Below, piece by piece: positions 1 to 38,905 of a stretch of DNA of 38,905 nt (position 1 is its first letter; every line of letters begins with the position of its first letter). Source of the DNA: Halorussus litoreus (lineage in GTDB: Archaea > Halobacteriota > Halobacteria > Halobacteriales > Haladaptataceae); contig NZ_QLVG01000055.1 of NCBI RefSeq assembly GCF_003382685.1, positions 1 through 38,905 on the forward strand, given 5' to 3'. The notes below the pieces were generated by a model. It did no database searches. It was not told where the DNA came from and saw only the letters and a list, made by a program, of their open reading frames with translations. Both the position numbers and the translations under genes were made by a program.

Positions 1-73
1 GCGACCGGGCGGCGGTTGTCTTGCCCACGTCTGCACGGCAACCGACCCGCCGTCCCCGGACGACCGGCGTCGG

Positions 74-382
74 TTACTGCTGGTCGGACCGGTCTCGTCC
101 GCGGTCGGTGCCGTCGCGCGCGACATCGTTCGCCCTCGGTACGTCGTCGGTTCTCGAAGCGCCGTCGTCTCCCGGTGGGTCGCCGGACTGCCCTCTACCG
201 GACGGGTCGTAGTACTCTCGACCGAAGAATCCCCTGAGCGCCATCGTGGTTCCGACGTAGGAGGCCGCCACGAGGACCACGAATCCGAAGGCGAGCTGGA
301 GTAGCATCGTGTCTCGACCGACTCGCTTGGCGTGGACGTAAATCCAGCGTCGTCGCACCGGATAGTCGCTTCCCTCGCCCAT
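74..382 (-). CDS. Small single-pass membrane protein, unknown function
   Basis: This 102-residue protein is not assigned to a known family. A basic N-terminal stretch (residues about 9-25) is followed by one hydrophobic helix at about 27-47 (LLQLAFGFVVLVAASYVG) and a long, charged, disordered-looking Asp/Arg/Gly tail, so it is probably a membrane-anchored protein with a soluble tail. The start is the internal Met beginning MGEGSDYPV rather than the upstream Met at 433, because the 433 start would lie inside the regulatory palindromes of the divergent arsR gene, and a TATA-like element (TAATATAA, minus strand, about 405-412) sits about 27 bp before 382, as expected for a leaderless transcript. 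Its divergence from the ars operon suggests shared control; no arsenic role is shown. Confidence 0.55.
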   Translation of the reverse strand: MGEGSDYPVRRRWIYVHAKRVGRDTMLLQLAFGFVVLVAASYVGTTMALRGFFGREYYDPSGRGQSGDPPGDDGASRTDDVPRANDVARDGTDRGRDRSDQQ

Positions 383-402
383 CGTCCAAACGACGACCCC
401 AA

Positions 403-441
403 CTGTTATATTAGCAGAGTCTAATATTAGCACGTGCTAAA
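403..441. promoter_or_regulatory. Divergent ars promoter with two inverted repeats (candidate ArsR operators)
   Basis: The AT-rich gap between the divergent genes holds a perfect 14-bp palindrome, TTAGCACGTGCTAA (427-440), ending one base before the arsR ATG. Just upstream is a 7-bp inverted repeat, ATATTAG and CTAATAT, separated by six bases (408-427). Both overlap the TATA-like sequences for the two directions. That position is typical for an autorepressing ArsR-type regulator; binding by this ArsR is inferred. Confidence 0.6.
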
Positions 442-855
442 ATGAGTGGGCAACAGACTGACGGTCCGAAATCCGAGGATCGGGGGCCAAACGTCGACGG
501 TCGGCCATCCGACGCGCGAGGCGAAGGAACGACCGGTTGCTGTCGGCCGGTCGGCCACTCCCTGACGGAGTCGGCCATCGCGGCCGACGTCGAGACGCTG
601 GCGACCCTCGGCAACGACACTCGCTACGAGGCGCTCCGGCTCATCGCCGACGGCGACGACGAGGTCTGCGTCTGCGAACTGGAGCCCGCGCTCGGAGTGA
701 GTCAGGGCGCGGTCAGTCAGGCGCTCTCGCGGCTGTTCAGTGCCGGGCTGGTCGAGCGCCGGAAGGACGGCCGGTGGCGCTACTACAGCGCGACGCCGCG
801 AGCGGAGCGACTCCTCGGCGTTCTCGACGACACGAGGGGTGTCGACGATGAGTGA
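442..855 (+). CDS. arsR: ArsR-family arsenic-responsive transcriptional repressor
   Basis: A 137-residue winged-helix regulator. The HTH covers residues about 48-125 ([16 protein letters not shown], then [19 protein letters not shown] and a wing [11 protein letters not shown]). Cys76 and Cys78 in the sequence DEVCVCEL occupy the place of the classic ELCVCDL metalloid-sensing motif, and a further Cys33-Cys34 pair lies in the N-terminal extension and could supply more thiol ligands. In this family arsenite binding releases the DNA. The N-terminal 30 residues look disordered. The ATG follows the palindromes almost directly, so the transcript is probably nearly leaderless. Its 3' end overlaps arsM by eight bases (stop 853-855, arsM start 848), indicating co-transcription and translational coupling. 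Confidence 0.9.
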
Positions 856-1834
856 GAAACGCTCCACTGCCGACTTCGACTCCGAAGCGAACGATGCGGA
901 CGTGAACGACGCGGCCGACGCGGACGGTGGCGGTCTCGACGCCTCGGAGCAACGAACCGCGGTACGTGACCGGTACGCCGGGATCGCGACGGGGTCGTCG
1001 GCATCCTGTTGCGGCGACGAGGACGCCGAACCGGCATCCTGTTGCGGCGACGCGGCGGCCGGCGAGGAGTCGACTGCCGAGTCCGGTCTCGACGCCGACG
1101 CGGACCGTTCGCGGAAGCTCGGCTATTCCGAGGACGACCTCGCCGCCGTCGACGGGGACGCGAACCTCGGGCTCGGCTGCGGGAACCCGACCGCGATCGC
1201 CAGCCTCGAACAGGGCGACGCGGTCCTCGACCTGGGCTCGGGCGGCGGCTTCGACTGCTTCCTCGCCGCGCGGGAGGTCGGCCCGGACGGTCGAGTGATC
1301 GGCGTCGACATGACGCCCGAGATGGTCGAGAAGGCCCGCGCGAACACCGAGGAGAACGACGCGGAGACCGTCGAGTTCCGACTCGGCGAGATCGAACACC
1401 TCCCGGTCGCCGACGCCTCTGTCGACGTGATTCTCTCGAACTGCGTGGTCAACTTCTCGACGGACAAACCGCAGGTGTTTCGCGAGGCCCATCGAGTCCT
1501 CCGACCCGGCGGTCGCCTCGCCATCTCCGACGTGGTCCTGACCAGCGAACTGCCAGACGACGTGCGTGCCGACCCGGAGTCGGTGTCGGCCTGCGTGGCG
1601 GGCGCGGCGTCAATCCCCGCGCTGGAGGAGATGGTGACCGAGGCCCGATTCGCGGACGTCTCCATCGAGCCGAAGGACGACAGCGACGAGTTCATCCGCG
1701 AGTGGGACCCCGAGCGCGATCTGAGCGACTACGTCGTCGCGGCGACCATCGAAGCCGAGAAGCCGTCGACGCAACCCGCTGGTACAGCAACGAGCGAAAC
1801 CGCCGAGAACGATACCGCCGAGGAGGCCCGCTAA
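848..1834 (+). CDS. arsM: Arsenite S-adenosylmethionine methyltransferase
   Basis: A 328-residue ArsM-type enzyme, which methylates As(III) with S-adenosylmethionine. The SAM-binding motif is [11 protein letters not shown] (about 127-136), followed by [11 protein letters not shown]. The family's arsenic-binding cysteines are visible as Cys111 (GLGCGNP), Cys199 (LSNCVVN) and Cys249 (SACVAGA). Before the catalytic domain there are two near-identical SCCGD blocks (Cys54-55 and Cys65-66), encoded by a short direct repeat, which may be extra metalloid-binding thiols. The start chosen is the ATG overlapping the arsR stop; the reading frame is open further upstream, but inside arsR. The N-terminal 35 residues are acidic and low complexity, and the C-terminal tail after about 300 is Thr/Glu-rich. 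Second gene of the ars operon. Confidence 0.9.
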
Positions 1835-1837
1835 CCG

Positions 1838-2146
1838 ATGTCACGACCACCGCTCGACCCGCAAGATCGCATCGCACTCAGGAACCCCACGTGGCGGAAC
1901 GTGCTCGTCAGTTACGCCATGGTGCTCGCGGTCCCGATCGCGCTCTGGGCCGTCAGCGAGCCGCTGGCCGGGGCCGTCGTCGTCGCGACACTCGCCGGAC
2001 TGGCCGTCGCCACGCGGCGGGCCTACGGGCTGGTCCGCTGCTTCCGGCAGTGTCGGGGGTTCGCGTTCGACCTCGGCGAGACGGCCAGAATCACCGTCAC
2101 GCAGACTTCTAGCGACGAGGTGAACGCGGCGAACTGCTGTGCATGA
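1838..2146 (+). CDS. Small membrane protein of the ars operon with C-terminal Cys-Cys
   Basis: A 102-residue protein of unknown function. Residues about 20-60 form two hydrophobic segments (NVLVSYAMVLAVPIALWAVS and LAGAVVVATLAGLAVA), consistent with a helical hairpin in the membrane. A region with two cysteines (VRCFRQCRGF) and a soluble tail ending NCCA-stop follow. The gene starts three bases after the arsM stop and its own stop overlaps the arsN2 start (ATGA at 2143-2146), so it lies in the middle of a tightly coupled four-gene unit. The clustered cysteines fit a metalloid-handling role, but this is inference from position and composition only. Confidence 0.75.
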   Translation: MSRPPLDPQDRIALRNPTWRNVLVSYAMVLAVPIALWAVSEPLAGAVVVATLAGLAVATRRAYGLVRCFRQCRGFAFDLGETARITVTQTSSDEVNAANCCA

Positions 2147-2616
2147 CCACCGATTCGATAACTCTCCGCGAGGCTGACGACGCGGACCTCGACCGCATCG
2201 AAGCCCTGCTGGCGGACAACGAACTCCCGACTCGCGACGTGCGGACGACGGAGGCGCAGTTCTTCCTCGCGTACGACGGCGTGGACGACGATTGCGCGGT
2301 CGACGACGCCAAGCTGATCGGCACCGGCGGGGTCGAAACGTACGATTCGAACGGTGTCCTCCGGTCTGTAGTCGTCACCGAGCCGAATCGCGATCGGGGG
2401 TACGGTGCAGCGCTCTGCGACGCGCTGGAGGACGCGGCGCGGGCGAGCGGAGTTGAGACGCTGTACCTGCTGACCACGACCGCGGCGGACTTTTTCGACC
2501 GCCGGGGCTACGAGGAGATCGCTCGGAAGAACGCGCCGACGGATGTTCGCGAGTCCGCGGAGTTCGCGAAGCTTTGTCCGAGTTCGGCGACCTGCATGCG
2601 GAAGGAGATTCGATAA
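2143..2616 (+). CDS. arsN2: ArsN2-type GNAT N-acetyltransferase
   Basis: A 157-residue GNAT-fold acetyltransferase. The acetyl-CoA pyrophosphate loop is NRDRGYGAAL (about 82-91) after the beta-4 strand LRSVVVTEP. The end carries the signature of the ArsN2 group: TTTAADFFDRRGYEEIAR (about 111-128) followed by LCPSSATCM (144-152). ArsN2 genes are recurrent members of ars clusters, and the related ArsN1 acetylates arsinothricin-type amino groups; the substrate of ArsN2 is less certain. It overlaps the preceding gene by four bases and is last in the operon. The following gene, carA, converges on it. Confidence 0.85.
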   Translation: MTTDSITLREADDADLDRIEALLADNELPTRDVRTTEAQFFLAYDGVDDDCAVDDAKLIGTGGVETYDSNGVLRSVVVTEPNRDRGYGAALCDALEDAARASGVETLYLLTTTAADFFDRRGYEEIARKNAPTDVRESAEFAKLCPSSATCMRKEIR

Positions 2617-2661
2617 CGAGACGCTCAGTCCGCCGCAATCACCGTCGATGACTGAACGCGG

Positions 2662-3744
2662 TCAATCGGCGGCCACGGGCGTTCGACGGTCGTCGGCCAG
2701 CGCGAGCACGTCGTCGAAGAAGTCGAGGCTGTCGTGCGGGCCGGGATTCGCTTCGGGGTGGTACTGGCGCGTGATGACGCCGAGATCGTCGCTCTCCAGT
2801 CCCTCCGCGGTGTCGTCGTTGACGTTGACCTGCGTCACGTCGAGTTCCGGACCGGGGTCGGCGACCGTGTAGCCGTGGTTCTGGGTGGTCATCACCACGC
2901 GGTCGGTGTTCAGGTCGAGCACCGGCTGGTTGACGCCGCGGTGGCCGAAGTCCATCTTCTCGGTCGAGCCGCCGAGCGCGCGGGCGACGATCTGCTGGCC
3001 GAGACAGATACCCGCGAGCGGAATCTCGCCGGCGAACTCCTCGACCAGTGACTGTGTGGCTCCGAAGTTCGCGGGGTCGCCCGGCCCGTTGGAGACGAAG
3101 AGAACGTCCGGGTCGAGGTCGGCCACTTCGCCCGCCGGGACGTCGTACGGGAGGACGTGGACCGTCGCGCCGCGGTCGAGCAGCGACGACCGGATGCTCC
3201 CCTTCGCGCCGCAGTCGACCAGCGCCACGTCGAGATCGTCCGCGGTCCCGGATGCTTCGGGCCGGTAGGTCTCGGCCGCCTCGACGCTGACCTGCGCGCC
3301 GATGTCGGCGTGGTCGCTCATCCCCGGGCAGTCCGCGAGGGCGTCCTTCGCCTTCGCGGGCGAGGCGTCGGGGCCGGCGGAGACGCCGCACTTCATCGCG
3401 CCGCCCTCGCGGATCTGGCCCACGAGGTCGCGCGTGTCGAGGCGGTCGACCGCCGGGACGCCCTCGTCGGCGAGCCAGTCGGCCACGTCGTCGGTGAGTT
3501 CGCGCGCGACGACCGCGCTGGGGTGGACCTCGTCGTCTTCGAATCGCTCGGTTCGGACGCCGTAGTTCCCGATGAGCGGGTACGAGAACGTCAGGACCTG
3601 CTCCTCGTAGGAGGGGTCGGTCAGGCTCTCCTCGTAGCCCGTGTACGCGGTCGTGAACACCAGTTCTCCGTGGGACGTCCCCGGAGCGCGACAGCGGGCT
3701 TCTACCACGCTGCCACCCTCCAGCGCGACGTATGCGTCCGACAT
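2662..3744 (-). CDS. carA: Carbamoyl-phosphate synthase small subunit (glutaminase)
   Basis: A 360-residue CarA, the amidotransferase subunit that hydrolyses glutamine and passes ammonia to CarB for arginine and pyrimidine synthesis. The N-terminal CPSase_sm domain has the signature TTAYTGYEESLTDPSYEEQV (residues 31-50). The C-terminal class I glutaminase domain has SNGPGDP, the nucleophile Cys247 in GICLGQQ, and the catalytic HPE within QYHPEANPGP near the end. Start: the ATG at 3744 (MSDAYVALEGG) matches family starts and lies about 27 bp from a TATA box (TTTATA, minus strand, 3771-3776); an ATG at 3756 would add four residues. carB is not in the window. Divergent from the Lrp-family gene. 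Confidence 0.93.
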   Translation of the reverse strand: MSDAYVALEGGSVVEARCRAPGTSHGELVFTTAYTGYEESLTDPSYEEQVLTFSYPLIGNYGVRTERFEDDEVHPSAVVARELTDDVADWLADEGVPAVDRLDTRDLVGQIREGGAMKCGVSAGPDASPAKAKDALADCPGMSDHADIGAQVSVEAAETYRPEASGTADDLDVALVDCGAKGSIRSSLLDRGATVHVLPYDVPAGEVADLDPDVLFVSNGPGDPANFGATQSLVEEFAGEIPLAGICLGQQIVARALGGSTEKMDFGHRGVNQPVLDLNTDRVVMTTQNHGYTVADPGPELDVTQVNVNDDTAEGLESDDLGVITRQYHPEANPGPHDSLDFFDDVLALADDRRTPVAAD

Positions 3745-3770
3745 TACGAGATTCATACGGAATACCGGGG

Positions 3771-3812
3771 TATAAACCTTGCTTTCGTAGCGAGATTACG
3801 AATTTCGTAATC
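3771..3812. promoter_or_regulatory. carA TATA box and 19-bp palindrome (candidate Lrp operator)
   Basis: GATTACGAATTTCGTAATC (3794-3812) is a perfect 9-bp inverted repeat around one central base. It lies about 20 bp upstream of the carA TATA box (minus strand, 3771-3776) and 35-53 bp upstream of the divergent Lrp-family gene. A further ATTACGA half-site lies at the carA start (3743-3749). This arrangement fits a site bound by the adjacent Lrp/AsnC protein; the binding itself is inferred. Confidence 0.6.
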
Positions 3813-3846
3813 GTCAAGTGGGGTCCCCGTCTATTGACGAATCTCT

Positions 3847-4260
3847 ATGGACGAACTCGACCGCGACATCCTCTCCATCCTGCGACGCGACGCACGAAAG
3901 CCCTACACCGAGATCGCCGACGCGGTCGGCACCAGCGAGGGCACGGTCCGCAACCGCGTCGAGCGCATGACCGACGAGGGCGTCATCGAGCGCTTCACCG
4001 TCACCACCCGGACCGGCAACGTGAAGGCGATGATCGAACTCGACGTGGCGGTGGACGTCAACACCGCGAGCCTCTCCGAGCGGGTGGCCGAGTGGGAGCA
4101 AGTCGACTTCGTCTGGCAAGTCTCGGGCGAGGAGGACATCGTGCTGGTCGTCGACGCCGCGGACACCCAGAACGTGAACGAACTCATCACGGAGGCGCGC
4201 GAGCTGGAGGAGGTCGTCAACACGAAGACGCGGCTGATTCTGGACGAGAAGTTGGGATAA
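3847..4260 (+). CDS. Lrp/AsnC-family transcriptional regulator
   Basis: A 137-residue complete Lrp/AsnC protein. The N-terminal AsnC-type HTH (residues 1-50) reads MDELDRDILSILRRDAR, then YTEIADAVGTSEGTVRNRV and the short wing IERFTV. The C-terminal RAM ligand-binding, oligomerising domain runs from about 60 to 130 (VSGEEDIVLVVDA). Such proteins sense amino acids or related small molecules and often bind their own promoter. The palindrome between this gene and divergent carA suggests control of carbamoyl-phosphate, hence arginine or pyrimidine, supply. It is a full-length regulator, unlike the two RAM-only proteins near trkA. Confidence 0.88.
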   Translation: MDELDRDILSILRRDARKPYTEIADAVGTSEGTVRNRVERMTDEGVIERFTVTTRTGNVKAMIELDVAVDVNTASLSERVAEWEQVDFVWQVSGEEDIVLVVDAADTQNVNELITEARELEEVVNTKTRLILDEKLG

Positions 4261-4452
4261 GTCACTCTCAAATTTCACTTTCGCTCGATATTTTCTGGCG
4301 CCGTTTATGCTGACTGCTCAAAATGGTCCCACTCGGAATATAGGTCCTTTCCGTACGACAGCAACATCTTCACGGACCAACAAGCGATAAAGTATAGTTG
4401 TGAAACGATAGCTATTGACGGCGGAAATGACGGTAAATAGTTACTTTCAAGA

Positions 4453-5124
4453 ATGTCTAATCCTTCCCTCAAGCTGATAAATGTGACACGTGATTCTGAT
4501 GAGTCCCCCGAACCGAATGACTCCGATCCATATCTCGACGCGGCTGATCGACTAGAGCGGACAATCGAGACGCAAATATCGATAATCAACGGCATCGATG
4601 ATAAAGCGGAACACATCACTCGGTTAATCGGTATTCTCATCGGACTCGTATTTTCAGTTCTATCATTAGCTGCAAACCTCGACGGAGTCGAGATTGGAAC
4701 CACATCAATCCCTGCCGAACTCGCATTCACACTGGGGGTTCTGAGTCTATTGGCTGCGATGGGGGCCGCTATCGTGACGTATCTTAGTAGCAGATTTCGA
4801 ATTGGACTCAATTACAATGTCGGATACTATCTCAGCGAGTCCGATGACGCCAAGTTTCACACTCACATTCAACGTGTTCTTGGCTCGTACGGGGAGATAA
4901 TCGAGGAGAACAAGCGAGTAATGGAGATAAATTCAAAACGGTTCCGTCGGACGCTCTATTTTCTGCTCGTCGGCGTCGTCTTCCTTTCTGCTGCTGGAAT
5001 ATTCCATCTCGGTGAATTCACAAAACAAGAGGCTTGGGTCGGCCTCGGCGTAACCGTAGTACTTGCGGTGAGTTTTGCCTGGTACATCCTATCAGGGAAG
5101 TATTTAACTCTCTCGCCGCCATAG
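4453..5124 (+). CDS. Four-helix membrane protein in a low-GC islet
   Basis: A 223-residue protein without a firm family assignment. A polar N-terminus (1-40) leads into an amphipathic stretch (ERTIETQISIINGIDDKAEH). Two transmembrane helices follow at about 56-74 and 89-111, a roughly 55-residue soluble segment rich in charged residues (about 112-166), and a second helical pair at about 167-185 and 194-213. The architecture, with the phrase IDDKAEHITRL before TM1, resembles small multi-TM proteins such as SLATT or Pycsar-type effectors, but no nucleotide-sensing partner is nearby, so that is only a hint. Base composition is clearly more AT-rich, and the protein less acidic, than its neighbours. 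A 43-codon ORF follows nine bases after the stop. Confidence 0.75.
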   Translation: MSNPSLKLINVTRDSDESPEPNDSDPYLDAADRLERTIETQISIINGIDDKAEHITRLIGILIGLVFSVLSLAANLDGVEIGTTSIPAELAFTLGVLSLLAAMGAAIVTYLSSRFRIGLNYNVGYYLSESDDAKFHTHIQRVLGSYGEIIEENKRVMEINSKRFRRTLYFLLVGVVFLSAAGIFHLGEFTKQEAWVGLGVTVVLAVSFAWYILSGKYLTLSPP

Positions 5125-5133
5125 ATTGCACCA

Positions 5134-5265
5134 ATGACTGATACCGGTAATTCGAGTTCCGAGAACGAATCGGTCTCCGAAGCAGAGGCAACGAGTGATG
5201 ACGGTACTCGATACCGTACGCTCACGGCGAACAAGAGCGGGGAGTCCAGCGACGAAGACTCGTAG
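5134..5265 (+). CDS. 43-residue acidic, Ser/Glu-rich small protein (candidate)
   Basis: The ORF begins ATGACTGATACC nine bases after the stop of the four-helix membrane protein and ends at TAG (5263-5265). The product starts MTDTGNSSSENE and ends NKSGESSDEDS. It is dominated by Ser, Glu, Asp and Thr with no hydrophobic segment, so it would be soluble and probably disordered, as many haloarchaeal micro-proteins are. The tight spacing suggests co-transcription with the upstream gene. No family is recognised. The case rests on position, composition and a clean start-to-stop frame. Confidence 0.45.
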   Translation: MTDTGNSSSENESVSEAEATSDDGTRYRTLTANKSGESSDEDS

Positions 5266-5318
5266 TTTCGGACACCCACTACGAATCCTCCGTGGGTGAA
5301 AGGCGAAAATCCCAAATC

Positions 5319-6974
5319 CTATTCTAGGTTGTCGTACACCACGTCGCCGTCCACGACCGTCAGCGCCACGTCGATGTCCGCGATCTCCTCCGGAGTGGCC
5401 CACGGCGAGCGCTCCAGCGCGACGAAGTCCGCCTCCGTCCCGACCTCGATGGTTCCGAGTCGGTCCTCGTCGAACCCGGCGTAGGCGGCCCCGCGCGTGT
5501 ACGCTCGAAGCGCCTCGGTGACCGAGAGGCGCTGACAGTCCTCGGGCGCGTTGACCACCTGATGGACGCCGAACAGCGGGTCGAGCGGCATGCAGTCGCT
5601 TCCGAACGCGAGGTTCGCACCCGCGTCGAGCAGGTCCGCGAACCGGTCGGCGGTCCGCCTGCGCTCGGCGCCGAGTCGCTCGTCGTAGAGACCGCCCTCG
5701 CGCGCCCACTTGAGGAAGTTGGGCTGGACCGAGGCGACGACGCCCGAGTCGGCGAACCGCTCGACGTTCTCGTCGGAGACGAGTTCGGCGTGCTCGACTC
5801 GATGGCGGGCACCGCCGGGGTCGCTGGCCGCCTCGTAGGCCGACAGCACCTCCTCGACGGCCTCGTCGCCGATGGCGTGAGCGGTCAGCTGGAACCCCTC
5901 GCCGTCGGCGCGGTCGACCAGTTCGCGAAGTTCGTCGGGCGCGACTACCCACTGGCCGGTCGCTGATTCGGCGTCCTCGTCTGCACCGGTGTCCGACTCC
6001 TCGGCGTCGGCGTACGGCTCCGAGAGCTTGGCGGTCCGGCCGCCGAGGCTCCCGTCGGTGTACGTCTTGACGCCGCCGACCCGGACGAACTCGCTGCCGT
6101 GGTTGGTCCGGAGGCCGGTCTCGACGAGCGCGTCGAGGTGGTCCGACCAGTAGTTGAGCCGGACCCGTAGCGAGAGGTCGCCGTCGAGTTCCATCTCTCG
6201 GTACACCTGCGGGGCGCGCGAGTCACGGACCATGTCGTGAACGCCCGTGACGCCCAATCGATGTGCCTCGCGCTGGGCGGCCTCCAGCAGTTCGCGCGTC
6301 GCCTCGGCGTCGGGCTCGATGGCCTCGTAGATCACGTCCACGGCTTCCTCGACCACGACCCCGGTGGGCTCGCCGTCCGCGGTCCGAACGTCGGCGTCGG
6401 GCATCTCGTCGATGTGCCGGTCGAGCGCGGCCGAGTTGACCGCCGCGATGTGCATGTCCTCGCGGAACGCCGCGACCGGTCGACTGTCGCTGACGCGGTC
6501 GAGGTCCTCGCGGGTGAGATACCGCGACTCGCTCCACGTGGACTCGTCGTAGCCGAAGCCGAGCACCCAGTCGTCTCGGCCGTCGTCCGCACTCTCGTCA
6601 CTCTCCGCGGACTCGGCCAGCAGCGCCACGCAGTCGTCGGGCGAGTCGGCCGCCGAGAGGTCGGCGTGGACCAGCGAGCGCCCGAGGTACTGGAGGTGGG
6701 TGTGGGCGTCGATGAAGCCCGGCAGGAGCACGCGCCCGCCGAGGTCGACCACCTCGGTGTCGACGCCGTTCAGGAAGTCGATCTCGTACGCGTCGCCGAT
6801 CCGGACGATCTCGCCGTCGCGGACCGCGACGGCCTCCGCGGTCGGCGCGGGCCCCTCGTCGTCCGCTCGACCGTCGCCGGAACCGCCGGTGTCGTCGCCG
6901 GATCCGCCAGTGTCGGGGTCGGCGAGAGCGTAGAGCTTCGCGTTCGTGAAGATGTGGTCAGCAGCCGCTGTCAT
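5319..6974 (-). CDS. YtcJ-like amidohydrolase (Amidohydro_3 family)
   Basis: A 551-residue metal-dependent hydrolase of the amidohydrolase superfamily. The N-terminal beta-sandwich half contains an Asp/Gly-rich insertion at about 20-40 (TGGSGDD and similar). The first metal motif is LLPGFIDAHTHLQYLG (HxH). Later come TDGSLGGRTA, the metal-ligand histidines in LTAHAIGDEAV and HRVEHAELV, and the last Asp motif FGSDCMPLDPLFG. Family members hydrolyse amide or imide bonds in N-substituted formamides, hydantoin-like or other small molecules; the substrate cannot be told from sequence. It stands alone, transcribed on the minus strand, with the G24/C24 palindrome about 85 bp upstream of its start. 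Confidence 0.85.
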   Translation of the reverse strand: MTAAADHIFTNAKLYALADPDTGGSGDDTGGSGDGRADDEGPAPTAEAVAVRDGEIVRIGDAYEIDFLNGVDTEVVDLGGRVLLPGFIDAHTHLQYLGRSLVHADLSAADSPDDCVALLAESAESDESADDGRDDWVLGFGYDESTWSESRYLTREDLDRVSDSRPVAAFREDMHIAAVNSAALDRHIDEMPDADVRTADGEPTGVVVEEAVDVIYEAIEPDAEATRELLEAAQREAHRLGVTGVHDMVRDSRAPQVYREMELDGDLSLRVRLNYWSDHLDALVETGLRTNHGSEFVRVGGVKTYTDGSLGGRTAKLSEPYADAEESDTGADEDAESATGQWVVAPDELRELVDRADGEGFQLTAHAIGDEAVEEVLSAYEAASDPGGARHRVEHAELVSDENVERFADSGVVASVQPNFLKWAREGGLYDERLGAERRRTADRFADLLDAGANLAFGSDCMPLDPLFGVHQVVNAPEDCQRLSVTEALRAYTRGAAYAGFDEDRLGTIEVGTEADFVALERSPWATPEEIADIDVALTVVDGDVVYDNLE

Positions 6975-7058
6975 GTCCGAGACGTGCGCCGGAGACGCGT
7001 TAACCGTTGGGGAATCGGCGTAGCTATCGGGAACCGTGGCTGTTGAAGAATTCGACGT

Positions 7059-7122
7059 GCTGAGTCGGGGGGGGGGGGGGGGGGGGGGGGCCCCCCCCCC
7101 CCCCCCCCCCCCCCGACTCAGC
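7059..7122. repeat. 64-bp perfect palindrome: 24 G followed by 24 C inside an 8-bp stem
   Basis: GCTGAGTC (7059-7066) is followed by 24 consecutive G (7067-7090), 24 consecutive C (7091-7114) and GACTCAGC (7115-7122), the exact reverse complement of the first block. There is no loop: the switch from G to C is immediate. It lies in the gap between the 3' end of the HalOD1 gene and the amidohydrolase start, both on the minus strand, where a hairpin terminator could sit. An equal-length G/C run is also what two-colour sequencing signal loss at a hairpin, seen from both strands, would produce, so the run itself may not be real. Confidence 0.9.
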
Positions 7123-7137
7123 TACCGATTCGCTCCG

Positions 7138-7431
7138 CTACTGGTTGGGCTCCACCACCGAGACGCAGCCGTCGCCCGTCGCGACGACGTCGTAGCCGAA
7201 AAACGAGAAGCGGACGGTGCCGGCGTCCCGGGTCGTGCCGTCGTGTCGGTCATCGAACAGGGCGTCGAGCGCGTCCGGATCGATGGACTCGGCCAGCGGG
7301 TCGATAGCGGTCGGGTCGGTACCCGAGGCGGTCGCCACGGCGGTCACCACGGTCTGGCTCAGCGGTTCGTCGTCCGATACGTCGTCAGTCGAGTTCGTCT
7401 CGCGACGGAGTTCTGATTGCTTCTCGCTCAT
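7138..7431 (-). CDS. HalOD1 output-domain protein
   Basis: A 97-residue stand-alone HalOD1 domain, a haloarchaeal output module otherwise found at the ends of two-component and sensory proteins. The core reads LSQTVVTAVATASGTDPTAI, then a DPDALDALF helix and the strands TVRFSFFGYDVVATGDG. The start is the Met at 7431 (MSEKQSELRR); the frame stays open upstream to 7572, but that stretch is Arg/Pro-rich and unlike the acidic domain, and a TATA-like element (ATATAAA, minus strand, about 7580-7586) would put the transcript start near 7555. It follows the HTH_10 regulator on the same strand after a 178-bp gap. Confidence 0.82.
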   Translation of the reverse strand: MSEKQSELRRETNSTDDVSDDEPLSQTVVTAVATASGTDPTAIDPLAESIDPDALDALFDDRHDGTTRDAGTVRFSFFGYDVVATGDGCVSVVEPNQ

Positions 7432-7609
7432 GGATTGAATCGATGTCGGGCGTCCGCAGTGCCGGGCTCCGGACGGGGAGCGGTCCCCGAAGGAGACTGC
7501 GCCCGGTCCCGGACGAGGACTCCTCTGCTGCACTGTTCGGGAGCCGAGAGGGTACGCTGTCCGGTTCAGCACCGAACGGGTTTATATGGGCGTCACGAAT
7601 AAAGCGGGC

Positions 7610-8254
7610 TCAGTCCTCGACTACGACGGTCGCAGAGACGAGGTTACGGAGGCCCCGTCGGAGCCGCTTTGAGACCGCCCGCGGGGAGACCTCGAAGCGC
7701 TCGGCCAACTCTTCGAGCGTGACCGCGCGCGGGTCGTCGAAGTAGCCCGCCTCGAACGCCGCCGCGACGGTCCGGCGCTGGTCGTCGGTCAGGCCGTACC
7801 GCTCGCCGGCTTCGACGTCGGCGAGCGTGTGAATCCACTCCAGTTGGAGGTCGATGTCCCGGTCGGCGCAGTACTGTTGGAGTGCGACGACCGCCTCGTG
7901 GTCTGGCGACCGGAGGCGGAGCCGCCAGAACTTTTCCTGCCGGTAGGCTTCGAGCAGGGTCACCCCCGACTCCGCGATGCCCGCGGCGAGTTCGAGCCCA
8001 TCGATCCACGTCGCACGGACCAGCGCGCCGCCCTCCACGCGGTCGAGCACCGCGATCTCGCCGACCTCGGGGTCCTCGCGGACCGCGGTCACGAGCGCGT
8101 CCACGTCGTCGCCCCAGACCCAGAAGAACGGCAGGACGGCATCGCCCGTCGGCACGATGCGTTCGAGTTCGACCCGCACGTCGGGCGAGGCCGCGAGCGC
8201 CCGGCCGAGCGGGAACTCCTCGACAGGAACCGAGACCGCCGCGATGACGCTCAT
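7610..8254 (-). CDS. Bacterio-opsin-activator-type HTH_10 regulator
   Basis: A 214-residue haloarchaeal regulator. The N-terminal 150 residues form a GAF/BAT-like sensory region (MSVIAAVSVPVEEFPLGRAL, then LPFFWVWGDDVDALV). The C-terminal HTH_10 domain spans about 160-212: YGLTDDQRRTVAAAFEAGYF, then VTLEELAERFEVSPRAVSKR. This combination is typical of the Bat-like family, with dozens of paralogues per haloarchaeal genome, so the target genes cannot be named. It is divergent from the E1-alpha gene across a 131-bp gap and lies upstream of the HalOD1 gene, so either may be a target. Confidence 0.88.
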   Translation of the reverse strand: MSVIAAVSVPVEEFPLGRALAASPDVRVELERIVPTGDAVLPFFWVWGDDVDALVTAVREDPEVGEIAVLDRVEGGALVRATWIDGLELAAGIAESGVTLLEAYRQEKFWRLRLRSPDHEAVVALQQYCADRDIDLQLEWIHTLADVEAGERYGLTDDQRRTVAAAFEAGYFDDPRAVTLEELAERFEVSPRAVSKRLRRGLRNLVSATVVVED

Positions 8255-8385
8255 GGGATCAGAGCTTCGACGCGGTTCCGGAAGGGCGTTTGGGTGACCG
8301 ACTGGCGGTTGCTTGCGAATTCGCAGTCCACAAATGGTCTCCGAGTTCCGGAACCACTATGCGAGGGGCGGCCAAACCGCGGTTC

Positions 8386-9486
8386 ATGAACCGAATCATC
8401 GGCGAGCGCGACCTCTCGGAGGTGGCGTTCTCTCCGGAGGAGGCGCGGGCAACCTACCGGGAACTGGTCCGAGCGCGGGCGTTCGACGACAGGGCGCTGG
8501 CGCTCCAGCGACGCGGCTGGATGAGCAGCTGGCCACCGTATCGAGGTCAGGAGGGCTCGCAAGTCGGGGCCGCGATGGCGATGGCCGACGACGACTGGCT
8601 GTTCCCGACCTACCGGTCGAACGCGATGCAGATCGCCCGCGGCGTGCCGATTAGCGACATCCTCCTCTTCCGGCGGGGCCGCCCGGAGTTCCACTCGGAC
8701 CACGACGTTCCGAACTTCCCGCAGGCTGTGCCCATCGCCACCCAGATTCCCCACGCCGCCGGCGTCGGGATGGCGATGAACTACGAACGAGCGGTGAAGG
8801 GCGACGGCGCGAAGGCAGGCAGCGATGATGGAAATAGCAAGGACGACAACTCGGCCGTGCTCTGCTACTTCGGCGACGGCGCGACCAGCGAGGGCGACTT
8901 CCACGAGGGGCTGAACTTCGCGGGGGTGTTCGACGCGCCGACCGTCTTCTTCTGCGAGAACAACGAGTGGGCGATTAGCCTGCCGCGCCACCGCCAGACC
9001 GCAAGCGACAGCATCGCCGAGAAGGCACAGGCGTACGGGTTCGAGGGCGTGCAGGTCGACGGCAACGACCCGCTCGCGGTCCGCGGGACGGTCGCGGCCG
9101 CGCTCGACCGCGCGCGGGCGGGCGACCCGGTGCTGGTCGAGAGCCTGACCTACCGGCAGGGTGCCCACACCACCAGCGACGACCCGAGTCAGTACGAGGA
9201 GACCGCCCGCGAGCTGCCCGACTGGCGGACCGCCGACCCGGTCGATCGGTACGAGTCGTACCTCCGCGAGCAGGGCGTCCTCGACGACGAGTTCGTCGCG
9301 GAGGTCGAAGCGGCGGTCGAGGAGGAACTCGACGAGGCCGTCGAGCGCGCCGAGTCGGTCGAACCGGGCGACCCCCACGACGTGTTCGACCGGGTGTACG
9401 AGGACCTTCCGCCGAGACTGCGCGACCAGAAGGCGTGGCTCGACTCGTTCCGCGCGGAACGCGACGTCCAGGAACTCGATCACTGA
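8386..9486 (+). CDS. Thiamine-diphosphate 2-oxoacid dehydrogenase E1 component, alpha subunit
   Basis: A 366-residue E1-alpha protein of the pyruvate/branched-chain 2-oxoacid dehydrogenase type. It shows GWMSSWPPYRGQEGSQVGAA (residues 44-63), the DxxFPTYRS substrate region, and the thiamine-diphosphate motif starting GDG (163-165) and ending ENN (191-193). HRQTASDSIAEKA is the usual phosphorylation-loop region. A hydrophilic insertion (about 138-156, KGDGAKAGSDDGN) lies just before the motif. The chosen start is MNRIIGERDLSEV; an in-frame ATG at 8359 would add nine residues. No E1-beta, E2 or E3 gene is adjacent, although E1-alpha works as an alpha2-beta2 complex. It is therefore probably an extra paralogue, or pairs with a beta subunit encoded elsewhere. 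Confidence 0.85.
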   Translation: MNRIIGERDLSEVAFSPEEARATYRELVRARAFDDRALALQRRGWMSSWPPYRGQEGSQVGAAMAMADDDWLFPTYRSNAMQIARGVPISDILLFRRGRPEFHSDHDVPNFPQAVPIATQIPHAAGVGMAMNYERAVKGDGAKAGSDDGNSKDDNSAVLCYFGDGATSEGDFHEGLNFAGVFDAPTVFFCENNEWAISLPRHRQTASDSIAEKAQAYGFEGVQVDGNDPLAVRGTVAAALDRARAGDPVLVESLTYRQGAHTTSDDPSQYEETARELPDWRTADPVDRYESYLREQGVLDDEFVAEVEAAVEEELDEAVERAESVEPGDPHDVFDRVYEDLPPRLRDQKAWLDSFRAERDVQELDH

Positions 9487-9523
9487 CGCGACTGGAGTGA
9501 GCTGACGCAGATAGGAATCGCGC

Positions 9524-9754
9524 TCAGTCGATAGCCATGTAGGTCTTGGTGTCGGCGACGCCGTCGAGACCCGAGACGTCCGAGGAGGCGGCGTGGAGGA
9601 CGTCGTACACCTCCTCGGCGTCGGCTTCGACCACGATGTCGAAGTCGCCGGCTACGACGTGGGCCTCCGACACCCGGTCGAGTTCGCGCACGGACGCCAG
9701 CACGTCTTCGGACCGCCCGGCGGCGGTCTTCACCATGATGAACGCGTGAACCAT
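9524..9754 (-). CDS. Stand-alone RAM (Lrp/AsnC ligand-binding) domain protein
   Basis: A 76-residue protein that is just the RAM domain of Lrp/AsnC regulators, with no HTH. It begins MVHAFIMVKTAAGRSEDV, has the core AHVVAGDFDIVVEADAEE and ends DTKTYMAID. Stand-alone RAM proteins form oligomers that bind amino acids or similar ligands and can modulate partner proteins. The start is the Met at 9754; the upstream in-frame Met at 9784 would be too close to the likely promoter (minus-strand GGTTTTTGTC, about 9780-9790). It is divergent from trkA, and a same-length paralogue follows trkA on the other side. Confidence 0.87.
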   Translation of the reverse strand: MVHAFIMVKTAAGRSEDVLASVRELDRVSEAHVVAGDFDIVVEADAEEVYDVLHAASSDVSGLDGVADTKTYMAID

Positions 9755-9840
9755 CGCTGTGTGTGATTCTGTACCATGCGACAAAAACCTTCGGGTGGGG
9801 TAACATTATTGAATGCGTCGCGCGTAGCGTACTTCATACC

Positions 9841-10536
9841 ATGCGATTCGTTATCATTGGTGCAGGTCGAGTCGGGCTGCGGACCGCCCGCGTGCTCCGG
9901 GAGGAGGGCCACGACGTCACCATCGTGGAGGCCGACGCCACCAAGGCCCAGCGGGCGCGCAACGACGACTTCGAGGTGGTCGAGGGCGACGGCGCGCGCG
10001 AGGAAGTGTTAGAGCGGGCCGACCTCGCGTCCGCCGACGCGGTGGGCGCGCTCACGGGGGACCTCAACGTCAACTTCGCGGCGTGCATGGTCGGCAAACA
10101 CCACGGCGCGCGCACGGTCCTGCGCATCGACGAGGACTACCGCGAGGACATCTACCGGAAGTTCGCCAGCGACGTCGACGAGGTGGTGTACCCCGAACGG
10201 CTGGGGGCCATCGGTGCGAAGAACGCCCTGCTCGGCGGCAACGTCCGGGCCATTGCCGACATCGCCCAGAACCTCCAGGTGGTCGAGCTCACCATCACCG
10301 ACGACTCGCCGGTGAAGGGCTACTCGATGGGCGAACTCTCGCTCCCGGCGAACTCGCGCATTCTCGCGTTCGGCAAGGCCGACGAGGCGATGGGCATCCC
10401 GCTGCCCGACGACTCGCTGGCGGTCGGCGACCGCGTCGCGGTGCTCGCCGACTTCGAGGTGCTCGAAGACGTGCGCCAGATCCTGGTCGGGGACGCCAGC
10501 AGAGCCACCGCGGACGCGATGGCGGGGGGATCGTAG
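9841..10536 (+). CDS. trkA: TrkA-type potassium-uptake regulatory protein (RCK: TrkA-N plus TrkA-C)
   Basis: A 231-residue cytosolic nucleotide-binding regulator of Trk/Ktr potassium transporters. The TrkA-N Rossmann domain starts MRFVIIGAGRVGLRTARVL (GxGxxG at 7-12), followed by VTIVEAD, whose acidic residue binds the NAD ribose. The TrkA-C domain runs from about 140 to 220 (LQVVELTITDDSPVKG, then LAVGDRVAVLADFEVLEDV). The start is the ATG at 9841; the frame remains open upstream, but that sequence lies in the divergent promoter. No membrane subunit (TrkH) is adjacent. The next gene begins at the base after its stop, so trkA and the downstream RAM gene form one unit. Confidence 0.9.
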   Translation: MRFVIIGAGRVGLRTARVLREEGHDVTIVEADATKAQRARNDDFEVVEGDGAREEVLERADLASADAVGALTGDLNVNFAACMVGKHHGARTVLRIDEDYREDIYRKFASDVDEVVYPERLGAIGAKNALLGGNVRAIADIAQNLQVVELTITDDSPVKGYSMGELSLPANSRILAFGKADEAMGIPLPDDSLAVGDRVAVLADFEVLEDVRQILVGDASRATADAMAGGS

Positions 10537-10767
10537 ATGGTCATCGCCTACGTCATGGTGAAGGCCAACACCGGCGAGGCCGACCGGCTCAAGAGCGCCA
10601 TCCTCGACCTCGACGGCGTGGTCGACGCCCACATCGTCGCTGGCGACGTGGACCTCATCGCCAAGCTGGACGTTGATTCGCCGGCGGACGTGAAGGCCAT
10701 CGCGGCCGACGGCATCCAGAGCGTGCAGGGCGTCGAGGGGACCCAGACCTACATCGCGATGGAGTAG
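10537..10767 (+). CDS. Stand-alone RAM (Lrp/AsnC ligand-binding) domain protein, second copy
   Basis: A 76-residue RAM-only protein (MVIAYVMVKANTGEADRL, AHIVAGDVDLIAKLDV, TQTYIAME) aligning without gaps to the protein encoded at 9524-9754. It starts directly after the trkA stop with no intervening base, so it is very probably co-translated with TrkA. By family it should form oligomers and bind a small ligand. Its coupling to trkA suggests it modulates potassium uptake, possibly as an additional sensor; that is inference. It converges on the DUF5813 gene. Confidence 0.87.
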   Translation: MVIAYVMVKANTGEADRLKSAILDLDGVVDAHIVAGDVDLIAKLDVDSPADVKAIAADGIQSVQGVEGTQTYIAME

Positions 10768-10827
10768 CTTCGCCTGCGCCACCCTTCATAGGCAACTTCT
10801 CGCAAGCCACCTTTCGCGGTGTCTCTC

Positions 10828-11385
10828 TTACAGTGGTGTCCCGCCCGCGTCACCCGTGGGGCCCGAATCTCCCTCGTCGTAGTTCTGCTTCGCGCGCTCG
10901 CGGAACCCGGCCGCCGGCTCGCGGTAGTCGTAGCCGGGGATGAGACCCTGGACCCACGTCCCCTCGACGTACTCGACGATGGCCTTCGCGTCCTCGGCCG
11001 CGCGGTCGGGGTCGCCCTGCACGAAGTCCACGGTGATTACCACGTCCTCGCCCTCGCGCTCGACGGTCGGTGGCGTGGCCTCGTCGGCGCTGGCGACGGT
11101 GTGGGCGTCGGCCAGTCGGCGCTCCAGCGTCTCGAACCAGCCGTCCCGGACGACCTCGGCGACCGTCTCGCCCGCGACCACGGCGTCGATACCGGGCGTC
11201 GTGACGGCCACGCGGTACTCGCGTCGGTCGGACTCGTCTTCCGATTCCTCGCCGCTCGACTCGCCGATCACGCTTACCACGCCGTCGAGCGACGTGAACG
11301 TGGTTTCGAACTCGTCGTTTTCGTCGTCGACCCGCTCGAACGACGGATGCTCCCGAAACGCGCGTTCGACTCGCTCGTCGGTCAT
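10828..11385 (-). CDS. DUF5813-type haloarchaeal protein
   Basis: A 185-residue acidic soluble protein resembling the haloarchaeal DUF5813 family. Recognisable stretches are MTDERVERAFREHPSFERVD at the N-terminus, the central GWFETLERRLADAHTVAS and the conserved YVEGTWVQGLIPGYDY near residues 150-165. The function is unknown; there are no transmembrane segments or obvious catalytic motifs. The start is the ATG at 11385. The frame continues upstream to 11541, but that part is a Thr-Ala run encoded by the hexamer repeat and is not like the family N-terminus. An insertion rich in Ser/Glu/Asp (SSGEESEDESD) sits at about 45-55. Confidence 0.75.
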   Translation of the reverse strand: MTDERVERAFREHPSFERVDDENDEFETTFTSLDGVVSVIGESSGEESEDESDRREYRVAVTTPGIDAVVAGETVAEVVRDGWFETLERRLADAHTVASADEATPPTVEREGEDVVITVDFVQGDPDRAAEDAKAIVEYVEGTWVQGLIPGYDYREPAAGFRERAKQNYDEGDSGPTGDAGGTPL

Positions 11386-11450
11386 TGGCGGTTCGTAGGT
11401 GTCTCGGCGGAATGTGGGTTTCGCTCCGGGACGGTCGAAATCTCGATGGC

Positions 11451-11526
11451 GGTGCTGTCGCGGTTGCTGTGGCTGTGCGGTCGCTGTTGCAGTTGCAGTT
11501 GCTGTCGCGGTTGCGGTTGCGGTTTC
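11451..11526. repeat. Degenerate hexanucleotide tandem repeat (about 12 units, TTGCGG-like)
   Basis: Units such as TTGCTG, TCGCGG, TTGCAG and TTGCGG follow one another for about 75 bp, with one apparent single-base slip near 11481. The same hexamer type, on the opposite strand, recurs at 34436-34513. It lies just upstream of the DUF5813 gene and about 180 bp from tRNA-Leu. No gene is assigned to 11386-11706; the stretch holds this repeat, GC-rich sequence and the hairpin at 11648-11678. Confidence 0.8.
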
Positions 11527-11647
11527 ACACGAGGATTCCACCGCGAGCGAACGGATGTGAGCGAGCGGACCAAGGAACCCTCGAACGAGCGCCGAAGGCG
11601 CGAGTGAGGGGGTGACGCAGTGTTTTTGGTCGAGCTTTTGCCAGCGA

Positions 11648-11678
11648 AGGACCGGTGAGCCATCGGCTCACCGGTCCT
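11648..11678 (-). terminator. 13-bp perfect hairpin downstream of tRNA-Leu
   Basis: AGGACCGGTGAGC (11648-11660) and GCTCACCGGTCCT (11666-11678) are exact reverse complements around the loop CATCG. On the minus strand this lies about 29 bases past the mature 3' end of tRNA-Leu, after a short T run (minus-strand CCTTTTGC, about 11687-11694). It may mark the end of the tRNA transcript or be a processing structure. Archaeal termination depends mainly on T runs, so the hairpin's role is uncertain. Confidence 0.45.
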
Positions 11679-11706
11679 GAGCGCAGCAAAAGGTCGTCGG
11701 TCGTAT

Positions 11707-11790
11707 GCGAGGGATGGGATTCGAACCCATGGACTCCTACGAGAGCGGGTCTTAAGCCCGCCGCCGTTGGCCAGGCTGGGCAACCCTCGC
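11707..11790 (-). tRNA. tRNA-Leu (anticodon TAA)
   Basis: The minus strand reads GCGAGGG at the 5' end and CCCTCGC at the 3' end, a perfect 7-bp acceptor stem. The anticodon stem-loop is GCGGG-CTTAAGA-CCCGC, giving anticodon TAA, which reads the UUA (and by wobble UUG) leucine codons. The T arm contains GGTTCGAATCC. A long variable arm (CTCGTAGGAG) makes it a class II tRNA, as expected for leucine. Total length is 84 nt; CCA is not encoded and no intron is seen. Confidence 0.96.
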
Positions 11791-11923
11791 GCGATTCCCG
11801 ATTGTCGGGTCGGCAGGAAGTGGGTTTCGGTCCTGCCGCACTCGTCACTTGCTGGTCCGACCGTCGCTGGGCCATCTGTCGAAAGTATTAATTTGAGGGT
11901 ACCACACGATACGGACGAAGCAC

Positions 11924-12706
11924 ATGATCGGCGGACTCGCCAGAGGACTGTTCTACAGCCTGTTCAACCCGTCGTCGTTCGTCGCGGCGCGGACCGACAC
12001 GTACGCATCCGAACGACTGGCGAGGCTCCGACTGACGGCTCGTCTCACCGTGATCTACTTCCTGAACCTCCTGCTGTATGCGATCCCGCTGACGTTGGCG
12101 GGGTTCGGTGATGTCGGGGGGACGACCGCGCCGACCGCGTTCGCAGGACTCGTCGCGCCGGTCGTCGGGAACCCCGACTCGGCGTGGCGGTTCGTCTCCT
12201 CGCTCGTCCAGAACAGCGCGTTCCTGACGGCCGCGGCGGCGCTGACGCTGATCACCTTCCACACCGGGGTCATCGCCACGCGATCCTCGCAGGGGTTCCT
12301 CCAGACGCTCCACACGGTCGTCTACAGCACGAGCGCGTACCTCGCGGCGATCTTCACCGCGGTCTGGTACCTCTCGACGAGTACGGCCGTAGAGGTGGCA
12401 GACGGGCTCCTCATCTACTGGCAGGCCGAGTTCGTCTACTTCTTCATCGACGTGCTGGGCGCGCCCGTCGGCCTGCCGGGCGGCCGGCCCAGCCCCGTGG
12501 AGGTCTCTCAACTGAGTACCGGCGGGACGGTCGCGATTGCGCTCCTCGTGGTCGCGCTGCTGTACTACCTCTACTCGCTGTACCTCGGATCGCGGATTAA
12601 CCACCACACGAGCCGGTTCACCGCCGGACTGGTCGTGTCGATCGTGGCCGTCTCGCCCGCCATCTACGTGGTGGGCTCCATCCTCGCTGCAACGACCCTC
12701 CCCTGA
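11924..12706 (+). CDS. Yip1-like multi-pass membrane protein
   Basis: A 260-residue integral membrane protein with about five to six hydrophobic segments, for example LTVIYFLNLLLYAIPLTLAG (about 40-60), AFLTAAAALTLITFHTGVI (about 100-118), TVAIALLVVALLYYLYSLYL and LVVSIVAVSPAIYVVGSI. The N-terminal FYSLFNPSSFVA and the hydrophobic pattern match haloarchaeal YIP1-domain proteins; their molecular role is unknown in archaea. A TATA-like TATTAAT (11886-11892) lies about 32 bp upstream, giving a short leader. The bPH-domain gene starts six bases after the stop, so these two and the following lipoprotein gene look like an operon. Confidence 0.7.
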   Translation: MIGGLARGLFYSLFNPSSFVAARTDTYASERLARLRLTARLTVIYFLNLLLYAIPLTLAGFGDVGGTTAPTAFAGLVAPVVGNPDSAWRFVSSLVQNSAFLTAAAALTLITFHTGVIATRSSQGFLQTLHTVVYSTSAYLAAIFTAVWYLSTSTAVEVADGLLIYWQAEFVYFFIDVLGAPVGLPGGRPSPVEVSQLSTGGTVAIALLVVALLYYLYSLYLGSRINHHTSRFTAGLVVSIVAVSPAIYVVGSILAATTLP

Positions 12707-12712
12707 GAACCC

Positions 12713-13252
12713 ATGTCCGCAACGACCCAGACGCAGAGCGACGGCGACTCGTCACAGGACGCCGAGACGGCGCTCCTCGAAACGCATCCGACGCTGAAAC
12801 CCACGCTGATCTGGCTCGGGCTGACGGTAGCGACGGGACTGCTCGCGACGGTGATCCTGCTGGCGAACCCCGAGTTGCTCGGTGCACCGGAGTTCACCGA
12901 GATCGGCGTCCTCATCGTCGGCTTCCTCACGGCGGCTGGCGCGGTCCGGTTCCTGGTCCGACTGTACATCCTCAAGCGGATGCGATACGTGGTGACGACC
13001 CGGGGAGTCCGACGAGAGTACTCGCTGCTGTACCGGACCCACTCGCGCGAACTCCCGCTCTCGAAGATCCGGAGCCACGAGCTCCGACGCGGTCGCATCG
13101 AGACCGTGCTGGGGATCGGGAGCGTGGCGTTCCTCTCGACCGGCGCGACCCGCGGGATGGGCCACATCGTCTTCGACAACGTCGACGATCCAGCGTCGGT
13201 TCGCGAGGCTGTGAAACGACACCTCGTCTCGAACGATTCGGCAAGCGAATGA
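12713..13252 (+). CDS. Bacterial-PH-like (bPH_2/DUF304) membrane protein
   Basis: A 179-residue protein with an acidic, disordered start (1-22), two transmembrane helices at about 32-51 and 63-85, then a bacterial PH-like domain at about 90-165. The bPH_2 signature is RYVVTTRGVRREYSLLYRTH followed by LPLSKIRSHEL, VLGIGSVAFLSTGATRG and HIVFDNVDDP. Such domains occur in small membrane proteins of unknown function, often next to other membrane genes. It follows the Yip1-like gene by six bases, and its stop overlaps the start of the next gene (13249-13252), indicating translational coupling. Confidence 0.83.
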   Translation: MSATTQTQSDGDSSQDAETALLETHPTLKPTLIWLGLTVATGLLATVILLANPELLGAPEFTEIGVLIVGFLTAAGAVRFLVRLYILKRMRYVVTTRGVRREYSLLYRTHSRELPLSKIRSHELRRGRIETVLGIGSVAFLSTGATRGMGHIVFDNVDDPASVREAVKRHLVSNDSASE

Positions 13253-14526
13253 TGCGGCGGCGACAGTTTCTCGCGGCCGGAGCAGTTCTCTCGACTGCGG
13301 GCTGTCTCCGGTCGGTCACCGAAGGGAACGCGACCGAAACCGAGGGCGGGCCGGACGGCACAACCGAAGCTGGGTTTTCTGACGCGTCGACGACCGACGA
13401 CGAAGTCCGGACCGAATCCGAAACAGAGACTGAGACCGAAACCACGACCGCGACTCCAGAGGCACCCGAAACGGTGACCAGCGGGTGGTCGATGCCCCAC
13501 GCTGGCCCCGCCAACCAGCGGTACGCCGACGTCGACGGGGTCCGGGGCGACCTCACGGCGGTGTGGACGTTCGAACCGGGCGATGAAGGAATCCCGCTCG
13601 ACCTGACCGAACCCGTGTTTCGCGACGGCACGGCGTACGTCGCGTCGAACACCGAGGACACCGTATGGGCGCTCGACCCGACGAGCGGGACGCCGGAGTG
13701 GTCGGTCGAGGTCGACGGTCCGAACGACCAAGCCATCATCGACGGGACGCTCGTCGTGGCCGGTGACGCCGGAGTACGCGGGTTCGACCCCGAGTCCGGC
13801 GACGAGCGGTGGACCGCCGACGTGGACGCTCGCTACTACCAGTTCCACTCGGCGAGCGACGGCACCGCGTACGTCGTCGACGGGACGTCGGTGTACGCGA
13901 TCGACGTCGAGACCGGCGACAGCGCCTGGCGGTCCCAGGAATTCGAGGAGAACGTCTGGGGTCTCGCGGTCCGAAACGGAACGATCTGTCTGACCCAGAG
14001 CAGCAACCAAAACCCCGGGAAGGTCGTCGGACTCGACGCCGACGACGGGACCGAGCTGTGGCGGAGCGGAGGCCTCTCTGGCGGCGGCACGTCGAGCGCC
14101 CCGTCGATGGCAGACGGCCGCGTGTTCGCAGGCGATGTCGGCCACATGATCCACGCGTTCGGGGTCGACGACGGCTCCCGGGCGTGGGCAGGTCAGACGA
14201 ACGGGTCGACCCACATCACGCCGGCCGTCGGCGATTCGACGGTGTACGCTATGGGAGCCGGCTCGACCGTCTACGCGTTCGGTTCGGAGTACGGAAGTCT
14301 GGAGTGGCAAGTAGACACCGGAACCGGCGAGTACAGTTCGCCCGCGGTGACCCGTGACACCGTCTACGTCGGAACCGAGGCGGGAGTCCACGGCTTCGAC
14401 CGCGAGTCGGGCGACGAGGTCGCACGGTTCGAGATCGACGAAATCGTCGAGCAAATCGTGCCCGCCTCGGGGCTGCTCGTCGCCACGAGCGACACTGCGG
14501 CGTACGGACTCGTCGGTACCGAGTGA
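13249..14526 (+). CDS. Tat-exported lipoprotein with PQQ-type beta-propeller
   Basis: A 425-residue exported protein. The N-terminus MMRRRQFLAAGAVLSTAGC combines a twin-arginine motif (RRQFL) with a lipobox ending at Cys19, typical of haloarchaeal Tat lipoproteins. A low-complexity Glu/Thr linker (about 25-75) follows, then a seven- or eight-bladed PQQ-like propeller with repeated blade signatures (TVWALDPTSGTPEWSVE, VYAIDVETGDSAWRS, VVGLDADDGTELWRS). No quinoprotein catalytic features are evident, so it is more likely a scaffold or binding propeller than a dehydrogenase. It overlaps the bPH gene by four bases. A similar lipoprotein is encoded next, suggesting tandem duplication. Confidence 0.87.
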   Translation: MMRRRQFLAAGAVLSTAGCLRSVTEGNATETEGGPDGTTEAGFSDASTTDDEVRTESETETETETTTATPEAPETVTSGWSMPHAGPANQRYADVDGVRGDLTAVWTFEPGDEGIPLDLTEPVFRDGTAYVASNTEDTVWALDPTSGTPEWSVEVDGPNDQAIIDGTLVVAGDAGVRGFDPESGDERWTADVDARYYQFHSASDGTAYVVDGTSVYAIDVETGDSAWRSQEFEENVWGLAVRNGTICLTQSSNQNPGKVVGLDADDGTELWRSGGLSGGGTSSAPSMADGRVFAGDVGHMIHAFGVDDGSRAWAGQTNGSTHITPAVGDSTVYAMGAGSTVYAFGSEYGSLEWQVDTGTGEYSSPAVTRDTVYVGTEAGVHGFDRESGDEVARFEIDEIVEQIVPASGLLVATSDTAAYGLVGTE

Positions 14527-14659
14527 GCCGTCGAGCGCAGGTCCCCGCGACACCGAGGGAGCCGTCGCCACCGAGCGAGTGAACGATTTTCCGGGCGTGT
14601 CGTGGTGGCGAAGTGTCGCATTTCGGGTGATTAATGAGGTCGTAGTCCGACACGCGACC

Positions 14660-15871
14660 GTGAAGCGACGGACACTCCTGGCCTCCCTCGTGGTCGCGTC
14701 GAGCGCGGGCTGTCTGCGGCTTCAGTCCACCGACGGCGGGACGACGACCGAAGCGGAGGCGACCGCTGACGAGCAGGCAGTCTCATCGGGTAGCCAGACC
14801 GCGACCGAGGTAGCAGGGACCGACGAACAGACGACCGACGAACCGACGACCACCGAGCAGACGACCACGGAAGCCCCGACCGCCGCGGAGTCCGACCGGC
14901 TCGACCTCCGATGGCGGTCGGGGATCAGGAGCTACGAAGCCGTCGTCGAGGGACCGACCATGTACGCGTTTCCGGGCAGCAACGGGGTTCACGCCGTCGA
15001 AATCGAGACGGGGGCCACCCAGTGGTCGGCGGCGCCCGACGCGACCCTCCGCGGTGCCGCGGTCGACGGCGACGCCGTGTTCGCGGCGGACCGCAAAGGC
15101 GATGGGTCGCTGTACGCGGTCGACACCGACGACCAGTCGACGCGCTGGACTGCCGACCTTGGAGGGTCAGCTCGCCCCCCGGTACGCGCCTCGGAGGAGT
15201 TCGCGGTGGCCGGGTCGTGGAGCGAGGGCGAGGGGAGCCGCCTCACGGCGTTCGACCGCGAGACCGGCGAGGAGCGCTGGACGTGGGAGCACGAAAATTC
15301 CGTGGGAGAGGCCTCACCCGTCGTCGACGGCACGATCTACGTGGGTACCACGGGAGCTCCGACGATACACGCGATAGATGTCCAGACCGGACGCGAGCAG
15401 TGGGTTCTCGAACAGGGTAGCGAGTTCCCGGTCATCGTGGCCGACGGCTCGCTGTACTGCGCGTGGACGTCCCGGGTCGCCAAGATATCGCTCGAGGACC
15501 GCTCGAAGAAGTGGCAGGTTCGACTGGACGGAACGATTCCGCGCCAGCCGGTACTCACCGACGGCCGCCTCTTCACGGGCGTCGACGGTGGCGCGGTCGT
15601 CGCGCTCGACGTCGTGAGCGGTGAGGAAGTGTGGCGAGCAGACGTGCCGTTCAATCGTGACTCGGCGCTGGCGGTCGGTCCGGACGCCGTCTGGGTCGCG
15701 ACGCAGTCGGAACTCCACGCGGTCGACCGGGGATCGGCCGAAGCCGAACTCGTCGGGGCGCTCAACACTTCGGCGACGCACCCGCAGACGACCGAAGCGG
15801 TGTTTCACGACGGGACGCTGGTGCTGTGTCGAGGCCAAAGTCCGATGGAAGCGTACGACGTCGTGGAATAG
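14660..15871 (+). CDS. Second Tat lipoprotein with PQQ-type beta-propeller
   Basis: A 403-residue paralogue of the preceding lipoprotein. The likely start is a GTG (14660) giving MKRRTLLASLVVASSAGC, a twin-arginine-like signal with the lipobox cysteine at 18; no in-frame ATG precedes it within a plausible distance, and ATTAATG about 26 bp upstream could be the TATA element of a leaderless transcript. A Thr/Glu-rich linker (about 25-75, TTTEAEATADEQAV and similar) leads to propeller blades such as SLYAVDTDDQSTRWTAD, TAFDRETGEERWTWE, IHAIDVQTGREQWVLE and VVALDVVSGEEVWRAD. Function unknown. It has its own 133-bp upstream gap, so it may be transcribed separately. Confidence 0.83.
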   Translation: MKRRTLLASLVVASSAGCLRLQSTDGGTTTEAEATADEQAVSSGSQTATEVAGTDEQTTDEPTTTEQTTTEAPTAAESDRLDLRWRSGIRSYEAVVEGPTMYAFPGSNGVHAVEIETGATQWSAAPDATLRGAAVDGDAVFAADRKGDGSLYAVDTDDQSTRWTADLGGSARPPVRASEEFAVAGSWSEGEGSRLTAFDRETGEERWTWEHENSVGEASPVVDGTIYVGTTGAPTIHAIDVQTGREQWVLEQGSEFPVIVADGSLYCAWTSRVAKISLEDRSKKWQVRLDGTIPRQPVLTDGRLFTGVDGGAVVALDVVSGEEVWRADVPFNRDSALAVGPDAVWVATQSELHAVDRGSAEAELVGALNTSATHPQTTEAVFHDGTLVLCRGQSPMEAYDVVE

Positions 15872-15906
15872 CGTCGAAACGACGTCGTGGAGAAGTAGTC
15901 GTGCAG

Positions 15907-16455
15907 TTACTCGTGGACGTCCACGGACTCCAGCACGACCTCCTCCTGCGGTTGGTCGTTAGGGTCGGTCGAGACCGCGCCGATCTCCTCGACCACGTCC
16001 ATGCCGTCGACGACCTTGCCGAACACCGCGTGGCGGTCGTCGAGGTGGGGCTGGGCGTCCAGCGTGATGAAGAACTGCGAGCCGTTGGTGTCCGGGCCGC
16101 TGTTGGCCATCGAGAGGACTCCGGCGTCGTCGTGGCGCAGTTCGTCGTGGAACTCGTCTTCGAACTCGTAGCCGGGGCCGCCGCGGCCGGTCTCGGTCGG
16201 GTCGCCGCCCTGGATCATGAAGTCCTCGATGACCCGGTGGAAGGCAACGTCGTTGTACAGCGCGTCGCCGCGCGTCTCGCCGGACTGTGGGTCCTCCCAC
16301 GTCGTGGTCCCCGGTGCGGGGTCGGCGTCGGCGGCCGGGTCGTGTTCCGCGAGATTGACGAAGTTCTCGACGGTCGTCGGAGCGCGCTCGTCGTAGAGTT
16401 CTACTTCGATGTCGCCGCGGTTCGTGTGGAGCGTGGCTGTCAGTTGGTCTGCCAT
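15907..16455 (-). CDS. Cyclophilin-type peptidyl-prolyl cis-trans isomerase
   Basis: A 182-residue cytosolic cyclophilin that accelerates proline isomerisation during folding. It carries the family hallmarks FHRVIEDFMIQGGDPTETG (active-site Arg in FHRV, then the QGGD motif), GVLSMANSGPDTNGSQFFIT and HAVFGKVVDGMDVV. Relative to small bacterial cyclophilins it has an acidic insertion at about 38-65 (AADADPAPGTTTWED), common in haloarchaeal versions. No signal peptide. A TATA-like element (minus strand, about 16477-16486) lies about 27 bp before the start, fitting a leaderless mRNA. Confidence 0.93.
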   Translation of the reverse strand: MADQLTATLHTNRGDIEVELYDERAPTTVENFVNLAEHDPAADADPAPGTTTWEDPQSGETRGDALYNDVAFHRVIEDFMIQGGDPTETGRGGPGYEFEDEFHDELRHDDAGVLSMANSGPDTNGSQFFITLDAQPHLDDRHAVFGKVVDGMDVVEEIGAVSTDPNDQPQEEVVLESVDVHE

Positions 16456-16601
16456 ACCCGAGCAGAGGGTCGCCCGACTGAAAGTCCTGCCGGAGATGTT
16501 TCAAACTGAGTTCTTACTACGTCGGGCAGGAATCGAACGAGCTTCAGCAGCGGTATCAAAATCCTCGGTAGCTCTGCCAGCAACATTGGGATCGCGGTCT
16601 C

Positions 16602-16728
16602 GAAAGCCCTCGGCGCGCTCGCGGTCGCTCACCGGGATATTCTCGCTCGCTTCGCTCGCTCGAATAGTGCCCGCTGAGGCGACCACGGCCTTCGGCCGCG
16701 AGCCCGCCTCGCCCGTTCATCCACCAGG
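16602..16728 (+). repeat. Structured intergenic repeat, copy A
   Basis: This copy reads GAAAGCCCTCGG at its start and ends near CATCCACCAGG. Internally GGTCGCTCACCGGGATATT pairs with GAATAGTGCCCGCTGAGGC, closing an apical hairpin built on CGCTCGCTTCGCTCG. The same layout recurs at 26093-26231 and 28321-28446 on the other strand. It lies in the 373-bp gap between the cyclophilin start and the ureohydrolase 3' end. Apart from this element and the cyclophilin promoter I see nothing coding there. Confidence 0.7.
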
Positions 16729-16828
16729 ACAGCAGTTGTCGGGTCAGCCGGTCGAAGTTGGCGGCTGGTCGGGCTGTCGATGCTGACGATTGGTTCGGAC
16801 TACCAAGTCGAAAGGCTGCTGGCCCGCC

Positions 16829-17668
16829 TCACTCCCCGCCGGCTGCCGCGGCGTGCGCGAACACGAACTCCCGGACGAGTTTACCCGCGAGCGCGGCGGC
16901 CTGTCCGTCGTCGCGGTCGTTGACCTCCACGGCGTCGAACCCCACGACTTCGGAAGTCTCGGCGACCGCTCGGACCGCGTCGCGCATCTCTCGCGGTTCG
17001 AGGCCGAACGGCTCCATCGTCCCGGTGCCGGGCGCGAACCCCGGGTCGGCCGCGTCGATATCGACGGTGAGGTAGACCGACTGTTCCTCGTCGCCGTCGC
17101 CCCTCGCGTCGAAGTCGGGCGACCAGTCGGCCACGTCCTCCGGCGCGACGACCGTCACGTCCGATTCGGCGGCTCGGTCCCACTCGTCCTCGCTGCCGGT
17201 CCGCGCGCCGAGGATGATGGCTTCGTCGGCGGTGTCGAGCGCGTGGCGGGTCACCGTGGCGTGGCTCAGCGGGTTACCGTCGTACGCCTCGCGGAGGTCG
17301 AGGTGGGCGTCCAGACAGACGAAGACGTCGGGGTCGGTCGCCCGCACGCCCGCGAGCGTGACCGTGTGCTCGCCCCCGAGCACGAGCGGGAGGGCGTCGT
17401 CCCACCGCACGTCGGTCACCACGCCTTCGAGGTACTCCAGATACTCCTCGGCGTCGTCCCACGCGCGGACGTCGCCGTGGTCGTGGACCGCGAGGTCAGA
17501 GAAGTGGTGGCCGGTGCGCGCGTCGTAGTCGTCGTACGTCCGGGCGAACCGCCGGACTCGGTCCGGGCCGAAGCGCGCGCCGGGCTGGAACGTCGTCGAG
17601 ACGTCGAGAGGCGCGCCGACGACCACGTAGTCTGCCGCCTCGCGGTCGGCGGTCGCGCCAGGGAACAT
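16829..17668 (-). CDS. speB: Ureohydrolase (agmatinase family), adjacent to aIF5A
   Basis: A 279-residue member of the arginase/agmatinase superfamily, which removes urea from guanidino compounds at a dinuclear manganese site. The metal-ligand motifs are LVLGGEHTVTL, CLDAHLDLREAYDGN followed by SHA, and VYLTVDIDAADPGFAPGTGT. The start abuts the aIF5A stop with no intervening base, so the two are co-transcribed. Work on Haloferax volcanii proposed that deoxyhypusine on aIF5A is made from agmatine, with a ureohydrolase of this kind removing urea afterwards; the linkage here supports that role over free polyamine synthesis. Which substrate it takes (agmatine or modified aIF5A) cannot be read from sequence. 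Confidence 0.88.
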   Translation of the reverse strand: MFPGATADREAADYVVVGAPLDVSTTFQPGARFGPDRVRRFARTYDDYDARTGHHFSDLAVHDHGDVRAWDDAEEYLEYLEGVVTDVRWDDALPLVLGGEHTVTLAGVRATDPDVFVCLDAHLDLREAYDGNPLSHATVTRHALDTADEAIILGARTGSEDEWDRAAESDVTVVAPEDVADWSPDFDARGDGDEEQSVYLTVDIDAADPGFAPGTGTMEPFGLEPREMRDAVRAVAETSEVVGFDAVEVNDRDDGQAAALAGKLVREFVFAHAAAAGGE

Positions 17669-18049
17669 CTATTCGAGGATCTTCCGCTGGTCGTCCATCT
17701 CGAGGTACTCGATCTGGTCGTCGGGCGAGAGGTCGACGCCGTCGGGCGTCTTGATGGTGATGGTCTCGTAGGTTTCGAGGTCCATGACCTGCGAGACGTC
17801 GTCGCTCTCGACGGAGACGACCTGCCCCTGCTTGCGTTCGATGATCGGGACCCAGATCTTCGCGTCGACGGGCTGGGAGAGGCTGCGCTTCTTCCCGTCG
17901 AAGACGCCCTCGGCCTCGATGCGGGCCTTGGCGCTGCCGTGCTTGCCCGGTTTGGCCGTGCTGTAGGAGTTGATCTCGCACGCGGCGTCGTCGATCATCA
18001 CGTAGTTGCCCTCCTGCAGGTCCCGCACTTCCTTCTGCTCTCTTGCCAT
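17669..18049 (-). CDS. eif5a: Translation initiation factor aIF5A
   Basis: A 126-residue aIF5A. The N-terminal SH3-like domain holds the modified-lysine loop [12 protein letters not shown], in which Lys36 is the site for (deoxy)hypusine; the C-terminal OB-fold domain runs from about 70 to 126 ([20 protein letters not shown]). The factor helps the ribosome through proline-rich and other stalling sequences. The chosen start, [14 protein letters not shown], matches family starts. A TATA box (minus strand, complement of TATAAA at 18074-18079) lies about 28 bp upstream, indicating a leaderless transcript. The adjoining ureohydrolase gene links it to its own modification pathway. Confidence 0.95.
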
Positions 18050-18123
18050 ATGGCCGGATAGCGGATGGGACAGTATAAACAGTTTGGAATGCGTTTTCCA
18101 CTGCTTCGGGGACCACGTCGTCG

Positions 18124-18396
18124 TCAGTCCTTGCGGTAGTCGTGCCCGGCGACGAGCGCGGCGGCGTGGAGCGCCATCAGAGCCGCGACCAGCGAGGGCT
18201 GACTCCCGGCGACGCCGCCGATAAGCATCGGCACGTACGCCAGCGGGAGCAGGACCGCCGACCAGAACCCCGCGAAGCGGAACTGGTTCGTCGCCGTCTT
18301 CCGGAGCGAGCGGGCGAGTTCGGTATGGCTGCTGGTCGATTCGTCCGCGCTACCGGTCACGCGCTGAGTGTCGAGGGTGGAGGGAGCGTTCGACAT
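18124..18396 (-). CDS. Small two-helix membrane protein, unknown
   Basis: A 90-residue protein with a polar, Ser/Thr-rich N-terminus (1-35) and two hydrophobic segments at about 42-62 ([20 protein letters not shown]) and 68-84 ([17 protein letters not shown]), ending in HDYRKD. No family is recognised. It lies alone on the minus strand upstream of aIF5A with a 74-bp gap, and the aIF5A TATA box lies in that gap, so the two are probably separate transcripts. The 249-bp stretch upstream (18397-18645) contains an AT-rich segment near 18490-18580, probably promoter sequence, and no convincing gene. Confidence 0.65.
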
Positions 18397-18645
18397 CGTT
18401 CTTATCCAGTTCTACGAACCCCGGCCCCATATAACGGAGAGAGCCTTCGGAAGAATTCGCGTCTTTCACCGACGACGCTCCGGTTTCTCCCGGTTTCACG
18501 CAAGTAAATCGACCTTTTACAACCGCCTTAGAATGCTTTAGAAGTTTTAAAACCTATTATGAGGGTGTTTTTGTAATCGGGGCACTCGCTGTCGTGACAA
18601 CAGTGTGCACGGCCGGCTAATCGCGCGAGTTGGAAAGCTACCTCG

Positions 18646-19755
18646 TCAATCGGATCGTCCGTGGCGCGCGATGCAGTCGCCGACGCGCGCCAGCCCCTCG
18701 GCCAGTTCGTCGGTCGGCAGGCCGAACCCGATGCGGAAGTAGTCGTCGTAACTGAACAGGTCACCTGGCGCGAGCACGACGCTCTCCTCCTCGACGACCG
18801 TCCGGCAGAACTCCCTGCTTCCCGAGAAGCCGTCGGGGATCGTCACGAAGCCGTTGACGCCCACGGGGTCGTCCCACGACAGGTCGTGGTCGGCGACGAA
18901 CTCCCGCACGCGCTCGCAGTTGCGCGCCGCGAGGTCGCGGTTCTCGGTCAGAATCGCGTCCTCCTGCTCGCCGAGCGCCTGCCGGGCGACGTGCTGGCCG
19001 ACGATTCCCGGCGAGATGGTGGTGTAGTCTTTCCACTGCCACGCCGCCTCGACCACCTCCTCGGGTCCAGCGAGCCAGCCGAACCGCAGTCCGGCGAGGC
19101 CGTAGGCCTTGGTCAGGCTGGTCGTGCTGACGCCGCGCTCGCCCATGCTGGCGACCGGCGCGAGTGGCTCGTCGGCGAGCAGCCGGTACACTTCGTCGCA
19201 GAGCAGGTAGGCGTCCTCGTCTTCGGCGAGGTCGTACAGCGCGCGGACTTTCTCCTCGGGATGATACTGGCCCGTCGGGTTGTTCGGGTTGTTGAGCACG
19301 ACGACGTTCGTCTCCGGGCGAACGGCGTCGGCCACGGCGTCCACGTCGAGTTCCCACTCGGGCGGTTCGAGCCACACCTTCGTCACGTCGCCGACCGCTT
19401 CCGGCACGGCGTGGAGCGCCTGATACGTCGGCGCGACGACGACCGCGTGGCCGTCACCGTGGTCACCATCGTCGCTCGGTCCGCCACCGCCCAGAAGCGA
19501 CAGGAACGCGAGGAAGTTCGCCTCCTGGGTCCCGCAGGTGAACAGCACTTCGTCCGCCCCGCGGTCGTACCGGTCGGCGACCTCGGCTCGGAACTCGGGG
19601 TCGCCGTTCGTCGGGATGACGTACCCCAGTTTCCCCGGATCGAGGTCGAACCTGCTCGCGTCGAGACTCCGGATTCCGCTCTCGGCCAGCATGATGTCGG
19701 CCTCGTGCTCGTACTCTGCGAACCAGCGTTCGAGTCCGAACGGTGCGATGTCCAT
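18646..19755 (-). CDS. PLP-dependent class I/II aminotransferase
   Basis: A 369-residue fold-type I aminotransferase. It has the PLP-pocket sequence VVLNNPNNPTGQYH (Asn in NNPNNPTG), the Asp/Tyr motif LLCDEVYRLL, and the Schiff-base lysine in STTSLTKAYGLAGLRFGW. The substrate carboxylate-binding Arg is likely in DYFRIGFGLP near the C-terminus. A short acidic/His insertion (about 90-100) is lineage-specific. Similar proteins act on aspartate, aromatic or branched amino acids, and specificity cannot be assigned. A TATA-like GCTTTACG (minus strand, 19779-19786) lies about 27 bp upstream, indicating a leaderless mRNA. Monocistronic. Confidence 0.88.
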   Translation of the reverse strand: MDIAPFGLERWFAEYEHEADIMLAESGIRSLDASRFDLDPGKLGYVIPTNGDPEFRAEVADRYDRGADEVLFTCGTQEANFLAFLSLLGGGGPSDDGDHGDGHAVVVAPTYQALHAVPEAVGDVTKVWLEPPEWELDVDAVADAVRPETNVVVLNNPNNPTGQYHPEEKVRALYDLAEDEDAYLLCDEVYRLLADEPLAPVASMGERGVSTTSLTKAYGLAGLRFGWLAGPEEVVEAAWQWKDYTTISPGIVGQHVARQALGEQEDAILTENRDLAARNCERVREFVADHDLSWDDPVGVNGFVTIPDGFSGSREFCRTVVEEESVVLAPGDLFSYDDYFRIGFGLPTDELAEGLARVGDCIARHGRSD

Positions 19756-19920
19756 GCCGCGAAGTCGTCGGGAACGAGCGTAAAGCCATTGGAAGGGGCA
19801 GGCGTCGATCCGAACCCGCGGCTCGGTCGTTTATCTCCTCGGCAGCGTTCACTCCATAGACGCCGATCCGGCTGCCGACTCCGCCACAGCTAAGTCGGCG
19901 AGGTCGGTGCCTCCAGTACG

Positions 19921-21333
19921 ATGGCCCCCACCGACTCCACCGAAAGCGACCGACTCCGGAGCGCTGGCCGGTGTGGGCTACTCATCGCCGGGAACCTCCT
20001 CCCGCTGGTCGGGGTGATCGTCTGGAACTGGGACCTCGCGGCGCTCCTCGTGCTGTATGGCGTCGAGGGCGTCGTGACGGCCGCGACTGCGGCACTGAAG
20101 ATGCTGTTCGCCGAGCGCGTCCCCTCGGCCCGGTACGCCGGGTCGGACCTCCCGTTCCGTGAACTGCTGGACAAACGCGGCGGCGTCCGAGTCGTCGAGG
20201 GCTGGCCTCCGATCTACCCTCGGAATCTACCCTTCGCGCTCGGGATGGGTGCCACGTTTCTGTTCGTCTGGGGCGGCATCGGCGCGCTCGTGGTGGCCGA
20301 TTTCGTAGCCGAGGCGTCTGGCACCCTCCTGACGACAGTCCTGCTGTCCGGTGTCGGACTGCTGGTGACGCGACTCGCCGAGTTCCGCACCGAGTACCTC
20401 GGCGGCGGGGAGTACACCGACGTCTCGGCCCGGTCGGCCGCGACCACGCCGAGCAGGCAGATGATCCTCGTCTTCTGCCTGTTGCCGTTGCTCGCGGTGC
20501 TGGACGAGTCCCGCGCGGCTGGTACGGTGCTGCTGGTCGTCGTGGTCGCGCTCAAGACCCTGACCGACGCGTACGGGTTCTGGGTGGACCACCTCGACAG
20601 ACCGCCGCTCCGGGTCGGCGAATGGCTGCTCGGCGTCGACGAGACGGGCGACCCGCCACCGGCGGTCACCGCACCTGACCGACCGGTCGACGCGCGGGTC
20701 GGGACCGACACCTCCGCAGTGCTTTTCACCGGCTTGATACCCGTGGCGCTGGCGCTCGTGTCCCGGGGCGGGTTGCTGGGCGTCCTCGGGGGCGTACTGG
20801 CGATCACCTTACTCGGCCTCCCGGGACTGGTCGTGGGCGGAGCCGTGGTCACGGCCGTCGCGGGCGCGAACCTGCTGGTCCACTACGTCCGGTACGGGAC
20901 GCTCGAATACCGGCGTCGGGGCGACACGCTCGTCTGCTACGACGAGTGGCTCGACGAACCGCAGTGGACCTGCGAGATCGACGCCATCCGAGACTGCTCG
21001 GTCGAACGACGGATCACGAGCAAACTGTTCGGAACGACCGTGGTCACGTTCGAGGCCGACGACGCGAGATTTCGAGTCGGACCGGTTTCGGACGCCGACA
21101 TCGCCTTCGACGCGCTCGGATTCCCGTACGTCGACGCGAGTCAGGACGAGCCAAACCGCGGGGTCGCGGTCGCCGCGGTCGGTCTCGCCGGTCTGTTCCT
21201 GGCCATTCCGGCGGGGCTGTATCTCGCGCCCGGTGTGTCGACCGCCGACGCGGTCGGGGTCGCGGTCGTCTTGGTACCGACGACCGCCACGGTCGTCGGA
21301 CCGTTGCTGTGGGTCTCGCTGTACAACGCCTGA
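19921..21333 (+). CDS. DUF6498-type polytopic membrane protein
   Basis: A 470-residue integral membrane protein. The N-terminal part (CGLLIAGNLLPLVGVIVWNW, then LLVLYGVEGVVTAATAALKM) matches the haloarchaeal DUF6498 pattern. There are about nine or ten hydrophobic helices in all. Between the fourth helical group and the last pair (about 325-395) a soluble segment resembles a bacterial PH-like fold: YRRRGDTLVCYDEWL, SKLFGTTVVTFEADD. Function unknown. It stands as a single gene, convergent with the ZIP transporter gene five bases beyond its end. Confidence 0.72.
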   Translation: MAPTDSTESDRLRSAGRCGLLIAGNLLPLVGVIVWNWDLAALLVLYGVEGVVTAATAALKMLFAERVPSARYAGSDLPFRELLDKRGGVRVVEGWPPIYPRNLPFALGMGATFLFVWGGIGALVVADFVAEASGTLLTTVLLSGVGLLVTRLAEFRTEYLGGGEYTDVSARSAATTPSRQMILVFCLLPLLAVLDESRAAGTVLLVVVVALKTLTDAYGFWVDHLDRPPLRVGEWLLGVDETGDPPPAVTAPDRPVDARVGTDTSAVLFTGLIPVALALVSRGGLLGVLGGVLAITLLGLPGLVVGGAVVTAVAGANLLVHYVRYGTLEYRRRGDTLVCYDEWLDEPQWTCEIDAIRDCSVERRITSKLFGTTVVTFEADDARFRVGPVSDADIAFDALGFPYVDASQDEPNRGVAVAAVGLAGLFLAIPAGLYLAPGVSTADAVGVAVVLVPTTATVVGPLLWVSLYNA

Positions 21334-21338
21334 GCCCA

Positions 21339-22268
21339 CTACACGTACATCAGCGGGACCATCGCCACGATGCCGACCGCGAGCCCGATCAGAAGTTCGC
21401 GGTGGCCGCCGTTCGGCAGGTCCGCCCCCGTTTCGAGCGCCTCCGGCACGAACTCCGTGAGGACCAGATACACCATCGCGCCCGCTGCGAACCCGAAGCC
21501 GAAGGGGAGGAACGCCTCGGCCCAGCGGACGAACGCGAAGGCGATCACCGCGCCGACGGGCTGGGGCAGGCTGGAGAACACCGCCGCGCCGACCATCCGC
21601 CAGTTCGACAGCCCCATCGCTCGCATCGGGATGGCGATGGCGGTCCCCTCGGGGATGTTGTGGATGGAGATGGCGACCGTCATGAACACCGCGAGCAGCG
21701 GGACCGAGAAGCCGAGTATCCCGATGCCGCCCTCCAGTCCGAGCTCCGCGAACGACACGCCGACCGCGACGCCCTCCGGGAAGCTGTGGACGGTGAGGAT
21801 GCCGAGGATGAGCACGAGCGTCTTCAAGTCGCCCTCCGCGAACGCCTTCGCTTCCATCGCGTGCTCGTCGTGGCCGTGGCCTCCGCCGTCCGCGTGGACC
21901 GTCTCGTCCGCTTCGGGATCTGGAATTTCGGCGGTGTCCTCGCCGCCGTCGCGTTCGTCGTCCTGATGATCGTCCTCGAGGTCCACCGCGTCGAGCGTCC
22001 GGTCGGAGACCTCGACCAGCACGACGCCAGCGAGGAGTCCGCCGACCATCAGCGTCGGGAAGCCGCCCGAGGCGTAGGCCAGTCCCTCGTTCACGAGGCC
22101 GAACAGCGACGCCGACACCATGATGCCCGATGCGAGGCCCCACAGCGTCACGTTCCACCGGTCGCTGAACTCCTCGACGAAGAAAAAGGGAAGCGCGCCG
22201 AGCCCGGTCGCCAGCGCCGTCAGGAGCCCCGCGACGAACACGAGTACGAGGTTCTCGGCCAGTGCCAT
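21339..22268 (-). CDS. ZIP-family divalent metal transporter
   Basis: A 309-residue ZIP transporter, probably importing Zn(II) or related divalent metals. It shows eight hydrophobic helices, the TM4 motif VHSFPEGVAVGVSF and the TM5 motif SIHNIPEGTAIAIPM, whose His and Glu residues form the metal centre. The cytosolic loop between TM3 and TM4 is His/Asp-rich (HADGGGHGHDEHAMEAK), as in many ZIP proteins. The start chosen is MALAENLVLVF at 22268; the frame opens 13 codons earlier, but that segment lies in the promoter. An imperfect palindrome about 36 bp upstream may be a metal-responsive operator. Confidence 0.88.
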   Translation of the reverse strand: MALAENLVLVFVAGLLTALATGLGALPFFFVEEFSDRWNVTLWGLASGIMVSASLFGLVNEGLAYASGGFPTLMVGGLLAGVVLVEVSDRTLDAVDLEDDHQDDERDGGEDTAEIPDPEADETVHADGGGHGHDEHAMEAKAFAEGDLKTLVLILGILTVHSFPEGVAVGVSFAELGLEGGIGILGFSVPLLAVFMTVAISIHNIPEGTAIAIPMRAMGLSNWRMVGAAVFSSLPQPVGAVIAFAFVRWAEAFLPFGFGFAAGAMVYLVLTEFVPEALETGADLPNGGHRELLIGLAVGIVAMVPLMYV

Positions 22269-22303
22269 GTCCGAACCAACACAGCCTACACAAAAAAGAG
22301 TTT

Positions 22304-22326
22304 CCAAAACAGAAATCTGTTTTTGG
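22304..22326. promoter_or_regulatory. Imperfect palindrome upstream of the ZIP transporter gene
   Basis: CCAAAACAG and CTGTTTTTGG (one extra T in the second arm) face each other across AAAT, 36 bp before the start codon. It is the only AT-rich inverted repeat in this gap. DtxR/SirR-type metal repressors of haloarchaea bind short AT-rich palindromes at such positions, so a metal-dependent operator is plausible; the regulator is not in the window. Confidence 0.4.
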
Positions 22327-22374
22327 CTATCCTAAAACTCGGGGCGAAGCGGTTCGGCGACGAGCTACTGCGGA

Positions 22375-24045
22375 CTACTCGCCGCCGCGCCGTCGCATCT
22401 CGTGGCGGGTGAACTGCGGCGTCACCCGCGTTCCCTTGCGCTTGCGGAACGTCCGGTAGAGCATGACCGCGACGCCGAGCGAGAACGTCGCCGCGACCGC
22501 GGCCGCCCGGACCTCCGTGGTGGCGTAGAGGAACGCGGTCGAGAACGCGCCCGACGCCAGCAACATCCCGTAGACGAGCCGCTTGGCGAGTCGCTCGAAC
22601 ACGTCGTTGCTGTCCTCGACGTCCGCGCGAACGTAGAAGTCGTCGCGGTCGATGCGGTCGAGCGCGTCCTCGAGCTTGGGCGGGACGCGCACCGACGACT
22701 CCACCGACCGCCGGAGCTGGTCGCCCGTCTCGGTGGCGTACTGCCGGATGGTCTCCTCGCGGTAGCCCTGCTCGCTGAGGTAGTCGGTCGCGACCGAGAT
22801 GAAGTCGAAGTCCGTGTCGAGCGTGACACAGACCCCTTCGACGACCGTGGCGACCCGGAGTACGAGCGCGAGGTTCGACGGCAGTCGGAGCGGGAACTCG
22901 TAGATGGTGTCCTCGACCTGGGAGACGATCTGCTGAACGCGGTAGGTCTCGATGTTCTCGCCACGAGCGTCCTCGATGGCGAGTTCCATCACCTGTCCCA
23001 TCGTCTCGCGGTCGGCCTCGGGACTGAGCGTCCCCATCTCGACGAGCGCGTCGAGGATACCGTCGATGTCCCGATTCGCGACCGAGACGTAGAAGTCGAC
23101 GATCTTGTTCTGGACGAACTCGTCGACCCGTCCGGACATGCCGAAGTCGTAGAAGACGATGGTGCCATCGTCACAGACCGCGAGATTACCCGGATGTGGG
23201 TCGGCGTGGAACACGCCGTCCTCCAGCATCATCTGGAGATAGGCTCGCTGGAGATTCACCGCGACCTCGTGGCGGTCGATTCCCAGCGCGTCGAGCTCCT
23301 CGACGTCGTTGATCTTCGTCCCCTCGATGTACTCCATGGTCAGCACGCGCGGCCCGGAGTGGGATTCCAGCACCGCCGGAATCGCCACGGCGTCGTCGCC
23401 CTCGAAGTTGGCCCGGATCTCTGCCAGCATCTCGGCCTCCCGCTCGTAGTCCATCTCCTGTCGGATGACCCGGCCGAACTCCTCGGCGAGGGTCTCTAGC
23501 GAGAACGCCCGGGCGTCGCCGACGAAGTACAGCAGCACCGGCAACGACCACCGGACGACCTGGAGGTCGGCCGCGACGAGGTCCTCGATGTCGGGCCGAC
23601 GGACCTTCACGGCCACCTCCCGGTCGTCGACCCTCGCGGTGTACACCTGTCCGAGGCTCGCGCCCGAGATGGCGTCGGTGTCGAAGTCGTCGAACCGCTC
23701 TTCGACGGGGCCGACCTCTTCTTCGAGGACGACCCGGGCGTCGGCCCACGGCGCGGGCGGCACCTCGTCCTGCAACTGGGCGAGGACCTCGACGTACTCG
23801 GGCGGGAGCACGTCGGGGCGGGTCGAGAGCAGTTGGCCGAGCTTGATGAACGTCGGGCCGAGCGTCAGCAGCGACTCCAGCAGGGTCTCGGCCCGCTCGA
23901 CTCGCGTCTCGCTGTCGACACGGCGAGAGCGTCCGAACAGCAGGAATCGGCGACGGTCGCGGGCGTAGCTCACCAGCAGCGGCAGGAAGTGATACGCCAC
24001 GACGAAGAACCGTCGGTAGGCGCGGAGTTCGACCAGTGTGACCAC
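22375..24045 (-). CDS. ABC1/UbiB/AarF-family atypical kinase
   Basis: A 556-residue UbiB-family protein. It carries the family-specific FIKLGQLLSTRPDVLPPEY segment (KxGQ at 68-71), the Ala-rich nucleotide loop SGASLGQVYTA (127-137), the ATP-binding Lys147 in VAVKVRRP, the catalytic HADPHPGN (280-287) and DFG (300-302). Two hydrophobic segments at the C-terminus (about 505-545) anchor it in the membrane. In bacteria and mitochondria UbiB/ADCK proteins support quinone biosynthesis and lipid handling; the haloarchaeal role is undefined. The start is a GTG (24045). The Hsp20 gene lies nine bases upstream on the same strand, so the two form an operon. Confidence 0.88.
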   Translation of the reverse strand: MVTLVELRAYRRFFVVAYHFLPLLVSYARDRRRFLLFGRSRRVDSETRVERAETLLESLLTLGPTFIKLGQLLSTRPDVLPPEYVEVLAQLQDEVPPAPWADARVVLEEEVGPVEERFDDFDTDAISGASLGQVYTARVDDREVAVKVRRPDIEDLVAADLQVVRWSLPVLLYFVGDARAFSLETLAEEFGRVIRQEMDYEREAEMLAEIRANFEGDDAVAIPAVLESHSGPRVLTMEYIEGTKINDVEELDALGIDRHEVAVNLQRAYLQMMLEDGVFHADPHPGNLAVCDDGTIVFYDFGMSGRVDEFVQNKIVDFYVSVANRDIDGILDALVEMGTLSPEADRETMGQVMELAIEDARGENIETYRVQQIVSQVEDTIYEFPLRLPSNLALVLRVATVVEGVCVTLDTDFDFISVATDYLSEQGYREETIRQYATETGDQLRRSVESSVRVPPKLEDALDRIDRDDFYVRADVEDSNDVFERLAKRLVYGMLLASGAFSTAFLYATTEVRAAAVAATFSLGVAVMLYRTFRKRKGTRVTPQFTRHEMRRRGGE

Positions 24046-24054
24046 CCCGCGTGG

Positions 24055-24411
24055 TCACCGACCGGTGATGGGGATTTCCTGCTCCGGCGAGGCCGACCGC
24101 TTGGGCAGGCGCAGCTCCAGCACGCCCCGGTCGATGGTCGCCTTCGCGCCCGCGCCGGTCGCGTCCGGTGGGAGCGGCAGGTCGGCGTCGAGGAACAGCG
24201 AGCGCTCCTCCTGGAGGTACGAGAAGTCCATCGGCACGTCCTTCTCCCGGCGCGCCTCGATTTCGAGTCGCCCGTCGGCGACGCTCACGTCGACCGTCTC
24301 CTCGGTGACCCCCGGCAGGTCGACGACCAGCAGGTAGTCGTCGTCGCTCTCGAGCAGGTCGGCGAACACCGCGTCCGGCAACTCCCGCATCGCATCGCGA
24401 AGCGCTGACAT
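24055..24411 (-). CDS. Hsp20/alpha-crystallin small heat-shock protein
   Basis: A 118-residue small heat-shock protein, an ATP-independent holdase. The alpha-crystallin domain covers about 22-110: DDYLLVVDLPGVTEETVDVS, RLEIEAR, then the C-terminal strands with GVLELRLPKR. The tail ends EIPITGR, whose I-P-I matches the family's IxI anchoring motif. The N-terminal arm is short (MSALRDAMRELPDAVFADL). The frame is open upstream to 24570, but that region lies across the divergent moeA start; a TATA-like CCTTTTTCG (minus strand, 24435-24443) places a leaderless start at 24411. It is followed after nine bases by the ABC1 kinase gene. Confidence 0.9.
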   Translation of the reverse strand: MSALRDAMRELPDAVFADLLESDDDYLLVVDLPGVTEETVDVSVADGRLEIEARREKDVPMDFSYLQEERSLFLDADLPLPPDATGAGAKATIDRGVLELRLPKRSASPEQEIPITGR

Positions 24412-24529
24412 ACCTCCGTGTTGGGACGGAAGGGCGAAAAAGGGTGTGGTCCGAGCGGCACGCTCCCACGGGTTTCGGGCGAGCAGCGGTTCCCACACGC
24501 TTTTGCCCGCGGCAAGCGGATTTCTACGC

Positions 24530-25780
24530 ATGAGCGAAGAGCAACCGGACCGCAAGCAGTCCGGGTTCAAGGACAGGACTCGCCTCGCCGAGGCCCGCGA
24601 GCGCCTCCTCGACGCGGTCGAGGTCCACGACCGGACCGAGGAGATCCCGCTCCGGTCGGCCGACGGGCGGGTGCTCGCCGAGGCGGTCGTCGCGGCCCGG
24701 AACGTGCCACACTACCCCCGCGCCGCGATGGACGGTTACGCGGTCAGGGCCGCGGACACGTTCGGCGCGAGCGACCGGTCGCCGGAAGTGCTCCGTCGCG
24801 CTGGCGAGGCAGGCGAGGCCGATGAAGGGAACGAAATGAGAGCGAACGCCGCGGTCAGAGTTCACACGGGGAGCGAACTCCCCGCGGGCGCGGACGCGGT
24901 GGTGATGATCGAACAAACAGACGAGTTCGGAAATGAGGTCGAGGTGTTCGACGCCGTCGCGGAGGGCGAGAACGTCGCACCCGTGGGCGAGGACGTCGAG
25001 CGAGGCCAGCAGCTCTACGAGGCAGGTCATCGTCTGCGACCGTCCGACCTCGGCCTCCTGCGGTCGGTCGGCGTCGAGACGGTCGCGGTGCGCGAGCGCC
25101 CCACCGTCGGGGTGATCCCGACCGGCGAGGAGTTGGTCGACTCGGACCCCGGACCGGGCGAGGTCGTCGAGACCAACGGCCTGACGGTCTCGCAGTTCGT
25201 CGAGCGGTGGGGCGGCGAGGCCACCTACCGCGACGTGGTGACCGACGACCCCGACGCGCTCCGGGCCGCGGTCCAGCGCGACCTCGCGACGGACGTGGTG
25301 GTCACCATCGGCGGCTCCTCGGTCGGCGAGCGCGACTTGCTCCCCGAGGTGGTGTCGGAGCTCGGCGAGGTGCTGTTCCACGGCGTCGCGCTCAAGCCCG
25401 GCCACCCGGTCGCCGCGGGCGTGGTCGAAGACACCCCGGTCGTCATGCTCCCCGGCTACCCCGTGGCCTCAATCGTGAACGCGGTCCAGTTCCTCCGGCC
25501 CGCGCTGAAGGCGGCCGGCGGGCTTCCGCTCGACTCCCTGCCGACGACCGAGGCGCGACTCGACCGGAAGATCCGAAGCGAGCCGGGAATCCGGACGTTC
25601 GCGCGGGTGAAAATAGACGAGGGCGGTGGCGAACTGACTGCGACCCCGACCAGCGCCTCCGGTTCGGGCGTGCTGTCGAGCGTGGCGCTCTCGGACGGCT
25701 GGGTCGTCGTGCCAGAGGGCCGCGAGGGGATTCCGGAAGGTGAAATCGTCGCGGTTCAGGACTGGGAGGCGCTTCCATGA
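24530..25780 (+). CDS. moeA: MoeA-family molybdopterin molybdotransferase
   Basis: A 416-residue MoeA, which inserts molybdate (or tungstate) into adenylylated molybdopterin. The N-terminal domain has the hallmark YPRAAMDGYAVRAADTFGAS and later GSELPAGADAVVMIEQTDE. The central MogA-like domain contains VGVIPTGEELVD and VVVTIGGSSVGERDLL, followed by FHGVALKPGHPV and MLPGYPVASI. Domain IV (about 345-416) ends at EGEIVAVQDWEALP. It has no C-terminal PBP domain, unlike the second MoeA 541 bp downstream. The start is the ATG at 24530, matching MoeA N-termini; the upstream frame runs through the hsp20 promoter. Confidence 0.92.
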   Translation: MSEEQPDRKQSGFKDRTRLAEARERLLDAVEVHDRTEEIPLRSADGRVLAEAVVAARNVPHYPRAAMDGYAVRAADTFGASDRSPEVLRRAGEAGEADEGNEMRANAAVRVHTGSELPAGADAVVMIEQTDEFGNEVEVFDAVAEGENVAPVGEDVERGQQLYEAGHRLRPSDLGLLRSVGVETVAVRERPTVGVIPTGEELVDSDPGPGEVVETNGLTVSQFVERWGGEATYRDVVTDDPDALRAAVQRDLATDVVVTIGGSSVGERDLLPEVVSELGEVLFHGVALKPGHPVAAGVVEDTPVVMLPGYPVASIVNAVQFLRPALKAAGGLPLDSLPTTEARLDRKIRSEPGIRTFARVKIDEGGGELTATPTSASGSGVLSSVALSDGWVVVPEGREGIPEGEIVAVQDWEALP

Positions 25781-26092
25781 GACGACGAGTGAATCGATGC
25801 AACCGAGGGAACGTCAGATGTGACGCCGGTGTCGAACGGTCTCGTGTGCGCGACCGCAGGAGTGCGCGGGACGGCGACGGCCTTCATGGCGCGCCAAATC
25901 GCGCGAAGTCTGCGCGAGTGGAACGAGCGCAGGCTCGGCAGACGCAGCCCGCCCAGGAGCGCAGCGACAAGCAGGACCGTCTGCCGGTGGACGAGCACCG
26001 GAACGCAGTGAGGAGCGCAGGAGGCTGGCGGGGTTCGAGGCTCACACTCGGTGGGGCTGACCACCGGGTTTCGCCCGATTCGACCAACTGCC

Positions 26093-26231
26093 GTCTGGGT
26101 GGACTGAAAGGGGCCGCCCGCTCGCGGGCCGCAGTCCCGTGGTCGTCTGAGCGCGGCCACTATCTCGCGGGCGCAGTTCTGCGCCCGCGAGATATCCCGC
26201 TCAGCGACCGCGAGCGGGCGGGGGCTTTCAA
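26093..26231 (-). repeat. Structured intergenic repeat, copy B
   Basis: Read on the minus strand it begins TTGAAAGCCCCCGCCCGCTCGC and ends CCTTTCAGTCCACCCAGACGG (both written in part in the other copies). The inner core is GGTCGCTGAGCGGGATAT and ATAGTGGCCGCGCTCAGACG. The apical part is a perfect 16-bp hairpin: TATCTCGCGGGCGCAG (26160-26175) with its reverse complement at 26179-26194. It lies between the two moeA genes. The rest of that 541-bp gap (25781-26092 and 26232-26321) holds only GC-rich sequence with no gene I can support. Confidence 0.75.
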
Positions 26232-26321
26232 CGACGTGTTCCTGCGAGCGCTACCCTCCTCAAGAGATACTCCAGTGTCAACTCCGAACGCGCCGACTAT
26301 GCCAAACACAGGTGATGATAG

Positions 26322-28220
26322 ATGACCGATAGAAAAGAGTTCCGCGACCTCTCGGACCCAGAAGACGCCAGAGACGCAATCGCCAGCCTCGACCTCACAC
26401 CGGACCCCGAGACGGTCCCGCTTGCCGACGCCCGCGGGCGAGTCCTCGCCGAGCGAATCGACGCCGACCTCGACGTGCCGGGGTTCGACCGCGCGAGCAT
26501 GGACGGCTACGCGGTGCGCGCCCGCGACACCTTCGGCGCGGACGAGACCGACCCGGAAGTCCTCGACCTCGCTGGGACGGTCCACGCGGGCGAGAAGCCC
26601 GACGTCGAGGTCGCGGAAGGCGAGGCGGTCGAGATTTCCACGGGTGCCGTGATGCCGCCCGGCGCGGACGCCGTGGTGATGGTCGAGCGAACTGACGAGG
26701 TGGCCGAGCGCGCTGCCGTCGAGATTCGAACCGCGGTCGCGCCGGGCGACCACGTGATGCTCGCTGGCGCGGACGTGGCCGCCGGCGAGCGCGCGCTCGG
26801 CCCCGGAACCCGGCTCACGCCCCGCGAGATCGGACTGCTCTCGGCGCTCGGCGTCGATTCGGTCCCAGTCCGAGCCAAGCCCACCGTCGGCATCGTCTCG
26901 ACCGGCGACGAACTCGTCCGGCCCGGCAGGGACCTCGATAGCGACGCGGGCCAGATCTACGACGTGAACAGCTACACCGTCGCCACCGCGGTCGAGGAGG
27001 CGGGCGGCGAGCCCGAACTCTACCCCCACGCGGGTGACGACTACGACGAGATGGAGCGCATCCTCCGCGAGGCGGCCGACGAGTGCGACCTCGTGCTGTC
27101 GTCCGGGTCGACCAGCGCGAGCGCGGTGGACGTCATCTATCAGGTCATCGAGGAGCGGGGCGAACTCCTGCTCCACGGCGTCTCGGTCAAGCCCGGCAAA
27201 CCGATGCTTGTCGGGCGATTGGAAGACTCCGCGTACGTCGGCCTGCCGGGCTACCCAGTCTCGGCGCTCACCATCTTCCGGACGTTCGTCGCGCCGGCAA
27301 TCCGCGAGGCCGCAGGTGTTCCGGAGCCCGCCACTGCGACCGTCGAGGCCCGGATGGCCGCCGAGGAGCGCTACGGCGAAGGACGGATGCGGCTGATGCC
27401 CGTCGGCCTCACAGCGACCGAAGATGGCGACCTGCTCGCGTACCCCACCGACAAGGGGAGCGGCGCGACCACCAGCCTCGTCGAGGCCGACGGCGTGGTC
27501 GAGGTCCCGGCCGACACCGCCTATCTCGCGAAGGACGAATCGGTGACGGTCCAGTTGTTCTCGCCGGACGTGCGCCCGCCCACGGTGTTCGGCGTCGGCG
27601 AGGACGACCCCGCGCTGGCGCGCCTGCTCGACTCGCTGGAGCGACCCCGCTACCTCGCGGTCGGCTCCCGGGGGGGCCTGCGCCGCCTGCGCGACGGCGT
27701 GCCGGACTTCGCGGTCGCGACCGCGGGCGACGGAGAACGCGACGCGGCCGACGCCGAAGAACTCGCCAGCTACGAGCGCGAGTGGGGACTGGTCGTCCCG
27801 GCCGGAAACCCGACGGAAATCGCCGGGATCGCGGACCTCGTGGACCGGAACCTGCGCTTCGTCAATCGGGGGAGCGACTCGGGCCTCAGAACGAACCTCG
27901 CGAATTCGCTCGCCGACCTCGCCGACGAACGGGGCACCACTCGCCGCGACCTGACGGAAGCCATCGACGGCTTCGAACTCGCCGCGAAGGCTCACGAGAG
28001 CCCGGCCAGAAAGGTCGCCGGGGGCCAAGCGGACGCGGGACTCGGACTGCGCGCGACCGCCGAGAAGCTGAGCCTCGGGTTCGTGCCGGTCGGGACCGAG
28101 ACGGTCCGCGTGTTGGCGAACCCCGAGCGCGCGGGGAAGGCTGGCGTCCGGGAACTAGAGCGCGCGCTGGACGACGAACTGGACGCCATCCTCTCGGAAC
28201 TGCCGGGGTTCGACCGGTAG
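26322..28220 (+). CDS. MoeA fused to a periplasmic-binding-protein-like domain
   Basis: A 632-residue protein: residues 1 to about 400 are a MoeA (FDRASMDGYAVRARDTFGAD, GAVMPPGADAVVMVERTDE, VGIVSTGDELVRPG, SSGSTSASAVDVIY, LHGVSVKPGKPMLVG, GLPGYPVSALTIF), and residues about 408-632 are a PBP-like domain of the kind fused to archaeal MoeA (PRYLAVGSRGGLRRLRDG, then LVVPAGNPTEIAGIADLVDR and RFVNRGSDSGLRTNL). The added domain resembles oxyanion-binding modules and may sense or deliver molybdate/tungstate. It differs enough from the upstream MoeA that the two are not a recent duplicate. Having two MoeA types is common in archaea and may allow metal or substrate specialisation. Confidence 0.9.
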   Translation: MTDRKEFRDLSDPEDARDAIASLDLTPDPETVPLADARGRVLAERIDADLDVPGFDRASMDGYAVRARDTFGADETDPEVLDLAGTVHAGEKPDVEVAEGEAVEISTGAVMPPGADAVVMVERTDEVAERAAVEIRTAVAPGDHVMLAGADVAAGERALGPGTRLTPREIGLLSALGVDSVPVRAKPTVGIVSTGDELVRPGRDLDSDAGQIYDVNSYTVATAVEEAGGEPELYPHAGDDYDEMERILREAADECDLVLSSGSTSASAVDVIYQVIEERGELLLHGVSVKPGKPMLVGRLEDSAYVGLPGYPVSALTIFRTFVAPAIREAAGVPEPATATVEARMAAEERYGEGRMRLMPVGLTATEDGDLLAYPTDKGSGATTSLVEADGVVEVPADTAYLAKDESVTVQLFSPDVRPPTVFGVGEDDPALARLLDSLERPRYLAVGSRGGLRRLRDGVPDFAVATAGDGERDAADAEELASYEREWGLVVPAGNPTEIAGIADLVDRNLRFVNRGSDSGLRTNLANSLADLADERGTTRRDLTEAIDGFELAAKAHESPARKVAGGQADAGLGLRATAEKLSLGFVPVGTETVRVLANPERAGKAGVRELERALDDELDAILSELPGFDR

Positions 28221-28320
28221 CGCTCGGTGTACCCTTCCACGAGAAGCGCCCCGTGCGCATTCCACCGGGATGCGCTCGGTGACGCCTTCTACCGGATGCG
28301 ACCGGTGACCCGAGCAACCG

Positions 28321-28446
28321 GTCTGGGTGGACTGAAAGGGGCCGCCCGCTCGCGCTCGTCTTGGTCGCCTCAGCGGCCCCTATCTGAGTGAGCGAAGCGA
28401 ACGAGGATATGTCGCTGAGCGACTGCGAGCGGGCGGGGGCTTTCAA
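28321..28446 (-). repeat. Structured intergenic repeat, copy C
   Basis: The plus strand runs from GTCTGGGTGGACTGAAAGGG to GCGGGGGCTTTCAA. The ends are an imperfect inverted pair: TGAAAG then CGCCCGCTCGC at one side, matched by GCGAGCGGGCG then CTTTCA at the other, with a short central mismatch. The core GTCGCTCAGCGACATATCC and GGGGCCGCTGAGGCGACC (minus strand) is conserved. The apical hairpin here is CGTTCGCTTCGCTCACTC-like, different from copy B. It lies in the 360-bp gap between the convergent MoeA-PBP and HAD genes. Confidence 0.75.
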
Positions 28447-28458
28447 AACGTTCTCCAT

Positions 28459-28521
28459 CTGGGTTGTCGCCCCACCAGAATCGACTGAGACGTAAAGCGA
28501 GCGGGCGGGGGCTTTCAAACC
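28459..28521 (-). repeat. Truncated repeat copy D
   Basis: Both ends of the repeat family are present (TCTGGGTTGTCGCCCCACC at one side and GCGAGCGGGCGGGGGCTTTC at the other), but most of the core is missing, leaving about 63 bp. It lies 12 bp from copy C and 59 bp from the end of the HAD gene. It reads as a decayed or internally deleted copy. Confidence 0.55.
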
Positions 28522-28580
28522 AGTCTCAATAACTGCAGCTGGGACTGCTTCTGCCCGCGAGAATCGAAGTTGAAAACCGC

Positions 28581-29231
28581 TCACTCTGAAGTCGGCATCG
28601 CCAGCAACTCCTCGAAGTTCTCCACGCGATAGTCCCCCAGAACGCACTGCTGGCGGTGGGCGTGGCCGTGGCGCTCGACGTGGACCGCGTCGAGGCCGGC
28701 GTTCCACGCCGCACCCACGTCGCTCGCGCCGTCACCCGCGTACACCCCGTCGTGCCCATTGTCGGGAACGCCGATCTGCTGGCGCGCGTGATGGAGCGGT
28801 GCGGGGTCGGGCTTCCATCCGAGGTCCTCGTCGCAGCAGATGACGGTGTCGAACCAGTCGCGGATGCCGAGTTCGTCGAGCACCGGGTTCGCGAGGAACG
28901 GCTGGCAGTGGGTGACCAGTCCGACCGGGCAGTCGAGGTCGGCGACGAATTCGGCATCGTCGTAGAGGAACGTCTTCTCGGCCCGACGTCTCGAGTCCTC
29001 GATCTCGTGGAAAACGGGCCAGAAGTCCGCCGGGTCGACCCCCCACTCGCGGAGCTGGTCGTTGCGGCTCCCGCCGAGGCCGTGCCAGAGGATCTCGGCC
29101 TCGCGGTTGGTGAACTCTCGGCCGAGGCGGGTGCCGACCCGGTCGAACACCGACCGCGGATACGACCAGTCCACGTCGACGAGGGTACCGTCGAGGTCGA
29201 GCAACCAGTAATCGTACTCTCGGGCGACCAT
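28581..29231 (-). CDS. HAD-superfamily hydrolase (phosphatase-like)
   Basis: A 216-residue HAD phosphatase of the phosphoglycolate-phosphatase-like (IA) type. Motif I is DYWLLDLDGTLVDVD near residues 6-20 (nucleophile Asp in DLDGT). Motif II is the Thr in VGLVTHCQ, motif III the Lys in LGWKPDPAPL, and motif IV YAGDGASDVGAAWNAGLD. A helical cap lies between motifs I and II. The chosen start is MVAREYDYWL at 29231; the frame stays open far upstream through the LWR gene, where it is a shadow. A TATA-like GTTTATTTT (minus strand, about 29258-29267) fits a leaderless start. The substrate is unknown. Confidence 0.87.
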   Translation of the reverse strand: MVAREYDYWLLDLDGTLVDVDWSYPRSVFDRVGTRLGREFTNREAEILWHGLGGSRNDQLREWGVDPADFWPVFHEIEDSRRRAEKTFLYDDAEFVADLDCPVGLVTHCQPFLANPVLDELGIRDWFDTVICCDEDLGWKPDPAPLHHARQQIGVPDNGHDGVYAGDGASDVGAAWNAGLDAVHVERHGHAHRQQCVLGDYRVENFEELLAMPTSE

Positions 29232-29290
29232 GGGGACAGACGTGTAAGCGCCGGGGGAAAATAAACGTTTTCCGAAACGACGCGCCGGGG

Positions 29291-29683
29291 CTACGATCTC
29301 TCGACTTCGAGCGAACTTCCGAGGTACTTGTTCAGCACCGCCGACACCGAATCGGCGTTGAACTGCGCGAGGTCGTCGCCGATCTCGTCTTTCAGCGCGT
29401 CCAGATACTCCTCGTCGGTCTCCAGCGCGCGGTACTCGACCGACAGCACGGTCACACTCCGCGTGTCCGTCGTGCCCAGCGCGTCCTCGGTCAGCCGCCT
29501 GAAGTGGTCGGCGTCGTTTATCTCGCCGCGCCAGAGGTTGTCCCGGAAGAAGAGCCAGCCGTCCTCGCCCGGCGGGTCGGCCTCCCGGTAGAGCCGCGTC
29601 TCGAACTCGTCGGGGGCGACTGACACCCCGCCGACTGCGGGGTCGAGCCGAAATCGGACCGCGAAGACGTACCGTGCGTCCAT
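29291..29683 (-). CDS. LWR-salt protein
   Basis: A 130-residue protein of the haloarchaeal LWR-salt family, named for a conserved Leu-Trp-Arg. Here that is Leu50-Trp51-Arg52 in WLFFRDNLWRGEIND. The N-terminus reads MDARYVFAVRFRLDP, followed by FETRLYREADPPGEDG. Function unknown; no transmembrane segment or known catalytic motif. It lies 21 bases after the pterin dehydratase gene on the same strand and is probably co-transcribed with it, hinting at a link to pterin-dependent metabolism; that is inference only. Confidence 0.82.
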   Translation of the reverse strand: MDARYVFAVRFRLDPAVGGVSVAPDEFETRLYREADPPGEDGWLFFRDNLWRGEINDADHFRRLTEDALGTTDTRSVTVLSVEYRALETDEEYLDALKDEIGDDLAQFNADSVSAVLNKYLGSSLEVERS

Positions 29684-29704
29684 GATTGGGCTCGCTCTCC
29701 GAAA

Positions 29705-29980
29705 TCACCGGATGTCGTCGGCGAGCTCGGCCATCTCGACGTCGGCGTCGGTGATCCCGCCCTCCTCGTGGCTGGTGAACCGGACCTCGACCTCCTTATA
29801 GCGGATCTCGATTGTCGGATGGTGGAACTCCTCTTCTGCGAGTTCGCCGAGTTCGGTCGCGAACGCCACTCCCTTCAGGTAGTCTTCGAACTCGTAGACG
29901 CGGACGATCTCGTCGTCGACGCGGTCCCAGTCGCTGGGTAGCTGTGCCTCGATTTCGTCGTCGGAGAGTAGCTCCGCCAT
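29705..29980 (-). CDS. 4a-hydroxytetrahydrobiopterin dehydratase (pterin-4-alpha-carbinolamine dehydratase)
   Basis: A 91-residue PCD/DCoH-family protein. The signature is EEEFHHPTIEIRYKEVEVRF (catalytic His53-His54-Pro55), followed by SHEEGGITDADVEMA. The enzyme regenerates dihydropterin after pterin-dependent hydroxylation, and in some organisms members of this family serve molybdopterin metabolism. The N-terminus (MAELLSDDEIEAQLPSDWDR) is typical. No aromatic amino-acid hydroxylase gene is in the window. First gene of a likely two-gene unit with LWR-salt. Confidence 0.92.
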   Translation of the reverse strand: MAELLSDDEIEAQLPSDWDRVDDEIVRVYEFEDYLKGVAFATELGELAEEEFHHPTIEIRYKEVEVRFTSHEEGGITDADVEMAELADDIR

Positions 29981-30108
29981 GCGTGAACGTTGGGCGCGAT
30001 AGCTGATAAAGTTCGGTGGCGAGCCGAGTATTCGTGACGGGATAGAAATAGTAAATTTATACGTTTCCAGTATTTTCGACTAAATAGACGCGACTGACAG
30101 AACTACCG

Positions 30109-30198
30109 ATGAGTGGACGGGGATGGTTTCGGAGGCAATCTCGTCGTCGCTCTACCTCGAATTCGATTGAAGGACGGTCGTTGCGGGCGAGAAAGTAA
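30109..30198 (+). CDS. Candidate 29-residue basic micro-protein
   Basis: ATGAGTGGACGG opens a 29-codon frame ending at TAA (30196-30198). The product starts MSGRGWFRRQSRRRS and is strongly basic, unlike nearly all other products here. A TATA-like AAATTTATA (30053-30061) lies about 50 bp upstream, giving a leader of about 24 bases. It sits in the gap 29981-30228 between the divergently placed dehydratase gene and the hemA 3' end. The support is weak: one short open frame with a plausible promoter. Confidence 0.22.
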   Translation: MSGRGWFRRQSRRRSTSNSIEGRSLRARK

Positions 30199-30228
30199 CC
30201 GGAAATCTCGACTGAGTTGAGGAGGGCG

Positions 30229-31626
30229 TCAATCGTCCTCGCCAGCTACTTCCGCGGTCACGTCGTCGGACATCTGCTCGGCGATTTCGTCGGGAACGTC
30301 GTCGTCGCCCAACCGCTCGCGGACGAACGCCGGCGGTTCAGCGGCCGCGTTCCCACCGCCGGGCGCATCCGCGTCGTCCCCGAAGCCGGGGTCGAACAGC
30401 TGGAGCGCGGTGTTGATGGTCGTCCAGTCGTCCTCCGCGGCGGCGTCGCGCAGGCTCTTGGTCGGGGCCGCGAGCAACTGGGACACCAGCGCGTCGGCCA
30501 TCGAGGCGACGACCTCGCGCTGGTCCGCCGAGAGGTCCCCGTGCGCGTCGAGCTTGGTCAGCGCTTCGGAGAGTTCGCGCTCCTTGACGCGCTCTGCGCT
30601 CTCGTACATCGCGGAGACGACCTCGTCGGCGCGCTTGCGCTTGTACCCCTCCAGCAGGCGGTCGAACTCCCGGTCGATCATGGCCTCGACCGACTCGGCG
30701 GCGGCGCGTCGCCGCCGCGCGGTCTCGTCGGTGACGGTCTCCAGTGCGGTCATGTCGAACACCGACACGCCGGCGAGCGCGTTCGCGGCGGGCGCGACGT
30801 CACGGGGCTGGGCGATGTCGACCACCAGTAGCTCCCCAGCGTCAGCGAAGTCCTCGGCGTCGAGCACGTGACTCTCGCTCCCGGTGGCGCTGACCACCGC
30901 GTCCGCGTCGGCCAGCGCGGCGTCGAAGTCGTCGAGCGCGACCGCGCGGGCCTCGTCGGCGTCCACCTCGCCGGCGAGTTCCCCGGCGCGTTCCGGAGTG
31001 CGGTTGGCGACGTAGAGCGTCTCCACGTCGGCGTCCGCGAGCGCGTGGGCCGCGACGGTGCCCATCTCGCCGGCACCCACGACCACGGCGGTGCCCGCGG
31101 CGAGGTCGGTCTCGGTTTCGAGCAGTTCGACCGCCGCGCTGCCGACCGACACCGCGCCCTCGTTGATCGCGGTCTCGGTCCGGGCTCGCTCGCCGACGTG
31201 GATGGCCTTCGTCACCGCGTCGTCGAGTATCGGGCCGAGAGCGCCCGCCTCCGCTGCGACACTTTGGGCGTCGCGCAACTGGCCGAGAATCTGGTCCTCG
31301 CCGAGCACGAGCGATTCGAGCCCGCTCGCCACCCGCATGAGGTGGCGCAGGCTCTCCTCGTGGCTCATCTCGACGACGGAGTGGTCGCCCACGTCGGGCG
31401 CGAAGTCGTCGAGCACCGCTCGCCCGGTCGCCGCGGCGTCGGTCACCACGTACGCCTCGAAGCGGTTGCACGTCTGGAGCGCGAACGCCTCGCGGACCGG
31501 CGGCGCGTCTGTCAACCGGCTCAGCACGGTCTCGTCGTCGACGTGACAGGCGGCCTCGACGGTGTCGAGGCTGGCCTCGTCGTGGCTGACCCGGACGCCG
31601 GTGACGACTCCGGTCGCCGCGCTCAC
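30229..31626 (-). CDS. hemA: Glutamyl-tRNA reductase
   Basis: A 465-residue HemA, which reduces Glu-tRNA to glutamate-1-semialdehyde in the first step of C5 tetrapyrrole (haem, cobalamin) synthesis. The catalytic domain has the nucleophile Cys53 in ALQTCNRFEAYV and SGLESLVLGEDQILGQL. The NADPH domain carries VVVGAGEMGTVAAHALAD and VYVANRTPERA-like sequence (LYVANRTPERAGEL). The C-terminal dimerisation domain is about 300-410. An Asp/Glu-rich tail (about 420-465) is an unusual extension. The start MSAATGVVTGVRVSHDEASL agrees with the family. The gap upstream has a 20-bp tandem repeat. The other haem genes are not adjacent. Confidence 0.94.
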   Translation of the reverse strand: MSAATGVVTGVRVSHDEASLDTVEAACHVDDETVLSRLTDAPPVREAFALQTCNRFEAYVVTDAAATGRAVLDDFAPDVGDHSVVEMSHEESLRHLMRVASGLESLVLGEDQILGQLRDAQSVAAEAGALGPILDDAVTKAIHVGERARTETAINEGAVSVGSAAVELLETETDLAAGTAVVVGAGEMGTVAAHALADADVETLYVANRTPERAGELAGEVDADEARAVALDDFDAALADADAVVSATGSESHVLDAEDFADAGELLVVDIAQPRDVAPAANALAGVSVFDMTALETVTDETARRRRAAAESVEAMIDREFDRLLEGYKRKRADEVVSAMYESAERVKERELSEALTKLDAHGDLSADQREVVASMADALVSQLLAAPTKSLRDAAAEDDWTTINTALQLFDPGFGDDADAPGGGNAAAEPPAFVRERLGDDDVPDEIAEQMSDDVTAEVAGEDD

Positions 31627-31770
31627 GGGGTACCCCTCGTAGAACGTCCGTCGGATAGAGAGCGTTTCGAAGTCATACTGTTGTCCTCACACCCACGTGC
31701 GGTCTCGTTTCCGGAGGTTGGAACGGCCCGTACGTAAAGCCTTCCAAACGCGAGAGGTCCACCGCTTCCC

Positions 31771-31850
31771 GCCGTCTCGCTGCTGTTCCCGTCGTCTCGT
31801 TGCTGTTCCCATCGTCTCGCTACTGGTCTCATGGTCTCGTTGCCTTTCTC
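31771..31850. repeat. Four tandem 20-bp units upstream of hemA
   Basis: The units start at 31771, 31791, 31811 and 31831 and begin GCCGTCTCGC, GTCGTCTCGT, ATCGTCTCGC and ATGGTCTCGT; each is exactly 20 bp. The first two differ at only three positions, and later units are more diverged. They lie in the 238-bp gap between the DUF5778 gene end and the hemA start, just upstream (minus strand) of a TATA-like GCTTTACG at 31733-31740. The even 20-bp spacing, about two helical turns, would align sites on one DNA face. Confidence 0.8.
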
Positions 31851-31864
31851 GCCGTCTCCGCCGG

Positions 31865-32269
31865 TCACGACCCCTCGACGCCGGTCACGTCGAAGCCGAG
31901 TTCGCGCACGCCGTCGAGGATAGCTTCGTGGTCGGCACTGGCCTCGTAGTAGAACACCACGTCGAAGCTGCCCTCCCGGAGGAGCTGCTGGCACTCCCAG
32001 ACGAACGACTCGTCGTCGAGCGTGAGCCCCTGATGCTGGTTCGAGGCGAACTCCGAGTCGTCGGTGCCCGAGTAGACGAACGTGTCTTTCGGGTCGTGGC
32101 CCGCGTGCTCGGCGATGATCTCGCCCACGTCGACGGTCGCCTGGTGCATCTCGACGTCCTCGTCGCCGCCGAAGTCGGTGTGGACGACCGCACCGTTCAG
32201 TTCGATCTCGCCCGGTTCGAGCAACTGCTTGGTGCGTCGGTAGAGCTCCTCGTCGAGCGCGTCTTCCAT
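31865..32269 (-). CDS. DUF5778-type haloarchaeal protein
   Basis: A 134-residue acidic soluble protein matching the haloarchaeal DUF5778 pattern: LYRRTKQLLEPGEIELNGAV at the start, HQGLTLDDESFVWECQQLLR in the middle, and a conserved end with FDVVFYYEASADHEAILDGV. Function unknown; no known catalytic motif or membrane helix. It lies upstream of hemA on the same strand with a 238-bp gap containing tandem repeats, so co-transcription is doubtful. Downstream of it the 3' region is GC-rich and otherwise empty. Confidence 0.82.
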   Translation of the reverse strand: MEDALDEELYRRTKQLLEPGEIELNGAVVHTDFGGDEDVEMHQATVDVGEIIAEHAGHDPKDTFVYSGTDDSEFASNQHQGLTLDDESFVWECQQLLREGSFDVVFYYEASADHEAILDGVRELGFDVTGVEGS

Positions 32270-32371
32270 GTCCGAAGCAAGCCGACCGGCGGTTAAACGC
32301 CCTGCGATTCGGCCGACAGAGAAGTCTCTACGCGGGTCGCTCCAAGAAAATCACTGTTCGACTGGGTACCG

Positions 32372-32566
32372 CTACAGACGCGTGAGATTCGTCGCGCGTG
32401 GTCCCTTGTCGGCCTGTTCGATGTCGAATTCGACTTCCTGCCCCTCCTCGAGATCGGGACCGCCGACGTCTTCCATGTGGAAGAAGACGTCTTCCTCCGA
32501 ATCCTCGCTGTCGATGAAGCCGTATCCGCCAGTGTCGTTGAAGAAATCGACCGTACCTTTCGCCAT
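32372..32566 (-). CDS. cspA: Cold-shock-domain protein
   Basis: A 64-residue CSD protein, an RNA/DNA-binding OB fold. RNP1-like GGYGFIDSED and RNP2-like DVFFHMEDV are both present, and the N-terminus is MAKGTVDFFNDTG. The C-terminus ends GPRATNLTRL as in haloarchaeal CspA proteins. Start at 32566; the in-frame Met at 32593 would precede the likely transcript start, because the TATA-like CTTTTTAAG (minus strand, about 32594-32602) lies about 30 bp from 32566. Acidic residues between the RNP motifs (DSEEDV, DLEEGQEVE) reflect salt adaptation. Confidence 0.94.
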   Translation of the reverse strand: MAKGTVDFFNDTGGYGFIDSEDSEEDVFFHMEDVGGPDLEEGQEVEFDIEQADKGPRATNLTRL

Positions 32567-32717
32567 TGCGTTCGACCGTATGTCGCCCCACACTTAAAAA
32601 GGTATGCCACACGGTGTATCTGATTTGTGAGTCTGTGAGTCGGGTATTCGGAGGGGAACCGAGTCGGTCGGGTGTCAAAAGGCTAATTGCGCTCGGCCGC
32701 GTCGGTGGGACCAACGG

Positions 32718-33656
32718 ATGTTGAAGTGGGTACAGCGGCGCGTGGGAGTCGCCTACGAACGGCTTCTCCAGCGGGAGATTTCGGGGGCACCGACACACGT
32801 CGCCGTCATCCAGGACGGGAACAGACGATACGCCAGCAAGCAGGGCGAGGACGCCCCGGACGGCTATCGGGCGGGCGCACAGACGACCGAACGCGTGCTC
32901 GACTGGTGCAAGGACATCGGCGTCGAGGAACTGACGCTGTACGCCTTTTCGACCGAGAACTTCGACCGGCCCGAGAACCAGCAAGAGGTCCTGTTCGACC
33001 TCCTGGAGGAGAAGCTCTACGAGTTCGGCGACGACGACCGGGTCCACGACGGGAATGTCTGCATCCGCGCCATCGGCGACGTGGACCGACTTCCCGAGCG
33101 CGTCCGGGAGGCGGTCGACTACGCCGAGCGCCGGACCGCCCACTACGACGAGTTCACGCTCAACGTCGCGCTGGCGTACGGCGGTCGGAACGAACTCCTC
33201 GGCGCGGCTCGCGAGGTCGCCCGCGCGGTCGAGGACGGTGACCTCGCGCCGGCGGACATCGACGTGGCCGAGATCGAGGACCGTATCTACGACCGCCCGC
33301 TCCGGGACGTCGACCTCATCATCCGGACCGGCGGCGACGAGCGCACCTCGAACTTCCTGCCGTGGCACGCCAACGGCAACGAGGCCGCGGTGTTCTTCTG
33401 TACGCCGTACTGGCCGGAGTTCTCGAAGGTCGACTTCCTCCGGGCGGTCCGAACGTACGAGTCCCGCGAGGAGTCGTGGCGGCGCACCCGCGCCGAGCGC
33501 GCACTCGCGCTGGTGAAGGCCCTCGGCGGCGTGGAACTCGACGAGGCTCGCGGCGTCATAGAGCGCTTCCGAGGGAAGCTCCCCGAGGAGTCGGCCGCGG
33601 AGGAACTCGGTGTCGAAGAGCTAGACGTCGACGGGGAGCCGTCGTCGCTGGACTGA
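32718..33656 (+). CDS. uppS: cis-Prenyltransferase, catalytic-type subunit (UppS family)
   Basis: A 312-residue cis-prenyltransferase that would extend a short allylic diphosphate with isopentenyl diphosphate to make polyprenyl diphosphate, the precursor of the dolichol-type carrier for S-layer and archaellin N-glycosylation. The catalytic aspartate is Asp33 in HVAVIQDGNRRYA; FSTENF is present; the diphosphate-binding RTGGDERTSNFLPW is intact. The C-terminus, beyond SREESWRRTRAERALAL, lacks the RRFG end seen in homodimeric bacterial enzymes and instead has an about 45-residue tail. The convergent gene at 33702-34310 encodes a shorter paralogue that does have RRFG. TATA-like AAAGGCTAATT (32676-32686) gives a short leader. 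Confidence 0.9.
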   Translation: MLKWVQRRVGVAYERLLQREISGAPTHVAVIQDGNRRYASKQGEDAPDGYRAGAQTTERVLDWCKDIGVEELTLYAFSTENFDRPENQQEVLFDLLEEKLYEFGDDDRVHDGNVCIRAIGDVDRLPERVREAVDYAERRTAHYDEFTLNVALAYGGRNELLGAAREVARAVEDGDLAPADIDVAEIEDRIYDRPLRDVDLIIRTGGDERTSNFLPWHANGNEAAVFFCTPYWPEFSKVDFLRAVRTYESREESWRRTRAERALALVKALGGVELDEARGVIERFRGKLPEESAAEELGVEELDVDGEPSSLD

Positions 33657-33701
33657 AATCGTTCAGTACGTGGCCACAGTTCCGGGGAGTATCAGAGACC
33701 T

Positions 33702-34310
33702 CTACCGCCCGAACCGACGCTGACGGTTCTTGTAGTCCAGCAGCGCGCGGACGTAGTCGCGCTTCCGGAAGTCCCGCCAGTTCACGTCGGTGAAGTACAG
33801 CTCCGAGTACACCGACTGCCAGATCATGAAGTCCGAGAGCCGCTCCGCGCCGGTCTTGAGGACCAGATCCGGATTCTCGGGGAACACGAGATGCTTGTCG
33901 ACCTCGCTCTCGTCGATGTGCTCGGCGGACAGGTCACCAGCTTGCACGTCCTCGGCGATCTTCTGGACCGCGCCCGCGAACTCGTGCTTGCCGCCGAGGC
34001 CGATGGAGAACTGGATGGGCGCGTCGGCGCGCTGAGTGTCCTCGGGCCCGCGGACGGCGAGTTCGCGCGGGGCCGACACCCCTTCGAGTTCGCGCCGGAG
34101 CGTCGGGGCCGCCTCGGGGTCGAGCACGCCGACGTACACCGTCACGCGCTCGGCCCCGTAGTCGAACGCCCACTCGAAGAACGCTTCTAGCGTGGCGTAC
34201 GCGCCCTGTTCGAGCAGGTCGCGCTCGGTGACGATGACGGCGACGTGGCTCGGGGGGTCGGCGTCGTGTCTCCGGAGTCGGGCGGCGAGATACCGGTCGT
34301 ACAGTCCCAC
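33702..34310 (-). CDS. cis-Prenyltransferase homologue lacking the catalytic Asp (NgBR-like in motif pattern)
   Basis: A 202-residue UppS-family protein. At the P-loop position the partner's HVAVIQDGNRR becomes HVAVIVTERDL, so the catalytic Asp is Thr28 and the diphosphate-binding Arg is lost. It retains KTGAERLSDFMIWQ and the beta-strand YSELYFTDVNW, and it ends KNRQRRFGR, with Arg199-Phe200-Gly201 matching the C-terminal RxG motif that, in dimeric cis-prenyltransferases, reaches into the partner's active site. The split of Asp and RxG between this and the adjacent protein is the pattern of eukaryotic DHDDS/NgBR. The genes converge with 45 bp between stops. It is unlikely to be active alone. 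TATA-like GTTTAGGAC (minus strand, 34329-34337) suggests a leaderless start. Confidence 0.82.
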   Translation of the reverse strand: MGLYDRYLAARLRRHDADPPSHVAVIVTERDLLEQGAYATLEAFFEWAFDYGAERVTVYVGVLDPEAAPTLRRELEGVSAPRELAVRGPEDTQRADAPIQFSIGLGGKHEFAGAVQKIAEDVQAGDLSAEHIDESEVDKHLVFPENPDLVLKTGAERLSDFMIWQSVYSELYFTDVNWRDFRKRDYVRALLDYKNRQRRFGR

Positions 34311-34435
34311 TAGCAGTGGCTTCGTGGGGGACCGTCCTAAACGTCACGGACTGTGGCGGCGTTGTGGAGTTCGGATGTTCCTTTTCGCCGGTTTGCGTGC
34401 CGACTGGTTGGGGAACCCCGACTGCGTCAGAAGCT

Positions 34436-34513
34436 ACGACCGCAACAGCAACCGCAACCGCAACAGCAACCACGACCGTAACAGCAACCGCGACCGCAAC
34501 AGCAACTGCGACC
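34436..34513. repeat. Hexanucleotide tandem repeat, 13 units (GCAACC-like)
   Basis: Thirteen consecutive hexamers such as GCAACA, GCAACC, GCGACC and GTAACA run without a slip. The type matches the opposite strand of the array at 11451-11526. It lies in the 520-bp gap (34311-34830) between the divergent prenyltransferase homologue and radB. No coding gene is assigned there: ORFs across it are simple Thr-Ala or Val-Ala runs. The gap also holds several hairpins (see 34554-34710). Confidence 0.82.
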
Positions 34514-34553
34514 ACTACGATTGCTTGAGCCTCGGCGTGGCCGCAACCGCACC

Positions 34554-34710
34554 GTCGGAGCACAGCTCCGACGAGCCTGCACTCGCTTCGCTCGTGCAGA
34601 CACCGCAACCGCGACCGCGAGCCTCACACCTCCCCAACCGCGGCAGGTGCGCTGGCGCGACCGCGCCAGCGCACCTGCCGCCCTCGCGCGCGTTGCTCGC
34701 GCGCGCCGAG
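34554..34710. repeat. Row of hairpins, including an 18-bp perfect stem, upstream of radB
   Basis: In order: GTCGGAG/CTCCGAC, stem 7 with loop CACAG (about 34554-34572); CTGCAC/GTGCAG around TCGCTTCGCTC (about 34577-34599); an 18-bp perfect stem CGGCAGGTGCGCTGGCGC at 34641-34658 with its reverse complement at 34663-34680 and loop GACC; and CGCGCGCG/CGCGCGCG (about 34685-34706). The first two and the third are separated by CAACCG-type units. Their function is unknown. Confidence 0.7.
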
Positions 34711-34830
34711 ATTGTAAATTACCTCCAGCGTGCGCGGAGAGTATCGTCTCACGGTGTCGTCGCGAGCGGCGACTTCACCGAGCGCCCACGAATCCAGAGC
34801 CTTTTGACCGGGTGGGCCCAACTCCCTGCC

Positions 34831-35568
34831 GTGAACGAAGAGGTCATCCGGACGGGCTGCGGGTCGCTCGACGACCTGCTCGGCGGCGGGTTCGAGCGCG
34901 GAACCGTCACGCAGGTGTACGGCCCGCCCGCCGCGGGCAAGACCAACGTCGCCCTCGCGGCGGCCGTCGAGGTCGCGGCCGAGGGCGGAACCGCGGTGTA
35001 CGTCGACACCGAGGGGCTGTCGCTGTCGCGGTTCGAGCAGGTCGCGCAGGCCCGTGCCGACGCCGCGAGCGAAGTGGGCGACGACGGCGATGCCGCCGAC
35101 GACGTGGCGGGGCTCACCTCGCGCATCATCATCAAGGAGGCGATGGACTTCGACGAGCAGGAGGAAGCCGTGCGGGACGTGGCCGACCTCGCCGAGCGGG
35201 CCGACCTCGTCGTGCTCGACAGCGCCACCGGCTTCTACCGGCTCAAGCGCTCCGAAGACGAGGAGGGCGGCGAGGCGCTCCGCGAGGTCGCCAGTCAGGT
35301 CACCCACCTGCTGTCGCTGGCGCGCAAGCACGACCTCGCCGTGGTGCTGACGAATCAGGTGTACACCGACCCCGACGGTGACCGGGCGCGGGCGCTCGGC
35401 GGTCACACGCTCGAACACTGGACCGGCACTGTCGTCCGCATCGAGCGCTTCCGCGGCGGCAACCGCCGGGCGACACTGGAGAAACACCGCGCGAAGCCCG
35501 CGGGCGAGACCACCCGCTTCACGATCACGGACTCTGGACTCGAAGCTGCCGAGAATCGAACGCCGTAG
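34831..35568 (+). CDS. radB: RadB, archaeal RecA/RadA paralogue
   Basis: A 245-residue RadB, a short RecA-family protein without the N-terminal HhH domain of RadA; it is thought to act as a recombination mediator for RadA. Walker A is GPPAAGKT (31-38), Walker B LVVLDSATG (about 127-135), with FEQVAQARADAASEV preceding a lineage-specific acidic loop (about 83-93). It contains VVLTNQVYTDPDGDRARALG and HTLEHWTGTVVRIERF. The start is a GTG at 34831 giving MNEEVIRTGCGSLDDLLGGG, the family N-terminus; the open frame upstream runs through repeats and hairpins. TATA-like GCCTTTTGA about 27 bp upstream fits a leaderless mRNA. Confidence 0.92.
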   Translation: MNEEVIRTGCGSLDDLLGGGFERGTVTQVYGPPAAGKTNVALAAAVEVAAEGGTAVYVDTEGLSLSRFEQVAQARADAASEVGDDGDAADDVAGLTSRIIIKEAMDFDEQEEAVRDVADLAERADLVVLDSATGFYRLKRSEDEEGGEALREVASQVTHLLSLARKHDLAVVLTNQVYTDPDGDRARALGGHTLEHWTGTVVRIERFRGGNRRATLEKHRAKPAGETTRFTITDSGLEAAENRTP

Positions 35569-35612
35569 AAGGTCGACACCGCAGGAACGGCGACGGAACC
35601 GCGTAGAAACGA

Positions 35613-35987
35613 CTACTCCTCAACGAGCACCGCGTTCACGCCGCCGGTCTGGCCGGGCCGGGAGGTGACGCGGGCGTTCCCCTCGCTGGTCGCGATGACC
35701 GCGCCCTTGGTGACGATGTTCCGCCGGACGTAGTTCGGGTTCGCCGCGTTCTCGACGACGTCCTCGATTTCGGCCTCGACGGTCCCGTCGCCGGTGGCGA
35801 CCTGCGCGACGTTCGTCGACAGCGCGCGGACCTTCTCGGTGTTGCCCCGGGCGTCGAGGGCGCGGAGCTTCGTCTTGCCGACCGTGGTCTCGGTGGGTTC
35901 GCGGCCCAGTTCGTACTTCTTCTTCTTGTGCTGCGGTCGGCGTCGTCCGCCCGTGCGCTTGCGCGTGGAGCGCCCTTGGTCTTTCAT
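35613..35987 (-). CDS. rps8e: 30S ribosomal protein S8e
   Basis: A 124-residue S8e, an archaeal/eukaryotic small-subunit protein. It begins MKDQGRSTRKRTGGRRRPQH, continues KKKKYELGREPTETTVG and LRALDARGNTEKVRALST, and ends with the conserved NYVRRNIVTKGAVI and RVTSRPGQTGGVNAVLVEE (in parts). The start is the ATG at 35987; the frame is open further upstream, but a TATA box (minus-strand CATATAAG, 36013-36020) lies about 28 bp before 35987, so the transcript is leaderless. Monocistronic, divergent from the MFS transporter gene. Confidence 0.95.
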   Translation of the reverse strand: MKDQGRSTRKRTGGRRRPQHKKKKYELGREPTETTVGKTKLRALDARGNTEKVRALSTNVAQVATGDGTVEAEIEDVVENAANPNYVRRNIVTKGAVIATSEGNARVTSRPGQTGGVNAVLVEE

Positions 35988-36133
35988 ACCCGGGGAATCG
36001 GGTACGGGCGTACTTATATGCAACCTTTTGGACCCGGCGGACCCTTGAACTGTCCTCGACCCGGAACCGAGTATCGAAGAGAAAAACTCTCCAAAAAGTT
36101 CGATTGCATTCGAAATCCCTGTCTTTAAGTGGG

Positions 36134-36168
36134 GATGATGCACAACGTGTACTACGGAGGCATCATCG
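36134..36168 (+). promoter_or_regulatory. Hairpin sequestering the Shine-Dalgarno of the MFS gene
   Basis: GATGATGC (36134-36141) is the exact reverse complement of GCATCATC (36160-36167). Between and partly within it lies the Shine-Dalgarno-like GGAGG (36156-36160), eight bases before the ATG at 36169. A TATA-like CTTTAAG (36123-36129) puts the transcript start close to the first arm. The site could be an operator or a leader hairpin controlling translation; either is inference. Confidence 0.4.
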
Positions 36169-37602
36169 ATGGCAAATGGCGCGAACACGGAGGAGAGCGT
36201 CACCGTCTCGCAGGTGATCGACCGCATCCCTGTCGGTCGATTCCACCGTCGCTTGCTGGCGATCTGCGGGAGCGCGTGGGCGTTCGACGGCATGGAGGTC
36301 ATCATCATCAGCTTCACGCTCCCGGTGCTCATCGGCGCGTGGGAACTCTCGGGCTTCGCGGCCGGACTGCTCGGCAGCGCCAGCCTGATGGGGATGATCG
36401 CAGGCAACTGGCTCTGGGGCTGGTACGCCGACGAGTACGGCCGCGTCGACGCGTTCCAGTGGACGGTCCTCTCGTACTCGGTGTTTGCAGGGCTAACCGC
36501 CCTCGCCACCGGCTTCTACTCGGGGTTCGCGCTCCGATTCCTGACCGGCGTGGGGCTCGGCGGGGCGCTGGCGGTCGACACCTCGTACCTCTCCGAGCAC
36601 CTGCCGACCGACCGGCGGGGGCGCTATCTCGTCTACCTCGACGCGTTCTGGCCGCTGGGCAACGTGTTCGCGGTGGTGCTCGCGTGGGTGTTCCTCTCGG
36701 CGCTTCCGACGGGCGGCACCATCGCCCTCCCGGTCGTCGGTGCTGTCGAGAGCTGGCGGCTGCTGTTCGCCAGTGCGTCGTTCCCCGCGCTGCTGGTGTT
36801 CGTCATCCGGAGCCAGTTGCGCGAGACGCCGTACTACCTCGCGCGCAGTGGCGACGTCGAGGGCGCGAACGAGCGCATCGAGGCCATCGCCGAGGAGAAC
36901 GGCGAGGAGTTCACCCCGATCACCGCCAAGTCGGTCGAGACCGGCACCTCGGCGGGCTACTCGCGACTGTTCGAGCCCGACCTGCGCAAGCGCACCGCGA
37001 TGATCGCGGCGGCGTGGTTCGCGGTCAACTTCGGCTACTACGGCGTGTTCATCTGGCTCCCGGACACGGTCGGCGCTGCGGGCGTGGTCGAGAGCGTCAC
37101 GCTCGGCGGCGCGACGGTAGACGGGCTGTACGTCTACTTCCTGCTCATCGGCCTCGTCCAGTTCCCGGGCTACTTCAGCGCGGCGTACCTCGTCGAGAAG
37201 ATCGGCCGAAAGCCCACGCTCGGGAGCTATCTCGCGCTCTCGGGCGTCTCGACGTTCCTGTTCGCGTCGGCGATGCCGGGCGTCTCGCTGTTCGGTGCCG
37301 GGTTCTCGGGCTTCTGGCCCTTCTTCGCCGGCCTGCTCGCGGCCAGCTTCTTCACTCTGGGCGCGTGGGGTGCCATTTACGCCTACACGCCCGAGTTGTT
37401 CCCGACCGAGGTCCGGGCCACCGGCAACGGGTTCGCGGGCGGGGTCGGCAAGATCGGGGCCGTTCTCGGCCCGATTCTGGCCGGCGCGCTCGTCGAGGTC
37501 GGCTACCTCGCCGCGCTCGCGCCCCTCGCGGTCGCGTTCGTCCTCGGCGGCATCGTGGTGTTCGCGTTCGGCCGCGAGACGATGGGCGAACCGCTGTTCT
37601 GA
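36169..37602 (+). CDS. Major facilitator superfamily transporter (sugar/aromatic-acid type)
   Basis: A 477-residue MFS permease with twelve predicted transmembrane helices. It shows the MFS signature between TM2 and TM3 (NWLWGWYADEYGRVDAF), a TM4 pattern LRFLTGVGLGGALAVDTSYL, the DRRGRYL loop after TM4-TM5 and ETPYYLARSGD, plus a soluble central loop (about 225-265). A second signature-like segment is YLVEKIGRKPTLGSYLAL. It resembles the sugar or aromatic-acid/proton symporters (SP/AAHS type); the substrate is not assigned. Unlike most genes here it has a recognisable Shine-Dalgarno, GGAGG, eight bases before the ATG, under a possible hairpin. Confidence 0.88.
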   Translation: MANGANTEESVTVSQVIDRIPVGRFHRRLLAICGSAWAFDGMEVIIISFTLPVLIGAWELSGFAAGLLGSASLMGMIAGNWLWGWYADEYGRVDAFQWTVLSYSVFAGLTALATGFYSGFALRFLTGVGLGGALAVDTSYLSEHLPTDRRGRYLVYLDAFWPLGNVFAVVLAWVFLSALPTGGTIALPVVGAVESWRLLFASASFPALLVFVIRSQLRETPYYLARSGDVEGANERIEAIAEENGEEFTPITAKSVETGTSAGYSRLFEPDLRKRTAMIAAAWFAVNFGYYGVFIWLPDTVGAAGVVESVTLGGATVDGLYVYFLLIGLVQFPGYFSAAYLVEKIGRKPTLGSYLALSGVSTFLFASAMPGVSLFGAGFSGFWPFFAGLLAASFFTLGAWGAIYAYTPELFPTEVRATGNGFAGGVGKIGAVLGPILAGALVEVGYLAALAPLAVAFVLGGIVVFAFGRETMGEPLF

Positions 37603-37686
37603 GGTCGGACTCCGGCGTTTCTTCCGCGTAGCGACTCCGAGTTCCGCGCCCCGAGGAACTTACGTCTGCGCGTCGAACGTCCACGC

Positions 37687-38905
37687 ATGGGGTGGGTCCG
37701 TGAGTTCTCGTTCGACCGCGAGCGCATCGCGTGGTGGCTGGTCGCGCTCGCGCTGCTCGCCGCAGTCGGCTACGTCGTGTTCTCGTTCCTCGGAACGTTC
37801 CTGCTCGGATTGTTCGTCTACTACGCGACGCGTCCGATGTACCGACCGCTGCTCGACCGGATGCGCCAGCCGACCCTGACCGCCATCACGGCGCTGTTCG
37901 GACTCGCGCTGCCGGGAATCGTCCTGCTGGGGTACACCGTGGTCGTCAGCGTCCGGGAGCTGAGCGACCTGATCGGCGTGAATCGCTCGGAGTTCGAGGG
38001 GATGCTGGGCCCGTACGTCGACACCTCGCTGCTGCTCGACCCCGAACAGTTGCTCACCGCGGTGCAGGCCAACCCCGAGCAGTTCGTGACCGACCGGGGT
38101 GCAGCGGCCGTCGGCGACGTGCTCGCGTCCGTGGTCGCGATACTCGGCGTGCTCGCCAGCACCGCCATCGGCATCGTCATCGTGCTGGTCATCGCGTTCT
38201 ACCTGCTCCGGGACGACCACAAGCTCGCGGCGTGGTTCCGAACCGACGTCGCGGGCCCCGACAGCCCGACGGTCGCGTTCGCCCGCGCGGTCGACCACGA
38301 CCTGGAGACGGTGTACTTCGGCAACATCCTGACCGCGTTCGTCATCGCCATCGTCTCCGCCGTGGTGTATCACCTCCTCGACATCGCCGCGCCGGCGGTC
38401 GTCTCGGTCCCGTCGCCGACCCTGCTGGGCATGCTGACCGGCCTCACCAGCCTCGTTCCGGTCGTCGGCATGAAGCTGGTGTACGTCCCGCTCGGTATCG
38501 TGCTCGCGGTCGTCGCGGCCGTGACCGACCCCGGGCTGCTGTGGTTCCCCGCGCTCTTCCTGCTCGTCGCGTTCGTGGTCGTGGACACGATCCCGGAACT
38601 CGTCCTCCGGCCGTACGTCTCCGGGCGGGACCTCCACACCGGACTGATCTTGCTCGCGTACGTGCTCGGCCCGGTGCTGTTCGGCTGGTACGGCCTGTTC
38701 CTCGGGCCACTCCTGCTCGTGCTGGTGGTTCACTTCGTGCGCGTCATCGTGCCGGAGTTGGTCGAGCGCGGCGAGTTCGACGTGGAGCGCGGCGGTCCCA
38801 CCAGCCCCGCCAGTCCCGACTCCGGGGTGGCGGCCGAGTCGTCGCCGAGCAGAAGCGGAGCACATCGTCGCGCTCGCGGTCGAGCGCCGGTGCCGGCGCT
38901 CGACC
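37687..38905 (+). CDS. AI-2E-type transporter family permease (3' end outside the window)
   Basis: The frame opens at ATG 37687 and remains open to the last base, so at least 406 residues are encoded and the end is missing. Hydrophobic helices lie at about 16-42 (RIAWWLVALALLAAVGYVVF and FLGTFLLGLFVYYATRP), about 63-82, 138-175, 200-225 and several near 235-355. The pattern SVPSPTLLGMLTGLTSLVPVVG and ELVLRPYVSGRDLHTG-type segment match the UPF0118/AI-2E permease family. Members export autoinducer-2 or act as sodium/proton antiporters or membrane proteins of unknown role. The tail after about 360 is Pro/Ser/Arg-rich. Confidence 0.85.
   Translation, partial: MGWVREFSFDRERIAWWLVALALLAAVGYVVFSFLGTFLLGLFVYYATRPMYRPLLDRMRQPTLTAITALFGLALPGIVLLGYTVVVSVRELSDLIGVNRSEFEGMLGPYVDTSLLLDPEQLLTAVQANPEQFVTDRGAAAVGDVLASVVAILGVLASTAIGIVIVLVIAFYLLRDDHKLAAWFRTDVAGPDSPTVAFARAVDHDLETVYFGNILTAFVIAIVSAVVYHLLDIAAPAVVSVPSPTLLGMLTGLTSLVPVVGMKLVYVPLGIVLAVVAAVTDPGLLWFPALFLLVAFVVVDTIPELVLRPYVSGRDLHTGLILLAYVLGPVLFGWYGLFLGPLLLVLVVHFVRVIVPELVERGEFDVERGGPTSPASPDSGVAAESSPSRSGAHRRARGRAPVPALD

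Follow-up and report, generated by a model that had tools for sequence, protein, structure and literature searches.

The window analyzed here, a stretch of 38,905 nucleotides from the genome of Halorussus litoreus, contains two neighboring open reading frames that encode members of the cis-prenyltransferase (cPT) family PF01255. In homodimeric bacterial UppS, Asp26 and the RxG motif are on a single chain, whereas neither chain of the window pair has both; the fold and most active-site residues are alike. This raises the question of whether the two genes encode subunits of one enzyme with a divided active site or two proteins that function separately. A first-pass annotation made from the DNA letters had proposed the former, likening the pair to human DHDDS and NgBR. 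The first gene (32718..33656, + strand) starts with ATG and encodes a uppS-like protein of 312 aa, called the long subunit, and the second (33702..34310, - strand) starts with GTG and encodes an RxG-bearing, non-catalytic protein of 202 aa, called the short subunit. Both assignments come from the open reading frames, profile matches, and AlphaFold models. The genes are convergent, with 45 bp from stop codon to stop codon, and are therefore not co-transcribed. A profile search of the H. litoreus genome (3.84 Mb, 99.8% complete) identified the window pair as its only PF01255 members. Halorussus species are the nearest named relatives. The same genome encodes an AglB-type STT3 oligosaccharyltransferase (961 bits), which makes a need for a polyprenyl carrier plausible.

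The long protein matches PF01255 over the entire domain (E 1.6e-67) and scores 230 bits against TIGR00055, above the equivalog cut-off. It contains the catalytic P-loop IQDGNRRYA at residues 31-39 (32808..32834, + strand), in which D33 corresponds to E. coli D26, and the IPP/S2-site motif RTGGDERTSNF at residues 203-213 (33324..33356, + strand). At the RxG site of homodimeric enzymes it has S-W-R (residues 253-255; 33474..33482, + strand). These residues align to R242-F243-G244 of E. coli UppS and thus RxG is truly absent from the long protein, as the first-pass annotation had claimed. The protein continues with a C-terminal extension from about residue 258 to 312 (33489..33653, + strand) that AlphaFold predicts to be partly helical, then of low confidence; the predicted C-terminal helices span residues 237-268, 274-283, and 290-297, with confidence falling along them and pLDDT below 50 after residue 298. 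Several relatives have no such extension and their long protein stops near the end of the domain. The extension holds an RFRG, which we considered as a displaced RxG and rejected, in agreement with the annotation; it is approximately 30 residues beyond the RxG site, lies within an unconserved region, and carries F where an RxG would have R. Family models name this gene uppS, so it could be taken for a one-gene enzyme.

The short protein matches PF01255 with an E-value of 3.1e-27, with its C-terminal half alone scoring (profile positions 107-219); like the long protein, it passes the curated cut-off. In place of HVAxIMDGNxR it has the degenerate P-loop HVAVIVTERDL at residues 22-32 (34215..34247, - strand). 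It contains no equivalents of D26, N28, R30, or R77 and, therefore, the known chemistry is not expected from the short protein alone. Its C-terminus, NRQRRFGR, includes an RxG formed by R199-F200-G201 (33708..33716, - strand), after which a single residue precedes the stop codon, and short proteins generally finish one residue past the RxG glycine. The sequence, which starts MGLYDRYLAARLRRHDADPP, was also read for an N-terminal membrane anchor and no long-enough hydrophobic stretch was found ahead of the domain. The convergent pair and all motifs that the annotation had described were located where it placed them. The short subunit of L186-L189, which belong to one genus (g8) of the same taxonomic order, has an acidic, low-complexity insertion; it is about 20 residues long and lies between the RGP motif and the second half of the domain.

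The alignment comprised 152 long and 152 short homologs together with E. coli UppS and with DHDDS and NgBR from human, two sequences that had been verified against PDB chains 6z1n_A and 6w2l_B. Using E. coli numbering, D26, N28, R30, R77, R194, R200, and S202 were each present in 152 of 152 long proteins, none of which had R242 and G244 jointly. By contrast, all 152 short proteins had G244 and 151 had R242, the remaining one having K at this position (KxG). The D26 column of the short proteins was T in 128 of 152 and D in two (L178, L184), both of which are without DGNxR; an intact DGNxR was found in 0 of 152 short proteins. Some form of RxG occurs after residue 240 in 16 of 151 long sequences, scattered and in no case in register. 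The long protein of L205 has a YREG near the register of the RxG site, but shifted. The separation of the Asp and RxG columns is also kept outside the haloarchaea and in extra long paralogs. Thus, the split between long and short subunits is complete and is not a matter of chance.

The annotation had also noted that the two genes are adjacent. Genomes were sampled from the phylum of the window (Halobacteriota) and named haloarchaeal loci were taken from a scan of genome contigs. The long gene was within the flank in 71 of 80 named haloarchaeal loci (the best 80 matches listed). Among these listed matches, the linked genes were convergent in 71 of 71 loci, and in 33 the open frames were no more than 150 bp apart. 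In other Halobacteriota, eight of 24 loci were linked and convergent, with seven of these within 15 bp or overlapping. When the long and short genes are near each other in these loci they are always tail-to-tail. Because this order is found in both haloarchaeal and other Halobacteriota loci, the arrangement is likely old, with linkage likely lost in Methanosarcina, where the genes are unlinked. Opposite strands and the absence of linkage in Methanosarcina would fit long and short proteins that form their own homodimers in different pathways, for instance to make two polyprenol lengths, with an adjacency that is old but incidental. We consider this very improbable because the short protein is without the D26, N28, R30, and R77 equivalents and because the tail-to-tail order recurs without exception in the linked haloarchaeal loci listed and also in other classes.

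The two genes also occur together almost universally, as would be expected of subunits of one enzyme. Of the 28 family genomes, 27 had the pair and the one lacking it is 62% complete; one long and one short gene were found in 24 of 24 diverse genomes of the phylum that were examined. A profile search found PF01255 in 390 of 391 genomes of the class. From a table reading, exactly two copies are present in about 373 of the class genomes; three copies occur in 13 genomes, four in two, and a single copy in two, and the one genome without any is 82% complete. Where genomes with three or four copies were examined, the additional copies were mostly of the long type, accompanied by one or two shorts. 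The short-type profile had matches in 386 of 393 phylum genomes, the weaker of which may be the long protein. Two haloarchaeal drafts contain a single gene of the pair, the short gene in one that is 99% complete (G098) and the long gene in one that is 88% complete (G400); these exceptions are probably assembly gaps. Three genomes of family f18 without a short-profile match (G415, G424, G433; 84-91% complete) yielded no member in a PF01255 search.

Several genomes depart from the simple pair. Seven have two long-type cPTs and a single short: G094 (L196/L210), G087 (L195/L216), G172 (L192/L214), G377 (L194/L218), G408 (L202/L213), G131 (L200/L215), and G333 (L204/L217). RxG is missing from both longs in these genomes, an arrangement that recalls Rer2 and Srt1 of yeast, which have Nus1 as their common partner. 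In family f20 (G417, G426; L193, L198), the long proteins terminate right at the domain and the shorts are very divergent (43-47 bits) with frames of about 165 aa; this is possibly a reduced form of the pair. G029 contains, alongside a normal pair, a divergent PF01255 protein (L220:1486-3354; PDGHRRYA, RTGDNPRRECLSGF) that is not of the long, short, or MM_0014 type.

A heteromeric archaeal cPT is already known. PMC8131916, quoting Emi et al. 2019 (BBRC 520:291), describes MM_0618 and MM_1083 of Methanosarcina mazei as a heteromeric cPT with C45-50 products that probably supplies the glycosyl carrier lipids, and a later paper, PMC8904820, cites this pair in support of a requirement for two different subunits in archaea. 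Like the window pair, it is from an archaeon of the same phylum and has two different PF01255 subunits. The Methanosarcina long and short types branch within the long and short groups and are about 42% and 38% identical to the window long and short proteins, although their genes are unlinked whereas the window genes are convergent neighbors. In a Methanosarcina genome of 5.75 Mb (G714), the long and short types are accompanied by a third, which matches PDB 7vq9 and MM_0014. M. mazei has three cPTs of which MM_0014 is the third type so that, by elimination, MM_0618 and MM_1083 should be the orthologs of the window long and short types. The archaeal two-subunit enzyme put forward in the annotation is thus well supported by sequence but is not new in kind, having been reported from M. 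mazei in 2019. The window pair very probably extends this arrangement to essentially all haloarchaea. A full-text search of mostly open-access literature returned no earlier description of a two-subunit cPT from haloarchaea.

The absence of RxG from the long protein is by itself no proof that it depends on a partner. This is because MM_0014-type cPTs, which have no RxG and end in TLGG, are active without a partner (PMC8131916) and human DHDDS homodimers retain weak activity (PMC7573591). By this reasoning the long protein could be a cPT that works as a homomer, with no need of RxG or a partner, and the short protein could be a separate pseudo-enzyme with a regulatory or scaffold role. Several observations make this improbable. 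The MM_0014/MA1831 type (PDB 7caq, 7vq9) consists of archaeal PF01255 proteins without RxG that form a tree branch separate from the long and short groups; the long protein falls outside that branch and has no TLGG tail, and the PF01255 search found no gene of that type in H. litoreus. In addition, an invariant RxG in an otherwise dead paralog, together with near-universal co-occurrence, calls for an active-site role, and the orthologous M. mazei pair functions as a heteromer (PMC8131916).

From the motif split, co-occurrence, linkage, and fold of each chain, together with the single tree grouping of each subunit and the AglB gene, the window genes very likely encode the catalytic long subunit and the RxG-bearing, catalytically dead short subunit of one heteromeric cPT. 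In such an enzyme, the long subunit would use D33 with its DGNRR and RTGGDERTSNF motifs to bind both substrates, an allylic diphosphate and IPP, along with Mg2+, and would elongate the chain. The two subunits would meet at the dimer interface typical of cPTs, and the R199-F200-G201 tail of the short subunit would be inserted into the long active site to complete the IPP site. The product would be a polyprenyl diphosphate of about C45-C60 that gives rise to a dolichyl or polyprenyl phosphate carrier for AglB-type N-glycosylation. The annotation had suggested a long polyprenyl product, which probably overstates its length because the characterized M. mazei pair makes C45-50, shorter than the C85-100 of human DHDDS/NgBR. 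We infer the physical heterodimer, mutual dependence for activity, chain length, and physiological role from the orthologous pair of M. mazei and from the structure of human DHDDS/NgBR.

We built AlphaFold single-chain models on phylum-wide alignments. The long model (pLDDT 87) had Z scores of 27-30 to cPTs, including human DHDDS. The short model (pLDDT 85) has a cPT fold, with Z scores of 14-15.6 to bacterial and plant cPTs and, over residues 1-202, a nearly tied 14.2-14.7 to human NgBR. Residues 165-168 and the last residues of the short model are of low confidence; such a tail would fit one that is ordered only in a complex.

In the human enzyme, the RxG-containing C-terminus of NgBR crosses the dimer interface and helps form both substrate sites of DHDDS, kcat is about 400-fold higher in the complex than with DHDDS by itself, and a transmembrane segment lies at the N-terminus of NgBR (PMC7573591). 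DHDDS/NgBR, yeast Rer2-Srt1/Nus1, and the window pair all have the catalytic Asp on one chain and RxG on the other, and both NgBR (...QRLGK) and the short protein (...RRFGR) end one residue after the RxG glycine. The transmembrane segment of NgBR has no counterpart in the sequence of the short protein. Among PDB entries, the long profile scored highest against DHDDS (253 bits versus 238 for E. coli UppS). DHDDS has a C-terminal helix-turn-helix that forms the heterotetramer; the extension of the long protein is predicted to be partly helical, at falling confidence, in a single-chain model. The short profile scored 44 bits with NgBR, 25 with Nus1, and up to 122 with ordinary bacterial cPTs. Thus, the likeness to DHDDS/NgBR drawn in the annotation applies to the division of motifs and the proposed mechanism, whereas the short sequence itself is nearer to ordinary cPTs than to NgBR. 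We considered the short protein as an ortholog of NgBR by sequence; the profile scores do not support this and the tree is only suggestive.

The tree included DHDDS, NgBR, yeast Nus1 (checked against 6jcn), and two bacterial UppS. Long and short sequences formed one group each, consistent with a single duplication and division that preceded radiation of the phylum. The archaeal shorts were joined by NgBR and Nus1 (96/84), and DHDDS was placed beside the archaeal longs (93/70). A clade of DHDDS, NgBR, and Nus1, as expected from an independent eukaryotic origin, was not rejected (p-AU 0.28), and NgBR and Nus1 are very long branches. For these two reasons the eukaryotic placement is a lead, not a result. 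Derivation of DHDDS from an archaeal long and of NgBR/Nus1 from an archaeal short, with the duplication and active-site division predating eukaryotes, is a tentative reading that we think is rather less probable than its alternatives. If the pair was inherited, the two-subunit synthesis of dolichol in eukaryotes was not reinvented. The origin of the eukaryotic pair becomes a testable question, and the full-text literature searched contained no mention of cis-prenyltransferase together with Asgard.

On the reading that the pair forms one enzyme, the glycan carrier of practically all haloarchaea and most of the phylum would come from an enzyme encoded by two genes, its active site probably being split across chains. 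With no transmembrane anchor, the archaeal pairs would lend themselves well as models of human DHDDS/NgBR, which is linked to disease. The surroundings of the pair in the window include ordinary neighbors upstream at 30229-32593, which are predicted to encode a glutamyl-tRNA reductase, a DUF5778 protein, and a cold-shock domain protein. On the other side, an 18-bp tandem repeat (CGACCGCAACAGCAACCG, 4.3 copies) at 34437-34513 lies in the gap that separates the short cPT gene from a Rad51/RadB-like gene.
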